Source: an uncultured Bacteroidales bacterium
GTDB lineage: Bacteria > Bacteroidota > Bacteroidia > Bacteroidales > WCHB1-69
Reading direction: 5' to 3'
Length of the DNA stretch: 64,000 bases
Assembly (NCBI GenBank): GCA_900315705.1
Contig: ONAB01000014.1
Coordinates: 1 to 64,000 of the forward strand
This document shows positions 1 to 64,000 of this stretch, one piece after another; position 1 is the first letter of the stretch, and every line of letters starts with the position of its first letter. Both the position numbers and the translations under genes were made by a program. The notes under the pieces are model-generated. The model had not been told where the DNA came from. It was given only the letters and a program-made list of their open reading frames with translations, and searched no databases.

Positions 1-1195
1 CTCGGGAGTGACTTTCTACATTCACGATGCCACAGGCAATGTGATGTGCATTTATCGGCAGAATGGAGACACCTTGAGAGCCACAGAGCGGTATCTGTAC
101 GGCAGCAAGCGTCTGGGTGTGTTGGAGCAGCAGATCTGGATAACGGCAAATAGCATCGGACTGCAGGATTCCAACACGATTGGTGTGCGTGTTTATGAGT
201 TTACTGACCATTTGGGCAATGTGACGTACACGGCACAAGACCGAAAGCACCTTGTGCAAGACAGTTATGGTCAGTGGCAGTTCATCCCATTCGCTGTCAC
301 CTACACCGATTACTACCCCTTCGGCTTCCCTATGCCGGGCCGAAGTTTTACTATGGGGGGTTATCGGTACTTCTTCAATGGGCAGGAGGCTGACAATGAG
401 GTGCTTGGAGAAGGTGTGAGTTTGACCGCTGAATTCTGGCAGTACGATACGAGGTTGGGCCGGAGGTGGAATGTGGACCCTAAATATACTCCAATGTTGA
501 GTTCTTATAGTTGTTTTGTGAATAGCCCTCTTTCTTTAAATGATAAAAAGGGTGACACGACATATAGGTTTAACATAAATACTGGTGAATATTTAGGAAT
601 GTATGATTTGAATCAAACTGGTCAATATGGTTCGTATGGTTATACAGAAACGGCTGGATATGGTGAGAATAAGTATGAATATTGGAAAGGGGAAACATTC
701 AATTTTGCCGATCCTGTGAATGATGCAAAAGATATCAGGGATGGAATAATCACCCAACTAGTTTTTGTTCGTGATGAAGAAATGGTGTCTATTTTACGAA
801 ATCAAGGTGCATTTGAAGTGGGAAAATTAGGTTTTGTCAAAGAAAGTACGGGAGGGGGAGATTTTGATTACTCTTTTTCAATTTTACCAAACTACTACCC
901 AGAAGCAAATTTCAATCCAGTCACAATGAAATCTAATTCCCTTTTTCTGCCCGAAGGCGATTATACAGCGCACAATTTTATGAATTTTGGAAATTATCTA
1001 TGGGGAATGACTGGATCTGTTGTTGGCTTTAGTTATGCGATTTTGCAAGCTGGTGCACATGCCAATAGCCTCTTGAATTCTGATAGAAATGGATATGAAT
1101 CACAATTAGATTCTAAAGATGATCAGCTTTCAATCAAAAAAGGAATTATTCATTCGAACAACAAGAATTATCGACAATATCGAAGAAAAAAATGA
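1..1195 (+). CDS. RHS repeat-associated core protein, 3' part, with type-44-like C-terminal toxin domain
   Basis: The window opens inside this gene: the reading frame is open from the first bases (S-G-V-T-F-Y-I-H-D), so the GTG at position 8 is not a credible start and the N-terminal RHS repeats lie upstream. The first ~130 visible residues are RHS/YD-repeat sequence (DATGNVMCIY, EFTDHLGNVTYT), then the core ([31 protein letters not shown]). After DP the sequence turns AT-rich and variable, the usual RHS C-terminal toxin boundary. The tail has N-F-G-N-Y-L-W-G, an A-G-A-H-A-N stretch and D-D-Q-x-S-I-K-K-G-I, which resembles polymorphic toxin type 44 (Ntox44); this is recall, not a search. The last four bases overlap the next gene (ATGA), typical of toxin-immunity pairs. 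RHS assignment is secure; the toxin class is tentative. Confidence 0.85.
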   Translation, partial: SGVTFYIHDATGNVMCIYRQNGDTLRATERYLYGSKRLGVLEQQIWITANSIGLQDSNTIGVRVYEFTDHLGNVTYTAQDRKHLVQDSYGQWQFIPFAVTYTDYYPFGFPMPGRSFTMGGYRYFFNGQEADNEVLGEGVSLTAEFWQYDTRLGRRWNVDPKYTPMLSSYSCFVNSPLSLNDKKGDTTYRFNINTGEYLGMYDLNQTGQYGSYGYTETAGYGENKYEYWKGETFNFADPVNDAKDIRDGIITQLVFVRDEEMVSILRNQGAFEVGKLGFVKESTGGGDFDYSFSILPNYYPEANFNPVTMKSNSLFLPEGDYTAHNFMNFGNYLWGMTGSVVGFSYAILQAGAHANSLLNSDRNGYESQLDSKDDQLSIKKGIIHSNNKNYRQYRRKK

Positions 1196-1671
1196 AAAGA
1201 TTAATTTTAATAATTTGTTCTATTCTTGTTTTCGGTGGATGTTCTCGATATAATACTCCACAAGAAAAATTTGAATCTTTACAAAACACAGATTTTTCTG
1301 ATTTTGTTGACGTGGGAATTGTTTTCAGACCGCCTGTATATTTTGTACGTTTTCATGACACGACATATATAGTGAGAAAAAACTTTCTCTCAAGTAGAAT
1401 TAAGTCCATAACTAATTACGACAATCAGCCCGTAAATTTCAACGGAGAAGACAAAAAATATCTGGAATATCTGTTAAATCTGTTCGATAAACTTGATGTC
1501 ATGGCTATGTCTGTTGACAAAAAAGGGAATGTTTTTTTTTCATTCAATCGTAAACGGTGTACATATAGTTATTTAAAATTATCGACAGCAGGTTCATTGG
1601 ATGAGTGTGGATTGCAGTATTACAAAAGGTACAATGAAAATTGGTATTATAACGTGGAATGTTCTAAATGA
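1192..1671 (+). CDS. Small lipoprotein, candidate immunity protein for the upstream RHS toxin
   Basis: 159 aa starting at an ATG that overlaps the RHS stop codon by 4 bp. The N-terminus is a lipoprotein signal peptide (MKRLILIICSILVFGGCS, lipobox Cys 17), so the mature protein should be membrane-anchored in the periplasm. The rest is a hydrophilic beta-rich domain of no family I recognise. Overlap with the toxin stop and an equally low GC content argue that it arrived with the toxin module and protects against it. A periplasmic immunity protein would imply that this toxin acts in the periplasm, which sits awkwardly with a nuclease-type toxin 44. The immunity role is inferred from position only. 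Confidence 0.65.
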   Translation: MKRLILIICSILVFGGCSRYNTPQEKFESLQNTDFSDFVDVGIVFRPPVYFVRFHDTTYIVRKNFLSSRIKSITNYDNQPVNFNGEDKKYLEYLLNLFDKLDVMAMSVDKKGNVFFSFNRKRCTYSYLKLSTAGSLDECGLQYYKRYNENWYYNVECSK

Positions 1672-1766
1672 GGAGGATGATTCATTTAAGGGACTTTCTC
1701 TTAGCTTTGGTCATCATTATTCTTTCTCCATTGCCGTCAAAATAACACAGGCATACCTCTTTTAAC

Positions 1767-1850
1767 CCAAATAATCCTATCTTCGCACCATGATTTTCTC
1801 AACCACATACCCGCCAAAATCCTCCCGTCCCGCCATGGGGGGGTATCGGT
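1767..1850 (+). repeat. Cassette cap repeat, copy 1
   Basis: First of three near-identical caps (others near 3203 and 4648). It contains a -7-like TATCTTCG, the bases CACC, an ATG, about 50 bp encoding a T-T-Y-x-P-K-x-S/P-x-R/L-P-A-M peptide, and then joins the RHS core at the G-rich run before TATCGGTACTTC. The full-length gene has a different sequence at this point, so the cap belongs to the orphan cassettes rather than to the parent RHS gene. Confidence 0.75.
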
Positions 1851-2845
1851 ACTTCTTCAACGGGCAGGAGGCTGATAATGAGGTGTTTGGGGAAGGGGCG
1901 TTTCACGCCTTCGAGTACCGTATGCACGACACCCGCATCGGGCGGTTCTGGAGCGTGGACCCGCTGGCGGGGAAGTTCCCGTGGTGGTCCACTTATCAGT
2001 TCGCAGGGCTTATGCCAACATGGTACCGGGAGTTGGAGGGATTGGAACCTAACTACAATGGAAGTTATAATGGCCAAGGGGCTCATGCTCCTATATTGGA
2101 CGAAAACAATAATCCTCTTCCTAATACGGAAAACCAAGCTTGGATATGGAACAATAGCACATGGAATAAGGCTGAAGTAGCCGTTGTCTACGAAACGATG
2201 AAGTCTATTTTCACAAGAGCTAATCCACGATATCTCAAGAATGTGGAAATCGCCATTAATCTACATGGTTCATCATTCGGATTAGATTCATATGAAAGTA
2301 TATGTCATTTTTTATCCCAAGTAGGACATGAAAGTCAAGGGTTTACAAAAGTGGAAGAAAGTTTCAACTATAGTGTTGCCGGATTGGTCTCAACATTCAG
2401 TAAATATTTTTATGTGGGGACTCCAGTTGAAGGCAAAAAAGATGCCGCTTTATATGGCCGAACAACAGGCCAATCAGCCAAAGAGGAAGAAATCGCCAAT
2501 ATAGTTTATGGTAACCGAATGGATAACGGAGCAAAAGAAGGATATTTGTACAGAGGTAGAGGATTGCTTCAGTTGACTGGCAAATCTGCATATCGTGGCT
2601 TTACAGAATACATAAACTCTACTTTTACCAATAACACAGACGATTTTGTCAAATCGCCAGAACTTGTTAAAACAGACCAATATATGGTGCTAAGTGCGAT
2701 GTGGTTTTTCAAAAAACACGTTGTTGATAAAATTGACGTTAATAATGCAAGTGTCAGAGAAGTGACGAAAATCATTAATGGAGGATATAATGGACTAGAA
2801 GACCGTGAAAGTAAATATGAACAACTGAAAAGCATATTAAAATGA
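1790..2845 (+). CDS. Orphan RHS cassette with GH19 chitinase/lysozyme-like C-terminal domain
   Basis: 351 aa. A short cap peptide (residues 1-16) precedes a copied RHS core ([32 protein letters not shown]) with none of the upstream RHS repeats. From about residue 145 the sequence matches glycoside hydrolase family 19 endolysin/chitinase domains: F-L-S-Q-V-G-H-E-S with candidate catalytic Glu181, K-V-E-E-S-F-N-Y-S with Glu189/190 as the second acidic pair, Y-G-N-R-M-D-N-G, and Y-R-G-R-G-L-L-Q-L-T-G-K. GH19 domains in toxins cut peptidoglycan, so the target would be the periplasm. The toxin part is AT-rich against a GC-rich core. With so short an N-terminus the product may not be delivered unless it recombines into the upstream full RHS gene. 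Confidence in the GH19 assignment is high. Confidence 0.85.
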   Translation: MIFSTTYPPKSSRPAMGGYRYFFNGQEADNEVFGEGAFHAFEYRMHDTRIGRFWSVDPLAGKFPWWSTYQFAGLMPTWYRELEGLEPNYNGSYNGQGAHAPILDENNNPLPNTENQAWIWNNSTWNKAEVAVVYETMKSIFTRANPRYLKNVEIAINLHGSSFGLDSYESICHFLSQVGHESQGFTKVEESFNYSVAGLVSTFSKYFYVGTPVEGKKDAALYGRTTGQSAKEEEIANIVYGNRMDNGAKEGYLYRGRGLLQLTGKSAYRGFTEYINSTFTNNTDDFVKSPELVKTDQYMVLSAMWFFKKHVVDKIDVNNASVREVTKIINGGYNGLEDRESKYEQLKSILK

Positions 2846-3201
2846 AAAGATACATCTTTACATCAATATTGACATGGATTTTGGTATTTGACTCTTTAGC
2901 TCAAATCAGGATAGATTGCAATACAGAAGAATTGCATGAGAATTTGCAAGGTGTGTGGAGGCAAACCGAAGGGAATGCTTTAGCAATAGTGGACAGTAAT
3001 GCGTATTTTTTGTATGGAACAGATCATGAAGTTTGGCAAGACACGCATGGAGAGTTGTTTAGCGTTATAAAAAATGACAATGGTGAAACCTTTTTTATAT
3101 GGTGGTCAGACCTAATAGTTCAAGAATTTGTGTTGGAGGGTGACTCCTTGCTTTTGTTGGATAGAAGACAACGAGCCGAGGAATATATTCGTGTCAAATA
3201 A
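2842..3201 (+). CDS. Exported small protein, candidate immunity to the GH19 toxin
   Basis: 119 aa; its ATG overlaps the toxin stop by 4 bp (ATGA). An N-terminal signal peptide (about residues 1-20, ending in S-L-A-Q) with no lipobox Cys predicts a soluble periplasmic protein. That is where an inhibitor of a peptidoglycan hydrolase must sit, so location and genetic position agree. The mature part is about 99 residues, acidic and rich in Trp and aromatics (G-V-W-R-Q-T-E-G, F-F-I-W-W-S-D), resembling small beta-barrel inhibitors only in a general way. No family recognised. Confidence 0.65.
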   Translation: MKRYIFTSILTWILVFDSLAQIRIDCNTEELHENLQGVWRQTEGNALAIVDSNAYFLYGTDHEVWQDTHGELFSVIKNDNGETFFIWWSDLIVQEFVLEGDSLLLLDRRQRAEEYIRVK

Positions 3202-3202
3202 T

Positions 3203-3285
3203 GTTAATCCTATCTTCGCACCATGATTTTTTCAACCACATACCCGCCAAAATTCCCCCTTCCCGCTATGGGGGGTTATCGGTAC
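3203..3285 (+). repeat. Cassette cap repeat, copy 2
   Basis: Second copy of the cap: TATCTTCG, CACC, ATG, then the T-T-Y-P-P-K-F-P-L-P-A-M coding stretch and the RHS core junction. It begins within a few bases of the immunity stop at 3201, so the cassettes are packed end to end. Confidence 0.75.
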
Positions 3286-4101
3286 TTCTTCAACGGGCAG
3301 GAGGCTGATAATGAGGTGCTTGGGGAAGGGGCAAGTTTGACCGCTGAATTCTGGCAGTACGACACGAGGTTGGGCAGAAGGTGGAATATGGATCCGAACA
3401 ATCAAAGAAGCGTCAGTGTCTATTCTTGCTTTAACGACAACCCGATGTGGTTTGTGGATGTGAAAGGAGACACTGTCAGGTACAAGTCTGGACGTGAGCG
3501 AATGGATGTCTTTTTCGCACGTTTGTTCAGCAAAGCGTTCAGGAAAGAATTCAATGAGTTACAGAAATCTAGGAAGATATATACCTATGCTCGAATGAAC
3601 AAGAAAGACACCTACGATACAGGCGGGTTTATTTCTGTCGATGATGCAACGGCAGATCACCCAGTCTCTCAATTCACAATTCATTATAGATTGCTTGCTA
3701 AGGATTTTACAGGACGCTCCGTTTTGCACGCCATATTCGAGGAAACCTTTCATGCTGTTGATTATGAACTCAAAAGAAGTTCCTCTATGATTGGTTTCAA
3801 CCAAGGCTACGGACTTTACACCATTGGACATGACGCGAAGGATAGATCTCACGAGGCGCGGGCATGGCAATTTGCAGCAGTGAACGCACCTTTTTATAGA
3901 AGAAGACCACTTGTGCGAATAGAAGACATGGAAGGATTATATTATATAAATAACACCTTGATTTCACAAATAAGACAATTACCTGAAACATCTGATGTAC
4001 CTAAAATAGAATCACTTTTGTATGTTGAGTTCTCGTTTCAAATAAGAAGAATGAACGAAACAGAATCTACCTCTGGTTATTTTAAAAATTATTATAAATG
4101 A
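3223..4101 (+). CDS. Orphan RHS cassette with zincin-like C-terminal domain
   Basis: 292 aa: cap peptide, then an RHS core closer to the first gene than to its neighbours (SLTAEFWQYDTRLGRRWNMDP), then a divergent tail from about residue 66. The tail has L-H-A-I-F-E-E-T-F-H-A-V-D-Y (residues 168-181) followed by S-H-E-A-R-A-W-Q-F (from 209). This has the layout of small RHS-linked metallopeptidase toxins, where HExxH is followed by a distal Glu-x-x-A. Here the first His is Glu173, giving E-E-T-F-H with His177, and Glu211 is the probable third ligand. Either the metal site is variant or the fold lacks activity. AT-rich tail; the candidate immunity gene overlaps by 4 bp but is frameshifted. The RHS core is certain, the protease assignment moderate. 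Confidence 0.75.
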   Translation: MIFSTTYPPKFPLPAMGGYRYFFNGQEADNEVLGEGASLTAEFWQYDTRLGRRWNMDPNNQRSVSVYSCFNDNPMWFVDVKGDTVRYKSGRERMDVFFARLFSKAFRKEFNELQKSRKIYTYARMNKKDTYDTGGFISVDDATADHPVSQFTIHYRLLAKDFTGRSVLHAIFEETFHAVDYELKRSSSMIGFNQGYGLYTIGHDAKDRSHEARAWQFAAVNAPFYRRRPLVRIEDMEGLYYINNTLISQIRQLPETSDVPKIESLLYVEFSFQIRRMNETESTSGYFKNYYK

Positions 4102-4548
4102 AAATTAATTTACTCATTATTGCGTTTTTGTCTGTCTTTTTAACAACATATCCGCAATCATCCGACTCTATTCGAGAAAAAAAAAGATTCTACTTCCCCC
4201 TTAGAGGTGCATTTTGATAGTACTAGTCATTTCAGTGATTTTGAGCCACCACCTCCGAGGCTTAACCCCAATATGGTTTTGATAGGGGCTCCTGATTCTA
4301 TTATTCGACTGGAATATAAACGAGGGAAATGTTTGGTTGTTCTAACAGATGATTCCACAGGTTTGATAAAGGGGGTTTATTTGTCGAAAATAAAATATTC
4401 GCACGGTAGCTTAAAAGAACGCAAACAAGGTTATTGTTGTCAGTTTGACGAGCAAGGACGATTAGTGTCTATAACCGAATATGGACGACACAAGAAAAAA
4501 TACCGTTATGACTTGAATTGGGATTCAGAAAAGAAACGATATTATTGA
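4098..4548 (+). pseudogene. Frameshifted exported immunity-like gene
   Basis: An ATG at 4098 overlaps the upstream stop and opens a signal peptide (MKINLLIIAFLSVFLTTYPQ). The frame reaches a run of nine A (4177-4185) and then stops at about 4215 after 39 codons. From 4186 the +1 frame is open to 4548 and encodes about 120 further residues (D-S-T-S-P-L-E-V-H-F-D..., ending N-W-D-S-E-K-K-R-Y-Y). One A fewer would join the two into a single ~150-aa exported protein, matching the other immunity candidates in layout. It may be a true null, a phase-variable tract, transcriptional slippage, or a homopolymer assembly error. The downstream half contains a Y-x-F-D-E-Q-G-R-like repeat (C-Q-F-D-E-Q-G-R-L-V-S-I-T-E-Y). 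Confidence 0.65.
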
Positions 4549-4647
4549 TGTATAAAAGCATATTATTTGTTGCTTTACAAAAAAGTTGTCCTTTTTGTCC
4601 TCGTTGTCGTCAAAAATCAATTCCTAGGTCTTTCGACCCCCCCCCAA

Positions 4648-4735
4648 AAAAAATCCTTATTTTCGCACCATGAACCAAACCATCACATACCAGCCAAAAT
4701 CCTCCCGTCCCGCTATGGGGGATATCGGTACTTCT
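4648..4735 (+). repeat. Cassette cap repeat, copy 3
   Basis: Third cap copy, slightly diverged: -7-like TATTTTCG, CACC, ATG, then [12 protein letters not shown] run of C and A (4639-4650) lies just upstream. At the core junction it has one base fewer than copies 1 and 2. Confidence 0.7.
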
Positions 4736-5518
4736 TCAACGGGCAGGAAGTTGATAATGAGGTGCTTGGGGAAGGGGCTCTGCACGCCTTCGAGTACCGT
4801 ATGCACGACACCCGCATCGGGCGGTTCTGGAGCGGATCCGATGAGTGACAAATATCCATCGTTTAGCCCGTACGTGTACTGCGCGGACAATCCGGTGAGG
4901 TTGGTGGATCCGAACGGGGAGGATTGGGTTGAGCGTGAGGTGGAAGGACGAAAAGAAGTTTATTATGACAGGTCTGTCAAATCTCAGGCTGATGTAAACA
5001 AAAAGTATGGAGAAAGTTCTGGCGTAAGGCATCTTGCAGATGGGACAAAAGTTGGCAATGGTCAATACACCGTTTACAATGACCATAAAGGAAACAAAAA
5101 TGGTGTTGTGAAAGACGCTAACGGAAATACTATAAATCCAGATAGAACAATAATTTACGGAAAAGGTTATACTCTTTTTGCTGGTGTGACAGATGAAAGT
5201 GTTAATGCGGAATCTTTACACAACAATATGTTTGGTTCTAGTTATATTGGCGCAGATAATCCCAAAAGCTATAATGGGGAAGACAATTATGATTATCAAC
5301 CCACATGGAGTCCAACAGAAATGGCGGCTTATCGTCACGACAAGGCGTATGATGCAGTTGGAGCCGAAGGAGTGTCAGGAGCATTGTTAAACCAACGCAC
5401 AAAATGCGCAGACCAATGTTTAATATATGAGTGTAAAAATATCGCAAAAGACCCTAAAACAAATGCATCAGAAAGAAGTAGAGCGCAAAAAAAACGCTTT
5501 TGGTTTTTCCTGTATTGA
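4670..5518 (+). CDS. Orphan RHS cassette with phospholipase A2-like domain; core read out of frame
   Basis: 282-aa open frame from the cap ATG. Compared with the cassette at 1790, one base is missing in the G-rich junction (about 4719) and two are missing where GTGGAC should be (about 4834). Residues ~17-53 are therefore the RHS core translated in the wrong frame, and the normal frame resumes at [11 protein letters not shown]. The true core peptide is visible in the other frame and runs to a stop at 4848. The C-terminus (from ~190) looks like the parvovirus VP1-type phospholipase A2 domain: S-S-Y-I-G-A-D-N-P in place of the calcium loop Y-x-G-P-G-N, then [10 protein letters not shown] with His223-Asp224 as the catalytic pair, and C-A-D-Q-C-L further on. 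Function of the product is doubtful because the core is scrambled. Confidence 0.65.
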
Positions 5519-5585
5519 TTTTATATTTAAAACACCACGTTTTTAAATAGATAACCGAAACGATCAATATTTGGTATTCTTCTAT

Positions 5586-5816
5586 ATGAAGGATATTAAT
5601 ATAACATTCTCTTGTGTAACTGAAGTTACTTCTCAAAATCATCCTTTAATAAAATTGTATGCCATTAATGAAGGTCCTGTGTTTCGTCATTGGGAGAGAA
5701 TTAACAACTACAAGGAAATATCTCGCAAAAAAAACAAAGTAATGAAGAAGAAATTCGAAACTGAAATATTAGATAATTTGGGTGTAAAATGGAGGCACAG
5801 GAAGATTTGGGACTAA
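5586..5816 (+). CDS. Hypothetical 76-aa protein, possible immunity remnant
   Basis: An AT-rich frame from the ATG at 5586, starting 67 bp after the phospholipase-like cassette. It is basic (many Lys/Arg in the C-terminal half) and has no signal peptide. No family recognised. By position it would be the immunity gene of the last cassette, but unlike the others it does not overlap the toxin stop and is short, so it may be a fragment or chance frame. Confidence 0.3.
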   Translation: MKDINITFSCVTEVTSQNHPLIKLYAINEGPVFRHWERINNYKEISRKKNKVMKKKFETEILDNLGVKWRHRKIWD

Positions 5817-5901
5817 AAGAAACACGTTCTGCTGGTTGTGCCGACAAAGTCTGAAATATTGAACGTGCTGTGGATTACCCTTTTTACCGAATAACCACAA
5901 C

Positions 5902-5936
5902 AAAAAAAGAGACATCGCTTGATGTCTCTTTTTTTT
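5902..5936. terminator. Bidirectional rho-independent terminator
   Basis: A perfect stem of A7-GAGACATC against GATGTCTC-T7, with a four-base GCTT loop. The A and T tracts on both sides make it a terminator in either direction: for the RHS cassettes on + and for tRNA-Pro on -. Confidence 0.8.
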
Positions 5937-5943
5937 CTCTGAG

Positions 5944-6018
5944 TCGGGGTGATCCGACTCGAACGGACGACCCCTTGCACCCCATGCAAGTGCGCTAAGC
6001 CAACTGCGCCACACCCCG
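5944..6018 (-). tRNA. tRNA-Pro (anticodon GGG)
   Basis: Reading the minus strand, the acceptor CGGGGTG pairs with CACCCCG plus discriminator A. The D arm starts GCGCAGTTGGC, the anticodon stem is CTTGC/GCAAG with loop ATGGGGT (T33, anticodon GGG), and the T arm contains GTTCGAGTC. The C1-G72 pair is typical of tRNA-Pro. CCA is not encoded. It borders the RHS cassette region. Confidence 0.9.
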
Positions 6019-6032
6019 ATCATTTGAGGCCG

Positions 6033-6040
6033 CAAAGATA
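6033..6040 (-). promoter_or_regulatory. -7 box of tRNA-Pro
   Basis: TATCTTTG on the minus strand, 15 bases before the tRNA 5' end, matching the Bacteroidota TAnnTTTG box. Confidence 0.6.
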
Positions 6041-6100
6041 CACTTTTTTTCATATAGTCGCCTGTTCATAAATTTTTTTTTGTAACTATCGGATATTTGC

Positions 6101-6108
6101 TATCTTTG
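6101..6108 (+). promoter_or_regulatory. -7 box of the C10 peptidase gene
   Basis: TATCTTTG followed by CAG; a TTTTG -33 candidate ends at 6082, 18 bases upstream. The start codon is 25 bases downstream. Confidence 0.65.
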
Positions 6109-6132
6109 CAGCCTTTTTTCAACTGTACATTT

Positions 6133-8196
6133 ATGAGGAAAACCATACTTTTTATCGCTTCGATTCTCCTTTTTGGAGGCGTTTTCGCACAAAACGTCCC
6201 TTTTCGAGATGCACAACGCGCGGCGGAAGGTCTCTTCGCTTTGCAACAAAAGAGGCTGTCGCATTGCGTCGATGTGGCCGTCAGCGGCAACGACACGCTC
6301 TATTATGTCTTCAATGCTGAGAACGGTTTTGCTGTCATCGCCGCCGACCGGCGCGTGCCCCCCGTGCTGGCCTTCTCCGACCGTGAGCCGTTCCGTCCCG
6401 GCGAGGTGATCCCGCCCGTGAAGATGTGGCTCGACCACTACCGCACGCAGCTCGCCGAGCTGAAGGCGCAGCCCGCAGGCCTGCAAGCCGAACATCCCGC
6501 CTGGGCCCGTCTGGCCCGTGGCGGCCGGCCGCTCCGCGATGAGCAGCACTTCGTGGAGCCCCTCGTGCGCTCGCACTGGGGACAGGGCAAATTCTACAAC
6601 TACTACTGCCCCGAAGACTTCTCCGGCGAGAACAACCACGTGGTGACCGGCTGCGTGGCCACCGCAATGGCACAGCTCATCTACTACTTCCGCTTCCCTG
6701 AAACGGGCATCGGCTCCTACTCCTACACCGACGAGAACTACGGGGTGCAGTCGGCCGACTACGGCGCCACCCACTACAACTACGAGGCGATGTGCGATAA
6801 ACCCACCGCCATCAACCCCGACATCTGCACGCTGATGCACCACTGCGGCGTGGGCGTGGATATGGTGTACGGTCCCGACGGCTCCGGAATGTACAACCAC
6901 AGCGCCGCCCGCGTGCTGCGCACCTTCTTCAAATACAACCCCGCCACCGAATATCTTTTCCGCGACTCCACCCAACTCGACTGGGACAGCGTCATCGTGT
7001 GGCACCTGGAGCGCCGTATTCCGATGTACTATGCGGGCTGGAGCAACCCCAACATCAACGGGCACGGCTTCCTCTGCGACGGCTACCAGATTGTGGACAG
7101 CGCCTACTACTACCATTTCAACTTCGGTTGGGACGGCTCCTACGACAACTATTTCTACACCGACCAACTCAACCTGATCGGCACTCATTTCAACCTGGCG
7201 CAGGAGCTGATTGTGAACTGCTATCCCGACACGGCGCAATACACCTACCCCACCCCTCAGGCCACCACTGGCGTCAAAACGATGACCGCCCTGGCAGGCT
7301 CTTTCACCGACGGGAGCGCCGAGCCCGACCACTGCCGCCCGGCTATGGACTACCTCTGGCACATCGTGCCGGATGCCGACACCCTGGAGTCCATCACCCT
7401 CGATATCCAATACACCCTCGCGGAAGGCGACACGCTGTGGATATCACCCAACTGCGTCAACACCTTCTATATGCTCACCGCCGACACCGACCATTTCCAC
7501 CAGTCGTGGCCCTGCACGGAAGTCTCCGTGCGCCTGGTGACGGGCACTCCCACCCTCTCTGACGGCTTCCGGGCCAACTATACCACCGCCCTGCCGCAAT
7601 ACTGTGCCCCGGTCACTGTATTGTCCAACACCTCGGGCCAAATCACCGACGGCAGCGGCGACAACGGCTACACGCCGTTCTCCTACTGCAAATACCGCAT
7701 CGTCCAATCCAGCTATGACGCTCTCATTCTCTACATTCACGAATTGGACCTTGAGCCCGGGCAAGCCTCCCTGCGCATCTACAAGCGGCCCGCCTCCGGC
7801 CAGAACCTGCTGGCGGAATATACGGGGACGATGAGCGACACTATGGTCATCTTCAACGAAAAGCGCCTGGACATCATCTTCGAGAGCGACGCCCACGGCT
7901 ATGACGGCGGCTTCGACCTCACGTATGAAGGCTCCCCCATCGGGGTGGAAAGCTATGAGGAGAGCGCTTTGCACCTTTGGCCCAACCCGTCATCGCAGAT
8001 TTTGCACATCGCCAGCGACACCCCCATCCGTCAGGTGGAGGCCTTCGACCTGCAGGGGCGCCGGGTTTGGAGCAGCGAAACCCACGACCTGCAGTGTGAC
8101 ATCCCCGTCGCGGATTGGAGCAACGGGCTCTACTTCGTCAAAATCAGTACCACAAACCAAACCATAACCCGTAAAATCCTCAAACAAGACAATTAA
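6133..8196 (+). CDS. Secreted C10-family (streptopain-like) cysteine peptidase with CUB-like and T9SS type A domains
   Basis: 687 aa from the ATG at 6133, chosen because it begins a clean signal peptide (MRKTILFIASILLFGGVFAQ) downstream of the -7 box. Residues ~25-105 look like the inhibitory prodomain of C10 peptidases (A-E-N-G-F-A-V-I-A-A-D). The catalytic domain shows V-T-G-C-V-A-T-A-M-A-Q with nucleophile Cys174, and N-G-H-G-F-L-C-D-G-Y with His311, followed by F-N-F-G-W-D-G. Residues ~490-615 form a CUB-like domain (C-A-P-V-T-V-L ... S-D-A-H-G-Y-D-G-G-F-D-L-T-Y). The last ~75 residues are a T9SS type A sorting domain (L-W-P-N-P-S-S ... G-L-Y-F-V-K-I). Family relatives are secreted proteases of the SpeB/interpain/PrtT type. 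Export through T9SS is inferred from the tail. Confidence 0.93.
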   Translation: MRKTILFIASILLFGGVFAQNVPFRDAQRAAEGLFALQQKRLSHCVDVAVSGNDTLYYVFNAENGFAVIAADRRVPPVLAFSDREPFRPGEVIPPVKMWLDHYRTQLAELKAQPAGLQAEHPAWARLARGGRPLRDEQHFVEPLVRSHWGQGKFYNYYCPEDFSGENNHVVTGCVATAMAQLIYYFRFPETGIGSYSYTDENYGVQSADYGATHYNYEAMCDKPTAINPDICTLMHHCGVGVDMVYGPDGSGMYNHSAARVLRTFFKYNPATEYLFRDSTQLDWDSVIVWHLERRIPMYYAGWSNPNINGHGFLCDGYQIVDSAYYYHFNFGWDGSYDNYFYTDQLNLIGTHFNLAQELIVNCYPDTAQYTYPTPQATTGVKTMTALAGSFTDGSAEPDHCRPAMDYLWHIVPDADTLESITLDIQYTLAEGDTLWISPNCVNTFYMLTADTDHFHQSWPCTEVSVRLVTGTPTLSDGFRANYTTALPQYCAPVTVLSNTSGQITDGSGDNGYTPFSYCKYRIVQSSYDALILYIHELDLEPGQASLRIYKRPASGQNLLAEYTGTMSDTMVIFNEKRLDIIFESDAHGYDGGFDLTYEGSPIGVESYEESALHLWPNPSSQILHIASDTPIRQVEAFDLQGRRVWSSETHDLQCDIPVADWSNGLYFVKISTTNQTITRKILKQDN

Positions 8197-8228
8197 CACT
8201 ATCTTTTACGCATTATTCACCTATCAAA

Positions 8229-10331
8229 ATGAGAAAACCGATTATTTTTATCCTTTTGCCAATTCTTATGTTCATTCATTCTTCTGTTGCAGCAGAAAAT
8301 CCGTTCATCCAGGACGCCACCATTGAGAAGACCATCAAAGCGGTGCGCGGTGTATCCTCCATTTCCGAGGCTCTGGTGGAGCGTGGCGTGAAGCAGGCCG
8401 CGGCATTGTGGCGCAGCGAAGACGGGTCACAGCAGGATTTCCAACAATTTTGCAGACAGTATTTTTGCAAGGATCTGAACGAAAAGACAATACTTTTCAA
8501 CCGTATCTGCGACAACTTTGAAGTGATTTACGGCCACAACAATCGGATTTCCATCGAACTGATGCGTCCGGAGCAGCTGGCGGGCTATCCCTCCACCTCC
8601 GTGGACCAGCTCTTCAGCGCCTACAGCGGGATGGCGCATTTCCAGGAAGATATGTACGCCAGCAAGCTGGCCTTCGTCATCATCATCAACTTCCCGCATT
8701 TCACCTTGAAGGAGAAGCAGCACAACGGCCATCGCTGGAGCGACCTGGAGTGGGGGTTCGTGCGGTTGGGTGACGTGTTCACCTCCCGTGTGCCCGCCAG
8801 CGCGGAGCAGCGCATCGCGAACGTCAGCACGGCCGCCAACAGCTACATTGACAAATACAACATCAATATGCAGCAGGTGGGCAGCTACCACAACCAGTTC
8901 TTCTGGAACTACTCCCTGCCCCTGACCAGTCACTGGGGGCTGCGCGACGAGCTCAAGGCCGCCTACGCCGACCGCACCTTCGGCGCCGACAAACAGGAGG
9001 TGCTCTATGATGTGATGAAGCGCATCATCAAGGACGAGGTGCCCGTGGAGGTCATCAAGCAAGACATCACCTACAAATGGTACCCCTCCACCAACCAGAT
9101 TATGCTCAACGGCATCCAGATACTCTCCGACGCCCGCAATCCAAAATCCCGCTACCAATATCTTCTTGATTTCTTCAAAGCCGAAAGGGCAGCCGACGAA
9201 TACTACACCAACAACTTCATCCAGCGCAAGTTCGAGGAAGAATACGAGATTTCGGTGGACGACGCCGTGACGCTTTTCACCACCCTGCTGACCTCGCCCG
9301 TCGTGGAGGATGTGGCCGACCTGATATCCAAGCGGCTCGGTCGCAGACTGCAGCCCTTCGACATCTGGTACGACGGCTTCAAAAACCGCGGCAGTGTGGA
9401 CCAGGGCACGCTCGACCGGATGGTAAAAGCCAAGTATCCCAACAAGGAAGCCTTTGAAAACGACCTGCCCAACATACTCACGAAGTTAGGCTTCACCGCC
9501 GAGAAAGCTAAATTCATCTGCGACCACGTAGCGGTGGATGCCTCCCTCGGCGCAGGTCACGCCATCGAAGCCAAGATGAGAGACGACAAGTCAACGCTCC
9601 GCACCCGCATCGGCAGTGACGGAATGGACTACAAGGGCTACAACATCGGCGTGCACGAGTTCGGCCATAACGTGGAGCAGACCATCTCGCTGCACGACGT
9701 GGCCAACTACTTCCTCGCCGGCGTGCCCAACACCGCCTTCACCGAGGCGCTGGCCTTCACCTTCCAGGGCAAGGACCTCGAACTGCTGGGCATCCCCCCC
9801 GATAGCAACGAAAACACCGACAACCTCAAGACACTCGACCTCTTCTGGAACTGCTACGAGATTATGGGCGTCTCGCTGGTGGACATCCAGGTCTGGCAAT
9901 GGATGTATGAGCACCCCAACGCCGACGCTTATGAGCTGAAGGACGCTGTCATCGGCATCGCCAAGCAGGTGTGGAACCAATATTATGCCCCCATCTTCAA
10001 GGTCAAGGACGAGCCGATCCTGGCCATCTACTCCCACGCCATCATCGACCCGCTCTATCTCTCCGCCTACCCCATCGGCCACATCATCGACTTCCAGCTG
10101 GAGAATTTCCTCAAGGGCAAGAATATGGGCGAAGAGGTGACGCGCATCTACAAGCTGGGCCGTCTCGAGCCCAACCTCTGGATGCAGCGCGCCGTGGGCG
10201 AGAAGGTCTCCGTGCAGACCTTAATCCACCATACGGAGAAGGCAGCCAGGGAGTTGAGCGGCCTGCCCAAGAACCCGAACAAAAGCCAGAACAAGAGCAA
10301 GACATCTTCCAAAAAGAAATCCAAAAAATAG
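8229..10331 (+). CDS. Secreted zinc metallopeptidase (HEFGH), family uncertain
   Basis: 700 aa with a signal peptide (residues 1-22, ending S-S-V-A-A). The N-terminal two thirds are alpha-helical in character with no motif I can name. The catalytic motif G-V-H-E-F-G-H-N is at residues 475-482 (His476, Glu477, His480), and Glu506 in T-E-A-L-A-F is 26 residues later, the gluzincin arrangement of a Glu third ligand. The C-terminal ~25 residues are a Lys/Ser/Asn-rich tail without a T9SS domain. It follows the C10 peptidase by 32 bp on the same strand, so the two secreted proteases may be co-transcribed. Likely a periplasmic or exported oligopeptidase; the exact MEROPS family cannot be given from sequence alone. 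Confidence 0.8.
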   Translation: MRKPIIFILLPILMFIHSSVAAENPFIQDATIEKTIKAVRGVSSISEALVERGVKQAAALWRSEDGSQQDFQQFCRQYFCKDLNEKTILFNRICDNFEVIYGHNNRISIELMRPEQLAGYPSTSVDQLFSAYSGMAHFQEDMYASKLAFVIIINFPHFTLKEKQHNGHRWSDLEWGFVRLGDVFTSRVPASAEQRIANVSTAANSYIDKYNINMQQVGSYHNQFFWNYSLPLTSHWGLRDELKAAYADRTFGADKQEVLYDVMKRIIKDEVPVEVIKQDITYKWYPSTNQIMLNGIQILSDARNPKSRYQYLLDFFKAERAADEYYTNNFIQRKFEEEYEISVDDAVTLFTTLLTSPVVEDVADLISKRLGRRLQPFDIWYDGFKNRGSVDQGTLDRMVKAKYPNKEAFENDLPNILTKLGFTAEKAKFICDHVAVDASLGAGHAIEAKMRDDKSTLRTRIGSDGMDYKGYNIGVHEFGHNVEQTISLHDVANYFLAGVPNTAFTEALAFTFQGKDLELLGIPPDSNENTDNLKTLDLFWNCYEIMGVSLVDIQVWQWMYEHPNADAYELKDAVIGIAKQVWNQYYAPIFKVKDEPILAIYSHAIIDPLYLSAYPIGHIIDFQLENFLKGKNMGEEVTRIYKLGRLEPNLWMQRAVGEKVSVQTLIHHTEKAARELSGLPKNPNKSQNKSKTSSKKKSKK

Positions 10332-10334
10332 ACT

Positions 10335-10751
10335 ATGCTGATTGCCTATCTCATCACCCAACTGAGCCGGCGCATCCGTTCAATGAATTTCAAGGGCGAA
10401 TTGCTGCGGCTGTACGACAGCATCGTGCCTTTTGCCCGCAAAGCCGGCCGGAAAGTCTCCCTTTGGCTGCTCACTCTCTACTATGCACTGAAAGAGGGTG
10501 AGCTGACGCCCAAGGAGCGCGCCCTCACCTACGCGGCCCTCGCCTATGTGCTCATCCCCGGCGACCTCCTGCCGCGCAAAATCTTCGGCCTGCTGGGCGT
10601 CACCGACGACGTCACCGCCCTGGTTTTCGCCCTGCAGAAAATCAAGAAGGCCATCACACCCGCGATACGCCAGAAAGCCGAGATGAAGGTGGAGGAGTGG
10701 TTCGGCCCTGAAATCAGCACCCCCACTCCGCAACCGGAGAAGAATGCTTAA
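10335..10751 (+). CDS. DUF1232 (YkvA-like) membrane protein
   Basis: 138 aa, starting 3 bp after the metallopeptidase stop. The centre matches DUF1232: A-L-A-Y-V-L-I-P-G-D-L-L-P followed by G-V-T-D-D-V-T-A-L, one hydrophobic hairpin with a conserved D-L-x-P ... D-D pattern. The ATG at 10335 is used; an internal ATG at 10383 (M-N-F-K-G-E) is a plausible alternative and would remove a hydrophobic leader. Cellular function of the family is unknown. Tight spacing suggests an operon with its upstream neighbour. Confidence 0.8.
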   Translation: MLIAYLITQLSRRIRSMNFKGELLRLYDSIVPFARKAGRKVSLWLLTLYYALKEGELTPKERALTYAALAYVLIPGDLLPRKIFGLLGVTDDVTALVFALQKIKKAITPAIRQKAEMKVEEWFGPEISTPTPQPEKNA

Positions 10752-10769
10752 ACTGTAACATTGCCCCTT

Positions 10770-12062
10770 ATGAAGGAAAAGATCCAGCATCTGCTCTCAC
10801 TTTGCAAAGAACTCAACAAATACGCCCACAAGCTGACGGCGGAAGACCTGCAGAGCGGCAATCCCGAAGAGCAGCTCGATTTGCAAGCCGTGCAGCAGAT
10901 CACCGAGGAGGTCAAGGCGCGCCTCGAACGCGGCTGCCAGCCCATCGAGAACAAGGTCATCCTGCATACAGGACCCCACCACGACGACATAATGCTGGGG
11001 TTGATGCCCCTCATCAACCGGCAGCTGCGCCCGGTCAGCAACGAGGTCTATTTCAACGTGATGACCTCCGGCTATCATTCCGTGAGCAACAGCTTTATGC
11101 ACGACGCCCTTGCCGACACCCTGCGTTTTCTGGACGACGGACGCATCGAGATGGTGCGTTACCCAGACTTCTTCACAGGAGGATACCTGCTCAAATACGA
11201 CAAGGACGTGCACCATTATCTCGACAATGTGGCCAAGAAAGACACGCAAGGGATGCGCCGCGGGCTTTGCCACCGCATTCTGCGCGATATGGTGGGGATT
11301 TGGAAAACCCGCAATGTGGAAGAGACCCGGGCGGTTTTGCTCCGTGAAATGGAGAATCTTTCCGCCAAAACGCCCGTGGAAACGCCAGAAATGGACCGGC
11401 TCAAGGGGCTGGAAAGGGAATTTGAGGAGGAACTGGTATGGGCCTATATGGGCGTGCCCGGACGCAATGTGCGCCACCTGCACCTCGGACTCTACGGCCG
11501 CCAGGAAGAGCAATTCACCCCCGACCTGCAAAGCGATGTGCTGCCCATCCTCGAGCAGCTGCGACTCATCAACCCTGACATCATCAGCGTGGTGATGGAT
11601 ACCGGCGGACTGCGCCCCGACACCCACTACAAAGTGCTGCTTTCGGTGGCCGCCGCCCTCAAACTCCGCCACGAGGAGGCCGACCTCTCGCACGTGCGCA
11701 TCTTCGCCTACCGCAACGTCTGGTCCACCTTCCACCCCGCCGACGCCAATATGTACGTGCCTGTCTCCCTCAACGCCTTCGCCGTCATCGAAAAAGCCTT
11801 CGCCACCTCCTACCTGAGCCAATACAAGGCCGAGTTCCCCAACCCCAACTTCGACGGCCCATTCAGCGAGTTGGCCGAAACCATCTGGGTAAAACAACTC
11901 CGTGACATCCAGTTCCTGCTGGGCAAGGATTTCTTCTACCAGAACAAAAGCGCCCTCATCCGGGCCACCCACGGTATGCTTTTCCTCAACGAATACAGCG
12001 TGGAAGAGTTCCTCCAGATCATTCACAACCAGTATCTCATCACCACACCATCAAGACAGTAA
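10770..12062 (+). CDS. PIG-L family deacetylase
   Basis: 430 aa from the ATG at 10770. The metal-binding motif G-P-H-H-D-D-I-M-L-G (about residues 70-79) corresponds to the A-H-P-D-D-x-x-x-G motif of PIG-L/LmbE zinc de-N-acetylases. A second conserved stretch, M-D-T-G-G-L-R-P-D-T-H-Y, lies near residue 280. It is longer than typical ~230-aa PIG-L enzymes because of helical additions at both ends. In Bacteroidota such long forms are often annotated next to glucosamine-6-phosphate deaminase functions, but no NagB domain is present here. Substrate unknown, probably an N-acetylated sugar or sugar-lipid. Confidence 0.75.
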   Translation: MKEKIQHLLSLCKELNKYAHKLTAEDLQSGNPEEQLDLQAVQQITEEVKARLERGCQPIENKVILHTGPHHDDIMLGLMPLINRQLRPVSNEVYFNVMTSGYHSVSNSFMHDALADTLRFLDDGRIEMVRYPDFFTGGYLLKYDKDVHHYLDNVAKKDTQGMRRGLCHRILRDMVGIWKTRNVEETRAVLLREMENLSAKTPVETPEMDRLKGLEREFEEELVWAYMGVPGRNVRHLHLGLYGRQEEQFTPDLQSDVLPILEQLRLINPDIISVVMDTGGLRPDTHYKVLLSVAAALKLRHEEADLSHVRIFAYRNVWSTFHPADANMYVPVSLNAFAVIEKAFATSYLSQYKAEFPNPNFDGPFSELAETIWVKQLRDIQFLLGKDFFYQNKSALIRATHGMLFLNEYSVEEFLQIIHNQYLITTPSRQ

Positions 12063-12114
12063 ACCCCTGAAAAAACCGACGAAAAGGAACTTTCTGTCCT
12101 ATCGTTTTTTTTTA

Positions 12115-12122
12115 TATTTTTG
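12115..12122 (+). promoter_or_regulatory. -7 box of the TetR gene
   Basis: TATTTTTG, 38 bases before the ATG, immediately followed by the palindrome at 12127. Confidence 0.6.
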
Positions 12123-12126
12123 CCGC

Positions 12127-12142
12127 CTGACAATTTTGTCAG
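12127..12142. promoter_or_regulatory. Palindromic operator candidate
   Basis: CTGACAA-TT-TTGTCAG, perfect 7-bp arms around a 2-bp centre. It starts 4 bases after the -7 box, over the expected transcription start, and upstream of a TetR-family gene. Size and placement fit an autoregulatory TetR operator that would also control the downstream activase gene. Confidence 0.6.
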
Positions 12143-12160
12143 TTTTTTTGTATCCCATTT

Positions 12161-12811
12161 ATGCAGGACAACAAATCCAAAGAATTGAAATGCTGCAAGA
12201 AAGACGCCATTCTGCAGGCCGCGGAAGAGGTGTTCATACAGAAGGGCTATGACGGGGCTCGTATGGTGGAAATCGCCAACCGGGCGGGTGTAGGCCATCC
12301 GCTGCTGCATTATCATTTCAGCAACAAAAAGATGCTTTTCCAGCAGGTAGTCCAGCAGAAACTCTGCATTTTGTCACAAATCTTGTGGATTTTGTTGGAC
12401 GAAAAAAAACTTGACATCCGCGAATACATTGCCACTATGGTTTCCCGTCATTTCGATTTTGTGCAGCAGCACGGCGACCACATCCGATTCATAATCAATG
12501 AATTGGAGACGCACCCCAAACTCTTCACAAACAACAGGGTCTTGGTCTTGGAGCAATTCAAGAAGACCTCCGGGAAACTTCAGGAGGATCTGGACAAGGC
12601 TGCGGCAAATGGGGAGATTTGCCCCATCAAGGCTGAAAATCTTCTGATGGATATCCTTTCATTGAATGTATTCAGCACCTACACCAAGGCCTTGATAAAC
12701 AGTTTAAATGAGGACTTGGACGAGAAATCGTTTTTGGAAACCCGCAAAGCCGAGAACATCAAGATGATATTAGGGCGTTTGCAGCCTGAGAACAATTTTA
12801 ACTTAGAATAA
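12161..12811 (+). CDS. TetR/AcrR-family transcriptional regulator
   Basis: 216 aa. Residues ~14-60 are the TetR helix-turn-helix domain: I-L-Q-A-A-E-E-V-F-I-Q-K-G-Y-D-G-A, then V-E-I-A-N-R-A-G-V-G-H-P-L-L-H-Y-H-F-S-N-K. The C-terminal helical half is the effector/dimer domain and is not diagnostic. The gene lies 20 bp before the 1,412-aa activase-like gene on the same strand and has a palindrome over its own promoter. The simple reading is a two-gene, autoregulated unit in which the regulator senses a substrate or product of the CoA enzyme system. The ligand is unknown. Confidence 0.92.
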   Translation: MQDNKSKELKCCKKDAILQAAEEVFIQKGYDGARMVEIANRAGVGHPLLHYHFSNKKMLFQQVVQQKLCILSQILWILLDEKKLDIREYIATMVSRHFDFVQQHGDHIRFIINELETHPKLFTNNRVLVLEQFKKTSGKLQEDLDKAAANGEICPIKAENLLMDILSLNVFSTYTKALINSLNEDLDEKSFLETRKAENIKMILGRLQPENNFNLE

Positions 12812-12830
12812 AAAAACACGCGATATAACA

Positions 12831-15800
12831 ATGCAAAACAATCTTCTATTAGGCATAGACATAGGTTCGACCACGGTCAAAGTGGTGGCGTTGGATGCAG
12901 AAAAAAAGTTGATATATGCCGATTACCGGCGACACAATATGAATATCCGCGAGACGGTGAAGACAGCGGTGGAGCCGCTGGTGAAGCAGTACCCGGACAT
13001 CCCGTTGCGCATAGCGGTCACGGGCTCGGTGGGTATGGGTTATGCCGAGTGCTGGCATTTCCCCTTCGTGCAGGAGGTCATTGCCGCGGCCACGCTCGTC
13101 AAGGAGCAGTTCCCGCAGACGCGCACCTTCATTGACATCGGCGGCGAAGACAGCAAGATGATCTTCTTCGAGAAGGGGCGTGTGCCCGACATCCGTATGA
13201 ACGGCAACTGCGCCGGTGGCACGGGGGCCTTCATCGACCAGACCGCCGGGCTGCTCAACGTCTCCCCCACCGACCTCAACGAGCTGGCCGCCAACGCCAA
13301 GATGGTCTATCCCATCGCCTCCCGCTGTGGCGTTTTCTCCAAGACCGACATCCAGAACCTGCTGGCGCGTCACGTCAGCAAGGAGGATGTGGCCCTTTCA
13401 GTGTTCCACGCTGTCTCGCTGCAGGTCATCAGCACCCTCTCGCGCGGCCTTGACGTGGAGGCGCCGGTCTTTTTCTGCGGCGGTCCCTTCGCCTTCCTGC
13501 CGATGTTGAAGAAGAGTTTCCTCGACAACCTGCATCTCACGGAAGAGGATTGTGTGCCCGTGCCTGACGCCCGTGTGGTATCGGCCCACGGCACCGCCCT
13601 GCTGGCCGAGAAATCCTGCACCGAAACCCTCACGATGGCCCAGCTGGCCAAGAGCATCAGCGATCTGGCCATCAGCGACGACGCCATACTGCTCAGCAAC
13701 CGTCTCGCCCCGCTCTTCACCGGCAAACAGGACTTTGAAGCGTGGAAGAAACACAAGCAGAACTACTTCGTGCCGCGTGTCACCTTCGACGAGCTGAAGA
13801 GTGACGAGGTCTTCCTTGGGGTGGACTCCGGTTCCACCACCACGAAACTGGTGGTGCTCGACGCCGAGGGGCGGCTGCTCTTCACCGACTACCGGCCCAA
13901 CAACGGCAACAGCTTCGACGCCTTCGCACAAGCCCTCACCGCTTTCCAGAAGGCCTGCGACGAGCATCATTTCAAGCCCAACATCCTCAACAGCGCAGTG
14001 ACGGGCTATGGCGAAAACTTGCTGAAAACGGGCTACGGCCTGCACCACGGCATCGTGGAGACGATGGCTCACTATCTGGGCGCCAAGCAGGTCTCCCCTG
14101 AGGTCTCCTTCATCCTCGACATCGGCGGGCAGGATATGAAAGCCATCTTTGTGGAAAACCAAGCCATCCGGCGACTCGAAATCAACGAGGCCTGCTCCTC
14201 AGGCTGCGGCTCTTTTATTGAGACCTTTGCCAAGATGTTAGGATACAGTGTGGGCGACTTTGCCGGCATTGCCTGCGAAGCCCCGCATCCTTACGACCTC
14301 GGCACGCGCTGCACCGTCTTTATGAACTCCAAAGTGAAACAAGCAATGCGCGAGGGCGCCACGCCGGAGGACATCTCCGCCGGATTTGCCTATTCCGTCA
14401 TCAAGAACTGTTTATTCAAGGTATTGAAACTCAAAAAGGTGGAAGAACTGGGCAACCACATAGTCGTGCAAGGCGGCACCTTCAAGAACCTCGCCGTGGT
14501 GCGGGCATTGGAACTGCTCACCGACCGTGAGGTCCGTTTCTCCAACATCCCCGAGCTGATGGGGGCCTATGGCTGCGCCCTCTTCGCCAAAGAGCAGCCC
14601 GTGGAACGGGTGCTGACCCTTGAAGAGTTGCTCTCCATACAGCAATTCCAGACCGAACAGCAAGTGTGCCCCGGTTGTCCCAACCACTGCACCGTCGTGC
14701 AATACAAATTCTCCAACGGCAACTGCTACTATTCGGGCAACAACTGCGAGAAGGTTTTCGCCAACATCTCCGAAGGAATGCAGAAGGGCAAAAACCAGCA
14801 TCACGAGCGTTTGAAACTGTTGTACAAGCGCCCTTCACTTCCCTTAAAGGAGGGCAGACTCAGAATTGGCATTCCCCGTTCCTTGGGAATGTTCGAGTTG
14901 TATCCCTTCTGGCACGCTCTGTTCAAGGCGTGCGGCTTCACCACGGTGCTTTCCGGGCCCTCCACGGTCAAGGAGTACGAAAAGGGGCTGCACACGGTGA
15001 TGTCGGAGAACATCTGTTTCCCGGCGAAGCTAATGCACGGCCACATCTTCAACCTGGCCGAACAGAAAGTGGACCGCATCTTCTATCCTTATATAGTAAT
15101 GGAGCAGAAGGCCGACCCGCAGGTGCGCAACAGCTACAACTGTCCCATCGTGGCGGGTTATTCGGACGTCATCCGCAACGCCATCGACACGGAGGAGCGC
15201 TTCGGCATCCCATTGGACGCGCCCGTGGTGTCGATGAACGATGACAAGCTGATGCGGGCCGGATGCCGCGACTATCTGAAGAGTCTCGGCGTGGACCGCA
15301 AGACGGCGGATGCCGCCATTGACGAGGCCAAGCGGGCCCTGCAAGAGTACATCCACGAGCAACATCGCCGCGCGGTGGAGATTGTGGAGCAAGCCCGCCA
15401 GGAGAACCGAATGGTAGTGGTGCTGGCGGGCCGTCCCTACCACACCGACCCGCTGGTGCAGCACAAGATCTCCGACGTGCTGGCCGATATGGGCATCGAC
15501 GTCGTCACGGAGTTCATCGCCGGCGATGAGGATGCCGAGGTGTACAAAGAGCTGGTGGCCGTCACCCAGTGGACCTATCCCAACCGGGTGTTCAAGGCCG
15601 CCCATTATGTGGCCAACAGTCCCGACAACATACACTTTATGATGATCACCTCGTTCGGCTGCGGCCCTGACGCCTTCATCATCGACGAGACGCACGACAT
15701 CCTTGACCGCAAGGGCAAGAGTTTCACGTTGCTGAAGGTGGATGACGTGAACAACATCGGTTCCTTGCGGCTGCGGGTTCGCTCGATGGTCGAGAGTCTG

Positions 15801-17069
15801 CAGTTCAGCCGCAAGATGGAGGTGAACAAGCCCTTCGTCACGACGCCGCCCTTCCAGGTGGCCGACCGCCGGAGAACCATTCTGGCCCCTTACTTCGCGG
15901 GCGGCTATTCGGAGTTTGTGCCCACCGTGTTCAAGATGGCGGGCTACAACATCATCAACTTGCCGTTGGGCGACAAGGAGTGTGTGGAGTTGGGGTTGCA
16001 GTATGCCAACAACGAGGTGTGCTACCCTGCCACCATCGTGGTGGGCAGTCTGCTGAAGGCGTTGCGCAGCGGTGACTACAATCTGGACGACGTGGCGGTC
16101 ATCATCACGCAGACGGGCGGCCAGTGCCGAGCCACCAACTACATAATGCTGATCAAGAAGGCGATGGTGGCCGCCGGTTTTGAGAAGGTCCCGGTGTTAT
16201 CGTTAGCATTGGGCGACACGCTGGCCAACGAGCAGCCGGGGTTCAGCTTCAACGCCCGCGACCTGGCCCTGCCCACTATCAACACGCTGCTGTATGCCGA
16301 CAGTCTGTCGAGGCTCTATTACGCCTCGCGGCCGCGCGAGTTGCAGCCCGGAATGGCCAAGCAGCTGCACCAAAAGTACATCGACCGGGCCCTGCCGCTC
16401 ATCGAGAAACGCGACTACAAAGGGCTGCGGAGGCTCCTCAAGGAGGCTGCCGGCGACTTTGCCGCCCACATCGACTGCACGAAAAAGTTACCGCAGATCG
16501 GGGTGGTGGGAGAAATCTACGTCAAGTATAACACCTTCGGGCATCTGAATGTGCTCGACTGGCTGGCCGACCACGGGGTGGAGGTCATCGCCCCTTCGAT
16601 GTACAATTTCTTTATGAACAGCTTCGTAAACCGCCATATCAACAAGAAGATGCACATCCAGCCGGTCAGTTATCCGTTATGGATGACCGATGTGGTGTAC
16701 AAGTTGATATACCGTTATGCGCGGAGTTTTGACGAGGCGTGTGCCGCGTTCCCCTATTACCGGCCGTACGCGGATATGTTCCACGATGCCAAGTTGGCCT
16801 CGCAGGTCATCAATATGGCCGCCAACTTCGGCGAGGGGTGGCTGATTCCGGCCGAGATGTCGGCGTTGGCGGAGAACGGGGTGCACAACATCATCAGTCT
16901 GCAACCCTTCGCCTGCATCTCCAACCACGTCATCTCCAAGGGTATAGAGCGCAAGATCCGGCAGATTTACCCGAAGCTGAACCTGCTGTTTCTGGACTTC
17001 GACGGCGGCACCTCCGAGGCCAACGTCTTCAACCGGTTGCACTTTATGATGGGAAATGAAGGGGCGTGA
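12831..17069 (+). CDS. Giant acyl-CoA dehydratase activase-like protein (two ASKHA domains plus DUF2229)
   Basis: 1,412 aa. Two BadF/BadG/BcrA/BcrD (HgdC-like) ATPase domains: G-I-D-I-G-S-T-T-V-K at ~8-17 and G-V-D-S-G-S-T-T-T-K at ~330. Each is followed by a cysteine motif of the [4Fe-4S]-bearing activators (N-G-N-C-A-G-G-T-G-A-F near 125, A-C-S-S-G-C-G-S-F near 455). A C-P-G-C-P-N-H-C motif near 615 could bind another cluster. The second half matches DUF2229/CoA-enzyme activase with an HgdB-like region (I-P-R-S-L-G-M-F-E; M-S-E-N-I-C-F-P-A-K). Single-chain proteins of this type are thought to couple ATP hydrolysis to low-potential electron transfer to 2-hydroxyacyl-CoA dehydratase-like partners; no partner dehydratase lies nearby. 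Controlled presumably by the adjacent TetR protein. Confidence 0.85.
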   Translation: MQNNLLLGIDIGSTTVKVVALDAEKKLIYADYRRHNMNIRETVKTAVEPLVKQYPDIPLRIAVTGSVGMGYAECWHFPFVQEVIAAATLVKEQFPQTRTFIDIGGEDSKMIFFEKGRVPDIRMNGNCAGGTGAFIDQTAGLLNVSPTDLNELAANAKMVYPIASRCGVFSKTDIQNLLARHVSKEDVALSVFHAVSLQVISTLSRGLDVEAPVFFCGGPFAFLPMLKKSFLDNLHLTEEDCVPVPDARVVSAHGTALLAEKSCTETLTMAQLAKSISDLAISDDAILLSNRLAPLFTGKQDFEAWKKHKQNYFVPRVTFDELKSDEVFLGVDSGSTTTKLVVLDAEGRLLFTDYRPNNGNSFDAFAQALTAFQKACDEHHFKPNILNSAVTGYGENLLKTGYGLHHGIVETMAHYLGAKQVSPEVSFILDIGGQDMKAIFVENQAIRRLEINEACSSGCGSFIETFAKMLGYSVGDFAGIACEAPHPYDLGTRCTVFMNSKVKQAMREGATPEDISAGFAYSVIKNCLFKVLKLKKVEELGNHIVVQGGTFKNLAVVRALELLTDREVRFSNIPELMGAYGCALFAKEQPVERVLTLEELLSIQQFQTEQQVCPGCPNHCTVVQYKFSNGNCYYSGNNCEKVFANISEGMQKGKNQHHERLKLLYKRPSLPLKEGRLRIGIPRSLGMFELYPFWHALFKACGFTTVLSGPSTVKEYEKGLHTVMSENICFPAKLMHGHIFNLAEQKVDRIFYPYIVMEQKADPQVRNSYNCPIVAGYSDVIRNAIDTEERFGIPLDAPVVSMNDDKLMRAGCRDYLKSLGVDRKTADAAIDEAKRALQEYIHEQHRRAVEIVEQARQENRMVVVLAGRPYHTDPLVQHKISDVLADMGIDVVTEFIAGDEDAEVYKELVAVTQWTYPNRVFKAAHYVANSPDNIHFMMITSFGCGPDAFIIDETHDILDRKGKSFTLLKVDDVNNIGSLRLRVRSMVESLQFSRKMEVNKPFVTTPPFQVADRRRTILAPYFAGGYSEFVPTVFKMAGYNIINLPLGDKECVELGLQYANNEVCYPATIVVGSLLKALRSGDYNLDDVAVIITQTGGQCRATNYIMLIKKAMVAAGFEKVPVLSLALGDTLANEQPGFSFNARDLALPTINTLLYADSLSRLYYASRPRELQPGMAKQLHQKYIDRALPLIEKRDYKGLRRLLKEAAGDFAAHIDCTKKLPQIGVVGEIYVKYNTFGHLNVLDWLADHGVEVIAPSMYNFFMNSFVNRHINKKMHIQPVSYPLWMTDVVYKLIYRYARSFDEACAAFPYYRPYADMFHDAKLASQVINMAANFGEGWLIPAEMSALAENGVHNIISLQPFACISNHVISKGIERKIRQIYPKLNLLFLDFDGGTSEANVFNRLHFMMGNEGA

Positions 17070-17102
17070 TAACCCGGGCGGGCACCTATCACAATTTTTT
17101 TG

Positions 17103-17110
17103 TACTTTTG
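17103..17110 (+). promoter_or_regulatory. -7 box of hutU
   Basis: TACTTTTG followed by CGG, 22 bases before the ATG at 17133. Confidence 0.6.
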
Positions 17111-17132
17111 CGGCTCATTAAAATTGGATACA

Positions 17133-19133
17133 ATGATGACACTGCAAGAATTCCAAGAAGACCTCAAGAGAGGCATCCCCAGCACTTTGCCCGCCGCAAA
17201 GCCCTATGACCCTAACGTCAACCACGCGCCCAAGCGCAAAGACATACTGACCAAGAAGGAGAAGCAGCTCGCCCTGCGCAACGCCCTCCGCTATTTCGAC
17301 CCGTCGCTGCACGCCCAGCTGGCGCCCGAGTTCGCCAAGGAGCTGCACGACTACGGCCGCATCTATATGTACCGCTATCGTCCCGACTACGAGATGTACG
17401 CCCGTCCCATCGACGCCTACCCTGCCAAGTGCAAGCAGGCAGCTGCCATTATGCTGATGATCCAGAACAACCTGGACCCCGCCGTGGCACAACATCCCCA
17501 CGAGCTGATCACCTACGGCGGCAACGGCGCCGTGTTCCAGAACTGGGCCCAATACCGCCTCGTGATGAAATACCTCTCCGAGATGACCGACGAACAGACC
17601 CTCGTGATGTACTCCGGCCACCCGCTCGGCCTCTTCCCCTCCCATAAGGACGCGCCCCGCGTGGTCGTGACCAACGGTATGGTGATCCCCAACTACTCCA
17701 AACCCGACGACTGGGAGCGGATGAACGCCCTCGGTGTCAGCCAGTACGGCCAGATGACCGCCGGCTCCTATATGTACATCGGACCGCAAGGCATCGTGCA
17801 CGGCACCACCATCACCGTGCTCAACGCCAGCCGAAAAATCGGCGGCGAGATTGGCGGCAAGCTCTTCGTGACCGCCGGCCTCGGCGGTATGTCGGGTGCC
17901 CAGCCCAAAGCCGGCAACATCGCTGGCGTGGTCTCCATCACCGCTGAAATCAACCCCGCAGCCACCCAAAAGCGCTTCGACCAAGGCTGGGTGGATGAGG
18001 TACACGACAACCTCGACGAGCTGTTCGTGAAGGTGAACGAGGCCCGCGCCCAGAAAATCGCCAAATCGTTTGCCTACCAGGGCAACATCGTGGACCTCTG
18101 GGAATACTGCGCCGCCCACGACATCCAAGTCGATCTCGGCAGCGACCAGACCTCCCTGCACAACCCGTGGGCCGGCGGCTACTATCCCGTGGGCATCTCC
18201 TTCGAGGACGCCAAGGTGATGATGGCCGAACAGCCCGAGAAGTTCAAGGAGGCTGTGGAGGCCAGTCTGCGCCGCCAGGTGGCCGCCATCAACAAGCTGA
18301 CCGCCAAGGGTATGTACTTCTTCGACTATGGCAACGCCTTCCTGTTGCAATCCTCCCGCGCCGGCGCCGACATCCTCAAAGAGGACGGCACCTTCCGCTA
18401 CCCCTCCTATGTGCAGGACATTATGGGACCGATGTGTTTCGACTACGGCTTCGGCCCGTTCCGCTGGGTCTGCACCTCCGGCAAGCCCGAAGACCTTGAC
18501 GTCACCGACCATATCGCAATGGATGTGCTGAAAGAGATCAGCGAACACGCGCCCGCCGAGATTTCACAACAGATGAAGGACAACATCACCTGGATCAGAG
18601 GGGCCAAGGAGAACCACCTGGTGGTGGGTTCCCAAGCCCGTATCCTGTACGCCGACTGCGAGGGCCGCACCAAGATTGCCGCCGAGTTCAACAAGGCGGT
18701 GCGCGACGGCAGACTCTCCGCGCCGGTCGTACTGGGCCGCGACCACCACGATGTAAGCGGCACCGACTCCCCGTTCCGCGAGACCTCCAACATCTACGAC
18801 GGCAGCAGCTTCTGCGCCGATATGGCCGTGCAGAACGTCATCGGCGACGGCTTCCGCGGCGCCACGTGGGTGAGCATCCACAACGGCGGCGGCGTCGGCT
18901 GGGGCGAAGTCATCAACGGCGGCTTCGGTATGGTACTGGACGGCAGCGACGACAGCGACCGCAGACTCCGTTCAATGCTGTTCTGGGACGTGAACAACGG
19001 CATCAGCCGCCGCGCCTGGGCCCGCAACGACGGCGCCCTCTTCGCCATCAAACGCGCAATGGAACTCTGCCCCGAACTGCACGTCACCCTGCCGAATATG
19101 GCGGATGACAAGTTGGTGGAAGAAATGTTTTAA
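17133..19133 (+). CDS. hutU: Urocanate hydratase
   Basis: 666 aa, the long Bacteroidota-type urocanase. The ATG at 17133 lies 22 bp after the -7 box; a second Met follows directly. It converts urocanate to 4-imidazolone-5-propionate in histidine degradation, using tightly bound NAD+. Diagnostic stretches are I-T-Y-G-G-N-G-A-V-F-Q-N-W, Y-S-G-H-P-L-G-L-F-P, Q-M-T-A-G-S-Y-M-Y-I-G-P-Q-G-I-V-H-G and F-R-W-V-C-T-S-G-K-P-E-D-L, which contains the conserved active-site Cys region. None of the other hut genes (hutH, hutI, ftcD) is in this window, so the pathway is either dispersed or continues elsewhere. Cytoplasmic. Confidence 0.97.
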   Translation: MMTLQEFQEDLKRGIPSTLPAAKPYDPNVNHAPKRKDILTKKEKQLALRNALRYFDPSLHAQLAPEFAKELHDYGRIYMYRYRPDYEMYARPIDAYPAKCKQAAAIMLMIQNNLDPAVAQHPHELITYGGNGAVFQNWAQYRLVMKYLSEMTDEQTLVMYSGHPLGLFPSHKDAPRVVVTNGMVIPNYSKPDDWERMNALGVSQYGQMTAGSYMYIGPQGIVHGTTITVLNASRKIGGEIGGKLFVTAGLGGMSGAQPKAGNIAGVVSITAEINPAATQKRFDQGWVDEVHDNLDELFVKVNEARAQKIAKSFAYQGNIVDLWEYCAAHDIQVDLGSDQTSLHNPWAGGYYPVGISFEDAKVMMAEQPEKFKEAVEASLRRQVAAINKLTAKGMYFFDYGNAFLLQSSRAGADILKEDGTFRYPSYVQDIMGPMCFDYGFGPFRWVCTSGKPEDLDVTDHIAMDVLKEISEHAPAEISQQMKDNITWIRGAKENHLVVGSQARILYADCEGRTKIAAEFNKAVRDGRLSAPVVLGRDHHDVSGTDSPFRETSNIYDGSSFCADMAVQNVIGDGFRGATWVSIHNGGGVGWGEVINGGFGMVLDGSDDSDRRLRSMLFWDVNNGISRRAWARNDGALFAIKRAMELCPELHVTLPNMADDKLVEEMF

Positions 19134-19186
19134 TGGTGATTGGTGATTAGTAATTAGTGATCAGTGAACAGTGATTAGTAATAGGT
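19134..19186 (+). repeat. Degenerate repeat arm, left side of four-helix-bundle element 1
   Basis: Irregular tandem repetition of GTGATTAGT-like units (with AGTGAACAGTGA inside) starting one base after the hutU stop. It is matched in inverted orientation by the arm at 19580-19657. Confidence 0.75.
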
Positions 19187-19195
19187 TGTATCGAT

Positions 19196-19546
19196 ATGAA
19201 TCATAAGGATTTAGCGGTTTGGAAGGAGAGTATGAAACTGGTCAAAGAGGTGTATGGTTTGCTGAAAGATTTTCCGCCTTACGAACAATTTGGAATTTGT
19301 TCGCAAATGAGACGATCTGCAGTATCAATCCCATCAAATATCGCAGAAGGGGCAGGTAGAAACAATAATAAAGAACTATTACGATTTTGCCTCATATCCC
19401 AAGGTTCACTATCCGAATTAGAGACTCAATTGCTGATTTCTGCCGAACTGGATTACATTAGTTCCAATAACGACATATTCGATCAAATCACTACAGTCAG
19501 AAAAATATTATCAGGTTACATCAATTATTTAAAAACAAAACTATAA
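19196..19546 (+). CDS. Four-helix-bundle (23S rRNA IVS-type) protein, copy 1
   Basis: 116 aa. Typical of the S23/IVS four-helix-bundle family: D-L-x-V-W-K-E-S-M-K-L-V near the start, then L-L-K-D-F-P-P-Y-E-Q-F-G and Q-M-R-R-S-A-V-S-I-P-S-N-I-A-E-G (residues ~42-57), and L-S-E-L-E-T-Q-L-L-I-S near 85. Relatives are found in intervening sequences of 23S rRNA genes and, as Avd, with diversity-generating retroelements; no such retroelement is present. The gene is AT-rich between GC-rich neighbours and lies between inverted degenerate repeat arms. A second copy is at 44441-44809. Molecular role unknown. Confidence 0.9.
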   Translation: MNHKDLAVWKESMKLVKEVYGLLKDFPPYEQFGICSQMRRSAVSIPSNIAEGAGRNNNKELLRFCLISQGSLSELETQLLISAELDYISSNNDIFDQITTVRKILSGYINYLKTKL

Positions 19547-19579
19547 TAATAGCACCCTACGACACTCTCAACAACACCC

Positions 19580-19657
19580 CATTACCAATCACCATTCACT
19601 AATCAACATTCACTGTTCACTATTCACTGTTCACTATTCACTGTTCACTATTCACTA
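19580..19657 (+). repeat. Degenerate repeat arm, right side of four-helix-bundle element 1
   Basis: Repeated TTCACTATTCACTG units; the reverse complement shares AGTGAACAGTGA and GATTAGTGA with the left arm. It ends 2 bases before the start codon of the next gene, so that gene's promoter must lie within or beyond the element. Confidence 0.75.
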
Positions 19658-19659
19658 AA

Positions 19660-20547
19660 ATGCGATACTTCACCATACTACTCCTTATCACAATGACCTT
19701 CGCGTGCGGATGCCACAAGCAACCCGCACCGATTGTCATCAAGCCTGACATTGAGAAGAACCACCTGGAGCGCAACCACATCTTCGGGTTGGTGAAGGTG
19801 ATTGAGTCGCAGAGTTACCTTCTCAGGGACGATTCTCTCAGTCTGGCCGACACCAGTCGGCTGGCTGAGGTGCTCGCCTCCCGCACTCCCGACCTGACCT
19901 CCACGCAACGCTACACCGCCGACGGGTTCCTCACCCGTTACGTCAAGCACGACATCGCCACTGGCGACTCGGTGGTGCGGCGCTACACCTACAACAAAAA
20001 GGCCCAGATTGTGGAGTGGAAGGAGCGCACCTCCCGCGACACTGTGCGCACCATCGGCAAGTACCTCTACGACCGCAACGGCTTCATCACCGGCGAACAG
20101 GTGTTCCAGGGCGACAGCGTGGTGATGGCCTTCGCCCACACCACCGACGGCATCGGCAACATCATCCGCACCGCCCAGTCGTTCGGCGACTACACCACCC
20201 GCACCGAGACCAAGTACAACGAGAACGGGCTGGTGGCCAAGATCACCGAGTTCGAGCCTAACGGCAAGGTGTTCAAGACTGTCACCATCGAGTACGACAA
20301 CTACGGCGACGAAGTGAACCGCTGCGCCTACAAGTCTGGCAACCAGATGATTGAATACACCTACCACCTCTATTCCCAAGAGGGACGCCAACTCAAAACC
20401 ATCTACGAAGACAAAATCCACAAGGTGAAGGAATGCACCTACTATTTCGACTTCGACAACCAGAACAACTGGCAGATCGAGGTCAAGGCCATCGACAACA
20501 AAATATACAGCATCCGCAAACGCAATTTCATTTATTATCCACAATAA
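19660..20547 (+). CDS. Lipoprotein with YD-like repeats
   Basis: 295 aa with a lipoprotein signal (MRYFTILLLITMTFACGC; lipobox Cys 16 or 18). The mature protein has several Y-x-Y-D/N-x-x-G-x-I/V repeats (K-Y-L-Y-D-R-N-G-F-I, T-K-Y-N-E-N-G-L-V-A-K-I, T-I-E-Y-D-N-Y-G-D-E-V), a beta-strand pattern like RHS/YD or MORN-like antitoxin-type repeats in Bacteroidota lipoproteins. It is much too short for a true RHS shell. The start codon abuts a repeat arm. Function unknown; probably anchored in the periplasm or on the outer membrane. Confidence 0.75.
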   Translation: MRYFTILLLITMTFACGCHKQPAPIVIKPDIEKNHLERNHIFGLVKVIESQSYLLRDDSLSLADTSRLAEVLASRTPDLTSTQRYTADGFLTRYVKHDIATGDSVVRRYTYNKKAQIVEWKERTSRDTVRTIGKYLYDRNGFITGEQVFQGDSVVMAFAHTTDGIGNIIRTAQSFGDYTTRTETKYNENGLVAKITEFEPNGKVFKTVTIEYDNYGDEVNRCAYKSGNQMIEYTYHLYSQEGRQLKTIYEDKIHKVKECTYYFDFDNQNNWQIEVKAIDNKIYSIRKRNFIYYPQ

Positions 20548-20562
20548 AACAACCTTATCAGA

Positions 20563-20985
20563 ATGGATTTAAGCAACATTTTATCGATTACAGGAAAAGG
20601 ATCTCTTTACAAACTCATCTCCAGAGCCCCCAACAGCTTCATCGTGGAAGGATTGGAAGACGGCCACCGTTTCCCGGCCTTCTCCCACGACGGCGTGGCC
20701 ACGCTGGACAACATCGCCATATTCACTGAAGACGAAGAGGTCTCCCTCCAGTCCGTTTTCCAATCCATCTTCAAGAAAGAAAACGGCCAGAAGGTTGCCG
20801 TTCCCAAAGACAACAACGCCCTGAAGGCCTATTTCGCCGAGGTGCTTCCCAACTACGACCGCGACCGCGTCTATGTGTCCAACATCAAGAAGGTGCTGGC
20901 GTGGTACAACATCCTCACCGAGCACCAGCTGATTGACTTGGAGGAGGAGAAGCCCCAGGAGGAAGAGGGCAAGAAAGAAGAATAG
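20563..20985 (+). CDS. DUF5606-like conserved cytoplasmic protein
   Basis: 140 aa, no signal peptide. The N-terminus (M-D-L-S-N-I-L-S-I-T-G-K-G-S-L-Y-K-L) and F-P-A-F-S-H-D-G-V-A-T-L match a conserved Bacteroidota family I recall as DUF5606. The region A-L-K-A-Y-F-A-E-V-L-P-N-Y-D-R-D-R-V-Y-V-S-D/N-I-K-K is the second conserved block. The C-terminal ~18 residues are Glu/Lys-rich and probably disordered. Lies between a lipoprotein gene and a membrane-anchored protein gene with small gaps (15 and 21 bp), so likely one operon. Function unknown. Confidence 0.8.
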   Translation: MDLSNILSITGKGSLYKLISRAPNSFIVEGLEDGHRFPAFSHDGVATLDNIAIFTEDEEVSLQSVFQSIFKKENGQKVAVPKDNNALKAYFAEVLPNYDRDRVYVSNIKKVLAWYNILTEHQLIDLEEEKPQEEEGKKEE

Positions 20986-21006
20986 TGTTTAACAAGACAT
21001 CATAAT

Positions 21007-22425
21007 ATGAAAGAGGAATACAACACGGAAAAGCATCGCGGTTGGGCGATATGGCTGAGCATTTTCGCCCTCTTGCTCATCGGCGTGGGCATCTTTTTCT
21101 ACTACTCATTCTTCCGGCAAAGCCGGTCGGAGTTGATAGAAGCGGTGCCGACGGACGCACAGTACGTCTTTGAAATCAACGACAACCCCGCCTTCCAGAA
21201 GGGAGTCGCCTCGATGGCGCCCTACTTCACGGAGGCATTTGCCTTGGACGTGCTGCCCGCCTACGAGGACATCTACAAGCAGATGGCCGGCACTTACGAC
21301 CTGACCATCTCGGGACATCCCAGCGCCAACGGCATCCGGGTGCTCTTCAACACGCACATCGAGAAAGCCGTGTTCAAGAAGCTGTTGCGGGCCCTCAGCA
21401 TCGACCCCGCCAACTTCACCTCTTTCGAGCACTACAAAATCTACACCTACGGCACGCACTTCAAGAGTCTCAAGTTCGCCTATTTCAATCACATACTGAC
21501 TGTTTCCGACGATATTGACCTCCTGAAGAAGGCCCTCATCCAGCACACGCACCCCAAAAACCTGCTTTCCGACAAATCCTTCAAGGATCTCTACAATCTT
21601 ACCTCCAAGAACCTGAAGCAGAACTGGGTGTTGTTGCAGAATCCGGGCTACAGCCAGCACATCGCCACATTCCTCACCGAGGGGGCGTATGCCCGGCTGC
21701 ACAAGGCCATCCCGATGTCGGACTGGTCGGCTTTCCAAATCAGGATAGGGCACAACGAGGTGACCCTGTCGGGGTACACCGCCACCAACGATTTGCTGAA
21801 AGAGGCCGCCCGGCAGAATGCCAAACGTTCCTTTGACACACCCTCGGAGATGCTGCCCTTCGACACGGAGTGGTACTACAAAAAGGCTGGCGAGAACTGC
21901 GCCACCTGCACCTTCTCCCTTGCGGGCGACTCGTCGAAGCACCACGAGTTCCTCCTCGTAATGCAAGACACCCTCCACAAAGTGCTTGTGCCCTTCGGCA
22001 GCGAGGAGCGCGCCGACGCCTTCCGCAACCAGCACCCGAGCGGCATATACCCCATTACCGACAGCACCTTCATAAACCTCAAGAAACTGACGTCTGCTTC
22101 ATACGCCCTCTTTGTGGAGCGCAGCAACGCCCTGCTCTTCGCCCCCTCTCCGGAGGCGCTGACCCTCTACTACAAGACGCTGAACAACAAAGGCGACATT
22201 TCCGACAACCGCTACTACCGGTTCTCGCAAAACAACGCTGCCTCCTCCAACCTCATCGACTTCACCTTCTACAACACGAACGGCGCCACGCAGACGTTCT
22301 TCTCCCCCAACGGCAAATCGAGTTTCTTAGGCCGCGATCTCGCCATCTTCTCTGCCAACTGCACGTCCGTCACCGACGAATACGCCTCGGTGAATATTTA
22401 CATAATGATGCAAGGAAGGAAGTAG
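21007..22425 (+). CDS. Membrane-anchored protein of unknown function
   Basis: 472 aa. A single N-terminal transmembrane helix (about residues 13-33, W-A-I-W-L-S-I-F-A-L-L-L-I-G-V) after a short charged cytoplasmic tail. The large domain is then predicted to be periplasmic and begins V-P-T-D-A-Q-Y-V-F-E-I-N-D, an opening reminiscent of DUF3352-type proteins but not enough to assign it. It has the length and layout of extracytoplasmic proteins linked to envelope housekeeping in Bacteroidota. Follows the DUF5606-like gene by 21 bp. Confidence 0.7.
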   Translation: MKEEYNTEKHRGWAIWLSIFALLLIGVGIFFYYSFFRQSRSELIEAVPTDAQYVFEINDNPAFQKGVASMAPYFTEAFALDVLPAYEDIYKQMAGTYDLTISGHPSANGIRVLFNTHIEKAVFKKLLRALSIDPANFTSFEHYKIYTYGTHFKSLKFAYFNHILTVSDDIDLLKKALIQHTHPKNLLSDKSFKDLYNLTSKNLKQNWVLLQNPGYSQHIATFLTEGAYARLHKAIPMSDWSAFQIRIGHNEVTLSGYTATNDLLKEAARQNAKRSFDTPSEMLPFDTEWYYKKAGENCATCTFSLAGDSSKHHEFLLVMQDTLHKVLVPFGSEERADAFRNQHPSGIYPITDSTFINLKKLTSASYALFVERSNALLFAPSPEALTLYYKTLNNKGDISDNRYYRFSQNNAASSNLIDFTFYNTNGATQTFFSPNGKSSFLGRDLAIFSANCTSVTDEYASVNIYIMMQGRK

Positions 22426-22430
22426 CGGGG

Positions 22431-22506
22431 TGCGATTTGCGATTTACGATTTGCGAGGTGCGATTTACGATCTAAAGTCTTAAGTCTAAAGTCTTCAGTC
22501 TAAAAA
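22431..22506 (+). repeat. Degenerate repeat array GCGATTTAC / AAGTCTAA family
   Basis: Two blocks: GCGATTTGCGATTTACGATTTGCG-like units, then TAAAGTCTTAAGTCTAAAGTC-like units. The same two blocks occur in reverse complement and reversed order at 30728-30779. No gene lies inside. Confidence 0.75.
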
Positions 22507-22510
22507 ACCG

Positions 22511-22583
22511 TGGACCTTACGGGACTCGAACCCGTGACCTCGTCCATGCGAAGGACGCGCTCTACCAGCTGAGCTAAAGGCCC
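22511..22583 (-). tRNA. tRNA-Ala (anticodon CGC)
   Basis: On the minus strand the acceptor GGGCCTT pairs with AAGGTCC plus discriminator A, including the G3-U70 pair that identifies tRNA-Ala. The D arm is GCTCAGCTGGTAGAGC, the anticodon stem CGTCC/GGACG with loop TTCGCAT (anticodon CGC), and the T arm carries GTTCGAGTC. CCA is not encoded. Confidence 0.95.
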
Positions 22584-22619
22584 TGTCAAAAGTGGATTTG
22601 ACTCTTTTTTTTCGGGCGG

Positions 22620-22627
22620 CAAAGATA
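22620..22627 (-). promoter_or_regulatory. -7 box of tRNA-Ala
   Basis: TATCTTTG on the minus strand, 37 bases upstream of the mature 5' end. Confidence 0.55.
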
Positions 22628-22652
22628 GTTTTTTTTCCGATATACAGATTTT

Positions 22653-22687
22653 AAAAAAACAGCGATGACCGAAGCCATCGCTGTTTT
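22653..22687 (-). terminator. Rho-independent terminator of pepD
   Basis: A 12-bp stem, AAAACAGCGATG (minus strand) against CATCGCTGTTTT, with an 8-base loop and a T tract, 24 bp after the pepD stop codon. Confidence 0.8.
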
Positions 22688-22710
22688 CCGTATTTAGGGG
22701 TAAAACCTTT

Positions 22711-24177
22711 TTATTTCAGCAGACGGAAGAACTCCACGAGGAGGTCCCAGCACATCTGCACGGTCTTGATCTCGAGTTTCTCATCGGGGGAGTGGACACC
22801 GCGAAGGGTCGGTCCGATGGAGACCATATCCAGGTCGGGGTATTTCTCCGAGAAGAGGCCGCACTCCAAGCCGGCGTGAATGGCCAGCACCTGCGGGTCC
22901 TTGTGGAAGAGGTTCTTGTAGGCATCCACCAAAACGTGGAGCACTTGGGAATCGGGATTGGGGTTCCAGCCGGGATAGCCGTCGCCGGAGACCACGTCGG
23001 CACCCACCATCCAGAACGCGGTGGAAACCTTGTCAACCACGGCCTGCTTGCGCGACTCGACCGAGCTGCGCTGGCTGGTGGTAATCACGATCTTGTCGTC
23101 ACCCATCTTGACGGAAGCCAGGTTGGTGGAGGTCTCCACGAAGCCGGGGATATCCTGCGACATCGCCTGCACGCCGTGCGGGCAAACGAGCAGGGCGTTC
23201 ACCACGTCGATTTGGAAAGTCTCCTCCAGCACCTTGTCGGTGGGTTCGGCGGTTTCCATCGTCACAGTCACGCCAGCGTCGGTGGTGTGGAACTCGTTCT
23301 TGTAAGTGGCATCCATCTCCTTGATGTAAGCTTCCAGCTCGGAAGCCTTGTCAGCGGGCACGGCCACCACGGCATAGCCCTCACGGGCGATGGCGTTGCG
23401 GAGGTTGCCGGCGTTGATGTCGGCAATGCGCGTGCCATAGTCGCAGTAGGCGTTCCACAGCACCCGGGCGAGCAGTTTCACGGCGTTGCCGCGTCCCTTG
23501 TTGATATCATCACCGGAGTGGCCGCCCTGCAAGCCCTTGACCGTGATCTTGTAGAAACGGTAGTCGCCGCCTTCCAGCTCCTTGACCTTCTCGTAGTCGC
23601 ACTCAAGGGTGGCCACGGTGTCCTTGCCGCCGGCACAGCCGATGAAGAACTGGCCCTCATCCTCAGAGTCGAGGTTGATGAGCATCTTGCCGGTCATAAA
23701 GCCCGCTTCGAGGGCCTTGGCGCCCGACAGGCCGGTCTCCTCATCCACGGTGAAGAGGCACTCGATGGGGCCGTGTTCCAGCTCCTTGTCGTCCAAGATA
23801 GCCAGGGCGATGGCCATACCGATGCCATCGTCAGCGCCTAACGTGGTGCCTTTGGCCTTGAGCCACTCGCCGTCCACATAGGTCTGGATGGGGTCTTTTT
23901 CAAAATCGAACTGGGTGTCGTTATTTTTCTCGCACACCATATCCATATGGGATTGGAAGATGACCGGGGTCACATTCTCCTTGCCGGGGGTGGCGGGTTT
24001 GGAAATCAGCACATTGCCGGCTTTGTCGCGCTTGGTGGGCAGGCCCAGGGCAATGCCCGTCTTCTCCAGCCATTCGGAAATCAGCGTCTCCTTCTTGGAA
24101 GGACGCGGAATCTTGGTGATTTCGTTGAAATAATAGAAAACCTTTGCAGGTTTCAGATTGAGCATTTCTTCGTTCAT
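22711..24177 (-). CDS. pepD: Aminoacyl-histidine dipeptidase (M20 family)
   Basis: 488 aa from the ATG at 24177 (M-N-E-E-M-L-N-L-K-P); upstream in-frame codons overlap the promoter region and are not used. Zinc ligands of the M20 family are visible: Q-S-H-M-D-M-V near residue 80, G-A-D-D-G-I-G-M-A near 118, D-E-E-T-G-L-S-G-A near 148 and L-D-S-E-D-E near 176. It hydrolyses Xaa-His and related dipeptides in the cytoplasm. Length and motifs fit the Bacteroidota PepD group. It is transcribed divergently from the MMPL-acyltransferase gene and ends in a clear terminator. Confidence 0.95.
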   Translation of the reverse strand: MNEEMLNLKPAKVFYYFNEITKIPRPSKKETLISEWLEKTGIALGLPTKRDKAGNVLISKPATPGKENVTPVIFQSHMDMVCEKNNDTQFDFEKDPIQTYVDGEWLKAKGTTLGADDGIGMAIALAILDDKELEHGPIECLFTVDEETGLSGAKALEAGFMTGKMLINLDSEDEGQFFIGCAGGKDTVATLECDYEKVKELEGGDYRFYKITVKGLQGGHSGDDINKGRGNAVKLLARVLWNAYCDYGTRIADINAGNLRNAIAREGYAVVAVPADKASELEAYIKEMDATYKNEFHTTDAGVTVTMETAEPTDKVLEETFQIDVVNALLVCPHGVQAMSQDIPGFVETSTNLASVKMGDDKIVITTSQRSSVESRKQAVVDKVSTAFWMVGADVVSGDGYPGWNPNPDSQVLHVLVDAYKNLFHKDPQVLAIHAGLECGLFSEKYPDLDMVSIGPTLRGVHSPDEKLEIKTVQMCWDLLVEFFRLLK

Positions 24178-24232
24178 AGTCAAAGGAATTATTTTAAGGT
24201 TAATATTATTGATAGCTGTAAAAATTAGCCCG

Positions 24233-24240
24233 CAAAGATA
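24233..24240 (-). promoter_or_regulatory. -7 box of pepD
   Basis: TATCTTTG on the minus strand, 55 bases upstream of the pepD ATG, within a divergent promoter region shared with the gene at 24310. Confidence 0.6.
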
Positions 24241-24277
24241 CACATAAATTTAAGACAAGAGAGGTCAAAAAAAATTG

Positions 24278-24285
24278 TACTTTTG
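24278..24285 (+). promoter_or_regulatory. -7 box of the MMPL-acyltransferase gene
   Basis: TACTTTTG followed by CGCC, 24 bases before the ATG at 24310. Confidence 0.6.
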
Positions 24286-24309
24286 CGCCTTTTAAGTAAA
24301 ACCCCTAAA

Positions 24310-27300
24310 ATGAGTAATTTCTTCCTCAAAATATACCGTTTTCTAGCTCAAAGACGGCCCTTGATGTGGGGATTGCTGGCATTGTTCAGCGTCCTTTGCG
24401 TCATTGGGGCGTTGCGGTTGGATTTTGTGGAAGACATCAGCAGTTTCCTTCCCAACAGCAAAGAGAACGAGCGCATCAACTACGCCTACTCCCATTTGGG
24501 CGGCGACAACAAGATTGTGGTCAACATCGCGCAGGCCGACACCGCCGCCGAACCGGATATGGAGTCGCTCTGCACCGCCGCCGACCTGCTGGCCGAGCGC
24601 CTCAACGCCGACACCGCCGGACTGATCAAAAGCGTGCTGTACAGTGTGGACGACAGCCAGATTGCGGAGGTCACGGACTTTGTGGTGGAGAATATGCCCT
24701 ATTTCCTGACGGAAGAGGACTACGCCCGGATGGACACGATGCTCACGCCGGAACATATTCGGCAGCAGCTGGCGAATGACAAGCAGTTGCTCGCCTCCCC
24801 CATCCCGATGATGCGCGACATCATCCAACGCGACCCGCTCTTCTTCTCCTCCCGTCTGTTGCAGACACTCCAGACCTTCCGTGTGGACGACCGTTACCGC
24901 ATCGAGGAGGGCCACATCTTTGACAAGGATGGAAGGGAAGCGCTGCTGGTAATCACCTCCAGCCACCCGCTGAGCGAGACCCTCCACAACGGCGAGCTGC
25001 TGAACTGGCTTGACCAAAGCTGTCGCGAGGTGGAGCAAGAGATGGAGGGCAAGGTGCGCATCCACAGTTTCGGGGCTTCGCAGGTGTCGCTTACCAACTC
25101 GCAGCAAATCAAACGCGACAGTTTCACGGCCCTCGCGTTAGCTTCGCTCCTCATCCTGGCCCTGCTCATCTACTACTATCGCAACGCCCGGAGCATTGTG
25201 CTCATCTTCGTGTCCACCCTCTTTGGCGGGCTTTTCGCCTTAGGGGTCATCGCCCTGTGCAAAAGCACGGTGTCGCTCATCGCCATCGGAGTGGCCTCCA
25301 TCATCCTCGGCATCGCCATCAACTATCCCATCCATTTCCTGTCGCACTTCAAGCGCACCGACGACAAGGAGCAGATCATCCGGGATATCGTGACGCCCCT
25401 GCTCATCGGCAACATCACCACGGTGGGCGCCTTCTTGAGCCTTCTGTTCATCAGTTCACCGGCAATGAAGGACCTGGGACTCTTCTCCGCGCTGCTGCTG
25501 GTGGGCACCATCCTCTTCGTGCTGATATTCCTCCCCCATCTGATGGGCGACCGTTTCAAAGGGAGCAACCGCGAGCTGGCCTTCAAGCGCATCGCAGAAA
25601 CCCGTCCGGAGAACATCCGCGGCATCTTCTGGATCGTGCTGGCCCTCACCATCGTGTTCGCCATCTTCAGCAAGCGCACCTCCTTCGACACCAATATGCA
25701 TCATATCAACTATATGACGAAGGAGCAGCGGCAGGAGTTCGACAAACTGCGGGCCGAGGCCGACACCACCGTGCAGACACTCTACTGCGTGGCGGAAGGC
25801 ACCACCCTGCAGGAAGCCCTGTGGCACAACGAAGAAGCCCAGCGGCTCATCCTCCGACTGGCCAGCGGCGACAGCATCCGGAATGTCAGCGGCATCGGGA
25901 CCTTCCTCCCGTCGCAGGCCCTGCAACAGCAACGCACCGAGCGCTGGAACCGCTTCTGGGAAGGGCGCCGCGAAGCCTTCTGCGCCGCCTTGGACGCTGC
26001 CGCCATCGCCAATGGCTTCCGCCCCGAGGCCTTCCAGCCCTGCAAAGATATCGTGATGGGCACCTACACCTCCCAACACGAAAGGCACTTCGACCCCATC
26101 CGCCAGCAGCTGGCTGCCAACTATATCAGCGAGGAAAAGGGGCGCGTGATGATTTACAACATCCTGCAGGTTGACAAGTCGCAGGCGGAAGCGGTGGAGC
26201 AACAGCTCAACACCGGCAACAAGGGCTTCTTCGCCTTTACCGACAGTTCCATCGCCGCAAGGTTGGTGGACGCCCTCTCGCACGACTTCCACTATGTGCT
26301 CTACATCTGCGGCATCATCGTCTTCGCCTTCCTGATGTTCACCTTCGGCCGGCTGGAAATCAGCCTCACCGCATTCCTGCCCCTCTTCACGGCCTGGATC
26401 TGGATTCTCGGCATTATGGGCATCACCGGCATCAGCTTCAACATCGTCAACATCATTCTGGCCACCTTCATCTTCGGTATGGGCGACGACTATTCCATCT
26501 TCGTCACCGAAGGTTTGATATACGAATACAAATATGGGCGGAAGATGCTGTCGCAGTTCAAGAACAGCATCATCCTGTCGTCTTCCATAATGTTCATTGG
26601 CATCGGGATGCTGATTTTCGCCAAGCATCCGGCGTTGCGTTCCCTGGCGCAGGTCACTGTCATCGGGATGGTCACGGTGGTGCTGATGGCCTACATCATC
26701 CCGCCCGTGGTCTTCAAGTTCCTGACGCAGCACAAGGGCAAGTTGCGCAAGCGTCCTGTCACCTTGCAGAACATCTTCAGCAGCATCATCGGGTTCCCCT
26801 ACTTCTTCTGTGGAGTGGTGACCCTTTCCATCGGCGGCTTTTTCCTGCTGCGCATCGGCAGGCCCACCGACAAACACAAGTTGCAGTACCACAAGCTTCT
26901 GCGTTTCCTGCTGCACTCCACCGCCAAAATCATCCCCAACTCCACATTCAAGATTGAGAACCCCCACCAGGAGGCCTTCGTCAAGCCGGCCATTATCATC
27001 TGCAACCATCAGTCGCATTTCGACCTGCTGTACCTGCTCTCGCTGACGCCGAATATCATCGCCCTCACCAACGACTGGGCGTGGAATATGCCCCTGTACC
27101 GCAGGATTCTGAGAAACGGGGACTACCTGCCCGCCTCGTACGGGATGGACCAGAACTTCCCGAAACTGCAGCAGATGGTGGAGAAGGGCTATTCGGTGCT
27201 TGTCTTCCCCGAGGGCACGCGCTCCGCCGACCATAACATCCTGCGCTTCCATCAGGGGGCTTTTCACCTGGCCAACAAGTTAGGGCTCGACATCCTGCCC

Positions 27301-27846
27301 ATTGTCACGCACGGCATCGGGGATATGTTCCCGAAGTATGACTTCTGCATCCACAAGGGCGACGTCACCATCTCCATCGGGGAGCGCATCTCCGCTGACA
27401 ACCCGCACTACCGTGCCGGCAAGACTCCCTTGGAGAGCGCCCGTGCCTTCCGCCAATACTACATCGAGGCCTACGACCGGCTCAGGGACTGTCACGAGAC
27501 GATGGGGTATCTCACCGAGCAGGTCTATCACAGTTACATCTACAAGGGCAAGTCGGTGGAGAACACCTGCCTCGGCAAGCTGGGCAATCTGGTATGGCTG
27601 GGCGACGCGCTCGACCAGGTGCCGCAAGGTGGGCGGATGCTCTACAAGCACTGCGGCAACGGCGAGCTGGCCCTGATGAGTGCCCTTTACCGCCGCGACC
27701 TCGACATCACGGCCTACGATCCCGACCCCGACTGCATCGATCTGGCCACCCATTGCGCCGCTGTGCCCGGCAACCTGCACTACACCAACGTACTCCCGGC
27801 GGAAGGGGATTTCCAGAATATCATTGACGAAAAAGACCTCCTATAG
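24310..27846 (+). CDS. MMPL/RND-type exporter fused to PlsC acyltransferase and a methyltransferase-like tail
   Basis: 1,178 aa. Residues ~1-830 have the RND/MMPL layout: an N-terminal helix, a large extracytoplasmic domain, a helix bundle (~270-430), a second extracytoplasmic domain and a second bundle (~660-810, with G-M-G-D-D-Y-S-I-F). Residues ~850-1080 are a PlsC/LPLAT domain with C-N-H-Q-S-H-F-D (Asn899) and F-P-E-G-T-R-S (966-972). The last ~90 residues resemble a reduced Rossmann methyltransferase (K-H-C-G-N-G-E-L-A-L-M ... D-I-T-A-Y-D-P-D-P-D) too short to be complete. Such transporter-acyltransferase genes occur in aryl-polyene and flexirubin-like lipid clusters, although no ketosynthase or acyl carrier protein is present here. 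Probably makes and moves an acylated lipid at the inner membrane. Confidence 0.85.
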   Translation: MSNFFLKIYRFLAQRRPLMWGLLALFSVLCVIGALRLDFVEDISSFLPNSKENERINYAYSHLGGDNKIVVNIAQADTAAEPDMESLCTAADLLAERLNADTAGLIKSVLYSVDDSQIAEVTDFVVENMPYFLTEEDYARMDTMLTPEHIRQQLANDKQLLASPIPMMRDIIQRDPLFFSSRLLQTLQTFRVDDRYRIEEGHIFDKDGREALLVITSSHPLSETLHNGELLNWLDQSCREVEQEMEGKVRIHSFGASQVSLTNSQQIKRDSFTALALASLLILALLIYYYRNARSIVLIFVSTLFGGLFALGVIALCKSTVSLIAIGVASIILGIAINYPIHFLSHFKRTDDKEQIIRDIVTPLLIGNITTVGAFLSLLFISSPAMKDLGLFSALLLVGTILFVLIFLPHLMGDRFKGSNRELAFKRIAETRPENIRGIFWIVLALTIVFAIFSKRTSFDTNMHHINYMTKEQRQEFDKLRAEADTTVQTLYCVAEGTTLQEALWHNEEAQRLILRLASGDSIRNVSGIGTFLPSQALQQQRTERWNRFWEGRREAFCAALDAAAIANGFRPEAFQPCKDIVMGTYTSQHERHFDPIRQQLAANYISEEKGRVMIYNILQVDKSQAEAVEQQLNTGNKGFFAFTDSSIAARLVDALSHDFHYVLYICGIIVFAFLMFTFGRLEISLTAFLPLFTAWIWILGIMGITGISFNIVNIILATFIFGMGDDYSIFVTEGLIYEYKYGRKMLSQFKNSIILSSSIMFIGIGMLIFAKHPALRSLAQVTVIGMVTVVLMAYIIPPVVFKFLTQHKGKLRKRPVTLQNIFSSIIGFPYFFCGVVTLSIGGFFLLRIGRPTDKHKLQYHKLLRFLLHSTAKIIPNSTFKIENPHQEAFVKPAIIICNHQSHFDLLYLLSLTPNIIALTNDWAWNMPLYRRILRNGDYLPASYGMDQNFPKLQQMVEKGYSVLVFPEGTRSADHNILRFHQGAFHLANKLGLDILPIVTHGIGDMFPKYDFCIHKGDVTISIGERISADNPHYRAGKTPLESARAFRQYYIEAYDRLRDCHETMGYLTEQVYHSYIYKGKSVENTCLGKLGNLVWLGDALDQVPQGGRMLYKHCGNGELALMSALYRRDLDITAYDPDPDCIDLATHCAAVPGNLHYTNVLPAEGDFQNIIDEKDLL

Positions 27847-27851
27847 AGACT

Positions 27852-29351
27852 ATGAACGACCAACGCTATGACATTGCCATACTCGGCAGCGGCCTCGGAG
27901 GGCTGGTCTGCGGATACATCCTCAGCAAGAACGGATACAAGGTTCTCCTGCTGGAAAAGGAAGCCCAGATTGGCGGGTGCCTGCAGACCTTCCGGCGCTT
28001 CGGCGTCAAGTTCGACACCGGGATGCACTACATCGGCAGTATGCTAGAGGGGCAGATCCTGCACCGCCTGTTCAGCTACCTCAACCTGACGGGGCGTGTG
28101 CCGCTGCAGCGCCTCGACCTGGAGGGCTATGACCGCTTTTCCATCGGAGGGAAATGCTACCGCTACGCCTCTGGTTACGACCAATTCGTGGACGCGCTTT
28201 CCGAGAGTTTCCCGCAGAACCGCCGCGACATCGAGGAGTATGTGCGGCAGCTGAAGTCCATCGCCAACGCCTCGCCCCTCTACAATCTCCGCAAGGTGGA
28301 GGACAACGTCTTCATCGAGGCGGACTACATCAAGACGAGCGTCAACGACTTCATCGCAGGCGTCACCGGCAACCCGATGCTGCGCGACGTGCTGGCCGGC
28401 AACCTCCCCTTGTATGCCGGGGTGAAGGACAAAACGCCGACCTACATCCACGCACTGATCAACAACTTCTATATCCAGAGTGCCTGGCGCATCATCGGTG
28501 GCAGCGACGTGATTGCGCACGCGCTGGCCGACTCCATACGCCACTTCGGCGGCGAGATCCGCACCCGCAGCGAGGTGGCCGAGATTGTGTGCGACGACAC
28601 CCACGCCACTGGCATTCGCCTGACCAGCGGCGAGTACATCGAAGCCAACTCCTTCATCTCCAACATCCACCCACAGGCTGCCCTGCGCCTGTTGGACACG
28701 CACCTCATCCGCAAGGCCTACCGCGCCCGCATCCACGACCTGGAGAACACCATCTCCAACTTCACCGTCTATATCAAGTTCAAGGAAAAGGCGACGCCCT
28801 ACCTCAACTACAACTACTATTTCTACAGCCACGACGACGTGTGGCAGGCCAACAACCGCCACGCCGGCGCGCCCCTGCAAAGCTATCTCTTTATGCACCA
28901 GTGCGCCGAAGCCAACCAGGTTTACGCCCAGAGCGCGGAGATGATCGGCTATATGAAATTCGACGAGGTGGCGAAATGGACCGACACCCTGCACGGGCAC
29001 CGCGGCGAGGAGTACCTCGAGTTCAAGCAGCGCACCGCCGAACACTACCTCGACGTGCTGGAACAATCCTTCCCCGACATCCGCAACACCATCGAGGGCA
29101 TCGAAACCTCCTCGCCCCTCACCTACCGCGACTACACCGCCACCGAGAATGGCTCGATGTACGGCATCATCCGCGACAAGAACTTCCCCACGCAGACACT
29201 CGTGTCGCAGCGCACCAAAATCCCCAACCTCTTTATGACGGGGCAGAACATCAACTCGCACGGCATCCTCGGCGTCACCATCGGCGCCGCCCTCACCTGC
29301 GCCGAATTCTTGGGACTCAACAAAATAATAGACGAAATTGAGGGAAACTGA
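27852..29351 (+). CDS. Phytoene desaturase / retinol-reductase-like FAD oxidoreductase
   Basis: 499 aa. The N-terminal dinucleotide-binding motif is I-A-I-L-G-S-G-L-G-G-L-V-C-G (residues 8-21), followed by L-L-E-K-E-A-Q-I-G-G-C-L-Q-T. The C-terminus has F-M-T-G-Q-N-I-N-S-H-G-I-L-G-V-T-I-G-A-A, the second FAD-contact block of the carotenoid desaturase/isomerase superfamily. It starts 5 bp after the MMPL-acyltransferase gene, so they are almost certainly co-transcribed and act on the same molecule. A polyene or unsaturated acyl substrate is the natural guess. It has no carotenoid-pathway partners here (no crtB or crtY seen). Confidence 0.85.
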   Translation: MNDQRYDIAILGSGLGGLVCGYILSKNGYKVLLLEKEAQIGGCLQTFRRFGVKFDTGMHYIGSMLEGQILHRLFSYLNLTGRVPLQRLDLEGYDRFSIGGKCYRYASGYDQFVDALSESFPQNRRDIEEYVRQLKSIANASPLYNLRKVEDNVFIEADYIKTSVNDFIAGVTGNPMLRDVLAGNLPLYAGVKDKTPTYIHALINNFYIQSAWRIIGGSDVIAHALADSIRHFGGEIRTRSEVAEIVCDDTHATGIRLTSGEYIEANSFISNIHPQAALRLLDTHLIRKAYRARIHDLENTISNFTVYIKFKEKATPYLNYNYYFYSHDDVWQANNRHAGAPLQSYLFMHQCAEANQVYAQSAEMIGYMKFDEVAKWTDTLHGHRGEEYLEFKQRTAEHYLDVLEQSFPDIRNTIEGIETSSPLTYRDYTATENGSMYGIIRDKNFPTQTLVSQRTKIPNLFMTGQNINSHGILGVTIGAALTCAEFLGLNKIIDEIEGN

Positions 29352-29381
29352 AAAATTAAACGAAGGTTTTACTCTTTTTTT

Positions 29382-29389
29382 TATTTTTG
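29382..29389 (+). promoter_or_regulatory. -7 box of the radical SAM gene
   Basis: TATTTTTG followed by CAACC, 43 bases before the ATG; the radical SAM gene can thus be expressed separately from its upstream neighbours. Confidence 0.6.
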
Positions 29390-29432
29390 CAACCTTAAAA
29401 AAAAACAATAAGACAACAACCAAAACTTCAAT

Positions 29433-30722
29433 ATGAAACTGAAACTCATCTACCCGAAATGGAAAAAACTTCCAGGGCAGACCACCTTCAATCTGCCGCC
29501 CCACGGTCCGGTTGTTTTCGCCGCCACCCTGCCCGAAGAGGTGGAAGTGTCGTTTACGGACGAAAACGTGGAGGAACTTGATATGGACGAGCAGTGTGAC
29601 GTGGTGGCCATCAGTATGATGCTCACCACGCAGGTAAAGCGGGGCTGGGCCATCGCCGACGCCTACCGCGCCAAGGGCATTCCCGTGATGTTCGGCGGCA
29701 TCTCCACGATGCTGCACGCCGAGGAAACCCTGCAGCACGCCGACTCCATCTTCCTTGGCGAGTCGGAAGGTCGCTCCGCACAAGTCATCGAGGACCTCAA
29801 AAACGGCAAGCTGAAGAAGGTGTACAACTATATGGGCAACCAGCCCGACATCGCCTTGGTGGGGCCCGCCCGCCGCGACCTCTACAAGCGCGAGCTCTAC
29901 AACCACAAGGGCGTGCAGATGGTGGACCTCTTCCACGCCTCCCGCGGATGCCGCTTCAGCTGCTACCCCTGCGCCGTCTCCTACCTCGGAGGCCGCTGCT
30001 TCCGCCCCAGACCCATCGACAAAACCATCGCCGACCTGGAGACCATCGACAATAACCGTCTCTTTATCGTGGACAACTCGCTGGCCCAGAACAAACAATG
30101 GGAGATGGACCTCTTTCGGGAGATGATTCCGCTGAAGAAAAAATGGATCAGCCACACCATCGAGGATGACCCGCAAGTGCTGGACCTTGCCGCACAAGCC
30201 GGCGCCTGGTATGTCTATCAGGCCGTCTATGACACCTCCGACTACATCAAGGAGCGCGTCAAAAGATACCACGACTACGGCATCGGCGTGGAGGGCACCA
30301 TCCTCTTCGGTCTCGACAACCAGACCGAGGACGACATCCTCCGCCTCATCGACTTCCTCCTCAAGATAGACCTCGACCTCGCCGAGTTCACCATCCTCGC
30401 CCCCTTCCCGCACACCAAGGCCTACGACGACCTAATGCGGCAGGGCCGTATCTTCGACCACGACTGGGACCACTACAACGCCGGGCAGGTCGTCTATCAG
30501 CCCAAGAATATGTCGCCGGAGCGTCTGCAAGAGCTCTACGAGTACGCCTGGAAGGCCTTCTACCAGGACGAGACTCAGGAGGAGAAGATGTTCAAGCTCT
30601 TCACCAACGTGATGCTCCGCGAGATGGAAGACGGCACCTACCGTCCCCGCGACCGCAAACTCGCCAACAAGAGTTTCGGCAAGGTTGTGGATAGGAGTAA
30701 GAGTCATTTTAATGAGTTTTGA
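29433..30722 (+). CDS. B12-binding-domain radical SAM protein
   Basis: 429 aa. The first ~140 residues look like a cobalamin-binding Rossmann domain (V-V-A-I-S-M-M-L-T-T-Q-V-K-R-G, P-V-M-F-G-G-I-S-T-M-L-H-A-E-E), without a clear D-x-H-x-x-G so base-off binding is uncertain. The radical SAM cluster motif is G-C-R-F-S-C-Y-P-C, Cys173-x3-Cys177-x2-Cys180. Later motifs include G-V-E-G-T-I-L-F-G-L-D and A-E-F-T-I-L-A-P-F-P-H-T, typical of the BchE/HpnR-like B12-radical SAM class acting on hydrophobic substrates. It sits between lipid-related genes, so methylation or cyclisation of a lipid is plausible but unproven. Confidence 0.88.
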   Translation: MKLKLIYPKWKKLPGQTTFNLPPHGPVVFAATLPEEVEVSFTDENVEELDMDEQCDVVAISMMLTTQVKRGWAIADAYRAKGIPVMFGGISTMLHAEETLQHADSIFLGESEGRSAQVIEDLKNGKLKKVYNYMGNQPDIALVGPARRDLYKRELYNHKGVQMVDLFHASRGCRFSCYPCAVSYLGGRCFRPRPIDKTIADLETIDNNRLFIVDNSLAQNKQWEMDLFREMIPLKKKWISHTIEDDPQVLDLAAQAGAWYVYQAVYDTSDYIKERVKRYHDYGIGVEGTILFGLDNQTEDDILRLIDFLLKIDLDLAEFTILAPFPHTKAYDDLMRQGRIFDHDWDHYNAGQVVYQPKNMSPERLQELYEYAWKAFYQDETQEEKMFKLFTNVMLREMEDGTYRPRDRKLANKSFGKVVDRSKSHFNEF

Positions 30723-30727
30723 GTTTT

Positions 30728-30779
30728 TAGACGTAAGACTTTAGACTTTAAATCGCAAATCGTAAATCGCAAATCGTAC
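30728..30779 (+). repeat. Degenerate repeat array, inverted relative to 22431-22506
   Basis: TAAGACTTTAGACTTTAAATCGCAAATCGTAAATCGCAAATCG-type units; the reverse complement matches both blocks of the array at 22431-22506 in the same order. It ends one base before the next start codon. Confidence 0.75.
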
Positions 30780-30780
30780 A

Positions 30781-31152
30781 ATGAAAGTTCCTGAACATTA
30801 TTACGACGAAATATTCAAGTTTGCCGGGCAGTGGGATATGCCCAGCGCCTGTGGACTGAAGATTATTAAAAAAGAGGACAAGACCTACGTCATCGTCACT
30901 GAACTGTACCAGGAGAACCCGGGCACCTCGGTCACGTATGCCGGCGGATCGCTGATCAAGCAGATTTGCGACCAGCGGAATCTGGACATCCACAATATTA
31001 TATATATAGAATGCAATCCGAACACCAACTCCAAACTCTCCTTCTATGATGAGGAGATGTTTGAGGTCTCCTACGAAATGAACGACGATATACCCGGCAA
31101 TCTGAGCTACCGCCAACTTAGCAAAGAGGAGATTCAGAAGATTGTAGAATAA
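30781..31152 (+). CDS. Hypothetical 123-aa cytoplasmic protein
   Basis: No signal peptide or membrane segment. Begins M-K-V-P-E-H-Y-Y-D-E-I-F-K-F-A and contains V-I-V-T-E-L-Y-Q-E-N-P-G-T-S-V-T and I-I-Y-I-E-C-N-P-N-T-N-S-K-L-S-F-Y-D, an alternating alpha-beta pattern. No family recognised. It follows the repeat array directly and precedes the alpha/beta hydrolase by 13 bp, so it is probably translated with that gene. Confidence 0.65.
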   Translation: MKVPEHYYDEIFKFAGQWDMPSACGLKIIKKEDKTYVIVTELYQENPGTSVTYAGGSLIKQICDQRNLDIHNIIYIECNPNTNSKLSFYDEEMFEVSYEMNDDIPGNLSYRQLSKEEIQKIVE

Positions 31153-31165
31153 TATAAAACCAACG

Positions 31166-32023
31166 ATGAAACGCTTATTTCTGATTATAGTATGCTCCCT
31201 CTGGGCCTGGGCGCTCAGTGCGCAGCCCAAACCCACAGCCCTTTGGAACAACGTGCCCTCTATGAAGGGCAAGCCCACGAAGTTGTATGCCTATCCGGCT
31301 CCCAAGAACAACAACACGGGCGTTGTGGTCATCATCTGCCCCGGCGGCAGCTATGCGCACACGATGGGCATCGCCACCGAGGGATTTGAAGTGGCCGAGT
31401 GGCTCAACAGCCAGGGCATCAATGCCTTTGTCTTGAAATACCGAGTGGGGTCGCAAGGCTACCACCACCCCGCGATGCTGCAGGATGTGCAGTATGCCAT
31501 CCACTATGTGCGGCAGCACGCCAAGGAGTACGGCTACGATCCCCGCAAGCTCGGCGTGATGGGCTTCTCCGCCGGCGGGCATCTCGCCCTGATGGCCGGC
31601 GCCTTCGCCAAGGACAACCAGATCGCCGCCCTCGGCATCAAGGATGACATCCCCTTGCGGCCCGACTTCGTGGTGCCCGTCTATCCCGTCGTCTCGATGA
31701 AGGACGAGATTGCCCACAAGCGTTCCCGCCGCAACCTGCTCACCCGCCGCTACACGCCCGAGCAGCAGACCCGCTTCTCAATGGAGCTGAGCATCCCGGC
31801 CAATATGCCCCCCACCTTCGTGGTGACCGCCAAGGACGATCCAGTGGTGGACTACCGCAACAGCGTCAAACTCGACCAGTCGCTGAGCAAAGCCGGCATC
31901 CCGCACCAGTTCCTGCTCTATGACACAGGCGGCCACGGCTACGGGATGAGCGAGAAAATAGCCCCTGAAGCCGGCCAATGGAAAAAACCTTTCCTGAAAT
32001 GGCTGTCAACCTTGAAATTTTAA
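31166..32023 (+). CDS. Exported alpha/beta hydrolase (acetyl-xylan-esterase-like)
   Basis: 285 aa with a signal peptide (residues 1-19, ending A-L-S-A-Q). Alpha/beta-hydrolase fold: oxyanion motif V-I-I-C-P-G-G-S-Y at ~55, nucleophile elbow G-F-S-A-G-G-H with Ser135, acid Asp225 in K-D-D-P-V-V-D, and His257 in T-G-G-H-G-Y-G. This signature (GFSAGGH, HGYG) is that of BD-FAE/acetyl-esterase-type enzymes in Bacteroidota. The substrate could be an acetylated or acylated sugar in the periplasm. It sits in a lipid-gene neighbourhood, but that alone does not define the substrate. Confidence 0.85.
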   Translation: MKRLFLIIVCSLWAWALSAQPKPTALWNNVPSMKGKPTKLYAYPAPKNNNTGVVVIICPGGSYAHTMGIATEGFEVAEWLNSQGINAFVLKYRVGSQGYHHPAMLQDVQYAIHYVRQHAKEYGYDPRKLGVMGFSAGGHLALMAGAFAKDNQIAALGIKDDIPLRPDFVVPVYPVVSMKDEIAHKRSRRNLLTRRYTPEQQTRFSMELSIPANMPPTFVVTAKDDPVVDYRNSVKLDQSLSKAGIPHQFLLYDTGGHGYGMSEKIAPEAGQWKKPFLKWLSTLKF

Positions 32024-32056
32024 CCATTCCTATCCATCTTTCAGCCCTTTAAGACA

Positions 32057-33364
32057 ATGAATTTCATCCCTGAAATAGAATTCCAGCCCAAAGAGGTCAT
32101 CCGCCAGTTCCAAGAGGAGAAACTGCGCGAGCATATCGCCTACCTGCAAGCATACTCCCCCTTCTACAAGAGAATGTTCGCCGACCATCACATCAACGTC
32201 GCCAACATCTCGTCGATGAATGACCTCCGGCATCTGCCTTTCACCGACAAGAAGGACCTGCAAATGCACAACTGGGACTTCCTCTGCACGCCCAAGAACC
32301 GGATCATCGACTACATCACCACATCGGGCACCTTAGGCGACCCGGTGACGTTTGCCTGCACCAACAGCGACCTGGAGCGACTGGCCTACAACGAGGCCAT
32401 CTCCTTCGCCTGCGCGGGCCTCAAGCCCGGCAATGTGCTGCAGTTGATGACCACAATGGACAAGCGCTTTATGGCCGGGTTGGCCTATTTTCTCGGGCTC
32501 CGGAAATTAGGGGCCGGCGTCATCCGCGTGGGCAACGGCATCCCCGAACTGCAGTGGGACACCATCGACCGCATCAAACCCGACACGGTGATGTGCATCC
32601 CCTCCTTCATTCTCCGCCTTATTGAGTACGCCGAAGAGCACGGCATCGACTACCGCAACTCCTCCATCAAGCGTATCATCGGCATCGGCGAAGGGCTGCG
32701 CGACCAGCATTTCGAGCTCAACTCCCTGGGCAAGAACATCAAGTCCAAATGGGACGTGGACCTCTTCGCCACCTACTCCTCCACGGAGATGTCGGCCACC
32801 TTCTCGGAATGCGAGTACGGTTGCGGCGGCCATCACCATCCGGAGCTGCTGATTGTGGAGATTATCGGCGACAACGACGAGCCCGTTCCCGACGGGGAGG
32901 TGGGCGAAGTGGTGGTCACCACCCTCGGCGTGGAGGGAATGCCGCTGCTGCGTTTCCGCACCGGCGATATGGCCTGCATCCATCCCGAACCCTGCCGCTG
33001 CGGACGTACCACCTTCCGCATCAGCCCCATTGTGGGACGCAAGAACCATATGATCAAGTACAAGGGCACCACCCTCTATCCGCCCGCCCTCACCGAGGTG
33101 CTCACCAACACCGACTACGTGGAGAACTACTACATCACCATCGACACCAACCCCAACACCGGCACCGACGACGTGACCATCACGATAGGCCTGCGCCATC
33201 AGCCCGGATTCGACGTCGTCAAGGACATCAAGGACCGGTTCCGTGCCAAAGTGCGCGTCGCCCCCAACATCGTGGTGGACGACGTGGAGAACGTGCACAA
33301 GGTGAACTTCCCCGCTATGAGCCGCAAACCCGTCACCCTCATCGACAAAAGAAAGCACGAATAG
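32057..33364 (+). CDS. PaaK-like phenylacetate/aryl-CoA ligase family protein
   Basis: 435 aa. ANL superfamily of the PaaK type: the P-loop-like Y-I-T-T-S-G-T-L-G-D-P-V-T-F (near residue 88), F-A-T-Y-S-S-T-E-M-S, G-E-V-V-V-T-T-L-G-V-E-G-M-P-L-L-R-F-R-T-G-D, and C-terminal G-R-K-N-H-M-I-K-Y-K-G-T-T-L-Y-P-P-A, which matches the lid domain. It activates a carboxylic acid with ATP and transfers it to CoA or a carrier. Its stop codon directly touches the acyltransferase start, so the two may act in sequence: ligase makes an acyl donor, acyltransferase uses it. Substrate acid unknown; a phenylacetate pathway is not visible. Confidence 0.87.
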   Translation: MNFIPEIEFQPKEVIRQFQEEKLREHIAYLQAYSPFYKRMFADHHINVANISSMNDLRHLPFTDKKDLQMHNWDFLCTPKNRIIDYITTSGTLGDPVTFACTNSDLERLAYNEAISFACAGLKPGNVLQLMTTMDKRFMAGLAYFLGLRKLGAGVIRVGNGIPELQWDTIDRIKPDTVMCIPSFILRLIEYAEEHGIDYRNSSIKRIIGIGEGLRDQHFELNSLGKNIKSKWDVDLFATYSSTEMSATFSECEYGCGGHHHPELLIVEIIGDNDEPVPDGEVGEVVVTTLGVEGMPLLRFRTGDMACIHPEPCRCGRTTFRISPIVGRKNHMIKYKGTTLYPPALTEVLTNTDYVENYYITIDTNPNTGTDDVTITIGLRHQPGFDVVKDIKDRFRAKVRVAPNIVVDDVENVHKVNFPAMSRKPVTLIDKRKHE

Positions 33365-34480
33365 ATGTTTGAGGAAACCCGTCCCTATAACGACAGCGAG
33401 ATACCCGCTGCCATTGCCCGTGTGGCGTCCAATCCCTTTTTTGAGACGCTGGTCCGGTACTTGTTCCCCGGCACCTCCGTGGAGGCGTTCCGGCAGGAGT
33501 TTCTCCGCATCACCACCATCGACGAGTTTCAGGAAAAGGTGATGCTGAAAGCTCTGAGGAGCATCGTCCTCCGCACCTGCACCGACTTCACCTGGGAGGG
33601 CTTCAACCTGCTGGATGCCGACCACCGCTACACCTTCATCGCCAACCACCGCGACATCTTGTTGGATGCCGCGCTGTTGCAGGTCATCCTGAACAAGAAT
33701 CATCTCCGCACTTCGGAGATCACCTTCGGCAGCAACCTGATGAAGGGCGACCTTGTCATCGACATCGGCAAGATGAACAAGATGTTCCGCATCGAGCGCG
33801 GGGGCACGGTGCACAGCTTCTACCGGAGCTCGATGGAGGTCTCCTCCTATATGCGTTATGCCCTGTTGGAGAAGGGAGAGTCCACCTGGATAGCCCAGCG
33901 CAATGGGCGCACCAAGGACGGTCGCGACCTGACCGAGAGTGCCGTGCTCAAGATGTTCTCCATCAGCAGTCCCAAGCCCTTCGTGGAGAACCTGGCCGAG
34001 CTGAGCATCACGCCGGTGGCTATCTCCTACGAGTACGAGCCCTGCGACTTCCTGAAGACGCAGGAACTGTACATCTCGCAATACCAGCAGTACATCAAGG
34101 AGCCCGGCGAGGACCTGCACAGCATCTTGCAGGGGGTCACGCAGAAGAAAGGGCAGGTGCATCTGGCCGTCACCCCCACCATCACGGCGGAGGAGCTGGC
34201 CGAGTGCGACCGATACGAGAAGAAACTCAAGTTCGAGCAGCTGGCCAAGCTCATCGACCAGCGCATTTACCGTCATTTCAGGTTATGGAAGACGCATTAT
34301 ATGGCCCACGACCTGCTGTATCAGGACCAGCAGTACGCCGACCGCTACACCCCTGCCGACCTGGACGCCTTCGTCGCCTATATGGAGAGCGGCCTGAAGG
34401 GGCTCACCGGCGAGCGGGAAGAGTTGCGGAGCATCTTCCTGAAGATCTACGCCAACCCGGTGGAGGCGGTTGGTTGTTAG
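33365..34480 (+). CDS. PlsC-like acyltransferase with variant motif spacing
   Basis: 371 aa, no signal peptide. The catalytic stretch is A-N-H-R-D-I-L-L-D (Asn94-His95 to Asp101), giving H-x5-D rather than the usual H-x4-D; this N-H-R-D-I form is one I associate with a Bacteroidota acyltransferase subgroup. W-I-A-Q-R-N-G-R-T-K-D-G near 177 occupies the place of the FPEGTR block. The start ATG follows the ligase stop with no gap. The last codons (V-G-C-stop) lie inside the repeat array that begins at about 34471, so the natural C-terminus may have been altered. Probably acylates a lipid or glycolipid head group at the membrane. Confidence 0.78.
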   Translation: MFEETRPYNDSEIPAAIARVASNPFFETLVRYLFPGTSVEAFRQEFLRITTIDEFQEKVMLKALRSIVLRTCTDFTWEGFNLLDADHRYTFIANHRDILLDAALLQVILNKNHLRTSEITFGSNLMKGDLVIDIGKMNKMFRIERGGTVHSFYRSSMEVSSYMRYALLEKGESTWIAQRNGRTKDGRDLTESAVLKMFSISSPKPFVENLAELSITPVAISYEYEPCDFLKTQELYISQYQQYIKEPGEDLHSILQGVTQKKGQVHLAVTPTITAEELAECDRYEKKLKFEQLAKLIDQRIYRHFRLWKTHYMAHDLLYQDQQYADRYTPADLDAFVAYMESGLKGLTGEREELRSIFLKIYANPVEAVGC

Positions 34481-34578
34481 CTATTGGCTATTGGCTATTA
34501 GCTATTTGTTAGGGCTAAGGGCTAATAGCTAAATGCTAAATGCTAATGGCTAACGGCTAACAGCCAAAAGCTAACAGC
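34471..34578 (+). repeat. Empty palindromic repeat array (TTAGCTATTGGC family)
   Basis: The first part (34471-34513) repeats GCTATTGGCTATTAGC; the second part (34515-34578) repeats GCTAATAGCTAAATGC, i.e. the inverse. It looks like two arms of a four-helix-bundle element joined with no gene between, using the same sequence words as the arms at 44387 and 44911. Confidence 0.75.
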
Positions 34579-34603
34579 AAAAAAAACTTTCACTTTTTTT
34601 CCG

Positions 34604-34611
34604 TATTTTTG
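34604..34611 (+). promoter_or_regulatory. -7 box of obg
   Basis: TATTTTTG followed by CCCGC, 47 bases before the ATG. A small GCGGC/GCCGC hairpin (34626-34640) lies in the leader. Confidence 0.6.
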
Positions 34612-34658
34612 CCCGCGATTACCGTGCGGCTGCGCGCCGCCTATACATTATTATTACT

Positions 34659-35672
34659 ATGCCTGAAGAACAATTCATCGACTACGTCAAGATATTCGCC
34701 CGCTCGGGCAACGGGGGCGGCGGCTCCGCCCACCTGGCACACTACGCCCGCAACCCCAAAGGCGGCCCCGACGGCGGCGACGGCGGCAAGGGCGGCAGCG
34801 TCATCGCCCGCGGCAACCGCAACCTCTGGACCCTCCTACACCTCCGCTACACCAAACACGTGTTCGCCGAAAACGGCAGCTTCGGCCAGAAAAACCAATG
34901 CTTCGGCAAGGACGGCGCCGACGCCGTCATCGAAGTGCCCCTCGGCACCGTCATCAAACACGTGGAGACCGGCGAGACCATCGGCGAGGTGCTCGACGAC
35001 GGCGAGGAACTCGTCATTATGAAAGGCGGCCGCGGCGGACTCGGCAACGTGCACTTCAAGAGTCCCACGATGCAGACCCCGCGCTTCGCCCAACCCGGCG
35101 AACCCGGCACCGAGGGCTGGATCTCCCTCGAACTCAAAGTGCTCGCCGACGTGGGCCTCGTGGGCTTCCCCAACGCCGGCAAGTCCACCCTCATCAGCAA
35201 ACTCTCCAACGCCAAACCCAAAATCGCCAACTACCCCTTCACCACCCTCACCCCCAACCTCGGAATGGTGGCCTACCGCGACTTCCAGTCGTTCGTCATC
35301 GCCGACATCCCCGGCATCATCGAGGGCGCCTCCGAAGGCAAGGGCATCGGCCTGCGCTTCCTGCGCCACATCGAACGCAACTCCGTGCTGCTCTTTATGA
35401 TCCCCGTCATCGGCGAGGAGGGCGTGCGTGGCGCCGACGAGGTCGTCCGCGAATACAAAATCCTCCGGAACGAACTCAACCAGTACAACCCCGAACTGCT
35501 CGACAAGAGCTACCTCGTGGCCCTCACCAAATGCGACGCCGCCACCCCAGAGGAGGTGCAGGCCATTATGAAAGCCCTCCCCGACGATATGCCCGCCATC
35601 GACATTTCCTCCGTCACCGAGTACCACCTCACCGAGCTCAAAGACCTGCTTTGGCTGCGTCTGGACAGCTAA
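34659..35672 (+). CDS. obg: Obg-family GTPase (CgtA)
   Basis: 337 aa. The N-terminal glycine-rich Obg fold (residues ~1-157) shows G-N-G-G-G-G-S, G-G-P-D-G-G-D-G-G-K-G-G and G-G-R-G-G-L-G-N. The G domain has G1 G-F-P-N-A-G-K-S-T, the switch Y-P-F-T-T-L-x-P-N-L-G, G3 D-I-P-G-I-I-E-G-A and G4 T-K-C-D. The C-terminal Obg-specific extension is absent, as is usual in Bacteroidota. It is an essential GTPase that binds the 50S subunit during late ribosome assembly and links to stress control. It starts shortly after the empty repeat array, which therefore borders its promoter. Confidence 0.97.
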   Translation: MPEEQFIDYVKIFARSGNGGGGSAHLAHYARNPKGGPDGGDGGKGGSVIARGNRNLWTLLHLRYTKHVFAENGSFGQKNQCFGKDGADAVIEVPLGTVIKHVETGETIGEVLDDGEELVIMKGGRGGLGNVHFKSPTMQTPRFAQPGEPGTEGWISLELKVLADVGLVGFPNAGKSTLISKLSNAKPKIANYPFTTLTPNLGMVAYRDFQSFVIADIPGIIEGASEGKGIGLRFLRHIERNSVLLFMIPVIGEEGVRGADEVVREYKILRNELNQYNPELLDKSYLVALTKCDAATPEEVQAIMKALPDDMPAIDISSVTEYHLTELKDLLWLRLDS

Positions 35673-35846
35673 AACGCCACCACACCCTCATAAGCCGAAC
35701 TGAAACCCAAAAGACAATCATCATACAAGATGAAAAAATGAGAAGAAAGGCAATTGCAAAAATATTGATTTACTTGTAGTTACAAATCGTATCGCCTTTT
35801 TATGAAAAAAAATATGTTTTCAACATCGGGATATTGAAAAAAAGTG

Positions 35847-35854
35847 TATTTTTG
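35847..35854 (+). promoter_or_regulatory. -7 box of rpmG
   Basis: TATTTTTG followed by CAGCC, 35 bases before the ATG. Confidence 0.6.
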
Positions 35855-35889
35855 CAGCCTCAAAAAATTAAACGAAAGCAAAGAGAAAA

Positions 35890-36078
35890 ATGGCAAAGAA
35901 AGTTAAAGAAGCTCGTCAACAAGTCATCTTAGAATGCACGGAGCAAAAGGCAAGTGGCGTGCCTGGTATTTCCAGATATATTACGACCAAGAACAGAAAG
36001 AACACGCCCGACAGATTGGAACTGATGAAATACAATCCCTATCTGAAACGTATGACCTTACACAAAGAAGTTAAATAA
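35890..36078 (+). CDS. rpmG: 50S ribosomal protein L33
   Basis: 62 aa. Begins [18 protein letters not shown], contains [14 protein letters not shown] and ends [14 protein letters not shown], the L33 signature. The zinc-binding Cys pairs of C+ L33 are absent, so this is a zinc-free form. In many Bacteroidota rpmB (L28) precedes it; here the gene has its own promoter and no L28 is next to it. A DUF4295 gene follows 22 bp downstream. Confidence 0.95.
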
Positions 36079-36100
36079 CAAACAATAAAAACACAAAAAG

Positions 36101-36256
36101 ATGGCAAAGAAGGTTGTTGCAACATTGAAAAAACAAGGTGGCGTCACTTACACCAGAGTTGTGAAGATGGAACGCTCACCGAAGACCGGTGCCTACACGT
36201 TCAAAGAAGCTGTTGTAGAGTCCACCGCTGTGAAAGACTTTTTGGCTAAAAAGTAA
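36101..36256 (+). CDS. DUF4295 small basic protein, probably ribosome-associated
   Basis: 51 aa, starting M-A-K-K-V-V-A-T-L-K-K-Q-G-G-V and ending A-V-K-D-F-L-A-K-K. Basic and conserved directly after L33 in Bacteroidota (DUF4295). I recall a Bacteroidota-specific ribosomal protein called bL38 described from a ribosome structure in this phylum; I believe this family corresponds to it but could not verify that here. It shares the L33 transcript (22-bp gap) and is followed by a strong terminator. Confidence 0.85.
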   Translation: MAKKVVATLKKQGGVTYTRVVKMERSPKTGAYTFKEAVVESTAVKDFLAKK

Positions 36257-36279
36257 TATTTTGTTTTCATGGTTGAAAG

Positions 36280-36306
36280 AAGGTGCCCCACAAGGGCGCC
36301 TTTTTT
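36280..36306 (+). terminator. Rho-independent terminator after rpmG-DUF4295
   Basis: Stem AAGGTGCCC / GGGCGCCTT (one G-T pair), 5-base loop CACAA, then a T run; 23 bp after the DUF4295 stop. Confidence 0.85.
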
Positions 36307-36332
36307 CGTTTTGGAGTTTGCCCTATTTTTAC

Positions 36333-36340
36333 TATTTTTG
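36333..36340 (+). promoter_or_regulatory. -7 box of the lipoprotein gene
   Basis: TATTTTTG followed by CGCC, 34 bases before the ATG at 36375. Confidence 0.55.
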
Positions 36341-36374
36341 CGCCATCATTTTCTCACACTAAAATTTACCGATT

Positions 36375-37019
36375 ATGAAGAAGACACTTTTACCTCTTGT
36401 TTTGCTGGCGCTCACCCTGCTCTTCACCTCCTGCGACAACGGCATCAACGGGCTGCTCGAGCTCTTCACCGGCGACGCCACCTCCGTAGTCAACGGCGAC
36501 TCGGAAGACAAATACACCTCCAGCATCATTATGTTCAACGAGAATAGCGACCCCACCTACGCCATCGGCCTGGCCACGGCGATGGACGTCACCGAGTTGG
36601 TACACATCTCCGGCGTCAAGGATCTTGAATTCCCGTTCCTCACCTATCGGTTGGTGCACAACAACCTGTCGGCCAACACCAGACTCGAAGTCAACAACAC
36701 CCTCACCGAGGAGGATCTCGTGGACTTTGACTATCGGAGCCTGCTCAGCGGCAAGTTCGCCAACAACCAGGTGGTGGGCATCGCCAAGACCCCCACACTC
36801 TTCTACGTGATGAAGAGCGGCAGCATCACCGTCACCAAAGTCAAGGACACCAAGGTGGAAGGCACCTACGCGGGCGATGCCTACGTCATCAACCTGGAGA
36901 ACACCCCGATGCTGTCGGATCAGACGGTACCCATCAGCGGCTCCTTCAGCAGCAAGGTCATCCCGATGATGGACTGGTTGCTCAAGTTACAAGAGGAAGA
37001 AGTTTTAGCGGAAGAATAA
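36375..37019 (+). CDS. Lipoprotein of unknown function
   Basis: 214 aa with a lipoprotein signal (MKKTLLPLVLLALTLLFTSC, Cys 20). The mature domain is mixed alpha/beta with N-E-N-S-D-P-T-Y-A-I-G-L-A-T-A-M-D near 55 and no motif I can assign. It precedes a lipoprotein S9 peptidase by 10 bp on the same strand, so both are likely placed in the envelope from one transcript. No T9SS signal. Confidence 0.7.
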   Translation: MKKTLLPLVLLALTLLFTSCDNGINGLLELFTGDATSVVNGDSEDKYTSSIIMFNENSDPTYAIGLATAMDVTELVHISGVKDLEFPFLTYRLVHNNLSANTRLEVNNTLTEEDLVDFDYRSLLSGKFANNQVVGIAKTPTLFYVMKSGSITVTKVKDTKVEGTYAGDAYVINLENTPMLSDQTVPISGSFSSKVIPMMDWLLKLQEEEVLAEE

Positions 37020-37029
37020 ACACCTGAAT

Positions 37030-39144
37030 ATGAAAAAGATATTTATCGCATTTGCTTCGCTGCTCCTGATTTGCGGCTGCACAAAGAAACAAGACACCAA
37101 CTGCGTGAACATCATCGGGAAACCCGATATCCAAGTGCAAGACGGCCGTTTCACCCCGGAGGTGATGTGGGCACTGGGCAAGATGGGAGAGAAAACCGTC
37201 TCCCCCGACGGCAAACAGATCGCCTACACCGTCACGTACTACAATATGGACGAGAACAAGGGCAATGCCGAGATATACCTCATCCCTGCCGAGGGCGGTG
37301 AGGCCACCCAGCTCACCAAGACCGCCGAGAGCGAGTTCAACCTCGTATGGAAAGATGACAAGACCCTGCTCTTCTGCCGCGACAACAACATTATGTCGAT
37401 GGACGTGAAATCCAAAAAGGAGAAGACGCTTGCCAGCGATGTGGAGCCTGGCGGCATCGAGGGCTTCAAACTCGCCCCCGACGGCAAGAGCATCGTCTAT
37501 ATCTCCACCAAAGCCGTGACGCGTCCCAACCACCTCGAGAAGCTGTACGCCGGCCTCGACAAGACCACCGGCCGCATCAACGAGGACCTGATGTACCGCC
37601 ACTGGGACGACTGGGTGGACTACTATCCCCAGATCTTCCTGGCCCAGTTCGACGGCAAGAAGGTGGATGTGAAAAATGCCGTCTGCATCATCGACAGCAC
37701 CTTCGAGTGCCCGATGCGCCCGTGGGGCGGCGTGGAACAGTACAACTACAGTCCCGACAGCAAGAAAATCGCCTACACCTGCCGCAAGAAGACCGGCAAA
37801 GACTACGCGCTTTCCACCAACAGCGACATATTCCTGTATGACATTGACAACAAGACCGTCAAGAACCTCAGCGAGGGCGTGATGGGCTACGACCAGAACC
37901 CCGTGTTCAGCCACGACGGCAAGATGATTGCCTGGGAGAGTATGGAACGCGACGGCTGCGAAAGCGACCAGCTCCGCCTGATGGTGATGGACCTCGCCAC
38001 CGGCGAACGCACCAATATGTCGGAGAACTTCGACTACAACTTCACCGGCATCAGCTGGAGCGACAACGACCAGGAGATCCTGGGCGTGGTGAACTACCGC
38101 GGTATGGACGAGATTTTCGCCTGCAACCGCGCCACCAAGGAGTTCCGCCAGATCACGCACGGATACCACGACATCCACGGCTTTGAGCTGGTGAACGGCA
38201 AGCTCTACGCCGACCAGGTATCGATGCAGTACCCCGCTGAAATCTATGTCTATAACCTCAACGACGACAAAGCCGACGGCAAGAAGATTTCCGCCATCAA
38301 CGACGACATCCTGTCGCAAGTGCGGATGGGCAAGGTGGAGGAGCACTGGATCAAGACCGTGGACGGCAAGGATATGCTCACCTGGCTGATTTATCCTTAC
38401 AACTACGACAGCACGAAGACCTACCCTGCCCTGCTCTATTGCGAGGGCGGTCCGCAATCGATGGTGAGCCAGTTCTGGAGCACGCGCTGGAACTTTATGG
38501 TGATGAGCGGCGCCGAATACTTCATCATCGCACCCAACCGCAGAGGCACGATCGGCTTCGGCACGGATTGGTGCGAGGCCATCAGCGGCGACTACGGCGG
38601 ACTCTGTATGCAGGACTATATGCGCGCTGCCGACTATTTCACCGACAATGTGAAACAGATCGACAAGGAGCGCCTGGGTGCCTGCGGTGCCAGCTTCGGC
38701 GGATTCAGCGTCTATTGGCTCGCCGGCCACAACTACGACGTGCCCGGTTACAAAGACGGCCGTCGCCTCAAAGCGCTCCTAGCACACAACGGTATGTTCA
38801 ACTTCGAGCAGCAATATCTTGAAACAGAAGAGCTTTGGTTTGAGAACTGGGATATCGGCGGACCTTACTGGGATTGGAACAACCCGCAGGTCAAGAAGAG
38901 CTACAGTTTTTCGCCTCACCTGTATGTTGACAAGTGGAATGCGCCCATCTGCGTCATTCACAGCGAGTTCGACTTCCGCATCGTGGCCTCCCAGGGTATG
39001 GCCGCCTACAACGCCGCCAAGCTGCGCGGTCTGGAGGCCCGTTACCTCTACTTCCCAGACGAGACGCACTGGGTGCTGAAACCGCAGAACAGCCTGTTGT
39101 GGCACCGCAATTTCATCGACTGGTTCGACTCGCACCTCAAATAA
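37030..39144 (+). CDS. Lipoprotein S9-family (prolyl oligopeptidase-type) peptidase
   Basis: 704 aa. Lipoprotein signal M-K-K-I-F-I-A-F-A-S-L-L-L-I-C-G-C (Cys 15 or 17). The N-terminal ~400 residues form a WD/beta-propeller-like domain (repeated S-P-D-G/S-K stretches). The catalytic domain shows L-L-Y-C-E-G-G-P-Q near 480, G-A-S-F-G-G-F with Ser555, H-S-E-F-D-F-R-I with Asp648 and D-E-T-H-W-V with His680, the serine-peptidase triad of S9 enzymes such as DPP-type and acylaminoacyl peptidases. It would remove dipeptides or act on short peptides in the periplasm or on the surface, fitting an asaccharolytic, peptide-using lifestyle suggested by the C10 peptidase, PepD and HutU. Confidence 0.93.
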   Translation: MKKIFIAFASLLLICGCTKKQDTNCVNIIGKPDIQVQDGRFTPEVMWALGKMGEKTVSPDGKQIAYTVTYYNMDENKGNAEIYLIPAEGGEATQLTKTAESEFNLVWKDDKTLLFCRDNNIMSMDVKSKKEKTLASDVEPGGIEGFKLAPDGKSIVYISTKAVTRPNHLEKLYAGLDKTTGRINEDLMYRHWDDWVDYYPQIFLAQFDGKKVDVKNAVCIIDSTFECPMRPWGGVEQYNYSPDSKKIAYTCRKKTGKDYALSTNSDIFLYDIDNKTVKNLSEGVMGYDQNPVFSHDGKMIAWESMERDGCESDQLRLMVMDLATGERTNMSENFDYNFTGISWSDNDQEILGVVNYRGMDEIFACNRATKEFRQITHGYHDIHGFELVNGKLYADQVSMQYPAEIYVYNLNDDKADGKKISAINDDILSQVRMGKVEEHWIKTVDGKDMLTWLIYPYNYDSTKTYPALLYCEGGPQSMVSQFWSTRWNFMVMSGAEYFIIAPNRRGTIGFGTDWCEAISGDYGGLCMQDYMRAADYFTDNVKQIDKERLGACGASFGGFSVYWLAGHNYDVPGYKDGRRLKALLAHNGMFNFEQQYLETEELWFENWDIGGPYWDWNNPQVKKSYSFSPHLYVDKWNAPICVIHSEFDFRIVASQGMAAYNAAKLRGLEARYLYFPDETHWVLKPQNSLLWHRNFIDWFDSHLK

Positions 39145-39155
39145 AAACAAACACT

Positions 39156-40115
39156 ATGGGATTTTTTTCAATCTTTTCAAAAGAAAAAAAACAGGAATTA
39201 GACCAAGGTCTCCAGAAATCTAAGGAGAGCTTTTTCGCGAAACTGGCCAAGTCGGTCGTCGGCAAGTCGAAGGTTGACGACGACGTGCTCGACAATCTGG
39301 AGGAGGTGCTGGTCACTTCCGATGTCGGGGTGGAGACCACCCTGCGCATCATCGAGCGCATCGAGGCGCGGGTTTCGCGCGACAAATACATCGGCACCGA
39401 GCAGCTCAACACCATCCTCAAGGAGGAGATTGCGGGGCTGCTGCTGGAGAACGACCTGGAGAAGGTCAACGACTTTGTCGTCCCCGAGATGGATACGCCC
39501 TACATCATCCTGGTGGTGGGCGTGAACGGTGTGGGCAAGACCACCACCATCGGCAAGTTGGCCTATCAGTTCAAGAAGAAGGGCTACAATGTGATGTTGG
39601 GAGCTGCCGACACGTTCCGTGCCGCGGCCATCGAGCAGTTGGAGGAGTGGGCGAAGCGCGCCGACGTGCCCATCGTGACCCAGAAGATGGGTGCCGACCC
39701 CGCCGCCGTGGCCTACGACACCGTGGCCTCCGCCATCGCCCGCAAGAGCGACGTGGTGCTCATCGACACGGCCGGGCGTCTGCACAACAAGACCAACCTG
39801 ATGAACGAGCTGGTGAAGATCAAGAACGTCATCCGCAAGCTGGTGCCCGAGGGACCGCACGAGGTGATGCTGGTTCTGGACGGCTCCACCGGCCAGAACG
39901 CCTTCGAGCAGGCGCGCCAGTTCAGCGCCGCCACGGAGGTCTCCACCCTGGCCATCACCAAGCTCGACGGCACCGCCAAGGGCGGCGTGGTCATCGGCAT
40001 CTCCGACCAGTTCAAGATTCCCATCAAGTACATCGGCGTGGGCGAGAAAATCGACCAATTGCAAGTCTTCAACCGTATGGAGTTTGTGGACTCCCTGTTC
40101 CCTGACAACTGGTAG
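39156..40115 (+). CDS. ftsY: Signal recognition particle receptor FtsY
   Basis: 319 aa from the ATG at 39156 (M-G-F-F-S-I-F-S-K-E-K); an open frame further upstream merely overlaps the peptidase gene. The NG domain is complete: V-V-G-V-N-G-V-G-K-T-T-T-I-G-K (G1), A-A-D-T-F-R-A-A-A, V-L-I-D-T-A-G-R-L-H-N-K (G3), T-K-L-D-G-T-A-K-G-G (G4/G5). The acidic A domain is almost absent, as often in Bacteroidota. Docks SRP-ribosome complexes at the membrane for co-translational insertion. It begins 11 bp after the S9 peptidase gene and is followed by ispH 3 bp later. Confidence 0.97.
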   Translation: MGFFSIFSKEKKQELDQGLQKSKESFFAKLAKSVVGKSKVDDDVLDNLEEVLVTSDVGVETTLRIIERIEARVSRDKYIGTEQLNTILKEEIAGLLLENDLEKVNDFVVPEMDTPYIILVVGVNGVGKTTTIGKLAYQFKKKGYNVMLGAADTFRAAAIEQLEEWAKRADVPIVTQKMGADPAAVAYDTVASAIARKSDVVLIDTAGRLHNKTNLMNELVKIKNVIRKLVPEGPHEVMLVLDGSTGQNAFEQARQFSAATEVSTLAITKLDGTAKGGVVIGISDQFKIPIKYIGVGEKIDQLQVFNRMEFVDSLFPDNW

Positions 40116-40118
40116 GCT

Positions 40119-40994
40119 ATGCGCATCACGATCGATGAGAACTCGGGATTCTGCTTCGGCGTCATCCACGCCATCCGCACGGCGGAGGAGTACCTGCAGG
40201 CCCATCACACCCTCTACTGTCTGGGCGACATCGTGCACAACAACGAAGAGGTGAAGCGTCTCACTGACATCGGCCTGCGGGTAATCACGCCCGAGCAGTT
40301 CCGCACACTGCACGACACCACGGTGCTCATCCGCGCGCACGGCGAGCCGCCCGAGACCTACCGCATCGCCCGCGAGAACCGCATCATCCTCATCGATGCC
40401 ACCTGCCCCGTGGTGCTCAAGCTGCAGCAGCGCATCCACGACTTCCACCTGTCGCCCGAAAACCGCGACAAGCAAATCCTCATTTTCGGCAAGAAGGGCC
40501 ACGCCGAGGTGGTCGGGCTGATGGGACAGGCCGACAACCAGGTGCTGGTCATCTCCTCCTTTGAGGAAATCGACAAAATCGACTACAGCCGTCCGGCGAT
40601 GCTCTACTCGCAGACCACCCAGAGTCTGGAGGACTACTACCGTCTCATCGACTGCATCCAAAGCCGCTACGACGCCTGCGGCCACGGCGAGATGTTCCAT
40701 TACGCCGACACCATCTGCCGCAAGGTGGCCAACCGTGCGGCGCAGATCACGGAGTTCGCCCGCCAGCACGACGCCATCCTCTTCGTGTCGGGCGAGAAGA
40801 GTTCCAACGGCCTTTACCTATATGATGTATGCCGCAAGGCCAACCCGAACACCCATCTGGTCTCGCACGTGAGCCAGTTGGAGGGGCTGCCGCTCGAAGG
40901 GATGGACAGTGTGGGCATCTGCGGGGCCACTTCCACCCCGATGTGGTTGATGGAGGAGTTCAAGGCCAAGCTGGAAGCCAAAGAAAAATCGTAA
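40119..40994 (+). CDS. ispH: 4-hydroxy-3-methylbut-2-enyl diphosphate reductase
   Basis: 291 aa. LytB/IspH: N-S-G-F-C-F-G-V (Cys 12), R-A-H-G-E-P, D-A-T-C-P-V-V and a third Cys in D-T-I-C-R-K-V-A-N-R, the three cysteines that hold the [4Fe-4S] cluster, then C-G-A-T-S-T-P-M-W at the end. Last step of the methylerythritol phosphate route to isopentenyl diphosphate. Starts 3 bp after ftsY, so co-transcribed. Confidence 0.97.
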   Translation: MRITIDENSGFCFGVIHAIRTAEEYLQAHHTLYCLGDIVHNNEEVKRLTDIGLRVITPEQFRTLHDTTVLIRAHGEPPETYRIARENRIILIDATCPVVLKLQQRIHDFHLSPENRDKQILIFGKKGHAEVVGLMGQADNQVLVISSFEEIDKIDYSRPAMLYSQTTQSLEDYYRLIDCIQSRYDACGHGEMFHYADTICRKVANRAAQITEFARQHDAILFVSGEKSSNGLYLYDVCRKANPNTHLVSHVSQLEGLPLEGMDSVGICGATSTPMWLMEEFKAKLEAKEKS

Positions 40995-41023
40995 CAAAGG
41001 ACAGAAAATATGCAAGAAAATCA

Positions 41024-41031
41024 TATCTTTG
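41024..41031 (+). promoter_or_regulatory. -7 box of the Na/Pi symporter gene
   Basis: TATCTTTG followed by CAGC, 16 bases before the ATG at 41048. Confidence 0.6.
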
Positions 41032-41047
41032 CAGCGCAATAAAAAAT

Positions 41048-42736
41048 ATGGATATAGCCACAATACTCTCCGCTATTTTAACCCTTACGGCAGGCATCGG
41101 CATCTTCCTCGTCGCCTGTCAGATGATGAGCACCAACCTCGAATCCGTCTCATCCAACAAACTCAAGAGTCTTTTTTCCAACGCCGCCAAGAGCAAGTTG
41201 CTCGGGGTGGGCATTGGGGCGGTGGGCACGGCGGCCATCCAGAGTTCCGGTGCCACCACGGTGATGGCCATCGGCTTTGTGAACGCCGGCATTATCTCGT
41301 TAGTGCAGGCGGCCACCATCATCTACGGCGCCAACATCGGCACCACCATCACGGCGCAGATCGTGGCCCTGGGTATGTTCGGGGCCGGCAGCGCCCTCAC
41401 CACCGCCATCATCTTCTCCGCCTTCGCCGGCATCGGCGCCTTCATCACCCTTTTCGCCAAAAAGGAGTTCTGGAAAAGAATCGGCGGCATCCTCACTGGC
41501 TTCGGTATGCTCTTTGTAGGCCTTGACCTGATGAGCCAGTCGATGTCGGACTTCGCGGCCCTCGACTCGGTGAAGCTCTTCCTGGCGCGCATCAACAACC
41601 CGGTGCTGCTGGTCCTCATCGGGGCCTTGCTCACCGCCATCATCCAGAGTTCTTCGGTGATGACCTCCATTGCCCTGGCGATGGTCGTCACGCGGCTTAT
41701 CAACATCGACCAAGGCATCTTCCTGACAATGGGGTCCAACATCGGCTCCTGTGTGGTGGCCCTCATCGCCGGTCTCACCTCCGGCCAAAACGCCAAACGC
41801 ACCGCCCTGATACACCTCTTCTTCAACATCAGCGGCGTGGTCATCTTCCTAATTGTCGAGTTCATCCTGTGGCTCGTTTCCGGCCAGAACTTCTCCTACG
41901 GCACGATGTTCACCCGTATGTTCCCGGGCGCCCCGCAAACCCAGCTGGCTATGTTCCACACCTTCTTCAACATCGCCACCGTGCTCATCATCCTGCCGCT
42001 GACACAGCAGCTCGTGAATATGGTCTGCCGCCTAGTTCCCGACAACACCAACGAGTCGGATCCCGACGCACCGCACCTCTACTATCTGGATGACAATATG
42101 CTGACCACCCCTCCGATGGCCATCCAGCAAACCAAACGCGAAATCCTCAATATGGCCGACCTCGCGATGCAGAACTTCAACCTCTCCCTGGACATCATCT
42201 GCACCCTGGACTTCAAGGATTCCAAGAAATTCCAGGTACGCGAAGAAGAGCTCAACTTCCTCAACCAGGCTATCATCGACTTTGTGGTCAAGCTCTCCGA
42301 GAAACCGCAACTCAGCCAGAACGACCATCTATATCTTTCCACGACCTTCCGTTCCGTGCGCGACCTGGAGCGTATCGGCGACTATGCCGAGAACATCGTG
42401 GAGTATGCCGACAGTCTCCGTTTCCTGAACCACAAGTTCTCCAAGGAGGCCATCCAGGAAATCCGGCAGGTGCAGAGCCGCATCAGCGACCTGTACGACA
42501 AGATCATCGTGGCCTACACCGACGAGAGCATCGAGGCCTTGGAGGAGGCCAATGTCATAGAAGATGAAATCGATGACATCACCAAGGCGATGGAAGACAA
42601 CCACATTCATCGTCTGGAGGCCGGCATCTGCGGGGCCGACGTGGGCGCCCAGTACCTCTCGCTTTCGTCCAACGCCGAGCGTGTGGCCGACCACCTCATC
42701 AACGTGGGCAAGACGATACGGAAGATTACAAACTAA
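41048..42736 (+). CDS. Na+/phosphate symporter with C-terminal PhoU-like domain (NptA/YjbB family)
   Basis: 562 aa from the ATG at 41048, which follows the -7 box; longer frames upstream overlap ispH. Two inverted PNaS repeats: G-A-V-G-T-A-A-I-Q-S-S-G-A-T-T-V-M (near 60) and I-G-A-L-L-T-A-I-I-Q-S-S-S-V-M-T-S (near 195), each with the Q-S-S motif that binds sodium and phosphate. About nine membrane segments up to residue ~325, then a PhoU-like helical domain (~345-560) with F-R-S-V-R-D-L-E-R-I-G-D-Y-A-E-N and N-A-E-R-V-A-D-H-L-I-N. Moves phosphate with sodium across the inner membrane; the PhoU part probably regulates it. Confidence 0.93.
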   Translation: MDIATILSAILTLTAGIGIFLVACQMMSTNLESVSSNKLKSLFSNAAKSKLLGVGIGAVGTAAIQSSGATTVMAIGFVNAGIISLVQAATIIYGANIGTTITAQIVALGMFGAGSALTTAIIFSAFAGIGAFITLFAKKEFWKRIGGILTGFGMLFVGLDLMSQSMSDFAALDSVKLFLARINNPVLLVLIGALLTAIIQSSSVMTSIALAMVVTRLINIDQGIFLTMGSNIGSCVVALIAGLTSGQNAKRTALIHLFFNISGVVIFLIVEFILWLVSGQNFSYGTMFTRMFPGAPQTQLAMFHTFFNIATVLIILPLTQQLVNMVCRLVPDNTNESDPDAPHLYYLDDNMLTTPPMAIQQTKREILNMADLAMQNFNLSLDIICTLDFKDSKKFQVREEELNFLNQAIIDFVVKLSEKPQLSQNDHLYLSTTFRSVRDLERIGDYAENIVEYADSLRFLNHKFSKEAIQEIRQVQSRISDLYDKIIVAYTDESIEALEEANVIEDEIDDITKAMEDNHIHRLEAGICGADVGAQYLSLSSNAERVADHLINVGKTIRKITN

Positions 42737-42753
42737 CTGCAATACATATAACA

Positions 42754-42809
42754 GCCCCGCAGGGGCAAGAGCTTGGTAGCCCTCCACAAGGCCATAGGCC
42801 GCCGTGGAG
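42754..42809. other. Compact two-hairpin intergenic element
   Basis: Hairpin 1 is GCCCC-GCA-GGGGC (42754-42766). After AAGAGCTTGGTAGCC a second stem, CTCCAC / GTGGAG (42782-42787 with 42804-42809), encloses GGCC-ATA-GGCC. I have a recollection of similar GC-rich AAGCTTGGTAGCC elements scattered through uncultured Bacteroidota, but have no name for them. It lies in the 110-bp gap before purH and could be a repeat, an RNA element or an attenuator. Confidence 0.55.
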
Positions 42810-42846
42810 AGATTAATGGAGAAATTAATAATAAAACAACAATAAT

Positions 42847-44382
42847 ATGAAAAGAGCGATTATCAGTGTCAGCGACAAGACGGGCATCGTGCCGTTTGCG
42901 GCGGGGCTCGTGGAATTGGGTTACGAAATCATATCCACCGGGGGCACCAAGCGGGCCTTGGACGAAGCCGGGGTGAAGACCATCGGCATCAGCGAGGTGA
43001 CGGGGTTCCCGGAGATTATGGACGGCCGTGTGAAGACCCTGCATCCCAAGGTGCACGGGGGGCTGTTGGCCATCCGCGACAACGAGAAGCACCAGGCCGA
43101 GATGCGCGAGAACGGCATCGAGCCCATCGATATGGTGGTGGTGAACCTCTACCCCTTCAAGCAGACCATCGAGAAGGCGGGCGTCACATACGAAGACGCC
43201 ATCGAGAACATCGACATCGGAGGTCCGACGATGCTGAGGAGCGCCGCCAAGAACCACAAGTTCGTCACCGTGGTGGTGGACAGCGCCGACTACGACACTG
43301 TGCTGGCAGAGCTGAAGGCCCAGGGCGACACCACTTTCGAGACGCGTCGCCGGCTGGCCGCCAAGGTGTTCCGTCACACCGCCTCTTACGACACCTACAT
43401 CTCCACCTATCTCACCGAGCAGGCTGGCGAGCAGGAGCCCGAGAGCATATCGCTCACCTTCACCCGCAAGCAGAGTCTGCGCTACGGCGAAAACCCGCAC
43501 CAGGAGGCCACCTTCTATGCGGGCAAAAAACAGGGCTATTCCATTGCGTGGGCCGAGCAGTTGCACGGCAAAGAACTTTCATACAACAACATACAAGATG
43601 CTGACGCCACTTTGCAGATACTCCGCGAGTTCACGGAGCCGGCGATGGTGGCCGTGAAGCACAAGAACCCCTGCGGCGTAGGCCTGGGTGCCAATGCCCT
43701 GGAAGCCTGGCAGCGTGCCTACGAGGCCGACCCCGTCTCCATCTTCGGTGGCATCGTGGCCTCCAACCGCGAGATTGACCTCGCCACCGCCGAGGCGATG
43801 AAGCCTGTGTTCCTGGAGATCATCCTCGCCCCGAGTTTCACGCCCGAAGCCTTTGAACATCTGGCCACCAAGAAGAACATCCGCCTGATGACCTTCGATC
43901 CTTGCACTGAGGGGGGCGATGACAAGATGTTCATCAGCGTGCGCGGCGGTATGCTGCAGCAGACCATCGACAACAAATCGACGGAAGACTATGAGCTGAA
44001 CGTGGTGACGGATAAAAAGCCCACGGATGCCGAGATGAAGGACCTTTTCTTGGCAATGAAGATATGCAAGCACGTGCGTTCCAACGCCATCACGGTGGCC
44101 AAGGACGGGAAGATTGCCGGCATCGGCGCGGGACAGATGAACCGCGTGGGCGCCGCCCACATCGCCTTTGAGGAGGCCAAGGAAAAGGGCATCACCTCTG
44201 GGCTCTGCTTAGCCAGCGACGCCTTCTTCCCCTTCGACGACGTGGTGAAGATGGCCGCCCAATACGGCGTCACCGCCATCATCCAACCCGGTGGCTCGGT
44301 CCGCGACGAGGACTCCATCAAGGCCTGCAACGAGTTGGGCATCGCGATGGTGTTCACGGGAGTGAGACATTTTAAGCACTGA
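42847..44382 (+). CDS. purH: Bifunctional AICAR formyltransferase / IMP cyclohydrolase
   Basis: 511 aa. IMP cyclohydrolase (MGS-like) domain at residues 1-~190: A-I-I-S-V-S-D-K-T-G-I, I-S-T-G-G-T-K-R-A-L, R-V-K-T-L-H-P-K-V-H-G-G-L. The AICAR transformylase domain follows: R-Y-G-E-N-P-H-Q-E-A, V-K-H-K-N-P-C-G-V, I-F-G-G-I-V-A-S-N-R and S-D-A-F-F-P-F-D-D-V. Performs the last two steps of de novo purine synthesis. Its stop codon is followed 4 bases later by the repeat arm of four-helix-bundle element 2. Confidence 0.98.
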   Translation: MKRAIISVSDKTGIVPFAAGLVELGYEIISTGGTKRALDEAGVKTIGISEVTGFPEIMDGRVKTLHPKVHGGLLAIRDNEKHQAEMRENGIEPIDMVVVNLYPFKQTIEKAGVTYEDAIENIDIGGPTMLRSAAKNHKFVTVVVDSADYDTVLAELKAQGDTTFETRRRLAAKVFRHTASYDTYISTYLTEQAGEQEPESISLTFTRKQSLRYGENPHQEATFYAGKKQGYSIAWAEQLHGKELSYNNIQDADATLQILREFTEPAMVAVKHKNPCGVGLGANALEAWQRAYEADPVSIFGGIVASNREIDLATAEAMKPVFLEIILAPSFTPEAFEHLATKKNIRLMTFDPCTEGGDDKMFISVRGGMLQQTIDNKSTEDYELNVVTDKKPTDAEMKDLFLAMKICKHVRSNAITVAKDGKIAGIGAGQMNRVGAAHIAFEEAKEKGITSGLCLASDAFFPFDDVVKMAAQYGVTAIIQPGGSVRDEDSIKACNELGIAMVFTGVRHFKH

Positions 44383-44386
44383 TTTT

Positions 44387-44452
44387 GGCCATTAGCTATA
44401 AGCCTTTAGCCATTAGCAATTGGCTATTGGTGGTTGGGTATTAGTTGTTGGG
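44387..44452 (+). repeat. Degenerate repeat arm, left side of four-helix-bundle element 2
   Basis: TTAGCCATTAGC / TTGGCTATTGG words. The last 6 codons of the minus-strand four-helix-bundle gene (N-D-S-P-N-N) overlap the arm. The inverse arm is at 44911-44978 and shares TAGCCATTAGC in reverse complement. Confidence 0.75.
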
Positions 44453-44809
44453 AGAGTCATTACGCAGAATTGATATTAATCTGCTTAGTCTTTTTTCTAT
44501 ATACACTAGTTTATCAAGAATATTTGTCAGTTGGTCCTGACTTATGTAATTCAAATTACTCGCAATAATTAATTGTGTTTCTAATTCAAATGCCGAACCG
44601 ACACTAATTTGCAAAAAATGGGAAAAATCTTTTTTCGACTCTCTTGAAGCCCCTTCCGCTATATTAGACGCTATCGATACAGAAGACCTTCTTATTTGGT
44701 CCGACAATGCATAGCGCTCATACGTTGGGAAATCTCTTAATAGACTATAGATATCTGTCACTAAAGATATGGCATCATCCCATACTTGATACTTTCTAAA
44801 ATCCCTCAT
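44441..44809 (-). CDS. Four-helix-bundle (23S rRNA IVS-type) protein, copy 2
   Basis: 122 aa on the minus strand. Clearly related to the protein at 19196: Y-Q-V-W-D-D-A-I-S-L-V, L-L-R-D-F-P-T-Y-E-R-Y, Q-I-R-R-S-S-V-S-I-A-S-N-I-A-E-G, A-F-E-L-E-T-Q-L-I-I-A. AT-rich amid GC-rich genes, flanked by inverted degenerate arms with a different word family from copy 1, and oriented opposite to copy 1 relative to the chromosome. About 100 bp of AT-rich sequence (44810-44910) upstream could hold its promoter. Role unknown. Confidence 0.9.
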   Translation of the reverse strand: MRDFRKYQVWDDAISLVTDIYSLLRDFPTYERYALSDQIRRSSVSIASNIAEGASRESKKDFSHFLQISVGSAFELETQLIIASNLNYISQDQLTNILDKLVYIEKRLSRLISILRNDSPNN

Positions 44810-44910
44810 AAGAAAATAATATTTAATATATTTTTAACTAACGGAAAACAATCTACATTATTATCTGGCAGAAGCAAAAAACTTACACAAAAAAACGACC
44901 AACGCATAAA

Positions 44911-44978
44911 CATCTAATAGCAACCATCTAATGGCTAATGGCAAATAGCTAACAGCTAATGGCTAATGGCAACTAATA
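44911..44978 (+). repeat. Degenerate repeat arm, right side of four-helix-bundle element 2
   Basis: CTAATGGCTAATGGC / AATAGCTAACAGC words, inverse of the arm at 44387-44452. It runs up to the 5' end of ung and contains the ATG at 44966, which is therefore unlikely to be the true ung start. Confidence 0.75.
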
Positions 44979-44989
44979 CCCCCCTAACA

Positions 44990-45661
44990 ATGATTAACCC
45001 TCAAATTGAAGATTCCTGGAAACGTGTCCTGTGGGACCAGTTCCAGGCCCCGTATTTCGCCCAGTTGAAAGCTTTTCTTGTGGAAGAGAAGCGGCAGTAT
45101 CAGGTGTTTCCGCCGGGGCCGTGCATCTTCAACGCCTTCAACAGCACGCCGTTTGACGAGGTGAAGGTGGTGATCATCGGGCAGGACCCCTACCACGACG
45201 TGGGGCAGGCCCACGGACTCTGTTTTTCGGTGCAGGACGGGGTGCCTTTTCCCCGCTCGCTGCAGAACATCTTCAAGGAGTTGCACGATGATGTGGGGTT
45301 CCAGATGCCCCGCAGCGGCAATCTCCAGAAATGGGCGGCTCAGGGCATCCTGTTGCTGAACGCCACGCTGACCGTGCGCGCCCACTGTGCCGGCTCGCAC
45401 CAGGGCCACGGCTGGGAGACCTTCACCGACTGCGCCATCCAACGGCTCTCCGAGCGCCGCGAGGGCATCGTGTTCCTCCTTTGGGGCAACTTCGCCATCA
45501 ACAAACGCGCCCTCATCGACACGAGCAAGCACTATGTACTCACCGCCGCCCACCCCTCGCCCCTTTCCGCCTCCCGGGGCTTCTTCGGCTGCCGACACTT
45601 CTCCAAGACCAACGAACTGCTCACCCGTATGGGCAAAACTCCCATTGACTGGCAACTCTGA
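44990..45661 (+). CDS. ung: Uracil-DNA glycosylase
   Basis: 223 aa from the ATG at 44990 (M-I-N-P-Q-I-E-D-S-W-K); an earlier in-frame ATG at 44966 is inside the repeat arm and adds eight residues unlike the family. Family A UDG: I-I-G-Q-D-P-Y-H-D with catalytic Asp66, L-L-L-N-A-T-L-T-V-R, and A-A-H-P-S-P-L-S-A with the DNA-intercalating loop and catalytic His. Removes uracil from DNA for base-excision repair. Confidence 0.97.
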   Translation: MINPQIEDSWKRVLWDQFQAPYFAQLKAFLVEEKRQYQVFPPGPCIFNAFNSTPFDEVKVVIIGQDPYHDVGQAHGLCFSVQDGVPFPRSLQNIFKELHDDVGFQMPRSGNLQKWAAQGILLLNATLTVRAHCAGSHQGHGWETFTDCAIQRLSERREGIVFLLWGNFAINKRALIDTSKHYVLTAAHPSPLSASRGFFGCRHFSKTNELLTRMGKTPIDWQL

Positions 45662-45757
45662 TTCTGCCCGCCAATCATTTTGTCTTTCAATCATTTAATC
45701 CACATTTTCTTGTTCAATTCTTTTCCAAAATAGCGGAAAAGCGATTGTATTTCGCCC

Positions 45758-45765
45758 TATTTTTG
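45758..45765 (+). promoter_or_regulatory. -7 box of the repeat-rich surface protein gene
   Basis: TATTTTTG about 95 bases before the ATG. It is directly followed by TGTCAGTTTT, which recurs at 45794-45803 (30-bp spacing), possibly a regulator site. Confidence 0.5.
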
Positions 45766-45860
45766 TCAGTTTTAAAATAGGTGTACTCTGTTATGTCAGT
45801 TTTGGGACTTTTCTTACCAAAAAACAATGACAATAGACGTATTACCGCTGACAAAAGAAA

Positions 45861-48800
45861 ATGCTGAAAGAAGAGCAAAAAAGAGTCCGGATACCTTTGC
45901 TGGCGCTCCTTTGGGGCGTGATGCTGCTATGGGCGGCCGGGCCCTGTTTTGCCACAACGACGGTCATCGACACGCTGCTCTGCCAAGGGGCTGTCTTCCA
46001 GCACAACGGCCACCATTATAGCGAGCCTGGCGTCTATTACGACACGTTGGTGGCGGCAGACGGTCAGGTGCACATCGACACTCTCCGGCTGCACGCCCCC
46101 GTCGTCACGGGCGCCACCTTCCTGTGTTTTGATGCCGAAGACTCGCTGTTCGCACCCCTCGTGGCCGACTATTACCACTGGAACACGGGCGACACCACCC
46201 GGGGCATCCGGATCTCAGAGCCCGGCTATTACAGCGTGCGGCTGGCAGACGGAGAGGGCTGCTTTGCCGCCACGCGCGTCACGCAATCATACGACCCCAT
46301 ACGGTCCATCCATCTTCCCGCAATGTGCGCCGGATTCCCGCAGCCCATCACCATCGGGTACGGTGACGGATACAACGTCTCGCTCGGCCGCACCGACGCC
46401 CACATCAGTCGCGCCGACACCATCTTCCTGCCCGACGGCATCGACTGCGGAAACGGATGTTCCTACATCTCATCGGTAACTTTCAGCGGATTCCCCGAAT
46501 ATGACACCATAACCTCGGTTAATGACATCCTCTACGTCAAGCTCTCCATCGAGCACGAGTGGATTGGCGACCTGTGGATACAGCTCACTTGCCCCAATGG
46601 GCAACACACCTCCATCCTGAAAAAATATCCCAATTCCAACGGACAAACCAGTTCGTGCAGCGACTCCATCCCCGCCTCGGAATGGCATTCATACGCAAAC
46701 TACAACTACAAGTTCGGTGTCCCCAACTTCATCAACCACGATCCGATATGTGACGCAAGCGTAAACACCATCGGCGTCTGTCGCGACTACTGCTGGTCGG
46801 AGGCCGACAATCAAGGTTATGTCTATTCCTCTGGCAGTTACGTCTATGCCACCAGCAACCGCACCACCGAAATCAACAATTCCTTAAACAACGGGCACGG
46901 CTGGCAGCAGACCCTGTTCTGCAAACCGACCAATATGGCCAATATGAGCAACGTGTTCCGTCCCGACGGCTCGTTCAGCGACTTGATTGGCTGTCCGGTG
47001 AACGGCGAATGGAAAATCGAGGTGATGGACGGGTGGAGTCAGCACAACGGATATCTTTGCGGGTGGGAACTCGCTTTGGCTGATGGGATGATTTACGATG
47101 GCACGGTCGTGAATGCTTCCAGCACCAGCACCGGAATGCTTCAGATTGACAGCACCACGTTCATCGTCATCCCGCCGGACACCATCCACAGCGACACCAC
47201 CATCACCTACCCGCTCACGTTGATTGACGACAACGGATGCCAATACGACACCCTCTTCCATATCCTCATCCACCCTCTGGCGCAATCCTCCCAATCTTCG
47301 GAAATCTGCCAGGGCGACACCCTGCGTTATCTGGGAGCCTCCTTGACCACTGCCGGCAACTATCCTTTCTACTTCCCCGGCTCCAACGGCTGCGACTCCG
47401 TCGCCTACCTGCGGCTGATGGTCAACCCGTCACCGCGAACCGAGATTTGGGACACGGTCTGCGACATAACCGTCTGGAACGGTATCACCTACAACAGTTC
47501 AGGCAACTACACCCAGTTTTTCCAGACCGCCCACGGTTGCGACAGCATCGTCACCCTGCACCTTATCGTCAACCATTCCATCCACACGGAATGGCAAGAT
47601 ACCGTTTGCGACAGTTTGCGATGGAACGACTCGCTCTACATCACTTCCGGCACCTACACCCAGCATTTACAGACCACACACGGCTGCGACAGCACCGTCA
47701 CGCTCAACCTCACGGTTAACCACTCCGCCCATACGGAATGGAGCCAGACCGTTTGCGACAGCTTGCGATGGAACGATCTGTTGTACACCACCTCCGGCGA
47801 CCACACCCAGCATCTGTTCACCACGCACGGCTGCGACAGCACCGTAGTGTTGCACCTCACCGTCAATCGATCAGTCGCCACGGGATGGCACGACACCGTA
47901 TGCGACAGTCTGCGATGGAACGACTCGCTCTACACCTCCTCAGGTCTATACACCCAGCATCTGCAGACCATCCACGGCTGCGACAGCACAGTAACACTGC
48001 TGCTCACGGTCAACCCTTCTGCGCACACGGAATGGAGCCAGACCGTTTGCGACAGCTTGCGATGGAACGATGTGTTGTACACCACTTCCGGTGACCATAT
48101 CCAACGTCTCCGCACCGCTCACGACTGCGACAGCATTGTCACGCTGCACCTTACTGTAAACCGATCCGCACACACGGAGTGGAGCCGGACCGTGTGCGAC
48201 AGCTTGCGGTGGAACGACTCGCTTTACACCACTTCCGGCGACCACATCCAGCATTTCCAGACCTCTCTCGGCTGCGACAGTACGGTGACCTTGCACCTCA
48301 CCGTCAACCGCTCCGCCCAGACCGAGTGGAGCCACACCGCGTGCGACAGCCTGCGATGGAATGGCGTGCTGTACACCACCAGTGGCGACCACACCCAGCA
48401 TTTGCTGACCGAGCACGGCTGCGACAGCACCGTCACACTGCATCTCACAGTGAACCACTCCGCCTCCAGCGAGTGGAGCCAGACTGTGTGCGACAGTCTG
48501 CGGTGGAACGGTGTTTTGTACACCACATCGGGAAATCATATCCAACACCTGCAGACCGCCACCAACTGCGACAGTATGGTGACCCTGCACCTCACCGTCC
48601 ATCATTCTGCCCACACGGAGTGGAGCCAGACTATTTGCGACAGTTTACGGTGGAATGACGTGTTATACACCACCAGCGGAGACCACACCCAGCATTTCCA
48701 GACCGCACACGGCTGCGACAGTGCGGTGACACTGCATCTTACCGTCCATCATTCGGTGGCACAGGAACGCTCGGCCACGGCGTGCGACAGTCTGCGGTGG

Positions 48801-51341
48801 AACAACTCGTCGTACACCATCTCCGGCCGCTACGTTCAGCATTTCCAAACCATTCACGGCTGCGACAGCACCGTCACACTGCGCCTCACGGTCCATTATT
48901 CAGCGGACTCAACGATTGCGGCCACCGTCTGTGACAGTTTGCGATGGAACGACTCGCTCTACACCACCTCCGGCATCTACACCCAGCATTTCCGGACCAT
49001 TCACGGCTGCGACAGCACTGTCACGCTGCATCTCACTGTCCACCAATCGGTGGCTCAGGAGCGTTCGGCCACCGTCTGCGATAGCTTGCGATGGTACGAC
49101 TCTTTGTACACCGTTACCGGAGACTACACCCACCATTTACAGACCGTCAATGGCTGCGACAGCGCCATCACGCTGCATCTCACTGTTAACCAATCGGTGG
49201 TTCAAGAGCGTTCGGCCACGGTCTGCGACAGTTTGCGGTGGAACGACTCCCTGTACACCACTTCCGGCAGCTACACCCAGCATTTCCAGACCGCACACGG
49301 CTGCGACAGCACCGTGACGATAGACCTCACCGTCCATCACTCAGCAAGTACGGCCCTTACCTCCACTGTTTGCGACAGTTTGCGGTGGAATGATTCGTTA
49401 TACACCCTTTCCGGCATCTACACCCAGCATTTACAGACCGCACACGGCTGTGACAGCACCGTCACACTGGCGCTCACGGTGCTGACAAGTCCGAGAAGCA
49501 CACTGTACGATACAATTGTGGAGAATGCGTTACCATACGACACGTTGGGGTTGCATTTCACCGCTTCGGGCGTGCAGTCGGCGACCATCCCGGCAGTCAA
49601 TGGATGCGACAGTATCGTCACGGTGATATTGGAAGTGTTGCCCAACACATACTTGTCGTACGACACGGCGGTCTGTGCAGCGGCGTTGCCTTTGAGCTGG
49701 CGCGGGCATCTCTTCACAGCGGCCGGCGAATGGCGCGACACGCTGCTCAATCCCAACGGCACCAGCTGTTATGTGAGCGCTACGCTGAGCCAATACCCAC
49801 AGCCCGTCTTGTCCATCACGGGGCGGACGCATCCCGGCTGCTTCGGCACCACCACAGGCTCGCTCACCGCCACGGTCACGGGAGGCACCCCACCCTACAG
49901 TTTCCAGTGGCAGGAGGCGAATCAAACGACACCTCTGAATACGGCGACCTCCACGGCCAGCAATCTCCCTGCCGGTGCCTATTGGGCACAAGTCACTGAC
50001 GCACACCAATGCAGCGCCGCCGACAGCGCCTCACTGCACTATCTTTACGGCGAGATGACACCCGGGCAAATCTCGGCCGACCAAGAGGTTTGTGAAGGCA
50101 ATCTCGCAGCACCCCTGTTAGGGTCGGCAGCAAGCGGCGGACAAAACTCATATTACCAATGGCAATACTCCACCAACGGGAGCACATTCGTTCCTGTACC
50201 CGGCACCAACAACACCCAAAATCTTGCCCTTGACACCGTCACACACTGGCGGATGTACCGACGCGCCTGGATCAGCGCCCTCTGCGGCACGCAATACAGC
50301 AACGCGATCACTGTGCAGTCGCTGCCTACACCGCGCGACACCATCCACGCCACCGTCTGCCAAGACCACGCCTTCGACTCGCTGGCCTTTCACGTCAACG
50401 CTTTCGAGACGCATCTGCCCGGCACCATAGAGCGCATCAACCGGGCACAGACCATCTACCAGTGCGACTCCATCGTCACCCTTTTGCTGACCGTTCTGCC
50501 CTCCGCACACGACACCCTGCACGACGAAGTGTGCCAGGACAATCCCTACGAGGCAAACGGGTTCCAGATACCTTCAGACAGCACCTCAACGCCCGGCACC
50601 CGCATTTACCAACGGCAACTTGTACAAACCGACTGCGGCTGCGACAGCATCGTGACGCTGATTCTCACCGTCAATCCAACTTATCTGATTGAGATACAGG
50701 ACCACATTTGCGAAGGTGACGGGTACAGCCAACACGGCTTCAGGTTTCTCCCCGGGGAAACCATCGGGACCGACCACCTGCAACGGCGACAGGAGTTGCA
50801 CACACAGCTTGGTTGCGACAGCATCATAACCCTGGACCTGGATATCACCGACACTGCCTTGACCATTGACACCTATCCGTACGATTTCTGCGAAGAGTAC
50901 GAGTTGACGCTGACGGCGAGTTCGCCATTGGGCAACTATCTCTGGAACAATGGCGAGAGCAGCGCCTCGATGGAGGTCCACTCGCCGGGATACTACAGTG
51001 TCACGGCCTCCGACGGCGACTGTTCCGCCACGGCCGGCATCTCCATACAGCCCTGCGATATGACGCTATTCCTCCCCAACGCCATCTCGCCCAGCAACCA
51101 CGACGGACTGAACGATGATTTCCATCTCGAAGCGGGCTATCAAAGGCAAATCACCGACTTTTCCATTCGCATCTTCGACCGTTGGGGAAATCTCGTATTC
51201 GCATCCAACGACAAGAATTTCCGTTGGCAAGGAGAACAAAACGGAACGATCATCCCGAACACAACCTACAATTATGTCATCAAATACAGAGACCTCTACG
51301 GTGAGGAATTTACCGCAAAGGGTACTATAATTGTTTTATAA
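45861..51341 (+). CDS. Giant T9SS type B surface protein with P-domain and 14 tandem 49-aa repeats
   Basis: 1,826 aa. The signal peptide ends near residue 31 (A-G-P-C-F-A). Residues ~190-415 contain a proprotein-convertase P-domain-like region (I-S-S-V-T-F-S-G-F-P, L-S-I-E-H-E-W-I-G-D-L-W-I-Q-L, C-P-V-N-G-E-W-K-I-E-V-M-D). From about residue 525 to 1,215 (DNA about 47,437-49,490) a 147-bp unit recurs 14 times at exact spacing; the consensus contains T-V-C-D-S-L-R-W-N-D-S-L-Y and H-G-C-D-S-T-V-T-L-H-L-T-V, two Cys per repeat. Further diverged copies lie on both sides. The C-terminus is a gliding-associated T9SS type B domain (L-F-L-P-N-A-I-S-P-S-N-H-D-G-L-N-D ... I-F-D-R-W-G-N-L-V-F). Likely a secreted or surface-bound adhesin; repeat number may vary between strains. 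Confidence 0.92.
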   Translation: MLKEEQKRVRIPLLALLWGVMLLWAAGPCFATTTVIDTLLCQGAVFQHNGHHYSEPGVYYDTLVAADGQVHIDTLRLHAPVVTGATFLCFDAEDSLFAPLVADYYHWNTGDTTRGIRISEPGYYSVRLADGEGCFAATRVTQSYDPIRSIHLPAMCAGFPQPITIGYGDGYNVSLGRTDAHISRADTIFLPDGIDCGNGCSYISSVTFSGFPEYDTITSVNDILYVKLSIEHEWIGDLWIQLTCPNGQHTSILKKYPNSNGQTSSCSDSIPASEWHSYANYNYKFGVPNFINHDPICDASVNTIGVCRDYCWSEADNQGYVYSSGSYVYATSNRTTEINNSLNNGHGWQQTLFCKPTNMANMSNVFRPDGSFSDLIGCPVNGEWKIEVMDGWSQHNGYLCGWELALADGMIYDGTVVNASSTSTGMLQIDSTTFIVIPPDTIHSDTTITYPLTLIDDNGCQYDTLFHILIHPLAQSSQSSEICQGDTLRYLGASLTTAGNYPFYFPGSNGCDSVAYLRLMVNPSPRTEIWDTVCDITVWNGITYNSSGNYTQFFQTAHGCDSIVTLHLIVNHSIHTEWQDTVCDSLRWNDSLYITSGTYTQHLQTTHGCDSTVTLNLTVNHSAHTEWSQTVCDSLRWNDLLYTTSGDHTQHLFTTHGCDSTVVLHLTVNRSVATGWHDTVCDSLRWNDSLYTSSGLYTQHLQTIHGCDSTVTLLLTVNPSAHTEWSQTVCDSLRWNDVLYTTSGDHIQRLRTAHDCDSIVTLHLTVNRSAHTEWSRTVCDSLRWNDSLYTTSGDHIQHFQTSLGCDSTVTLHLTVNRSAQTEWSHTACDSLRWNGVLYTTSGDHTQHLLTEHGCDSTVTLHLTVNHSASSEWSQTVCDSLRWNGVLYTTSGNHIQHLQTATNCDSMVTLHLTVHHSAHTEWSQTICDSLRWNDVLYTTSGDHTQHFQTAHGCDSAVTLHLTVHHSVAQERSATACDSLRWNNSSYTISGRYVQHFQTIHGCDSTVTLRLTVHYSADSTIAATVCDSLRWNDSLYTTSGIYTQHFRTIHGCDSTVTLHLTVHQSVAQERSATVCDSLRWYDSLYTVTGDYTHHLQTVNGCDSAITLHLTVNQSVVQERSATVCDSLRWNDSLYTTSGSYTQHFQTAHGCDSTVTIDLTVHHSASTALTSTVCDSLRWNDSLYTLSGIYTQHLQTAHGCDSTVTLALTVLTSPRSTLYDTIVENALPYDTLGLHFTASGVQSATIPAVNGCDSIVTVILEVLPNTYLSYDTAVCAAALPLSWRGHLFTAAGEWRDTLLNPNGTSCYVSATLSQYPQPVLSITGRTHPGCFGTTTGSLTATVTGGTPPYSFQWQEANQTTPLNTATSTASNLPAGAYWAQVTDAHQCSAADSASLHYLYGEMTPGQISADQEVCEGNLAAPLLGSAASGGQNSYYQWQYSTNGSTFVPVPGTNNTQNLALDTVTHWRMYRRAWISALCGTQYSNAITVQSLPTPRDTIHATVCQDHAFDSLAFHVNAFETHLPGTIERINRAQTIYQCDSIVTLLLTVLPSAHDTLHDEVCQDNPYEANGFQIPSDSTSTPGTRIYQRQLVQTDCGCDSIVTLILTVNPTYLIEIQDHICEGDGYSQHGFRFLPGETIGTDHLQRRQELHTQLGCDSIITLDLDITDTALTIDTYPYDFCEEYELTLTASSPLGNYLWNNGESSASMEVHSPGYYSVTASDGDCSATAGISIQPCDMTLFLPNAISPSNHDGLNDDFHLEAGYQRQITDFSIRIFDRWGNLVFASNDKNFRWQGEQNGTIIPNTTYNYVIKYRDLYGEEFTAKGTIIVL
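47437..49490 (+). repeat. 147-bp tandem repeat array inside the surface protein gene
   Basis: Fourteen in-frame units. The codons for V-C-D recur at 47457, 47604, 47751, 47898, 48045, 48192, 48339, 48486, 48633, 48780, 48927, 49074, 49221 and 49368, exactly 147 bases apart. Units are similar at the DNA level but not identical, so the array is fairly old. Confidence 0.9.
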
Positions 51342-51381
51342 TCAGCTTTTTATAAAAAATCGAACCATTTTATATTTTTTG

Positions 51382-51389
51382 TATCTTCG
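51382..51389 (+). promoter_or_regulatory. -7-like box of the 51.5-kb gene pair
   Basis: TATCTTCG followed by CCAC, 79 bases before the ATG at 51469; the TTCG variant is the same as in the RHS caps. Confidence 0.5.
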
Positions 51390-51468
51390 CCACTTAATAT
51401 ATTAGTGATAATAGCGTTAAAAAGATTCAACAATTTTGTAATAAAAAAAGAAAAGTAACCTAAAAACA

Positions 51469-51942
51469 ATGAATTTGAAACAAACATTTTCGGCCATTTT
51501 ACTGCTAATCATTGGCATATTGACTGGAAGAGCCCAGACCACCGTGGAGGTTCGGCTCCAGGATGGTGGCGTTCACTCATACGAAATGGGGGCCACAGGC
51601 AAACTATACTTCCAAAATGACTATCTCTTTATTGATGATGGCACAAACATTCCATACTCCCACTTGGTTTCCAACATAGAGAAGATGCTTTTTTCCTACG
51701 AGGTCTCCATTGAGGATATCGAAACGGCGGATTGCAAGGTATATCCGAATCCTGCCTCTTCATTCTTGAAAATCAACGTCAACAATACCGACATCATTCA
51801 TTATCAGCTCTTTTCGATAGACGGAAGGATGCTGATGGCAGGAGATTGCCACAACGATGAAGGCATCAACGTAAGCACTCTTCCACAGGGTCTTTATCTT
51901 TTGAAGGTCAATGGTCAAACCTTTAAAATCTCGAAACTATGA
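51469..51942 (+). CDS. Short secreted protein with T9SS type A sorting domain
   Basis: 157 aa. Signal peptide to about residue 23 (G-R-A-Q), then V-E-V-R-L-Q-D-G-G-V-H-S-Y near 26-38, an N-terminal beta segment also seen in the next protein. The C-terminal ~70 residues are a T9SS type A sorting domain (C-K-V-Y-P-N-P-A-S-S-F-L-K-I, Y-Q-L-F-S-I-D-G-R-M, L-P-Q-G-L-Y-L-L-K-V). Only ~60 residues lie between signal and sorting domain, so it is nearly all secretion signal. Overlaps the next start by 4 bp (ATGA), indicating translational coupling and a shared role. Confidence 0.85.
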   Translation: MNLKQTFSAILLLIIGILTGRAQTTVEVRLQDGGVHSYEMGATGKLYFQNDYLFIDDGTNIPYSHLVSNIEKMLFSYEVSIEDIETADCKVYPNPASSFLKINVNNTDIIHYQLFSIDGRMLMAGDCHNDEGINVSTLPQGLYLLKVNGQTFKISKL

Positions 51943-54386
51943 AAAAGACCTTGTGCATCCTTATAGCGTTATTCAGTCTCTGCTCCGTAAAGGCGCAGGA
52001 GTACTTGCATCTGTACGACGGCGGCCACGTCATCTTCGAGAAACCCGTCACCCAAATCGACAGCATCTTTTTCCAGAACGGAAACTCCATATTCTCGTGC
52101 ACCAATGACTACAGGACCTTTGCCATCCACAATGTGGACAGCATCACCTTCAGCGGCGACACGCTGATGGGGGCGCGCGACATCTACATCATCTACAACG
52201 GGAGCAATGTCACCGTCGTCAACCCCTTGGCAAGTGACGGGGTGACCATCACCACCTCCGGGGCTGATGTGACCGTGGTCTCCACCGCGGGCATCCAGGA
52301 TGTGGTCTATCATCTGTCGGGCAGCACCACTGAGGGCTCGCTCACCATCACGCCCGACAAACGGCTCACGCTCTCCCTCGAGGGGGTCTCCATCACCAAC
52401 AGTGACGGACCGGCCATAGAGGTGCTGGTGGACAAGGCAGTCACAGTCATCCTGGCCAACGGCAGCGAGAACTATCTGAACGACGGGGCCTCCAGCTCCA
52501 AGAAAGCGGCCCTGCAGAGCAAGAGCCAGCTGACGTTTGACGGCACTGGCACCCTGACCGTGAACGGCAACAAGCGCAACGGCATCCACAGCGACGACTA
52601 CGTGCAGATCAACAGCGGCACCATCGTGGTGTCATCTGCCGTGGCCGACGGCATCCATTGCGACTGGTTCGTGATGAACAACGGCACGCTCCAGATCACC
52701 GCCTCCGGCGACGGCATTGACGGCGACGAGGGCTTTGTGGAGATCAATGGCGGCAGCATCACGGTGAACGTGGCCACTGCCGACTCAAAAGGCATCAAGT
52801 GCGACAGCATCATCACCGTAAACGGGGGCAATATCCACGTCACGGCATCGGGCGACCAGTCGAAGGCCCTCAAAAGCGGCCGGAATATGTACATCCAAGG
52901 CGGTGAAATCGTCATCAATGCCACAGGCACTTACGTCAGTGAGACCACCACGGACGGCGTTGACCTCTCCTACTGCACCGGCATCAAGGTCGGGGGCGAC
53001 CTGTTCGTCACGGGCGGCACCACCACGGTGACCTGTCCGAGCAGCAATGCGGGCGGCAAGGCGGTGAGCAGCGACGGCAACATCACCATCACCGACGGCG
53101 TATTGAACCTGACGGCGACGGGCGCTTGCAACAAGTACCTGGTCACGGGCAGCACCTACGACAGCTACTCTTCGGTCTGTCTGAAGAGCAATTCCGACAT
53201 CACCATCAGCGGCGGCACCATCACGGCCACTGCCGGCGGGCGGGCCATCAGCTGCGACGGCAACTACACGCAGAGCGGCGGCACGATTACGGCCAGCACC
53301 AGCGCGGCGGGCTTCACCACGATGGGCAGCGGCACCTCCTGCACCGACGGCTTTGCCGCCGCGTGTCTGAACGTGGACGGCAACATCCAGTTTGTGGCAG
53401 GTCATTTCCACGGCACCAGCACCGGCAAGGGAGGCCGTGGCATCAAGTGTGACGGAGCGCTCACCGTGGGCGTGGCGGGGGCAGCCGACAGCCTGACCAC
53501 CATTTACGTGACCACCAGCGGCGCACCCGTGAATGTGAGCAGCGGCGGTGGCGGCTGGCCCGGCGGCGGAGGCAGCAGCTCCGACTATTGGAAAGGACTG
53601 CCCAAAGGCGTGAAGGTGGAGGGCAACCTCACCGTCAACAGCGGGCACTTGCAGAGCTACTGTTCGCAGACCAGCGGCAGCACCACCGGGGAAGCCATTG
53701 AAACCAAGGCAAACCTGTATATCAACGGTGGCTTCGTGGAAGCCAACTCCTACGACGACGCCATCAACGCCAACAATTACATCCAGATCACGGGAGGCAA
53801 CGTGTGGGCCTACGCCCGCGGCAATGACGGGATGGACTGCAACGGCACTCGCATCGACGTCAGCGGGGGCACCGTCATCATTCGCGGAACCGAAGTGGCC
53901 ATTGACGACAACGGCGACCACGGCGGCCGGCTTTATGTGACGGGCGGCACCATCATCCTGGTGGGCGGCAATATGGGCACCACAGAGGCCACGCCTTCCC
54001 TGACCGGCCAGAAGGGAGTCACCCTCAGCAGCGGCGGCGGTGGCGGCTGGCCCGGCGGCGGAGGTGGTGGTGGCAGCACCCTGGCCACCAACGGCTTCTG
54101 CCTGAAAAACAGCAGCGGCACGAACATCATCACCTTCAAGTGGCCCAACGTCAGCGGCAGCGGATTCTACAACACACCTATGCCAGCATTGGATGTTATG
54201 GAGGGCGACGGGCTCAAGTCCGTCACCGTAAACTCTGGCATATATGTCACCTCACCCGCCATTCAAAGCGGCACCTATACCTACTTCACCTCGCCCACCA
54301 TCAGCGGAGGCACCAACTGGCACGGTCTCTACACCGGCGCCACCGTCAACACGTCCGGCAACGGCACCAACGTTACCGCACAATAA
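51939..54386 (+). CDS. Exported beta-helical carbohydrate-binding domain protein (Cthe_2159-like)
   Basis: 815 aa with a signal peptide (to about 20, C-S-V-K-A-Q). An N-terminal Y-L-H-L-Y-D-G-G-H-V-I-F-E-K segment is followed by a long repetitive right-handed beta-helix pattern (N-G-I-H-S-D-D-Y, D-G-I-H-C-D-W-F, D-G-I-D-G-D-E-G-F, K-G-I-K-C-D-S-I, each turn beginning with G-I). I recognise this as the Cthe_2159/DUF4353 family of calcium- and polygalacturonate-binding beta-helices. Two glycine-rich hinges (G-G-G-G-W-P-G-G-G-G) interrupt it. No T9SS domain at its C-terminus. Probably binds an acidic polysaccharide on or near the cell surface. Confidence 0.85.
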   Translation: MKKTLCILIALFSLCSVKAQEYLHLYDGGHVIFEKPVTQIDSIFFQNGNSIFSCTNDYRTFAIHNVDSITFSGDTLMGARDIYIIYNGSNVTVVNPLASDGVTITTSGADVTVVSTAGIQDVVYHLSGSTTEGSLTITPDKRLTLSLEGVSITNSDGPAIEVLVDKAVTVILANGSENYLNDGASSSKKAALQSKSQLTFDGTGTLTVNGNKRNGIHSDDYVQINSGTIVVSSAVADGIHCDWFVMNNGTLQITASGDGIDGDEGFVEINGGSITVNVATADSKGIKCDSIITVNGGNIHVTASGDQSKALKSGRNMYIQGGEIVINATGTYVSETTTDGVDLSYCTGIKVGGDLFVTGGTTTVTCPSSNAGGKAVSSDGNITITDGVLNLTATGACNKYLVTGSTYDSYSSVCLKSNSDITISGGTITATAGGRAISCDGNYTQSGGTITASTSAAGFTTMGSGTSCTDGFAAACLNVDGNIQFVAGHFHGTSTGKGGRGIKCDGALTVGVAGAADSLTTIYVTTSGAPVNVSSGGGGWPGGGGSSSDYWKGLPKGVKVEGNLTVNSGHLQSYCSQTSGSTTGEAIETKANLYINGGFVEANSYDDAINANNYIQITGGNVWAYARGNDGMDCNGTRIDVSGGTVIIRGTEVAIDDNGDHGGRLYVTGGTIILVGGNMGTTEATPSLTGQKGVTLSSGGGGGWPGGGGGGGSTLATNGFCLKNSSGTNIITFKWPNVSGSGFYNTPMPALDVMEGDGLKSVTVNSGIYVTSPAIQSGTYTYFTSPTISGGTNWHGLYTGATVNTSGNGTNVTAQ

Positions 54387-54404
54387 ACCCAAACAACACT
54401 GGAA

Positions 54405-56705
54405 ATGTACACTGTCAAATCATTAGAAAAGAAAAACAAGGTGCAGAAGAACACCGGCAGGTCCAAATGGATCAAACCCTTTTGGATATGTTATTTCTCC
54501 GTCATCGGCCTACTTGCCCTGTTCTTCCTTCTTATCTCTTTGGGATGGATCGGCTATATGCCCTCATTCACGGAGTTGGAAAACCCGGACGCCAACCTGG
54601 CCACGGAGGTCATCTCCGCCGATGGCGAGTTGCTGGGCACCTATTACCTGGAGAACCGCTCGAACTGCAAATACAAGGACCTCTCGCAACCCTTGAAGGA
54701 CGCCTTGATTGCCACGGAGGACTCGCGGTTCTACAAGCACTCCGGTGTGGATGCCAAGGCCCTGTTCCGCGTGGGCGTGGGTGTGCTCACAAGACACCAC
54801 AAGGGCGGCGGCAGTACCATCACCCAGCAGCTGGCCAAGAACCTCTTCCCGCGTGACCAGAGGATGAACAAGCTGAAACTTGTCTTCTTCAAGTTCAAAG
54901 AGTGGGTAGTGGCCACCAAGCTGGAGCGCAAGTACTCCAAAGACGAGATTCTGGCTATGTACTTCAACACCGTGGATTTCGGCAACAACGCCGTAGGCAT
55001 CAAGTCGGCGGCCCGCACCTATTTTGACAAGCAGCCCAGCGAAATCAACACCGAGGAGGCAGCCCTGCTGGTCGGAATGCTGAAAGCCCCCACGCAATAC
55101 AGTCCCCGCCGCCACTACCAGGCCTCGTTAGGACGCCGCAACGTGGTGCTGGGGCAGATGGAAAAATACGGGTTTTTGTCCAAGGCAGACGCCGACTCCA
55201 TCAAGCAAATTCCCATTGACCTGTCGAATTTCCGTTCGCAGGCCCACTATGCCGGCTTGGCCACCTATTTCCGTGAATATCTGCGTCTCTTCCTTAAGGA
55301 GTGGAGCAGGGAACATCCCAAACAGGACGGTTCTTTCTACGACATCTACTGCGACGGATTGCGCATCTACACCACCATTGACTCGCGGATGCAGCGTCAC
55401 GCCGAGGCTGCCGTGAAAGAGCACGTGTGTGACTACCTGCAACCGTTGTTCTTCAACCACATCAAAGGGGCGGCCAACGCTCCCTTCGTGCGGCTTTCCG
55501 AAGAGCAGACCGACCGTATCCTCTGGGCGGCAGCCCGACAGTCGGAGCGTTACGAGCGTATGAAGGACGCCGGCGCCACCGACGAGCAGATCCGCGCCGC
55601 CTTCAACAAGAAGGTGCGGATGACCATCTTCACCTACAACGGACCCAAGGACACGGTAATGACGCCATTCGACTCCATCCGTTATCTCAAGTCGTTCCTG
55701 CAGTGCGGCCTGATGTGCGTGGAGGCGCACACGGGCCACGTGAAAGCCTATGTGGGCGGCACCAACTACGAGCAGTTCCAGTTCGACCACGTCAAGCTGT
55801 CGAAGCGGCAGGTCGGCTCCACCTTCAAACCGTATGTATATACCGTGGCAATGCAGAGCGGCGAGTTCGACCCCTGCACGATGGTGCCGAATGTGCCCGT
55901 GACCATCACCGTGCCGGGTGGCACGTGGACACCGCACAACTCGGGCGGCTACAAAGAGGGGCAGATGCTCCCCTTGCGCGAGGCCCTCGCCCACTCCCTC
56001 AACCAGGTGTCGGCTTATATTATGAAACGCTACGGTCCGCACGCCGTGGTGGAACTGGTTCGCGCAATGGGTATGACCTCCGACATCCCCGAGGTCCCAG
56101 CCATCTGCCTGGGAGCCTGCGAACTGTCGCTCTACGAGCAGGTGGGTGCCATCAACTGCTTCCCTAACCAGGGTGTCTATGTGGAGCCCATCTTCATCAC
56201 CAAGATTTGCGACAAGGACGGCAACGTCATCTACAACTGCGTGCCCAAGAGCAACGAGGCCATCGACCAGATCACTGCCTTCAAGACCGTGCGTCTGATG
56301 CAGGGTGTGGTGGATTACGGTACCGGCGGCCGTTTGAGAAGCCAGTACAAGCTCTCCTTCCCGCTGGCTGGCAAGACCGGCACCACCGACAACCAGTCGG
56401 ACGGCTGGTTTGTGGGCTACACGCCGATGCTGACCTGCGGTGTCTGGGTGGGCTGCGAGGACCGCTCCGCGCACTTCCGCACCACGGCATTGGGCCAAGG
56501 CGCCCGCACGGCCCTGCCCGTGTTCGGCCTCTTTATGCAGAAGGTCTATAACGACCCGCAACTGCCCTACTACGGCATCGTCAACGCCGAGAACAAATGG
56601 TCCAAAGAGGGCTACGACTTCCCCATTCCTGACGCCTATATCGGCGACCCCTCCGGCTGCAACGAAACCAAACGGGACAGTGTGATGACACTGGATTTCG
56701 ACTAA
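54405..56705 (+). CDS. Class A penicillin-binding protein (bifunctional PBP1A-type)
   Basis: 766 aa. One N-terminal membrane helix (~25-50). The glycosyltransferase (GT51) domain has A-T-E-D-S-R-F-Y-K-H (catalytic Glu105) and G-G-S-T-I-T-Q-Q-L-A-K-N (~136-147). The transpeptidase domain has Ser472-T-F-K475 (S-x-x-K), S-L-N, and K657-T-G (A-G-K-T-G-T-T). Polymerises and cross-links peptidoglycan in the periplasm. Located between two genes for surface proteins, 18 bp after the beta-helix gene; the linkage may be incidental. Confidence 0.96.
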   Translation: MYTVKSLEKKNKVQKNTGRSKWIKPFWICYFSVIGLLALFFLLISLGWIGYMPSFTELENPDANLATEVISADGELLGTYYLENRSNCKYKDLSQPLKDALIATEDSRFYKHSGVDAKALFRVGVGVLTRHHKGGGSTITQQLAKNLFPRDQRMNKLKLVFFKFKEWVVATKLERKYSKDEILAMYFNTVDFGNNAVGIKSAARTYFDKQPSEINTEEAALLVGMLKAPTQYSPRRHYQASLGRRNVVLGQMEKYGFLSKADADSIKQIPIDLSNFRSQAHYAGLATYFREYLRLFLKEWSREHPKQDGSFYDIYCDGLRIYTTIDSRMQRHAEAAVKEHVCDYLQPLFFNHIKGAANAPFVRLSEEQTDRILWAAARQSERYERMKDAGATDEQIRAAFNKKVRMTIFTYNGPKDTVMTPFDSIRYLKSFLQCGLMCVEAHTGHVKAYVGGTNYEQFQFDHVKLSKRQVGSTFKPYVYTVAMQSGEFDPCTMVPNVPVTITVPGGTWTPHNSGGYKEGQMLPLREALAHSLNQVSAYIMKRYGPHAVVELVRAMGMTSDIPEVPAICLGACELSLYEQVGAINCFPNQGVYVEPIFITKICDKDGNVIYNCVPKSNEAIDQITAFKTVRLMQGVVDYGTGGRLRSQYKLSFPLAGKTGTTDNQSDGWFVGYTPMLTCGVWVGCEDRSAHFRTTALGQGARTALPVFGLFMQKVYNDPQLPYYGIVNAENKWSKEGYDFPIPDAYIGDPSGCNETKRDSVMTLDFD

Positions 56706-56728
56706 CCTCATTCTATAGCACCTGAATA

Positions 56729-59113
56729 ATGTCAGCGGGAAAGAATTGTCTATATGGGCTCTTGCTATGCTGTCTGGCTGTCTTCCTCTCCCCGACGGCA
56801 GCCGGGAGAACCATAGCTCTTCCTTCCCCTTGCGATGCGGTCTGCGACGGCGACACCATCCGTTTGGACACCACGATATGTGCCAACCAGCTGCCCTTTC
56901 ACTGGTATGGGGTCACCTTCACGCGCGACAGTTCCGTGCTGATGGCCACCCCCGCGATGGGCTACCTGTATCTCACCGTGAGGGTCACGCCCAATCCCAT
57001 CCACGCGGTATCCCCGCCGCACGGCGTGTGTGCGGGCGACACGGTCAACCTGGCCGTTGCCTACCAATCCCCACTCCCCGGCGTGACACTCTATTCGCCC
57101 CACGCCACCATCAGCGAGTCGCAGAAGATATTCCTCCCCGACGGGATGTCGTGCCAACCGTATGGCACCTACTACCGGTCGTATGCCCATTTCACGGACT
57201 TCCCCGCCCATTCGATGATCACCTCTGCCGATGACATCCTCTTCCTGCGCATCAAGATTGAGCATTCCGCGCTGGAGGACCTCCACATCGCACTGGTGTG
57301 CCCCAACGGCAGCTCCTGCCAGATCACCCCCTCCCTTACCCAGCAGATTTTCAACTCCTACTGGGACGGCACCGTGCTGAACGAGTACTTCCGCGTCAAC
57401 CTAGGCTTGGCCAACCGCCATATCGACCACCTGAGCTGCGACAGCTCGCTCAACCCCATCGGCGTGCCCTGGAATTATATATGGTCCAACAACACCAACC
57501 ACGGATATCAATACGCGGGCGGGCAGCATAGCTTCATTTACGAGTCGGCCAATGTCCATCAGCAATACAATCCGTTATGGGACAACAGCGGTGGCAACCA
57601 GGGGTTCTACCCGCACGTGGTGGACTCGAGCAACGTGGCGCTGATGCAGAACATCTACCATCCCAAACAGAGTTTTGCCAACCTGGTGGGGTGCCCCCTG
57701 AACGGCGACTGGTACATCCAGGTGCAGGACCTCCAGTCGGAGGACAACGGCTATCTGGTGGAGTGGGAGTTGTCATTAGACCCCCGACTGCTGCCGAGCG
57801 ACGCACCGCCCGTCATCAGCAGGAACATTGCCGGCACCGGGGTCAGCCGGCGCGATGACTCGACCTTCGTGGTGCACACCCCGTCCTCGTTCAGCCGTGA
57901 CACTATGCTGCTCTACACAGCCACGGTCGTGGATTCCGCCGGGTGCACCTACCACACCTCTTTCCCGCTCAGTGTATATGGCGTCACCACCACCGTGCTG
58001 CACGACACCATCTCCCGCAACCGGCTGCCCCACACCTTCCAGGGCTTCACCTTCCCCGTGGGCGCGCCCGATGACGTCACGCACGAGTATCACTACACCT
58101 CCTGCCACGGCTGCGACAGCACGGTGGAGTATCTCCTCCACATCGTCCCGTTGGACACCTTCTATGAACAGCGCGCCATCTGCAGCACCCAGCTGCCCTA
58201 CGAGTGGCATAGCGTTCGCTTCTCACACGCGGACACCCTGGCCCTAACGGCCTACTCCGCCCCTGGGATCGACAAAGTGATCATACTCCAACTCTCTGTC
58301 GGCGACCCCTTTTACGACAGCCTGATTGTGGACATCCTTGATTACAACCTCCCTTATGTCCTCAACGGGCAGCCCCTTTACAACGACACCAGCTACACAC
58401 TTGCCTATATCACTGAGTACGGCTGCGACAGCATCTATTATTTCGCGCTGCGGGTACATTATCCCTCCAGCCACGTCATTGACACGGCAGTGTGCGACTA
58501 CCAACTACCCTTCCTCTGGAACGGACACACCTTCAACGCTGACGCCATCGTCACCGACACGCTGACCGACCCCTTCGGTGCCGACAGCATCATTACGCTG
58601 CGTTTGACCATCGTCCCCACCCATATTGAAATCATCTCCCACACCGAGGACTTCTGCGACGAGGTACGGGCGGAGCTGGAGGTGATTACCGACTTTGAGG
58701 ACTACATCTGGAGCACGGGGCAGACCATACCGGTCATCACAGTGACCGCCCCGGGCAGATATTCCGTTGTGGGCAAGGAGGGACATTGCACGCGAAGGGC
58801 GACGCACATCATCGAAGTGTGCGATTACCAGCTGATGTTGCCCAACGCCATCACACCAAGCAATGCCGACGGGCTCAACGACTGGTTCAGCATTCCTCCA
58901 GCCATACAGCCCCAGATGGCCGACCTGGGATTCCGCATCACCATTGCCGACCGCTGGGGAAACGTGGTGTTCCACTCCACCGACAAGGCCTTCCGTTGGG
59001 ACGGCAAAGTGGACGGAGTGATTCACCCCAATACCGCATACACATATGTGATACAGTATCAGACCCTTCTCGGGGAGAAAATGACACTCAAGGGAACATT
59101 GCTGGTGCTATAG
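56729..59113 (+). CDS. T9SS type B protein with P-domain-like region, without tandem repeats
   Basis: 794 aa. The signal peptide ends near 25 (P-T-A-A-G). A P-domain-like segment at ~125-350 (K-I-F-L-P-D-G-M-S, I-K-I-E-H-S-A-L-E-D-L-H-I-A-L-V-C-P-N-G, C-P-L-N-G-D-W-Y-I-Q-V-Q-D) parallels the one in the 1,826-aa protein, including the spacing of C-P-N-G and C-P-L/V-N-G. Four diverged repeats with H-G-C-D-S-T-V-E-Y and Y-G-C-D-S-I-Y follow. The C-terminal ~95 residues are a T9SS type B domain (L-M-L-P-N-A-I-T-P-S-N-A-D-G-L-N-D-W-F ... I-A-D-R-W-G-N-V-V-F). Clearly a paralogue of the larger protein with its central repeat array missing. Likely exported to the surface. Confidence 0.9.
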   Translation: MSAGKNCLYGLLLCCLAVFLSPTAAGRTIALPSPCDAVCDGDTIRLDTTICANQLPFHWYGVTFTRDSSVLMATPAMGYLYLTVRVTPNPIHAVSPPHGVCAGDTVNLAVAYQSPLPGVTLYSPHATISESQKIFLPDGMSCQPYGTYYRSYAHFTDFPAHSMITSADDILFLRIKIEHSALEDLHIALVCPNGSSCQITPSLTQQIFNSYWDGTVLNEYFRVNLGLANRHIDHLSCDSSLNPIGVPWNYIWSNNTNHGYQYAGGQHSFIYESANVHQQYNPLWDNSGGNQGFYPHVVDSSNVALMQNIYHPKQSFANLVGCPLNGDWYIQVQDLQSEDNGYLVEWELSLDPRLLPSDAPPVISRNIAGTGVSRRDDSTFVVHTPSSFSRDTMLLYTATVVDSAGCTYHTSFPLSVYGVTTTVLHDTISRNRLPHTFQGFTFPVGAPDDVTHEYHYTSCHGCDSTVEYLLHIVPLDTFYEQRAICSTQLPYEWHSVRFSHADTLALTAYSAPGIDKVIILQLSVGDPFYDSLIVDILDYNLPYVLNGQPLYNDTSYTLAYITEYGCDSIYYFALRVHYPSSHVIDTAVCDYQLPFLWNGHTFNADAIVTDTLTDPFGADSIITLRLTIVPTHIEIISHTEDFCDEVRAELEVITDFEDYIWSTGQTIPVITVTAPGRYSVVGKEGHCTRRATHIIEVCDYQLMLPNAITPSNADGLNDWFSIPPAIQPQMADLGFRITIADRWGNVVFHSTDKAFRWDGKVDGVIHPNTAYTYVIQYQTLLGEKMTLKGTLLVL

Positions 59114-59168
59114 AGCAAGGGAAACTGATAAAAACATTATGTTATTTTGAGTTTTCAAAAATCTTTAT

Positions 59169-59176
59169 TAATTTTG
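59169..59176 (+). promoter_or_regulatory. -7 box of the glycine-lipid gene pair
   Basis: TAATTTTG followed by CGCTC, 52 bases before the ATG at 59229. A GTG at 59187 in the same frame is too close to serve as the start. Confidence 0.55.
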
Positions 59177-59228
59177 CGCTCTCATTGTGGAAACAAGAAT
59201 TTTCCGCAATCACCTTGAGGTACTTATT

Positions 59229-60086
59229 ATGTTGAAAGACTATTCATCATTCGGCCCAGCGTATCAGAACTTCCAAGTCAGGGAAGAGGTGTATGTCCCT
59301 GAACCGGCAGTGGAGTTTCCCAGCGACAATCCCTTCACAAGGATGACCCCCATACGCGGGAAAAACAAGGACATAAAGTTTGACAGCACTTACAACTACC
59401 TTGACAAATCGCTGAAATTCAAGATATGGCATTTGCTTATATATCTCACCACCTGGTTCGTGGTCTTTCCGATAAACCGAATCCGATACGGTCTCAGGAT
59501 TGAGGGCCGTGAGAAAATCCGCCAATACCGCAAATGCTTCACCAACGGAATGATGACCGTCTGCAATCACGTCCATCGGTGGGATATGCTATGTGTGCTG
59601 CAGGCGATGCGCTACCGCAAGGCTTGGATTCCGATGTACGCCCAGGCTTTCAACGGCAAGGACGGGTTCCTGATGAAGCACATCGGTGGCATCGCCATCC
59701 CCGACAACTACAGCGGTCTCCGGAAGTTCGACCAGGCACTGGATGAGCTGCATTCCAAAAAACAATGGATACACATCTTCCCCGAGAGTTGCAGCTGGTA
59801 CAACTATGCCCCGCTCCGCCCTTTCAAGACGGGCGCTTTCAATATGGCTTACAAATATGCCCTCCCTATAATTCCAATGGTCATCACCTTCAGGCCCCGC
59901 ACCGGATGGCGCAAGATATTCAGCGACAGCGGCCCACTGCTCACCATTCACGTGGGCGACCCTATCGTACCTGACCTCAGCGCACCTCGGAAGGAAGAGA
60001 CGGCACGACTGCGCGACCTTGCACACAAAACTTTACTGGATATGGCGGGCATTGTTACCAACCCCTGGCCACCTAATATTGATTAA
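59229..60086 (+). CDS. glsA: GlsA-like O-acyltransferase (PlsC family)
   Basis: 285 aa. LPLAT motif C-N-H-V-H-R-W-D-M (N-H-x4-D) at ~115-123, and F-P-E-S-C in place of F-P-E-G-T, in I-H-I-F-P-E-S-C-S-W. A hydrophobic segment at ~72-92 may anchor it to the inner membrane. Paired with the N-acyltransferase gene downstream (14-bp gap) it matches the GlsA/GlsB pair described in Bacteroides thetaiotaomicron for glycine-lipid synthesis, where GlsA adds a second fatty acid to N-acyl-glycine through an ester bond. Identity rests on pairing and length; no direct alignment was run. Confidence 0.75.
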   Translation: MLKDYSSFGPAYQNFQVREEVYVPEPAVEFPSDNPFTRMTPIRGKNKDIKFDSTYNYLDKSLKFKIWHLLIYLTTWFVVFPINRIRYGLRIEGREKIRQYRKCFTNGMMTVCNHVHRWDMLCVLQAMRYRKAWIPMYAQAFNGKDGFLMKHIGGIAIPDNYSGLRKFDQALDELHSKKQWIHIFPESCSWYNYAPLRPFKTGAFNMAYKYALPIIPMVITFRPRTGWRKIFSDSGPLLTIHVGDPIVPDLSAPRKEETARLRDLAHKTLLDMAGIVTNPWPPNID

Positions 60087-60100
60087 CAACCCTCACCACA

Positions 60101-61162
60101 ATGAATACTATTATCGACCCTGTACCAGTTGAACTACTCAAAGCTGAACTCACCAAATCCAAAAAGCTGGAAGACACGAACAAAGGGCACAACGAACTTT
60201 ACGTCGTCTCCTGGCAAGACTCCCCCAATGTGGTCACCGAAATCGGCAGGTTGCGCGAAATGACTTTCCGAGCTGCCGGCGGCTCCACCGGAAATGCAGT
60301 GGACCTTGACGAATACGACAAGATGGAGAAGCCCTACAAGCAGCTGATTGTCTGGGACCCCGACAACGAAGCTATTGTGGGTGGCTACCGCTTCTTCTTC
60401 GGCTCAGACGCAACGTTTGACGAGAAAGGACAGCCCATTATGGCAAGTTCCCATCAGTTCCACTTCTCGCAAAAGTTCATCGACGAGTACCTGCCGCACG
60501 TCCTGGAACTCGGGCGCAATTTTGTGGCCCCGGCATACCAGAGTTCCAAGAATGGATCCAAGTCGATATTTGCCTTGGACAATTTATGGGACGGACTCGT
60601 GGCCCTCATTATGAAGAACCAAAATCTCCTGTATTTCTTTGGCAAGATCACCATTTATCCCTCCTATGACCATATTTCCAGAGACTTGATCTACCATTTC
60701 CTTTGGAAACACTATGGGGACAAGGATGAGCTCGTCCGCCCGTGGGACGATCTGGCGGTTATGCCCGATTCCGACCCTGACTTGATGAATCTGATTGTGA
60801 AAAGGGATGACCTGGCGGAAGACTACAAACTACTCCGGGAGGCGGCCCGACTGAGAGGGGTGAATGTGCCGCCCAATGTGACCGCCTACATATCCATCAC
60901 TTCCGAAATGCTTATGTTCGGCACAGCAGTCAACCGCCTGATGCACAACATTGAAGACACCGCCGTGCTCATTCCGTTCGACACCATCTATCACGAGAAG
61001 AAGATGCGTCACATCGGGGCTTACCTCCGGTTCATAAACGCACGTAAACGCAAGAAAGAGAACCTCGATGTTCCCGAAACGGAAAACGAGAAGATCGAGG
61101 ACTGGATGATCAAGCGGCACCGCAAGGTAAAACGCCTGCTCAAAAAGGCCGGCCGCAAATAA
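60101..61162 (+). CDS. glsB: GlsB-like N-acyltransferase (GNAT superfamily)
   Basis: 353 aa. The N-terminal part is OlsB/GlsB-like: I-G-R-L-R-E-M-T-F-R-A-A-G, D-L-D-E-Y-D, Y-K-Q-L-I-V-W-D-P-D-N-E-A-I-V-G-G-Y-R-F, V-L-E-L-G-R-N-F-V-A-P-A-Y-Q. It would join a 3-hydroxy-fatty acid from acyl-ACP to glycine (or a related amino acid), the first step of glycine-lipid and serine-lipid synthesis. The C-terminal ~40 residues are strongly basic (R-K-R-K-K, K-R-H-R-K-V-K-R). Operon with the O-acyltransferase gene. Confidence 0.8.
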   Translation: MNTIIDPVPVELLKAELTKSKKLEDTNKGHNELYVVSWQDSPNVVTEIGRLREMTFRAAGGSTGNAVDLDEYDKMEKPYKQLIVWDPDNEAIVGGYRFFFGSDATFDEKGQPIMASSHQFHFSQKFIDEYLPHVLELGRNFVAPAYQSSKNGSKSIFALDNLWDGLVALIMKNQNLLYFFGKITIYPSYDHISRDLIYHFLWKHYGDKDELVRPWDDLAVMPDSDPDLMNLIVKRDDLAEDYKLLREAARLRGVNVPPNVTAYISITSEMLMFGTAVNRLMHNIEDTAVLIPFDTIYHEKKMRHIGAYLRFINARKRKKENLDVPETENEKIEDWMIKRHRKVKRLLKKAGRK

Positions 61163-61292
61163 GCAATCATAATGATTGGTGATGTATTCATCAATCAATA
61201 CATTAACATTTTTTAACATTTTTATTTAACTATATTTCAGTTGTTTATGATTATTAATAAATCATAAAGGCATTTTGTAATACTTTAAAAGG

Positions 61293-61300
61293 TACTTTTG
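61293..61300 (+). promoter_or_regulatory. -7 box of the glycosyltransferase gene
   Basis: TACTTTTG followed by CCGCC, with TTTTG at 61273-61277 as a -33 candidate; 46 bases before the ATG. Confidence 0.6.
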
Positions 61301-61346
61301 CCGCCGTTTTTTTACAGAAAGAATCATCTATAAAAACCGCAAAGAT

Positions 61347-62483
61347 ATGAAAGTACTTTTTGTTATTGATACCATAGACAACCATAATGGGACCAGCATT
61401 TCTGCCAGGCGTTTCGCATCCGAGCTGAGAAGCCGCGGGCACGAGGTGAAGTTTCTCACCACCGGCGGTCCAGACGAAGAGCGTTTCGTTGTGCCCGAAT
61501 ACCATTTCCCTATGGCGGACGGACTGGTCCAACGTCACGGGTTCAAATACGGCCAGGCGAAAAAGGATGTTATCCGCGAGGCTCTGGAATGGTGCGATGT
61601 GGCGCATTGCTATATGCCCTTCGGGCTGGAGGTCGCCACAAAGCGGATGGCCATCGAGATGGGCAAGCCCTGCACGGCGGCATTTCACGTGCAGCCCGAA
61701 AATGTGTTGGCCACTTTCCATATGCAGAACTTCAAGTGGGCGAACACTATTTTTTACAATATACTGAACCGCAAATTTTTCAAATATTTCCGTCACATAC
61801 ACTGCCCCAGCCGTTTCATTGCCGACTATCTGGTCCACCTCGGGTACACAGCAGAAATGCACGTGATCAGCAACGGCTGCCCTCCGGAATTCCATTGGCA
61901 CAAATGTCCTAAACCCGCGTGGTGCGCCGACAAGTTCGTGGTGCTGATGGTGGGCCGCCTGTCGCCTGAAAAGCACCAAGACACCATCTTGGAGGCCGTC
62001 AGGTATTCCGCATACGAAAAGCAGATCCAAGTAATCTTGGTGGGCAGCGGCTTGAGCGAACAGAAATTGCGCAAGAAAGGGAAAAGACTGTCCAACCCGC
62101 CCCGCATCGGCTTTTTGTCCGACCAAGAGTTGATGGAAACGTTAGGATATGCTGACTTGTACGTGCACGCGAGCGAGGTGGAACTGGAGTCCATCTCGTG
62201 TCTGGAAGCGATGGGCAGCGGACTGGTGCCGCTGATCTCAAGCAGCACGCTGAGCGCGACTTCCCAGTTTGCCTTGGACTGCCGCAGTCTGTTCGCACCC
62301 CGGAAACCCCGGTTGTTGGCCCAAAAGATTGATTACTGGATTGAACATCCGGAGAAGAGAAAGGAAATGGAGAAAAACTACGCCGAGTCAATCCTACAAT
62401 ACAGCATAGCACAATCCGTGTCACACTTTGAGGCTATGCTGATGGAAGAAATATCAGAAAATGAAACGAACAAGAATCATTAG
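61347..62483 (+). CDS. GT4-family glycosyltransferase
   Basis: 378 aa, GT-B fold. N-terminal domain V-I-D-T-I-D-N-H-N-G-T-S-I-S-A-R-R. C-terminal nucleotide-sugar domain has V-L-M-V-G-R-L-S-P-E-K-H-Q-D (residue ~198) and A-S-E-V-E-L-E-S-I-S-C-L-E-A-M-G-S-G-L-V-P, with the E-x7-E motif of retaining GT4 enzymes. It has its own promoter but sits just after the glycine-lipid genes, so addition of sugar to a lipid or capsule precursor is possible. The sugar and acceptor cannot be read from sequence. The next gene overlaps by 23 bp. Confidence 0.88.
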   Translation: MKVLFVIDTIDNHNGTSISARRFASELRSRGHEVKFLTTGGPDEERFVVPEYHFPMADGLVQRHGFKYGQAKKDVIREALEWCDVAHCYMPFGLEVATKRMAIEMGKPCTAAFHVQPENVLATFHMQNFKWANTIFYNILNRKFFKYFRHIHCPSRFIADYLVHLGYTAEMHVISNGCPPEFHWHKCPKPAWCADKFVVLMVGRLSPEKHQDTILEAVRYSAYEKQIQVILVGSGLSEQKLRKKGKRLSNPPRIGFLSDQELMETLGYADLYVHASEVELESISCLEAMGSGLVPLISSSTLSATSQFALDCRSLFAPRKPRLLAQKIDYWIEHPEKRKEMEKNYAESILQYSIAQSVSHFEAMLMEEISENETNKNH

Positions 62484-63642
62484 CATCGGACTTATAGTAT
62501 GGTTTCTGTTCCCCGTTCTCACGGAGGCGCAATCCACGGCAACAGAATCTCCCATCCACAACGAGGACGGTTCAGTGACATTTGTGCTACACAGCCCGGA
62601 GAGCCGAAGCGTGCGCCTGTATTGCGATTGCGATTTGCGAAGCAACCAGTACAATATCAAAAGGGATAACCTGCAATCCGTCCGTATGAATGCCGACGGA
62701 AACGGCCTTTTCACCTATACCACGCCCCCTCTCGCTCCTGAAGTCTATACGTACCAATTCAAAACGCAGGGGCAAAAGCTGGTGGACCCCCGCAATGCAG
62801 ACTCTATCCGCGTCTCCAATGGTAAACGCAGCGTGTTCGTAGTGCCCGGCTCCAGCCTTATGGACCTATGCATCGCCGACTCGCTATCAGGGAGAACCGA
62901 ACAGTGCGAGTTTTGGGACTCCGCTTGCGGAAAGGCGCGCCGTATCCTCCTATACCTGCCCCCGGAATGCGACAGCGCGGGGCAAACCTATCCTGTCCTC
63001 TATCTGCTGCACGGCATCGACGGCAATGAGCAGGCCTGGCGCGACCGCGGGCGACTTATACAGATGGTGGACAATCTGATACGGCAGGGCAAAGCCGAGC
63101 CGATGATTGTCGTGATGCCTGACGCCAACCCCCGGGGGCTCGTTGGACAAAACGAGAATGTGAGTCTGATGCAGAATCTGCTTCATTACGCTTCGTGGTT
63201 CCAACAGGATTTCGAGCGGGTATTCCCGCAAATGGACAGTTTTTTGAGCGCCCGCTACTCTATCTCCTCCGATATGGAATTACGCGCTGTGGCCGGATTG
63301 TCGGCAGGGGCCTCGCAGTCGGCCGTGCTTGCCAATATGTACGAAAACGAGTTCCAATATGTGGGGCTGTTCTCTCCGATTGTGCATCGCAAGCAATTGC
63401 CGAGCCAACGGAACAGCATCTATTGGATTGGAACAGGCAAAACGGATATCTTCCATCCGCAGAGCAAACGGTTCGTCAGAAGACTGCGCCAACAGCAAGT
63501 CCCTCATCTCTATTTCGAGTCCTCCGGAGGGCACGTTTGGCGCAACTGGAGATTGTATTTATCAGAATTCCTGCAATTTATTTTTAAAGACACCTCTAAT
63601 GACGCCGTCATTTGCGGAGAGAACAATCCACACCGGGAATGA
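62461..63642 (+). CDS. Exported esterase D/enterochelin-esterase-type alpha/beta hydrolase
   Basis: 393 aa. The ATG at 62461 overlaps the glycosyltransferase gene by 23 bp, and the N-terminus is a signal peptide (to ~23, L-T-E-A-Q). Residues ~30-120 look like a CBM48-type beta-sandwich (V-T-F-V-L-H-S-P-E-S-R-S-V-R-L-Y). The catalytic domain has Y-P-V-L-Y-L-L-H-G, G-L-S-A-G-A-S with Ser281 and S-G-G-H-V-W with His358. The layout is that of esterases used on feruloyl- or acetyl-sugars or in ferric enterobactin release. Substrate unknown; periplasmic or secreted. Confidence 0.88.
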   Translation: MKRTRIISIGLIVWFLFPVLTEAQSTATESPIHNEDGSVTFVLHSPESRSVRLYCDCDLRSNQYNIKRDNLQSVRMNADGNGLFTYTTPPLAPEVYTYQFKTQGQKLVDPRNADSIRVSNGKRSVFVVPGSSLMDLCIADSLSGRTEQCEFWDSACGKARRILLYLPPECDSAGQTYPVLYLLHGIDGNEQAWRDRGRLIQMVDNLIRQGKAEPMIVVMPDANPRGLVGQNENVSLMQNLLHYASWFQQDFERVFPQMDSFLSARYSISSDMELRAVAGLSAGASQSAVLANMYENEFQYVGLFSPIVHRKQLPSQRNSIYWIGTGKTDIFHPQSKRFVRRLRQQQVPHLYFESSGGHVWRNWRLYLSEFLQFIFKDTSNDAVICGENNPHRE

Positions 63643-63661
63643 ATTGACACCCTAATATGAC

Positions 63662-63669
63662 TATCTTTG
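63662..63669 (+). promoter_or_regulatory. -7 box of the last gene
   Basis: TATCTTTG followed by CAGCC, with TTGAC at 63644-63648 as a -33 candidate; 23 bases before the ATG at 63693. Confidence 0.65.
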
Positions 63670-63692
63670 CAGCCCCAAGAAAAGATGTCATA

Positions 63693-64000
63693 ATGCGCAA
63701 TTCTCTTCTCCATATCATCCTGTTTCACATCACCTTATTGTTGGCCATCAGCGTACAAGCGCAGGAGCGCGACCGGCTGGGCGAACTCAATGTGGTGTGC
63801 CGCAACGCGATCAGCATCACCCCGCAAAGCGGCGACCTCTTGTTCCTGAATGAGAACCAATCGGCAATGGAACAGGCCATCACCGCCAGCACAGGGGAAT
63901 ACACACACGTGGCGCTGGTGGAACGCGACAGCGCTGACGGCGTGTGGGTCATCGAGGCTTCGCCCAAGGAGGGTGTGCAGCGTATATCTTACGAACAATT
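63693..64000 (+). CDS. YiiX-like (permuted NlpC/P60) exported protein, 5' part
   Basis: The frame from the ATG at 63693 runs off the end of the window (about 102 codons seen). The signal peptide ends near residue 24 (S-V-Q-A-Q). Then I-T-P-Q-S-G-D-L-L-F-L, A-I-T-A-S-T-G-E-Y-T-H-V-A-L-V and V-W-V-I-E-A-S-P-K-E-G-V, which match the YiiX/C92 family of permuted papain-like amidases (G-D-L-x-F, S-T-x-x-x-x-H-V-A, I-E-A). His of T-H-V-A is a catalytic candidate; the Cys would lie beyond the window. An earlier ATG at 63685 hits a stop after one codon. Confidence 0.75.
   Translation, partial: MRNSLLHIILFHITLLLAISVQAQERDRLGELNVVCRNAISITPQSGDLLFLNENQSAMEQAITASTGEYTHVALVERDSADGVWVIEASPKEGVQRISYEQ

Follow-up and report, generated by a model that had tools for sequence, protein, structure and literature searches.

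Why does a small AT-rich gene lie between the urocanate hydratase gene (hutU) and the next gene of an uncultured Bacteroidales bacterium, enclosed by short repeats that mirror each other? The window analysed here is the whole stretch of 64,000 nt from contig ONAB01000014.1, and the locus in question, element 1 (window positions 19134-19659), had been read in an earlier note as a small mobile or self-spreading unit. Element 1 consists of an IVP (four-helix-bundle protein) gene between inverted arrays of ~7-nt words, and it fills the gap between the hutU stop codon (19131-19133) and the ATG at 19660, as the note had described (Table 1). The consensus units are GTGATTA on the left and TCACTAT on the right with a period of 7, so the unit lengths of 9 and 14 given in the note are replaced by one of 7 nt. 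The arms are indeed reverse-complement arrays, with stretches such as 26 nt matching at 88% and 40 nt matching at 80%. A search of the window for ATTCACTRTTCACT, allowing up to two mismatches, gave 10 matches where 0.46 would be expected, and 9 of these fall inside the arms of element 1. Among the 40 window genes tested (at least 100 aa), only the two IVP genes have an inverted flank score of at least 16.

The gene is as AT-rich for its GC-rich surroundings as the note had claimed (GC 0.356, compared with 0.617 for hutU and 0.546 for the window) and its 116-aa product is of the IVS type, matching PF05635 ("23S rRNA-intervening sequence protein", 1.1e-35) and TIGR02436 (2.5e-35). The only solved relative found is XCC0516 (2gsc). 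Similarity to the diversity-generating retroelement (DGR) protein Avd is weak, with a match to PHROG 3206 at 1.6e-7 and to the Pfam family bAvd at 21.7 bits, under the cut-off of 40. The element encodes no transposase, nuclease or reverse transcriptase. An Rfam scan of the window found one tRNA, no rRNA and no other known RNA family, and PADLOC matched no defence system.

Table 1. Coordinates of the elements, their host genes and the gene-less arrays in the window.
Feature	Position	Strand	Description
hutU (urocanate hydratase), left host gene	17142..19133	+	
Element 1, upstream arm	19134..19195	+	GTGATTA/GTGAACA word, period 7; array 19136-19186, directly 3' of hutU stop codon
Element 1, IVP / four-helix-bundle protein gene	19196..19546	+	116 aa; PF05635, TIGR02436; weak similarity to DGR protein Avd
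Element 1, downstream arm	19547..19659	+	Inverted array TTCACTA/TTCACTG, period 7; array 19589-19657, 2 nt short of next ATG
295-aa ORF, right host gene	19660..20547	+	No Pfam/NCBIfam match; lipoprotein-like start by eye
Gene-less heptamer arrays beside tRNA gene	22431..22504		TGCGATT, then TCTAAAG
Gene-less composite heptamer arrays	30713..30778		
Gene-less inverted heptamer palindrome	34468..34583		GCTATTG ... GCTAAAAGCTAACA
Element 2, arm at 3' end of its gene	44388..44452	-	GCCATTA word 44388-44421; further array 44420-44452 overlaps gene end
Element 2, IVP gene	44441..44809	-	122 aa; between purH (42847-44382) and ung (44966-45661)
Element 2, arm upstream of its gene	44909..44972	-	Inverted copy of GCCATTA word

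A second element of the same build (element 2, 44388-44972) lies between purH and ung and uses a different word, GCCATTA; at this site the IVP gene is oriented the opposite way in two species (L023, L036). The genome to which the window belongs has seven PF05635 matches, the four strongest of which have inverted arrays, each with its own word. The three divergent genes (L005, L006 and L007) have no arms by eye, and L005 and L006 also failed the numerical arm test, L007 being judged by eye only, suggesting that the arms go with the main IVP subfamily. The words of the three gene-less arrays in Table 1 occur in IVP arms of the genus. The window also holds a 147-bp tandem repeat of 13.5 copies (47490-49469) within an 1826-aa ORF (45861-51341).

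A comparison of the flanks of homologues, proposed in the earlier note, found that most of them carry arms. Upstream flanks were aligned locally with the reverse complement of downstream flanks, and the scores were compared with those of the direct orientation and of 100 dinucleotide shuffles. Significant inverted flanks were present in 158/224 distinct IVP genes, with the same count on repeat, in a pool limited to IVP genes of at least 60 bits, from which four with short flanks had been dropped. Size-matched control genes passed in 7/460 cases (6/460 on repeat), one control match being an IVP gene that the control set had failed to exclude. The passing genes made up 81/95 of the genus sample, 15/30 of the phylum sample, 54/87 of the named loci and 8/12 of the loci from further phyla; the 66/224 that failed include 15 of the 30 in the phylum sample. 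Earlier rounds had given 56/89 and then 20/30, the latter mostly repeating those loci, with 12 new genes of which 8 pass. Outside the pool of 224, 2/12 loci from the Luteimonas family and 2/5 cyanobacterial plasmid loci pass, a low rate for these 17 later loci that is partly explained by arms overlapping the predicted gene, as is plain by eye in at least one Luteimonas-family locus.

The PF05635 family was present in all 41 genomes searched in the genus and in 235/296 Bacteroidota genomes of at least 90% completeness. The named and further loci include records from Clostridia, Geobacter, Thiobacillus, Anaerolineae, Thermoflexia, Gemmataceae, Pyrinomonadaceae, Gracilibacteria, Cloacimonadota, Acetothermia and Gastranaerophilales, a breadth which places the element build in about ten phyla, mostly by one or a few genes per phylum and often from metagenome assemblies. 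On a Pseudanabaena galeata plasmid (L460) an IVP gene with long heptamer arrays lies between cas6 and cas4, and on a Nostoc edaphicum plasmid (L457) an IVP gene with GGGAGTA arms lies antisense between ribonucleotide reductase subunit genes. Two IVP genes occur within about 1-2 kb at L060, L082, L027/L091 and L132.

The best array periods are 7 or 14, followed by 8 or 16 and then 6; where both arms have a clear period, its class is the same in 104/118 elements (7,7: 86; 8,8: 14; 6,6: 4). The array starts a median of 0.5 nt after the upstream stop codon (n=110) and ends a median of 7 nt before the next ATG (n=106). The IVP protein is under purifying selection (median dN/dS of 0.079 in 58 pairs). 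The gene and its two arms almost certainly form one unit.

The words vary between sites, yet each is common to both arms of one element. Arrays were found in both flanks of 152/218 elements, and in these the mean 6-mer overlap of an arm was 0.41 with its own inverted partner, 0.10 with the partner read directly and 0.02 with other elements. In pairs of species with an element at the same site, overlap between an element's own arms was 0.42, 0.41, 0.33 and 0.39 at protein identities of 90% and above, 70-90%, 55-70% and under 55%, while overlap with the ortholog's corresponding arm fell from 0.68 to 0.36, 0.09 and 0.05 over these classes. Own overlap exceeded ortholog overlap in 43/47 pairs below 70% identity, 22/34 at 70-90% and 2/27 above 90%. 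At orthologous sites, as these overlaps show, the word changes while both arms stay matched.

Same-site copies form mostly one clade on the protein tree, 11/15 site groups needing one change and the rest two or three. The word is therefore usually replaced on both arms of a resident element, not by a new insertion, and, same-site copies being mostly inherited, movement appears to be rare. Independent insertion at the serC/serA junction (three changes) was considered but is not required by the tree; taken as a whole, the 16 site groups need 15 changes, the smallest number possible, and this junction may therefore be ancestral. The sample holds one genome per species, so that no strain-level event was seen.

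Some closely related elements do lie at unrelated sites with their words in common. L004 and L081 share 87% protein identity and a word overlap of 0.57, and L029 and L067 share 87% and 0.75, and neither pair has any flank similarity. The elements at the hutU site and the s5 site form one clade, with a word overlap of 0.44 between L002 and L030; other related pairs from different sites share little of their word (L016/L002 and L053/L028, both 0.10). Between different sites, words grow more alike as protein identity rises; site identity was assigned by blastp of flanking ORFs, and some "different-site" pairs are actually one site (flanks were similar in 9/17 pairs checked, and by eye L092/L090 also seems to be a single site). 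The pairs with a word in common at unrelated sites suggest that the unit probably moves as a whole.

The hutU junction itself is not fixed, a point on which the note's reading had depended. Thirty of the 38 listed places in congeners were cut out and classed by eye: 5 have the gene, 1 has an internal-deletion form, 8 have inverted heptamer arrays without a gene, 6 have a different palindrome, 9 are free of repeats and 1 is unclear. The internal-deletion form (G006) keeps both arms and the start of the gene and lacks most of the rest. By its hutU sequence, the IVP-bearing G001 is closest to G016 (90% over 600 nt), whose junction is empty. Gain, loss and internal deletion can be read from these junctions. 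A comparison of occupied and empty hutU junctions revealed no unambiguous target-site duplication. Unrelated palindromes occupy the junction in other species, one type (GTAGGGGCG...CGCCCCTAC) in L223, L226, L228 and L232 and a second (GTAGAGACG...CGTCTCTAC) in L248 and L249, marking it as a hot spot for intergenic repeats.

Arrays without a gene occur frequently in this genus (30 lag-7 arrays in 400 kb). In a set of 32 gene-less arrays of the genus, 81% of the 7-mers are also present in its IVP arms, while reversed or complemented controls reach 31%; only 4/32 have an inverted partner no more than 200 nt away. In random stretches, lag-7 or lag-14 arrays scoring at least 13 were found in 0/28 IVP-lacking genomes (660 kb, with 5 of the 28 contributing under 6 kb each), 6/29 IVP-bearing genomes of other genera (762 kb) and 6/8 genomes of this genus (400 kb). 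Fisher tests, uncorrected for ancestry, gave 0.024 for 0/28 against 6/29 and 0.0007 for 0/28 against 12/37. At a score of 11 the arrays appeared in 2 IVP-lacking genomes, 8 IVP-bearing genomes of other genera and 6 of this genus.

For a single word the association is weaker. An array of the TCAC word occurred in 39/235 of the 296 Bacteroidota genomes with IVP genes and 4/61 of those without (Fisher 0.064), where IVP-lacking status was partly inferred from absence among the listed matches; its presence in four genomes without a PF05635 match makes the link weak for this word. The pattern used as a control, the TCAC word read backwards, also describes a heptamer array and matched in several genomes, so that it gives no clean comparison. 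One genome (G144) has no PF05635 match and 19 TCAC heptamer array matches; either the gene was recently lost there or arrays exist without it. In a genome of another family (G332), all 20 TCAC-word sites fetched are gene-less, and 17/20 are more palindromic than their 20 shuffles, the word types recurring in mirrored order; of its four IVP genes, one carries this word, which is scattered through the genome, on one side only, with no downstream arm. A link between IVP genes and the arrays is likely, and gene-less arrays made from the same words are present in IVP-carrying genomes.

How are the arms kept matched? They could be maintained as RNA, pairing in the transcript so that an RNase III cut frees the IVP message from its operon, as in the 23S IVS, with selection on the RNA stem preserving complementarity. 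Such a system has a precedent in the Coxiella 23S IVS, where an S23p/IVP gene occurs with heptamers and complementary ends and is cut by RNase III (PMC4990558). Both window elements fold as RNA better than shuffles (z of -2.75 and -2.27), and both neighbours lie on the IVP strand in 140/195 elements. Against this, the other 55/195 are not so arranged, 24 elements being antisense to both neighbours, and a stem kept as RNA should tolerate G:U over A:C. Arm mismatches in 143 elements were 205 of the GU type and 258 of the AC type (122 and 139 in the 83 co-directional elements), with no G:U excess and A:C if anything in excess (p 0.016). The arm match therefore looks DNA-level rather than that of an RNase III stem; selection for an RNA stem is not supported by this mismatch test, and it leaves the gene-less arrays unexplained. 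We prefer a DNA-level process and consider the RNA reading, although its main rival, to be unlikely.

The arrays might also be a genome feature in their own right, made by slippage in the host, into which IVP genes merely insert or in which they survive. Their abundance without a gene in this genus, mostly without an inverted partner (28/32), and the arrays of G144 would fit such an origin. That no array was found at the same threshold in 660 kb of the 28 IVP-lacking genomes, that a word can travel with the gene and grows more similar between sites as protein identity rises, and that the deleted form in G006 keeps both arms all speak against it, and we hold it to be distinctly improbable. Still less probable is a resident, non-mobile unit whose arms bind the IVP ring, its five subunits lying on successive 7-nt words and controlling the IVP gene or its neighbours. 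Arms on both sides of the gene, a reported homopentamer for XCC0516 (PMC4990558), purifying selection on the gene and the single clade formed by most same-site copies are compatible with this autoregulation. The words are nevertheless fully different between same-site orthologs whose proteins are 55-70% identical, an overlap of 0.09 being at odds with a fixed binding specificity, and gene-less arrays abound elsewhere.

On balance, the observations as a whole are best explained if element 1 is a single representative of a widespread type of small, mobile-like DNA unit. The unit would sit in the gap that separates a stop codon from the start of the following gene. It would comprise two arms with the gene for an IVP protein of ~116 aa between them, the first arm made of tandem copies of a copy-specific ~7-nt word and the second of that word in inverted orientation. 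The match between its arms would be upheld by DNA-level copying of one arm from the other, with template switching or conversion through an arm hairpin or cruciform as the likeliest route. We lean towards such concerted copying, and the same process would add or remove whole units and replace the word on both sides. By homology, the IVP protein is predicted to assemble five four-helix bundles into a ring and to be related to Avd, the accessory protein of DGRs, and it may bind the hairpin or its strands and so let host polymerases or another enzyme copy them; this action on the hairpin is proposed tentatively. Gene-less palindromes would be derivatives from which the gene has been lost. The note's small mobile unit is thus supported overall by the genome comparisons, and that it is self-spreading we infer.

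A broader possibility, put forward with considerable doubt, is that IVP proteins are a new class of nuclease-free mobility factor that build, homogenise and spread inverted ~7-nt arrays with a separate word for each copy, and that the heptamer excess of bacteria (the G-rich repeats of Xanthomonas and Nostoc, perhaps TAACTGA) results largely from their activity, much as RAYTs give rise to REP sequences. If so, tens of thousands of unexplained small PF05635 genes would gain a role, and a class of heptamer repeats known without a cause would gain one. What defines the ends of the unit is a period together with a copy-specific word that changes on both sides at once; to our knowledge no described transposable element has ends of this kind, and they open the mechanism of concerted change at inverted repeats to direct tests.

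Several known systems share parts of this build. REP/BIME sequences with their RAYTs, and MITEs, combine a gene-bearing unit with dispersed gene-less palindromes that have the same ends. Dispersed gene-less palindromes sharing ends occur here too (window 34468-34583; G332), although most genus arrays are unpaired. The element has no RAYT (TnpA_REP) transposase, PF05635 and a sub-threshold bAvd being its only Pfam matches, and its ends, unlike those of REPs and MITEs, share a period rather than a sequence and change in concert. Nor do they form the conserved terminal inverted repeat of a MITE, since arms match their partner (0.41) and not other copies (0.02). Diversity-generating retroelements resemble the element through distant Avd homology, but no reverse transcriptase lies beside the gene, whose neighbours are hutU and the lipoprotein-like ORF.

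The 23S IVS shares with the element the S23p/IVP protein family and complementary ends able to form a stem. In Coxiella, the IVS has tandem GACAGAT heptamers (two or three by strain) upstream of the gene, and RNase III cuts at the first heptamer repeat (PMC4990558). In contrast, the element lies outside rRNA, in a protein-gene operon (hutU and the 295-aa ORF), has arrays of a copy-specific word on both sides and gene-less copies elsewhere, and carries no sign of selection for RNA pairing. The TAACTGA direct repeats of Beggiatoaceae, Cyanobacteria and Bacteroidetes, for which horizontal transfer was considered by the author, resemble it as intergenic heptamer arrays of patchy spread, but neither inverted pairing nor an IVP gene was noted for them, the terms "s23" and "four-helix" being absent from that paper (PMC4679880). 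Doublets of TAACTGA, GACAGAT and GGGAATC were not found in the 218 elements scanned.

Heptamer repeats have been noticed in bacteria since at least 2007, and the GGGNATC-type heptamers of Xanthomonas and Nostoc were described as G-quadruplex repeats that are intergenic and mostly between co-oriented genes (PMC4692102). X. campestris has 186 GGGAATC-type repeats, 70 of them as inverted pairs (PMC4692102), and like the window arrays they are intergenic tandem 7-mers, often in close inverted pairs. The terms "helix bundle" and "intervening" are absent from that report (PMC4692102), which hence names no gene partner. In the family around Luteimonas, the IVP protein of L447 matches the solved XCC0516 over 124 residues (7.4e-52), and its gene lies between accB and accC with GGGAATC-type units on both flanks, a junction common by eye to 8/12 loci fetched in that family. 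Judged by sequence, the published Xanthomonas GGGAATC repeats flank an ortholog of the crystallised XCC0516. The earlier note knew of no described element of this structure; the Coxiella heptamers (PMC4990558) and the paired GGGAATC repeats of Xanthomonas (PMC4692102) were already in print, and the statement stands in so far as neither had been tied to IVP-gene arms. A literature search whose coverage ended short of subscription journals and preprints found no paper in which heptamer arrays are connected with IVP genes outside rRNA. The element is real and general, and on the features tested it is of a kind distinct from every system compared here, fitting no known one.
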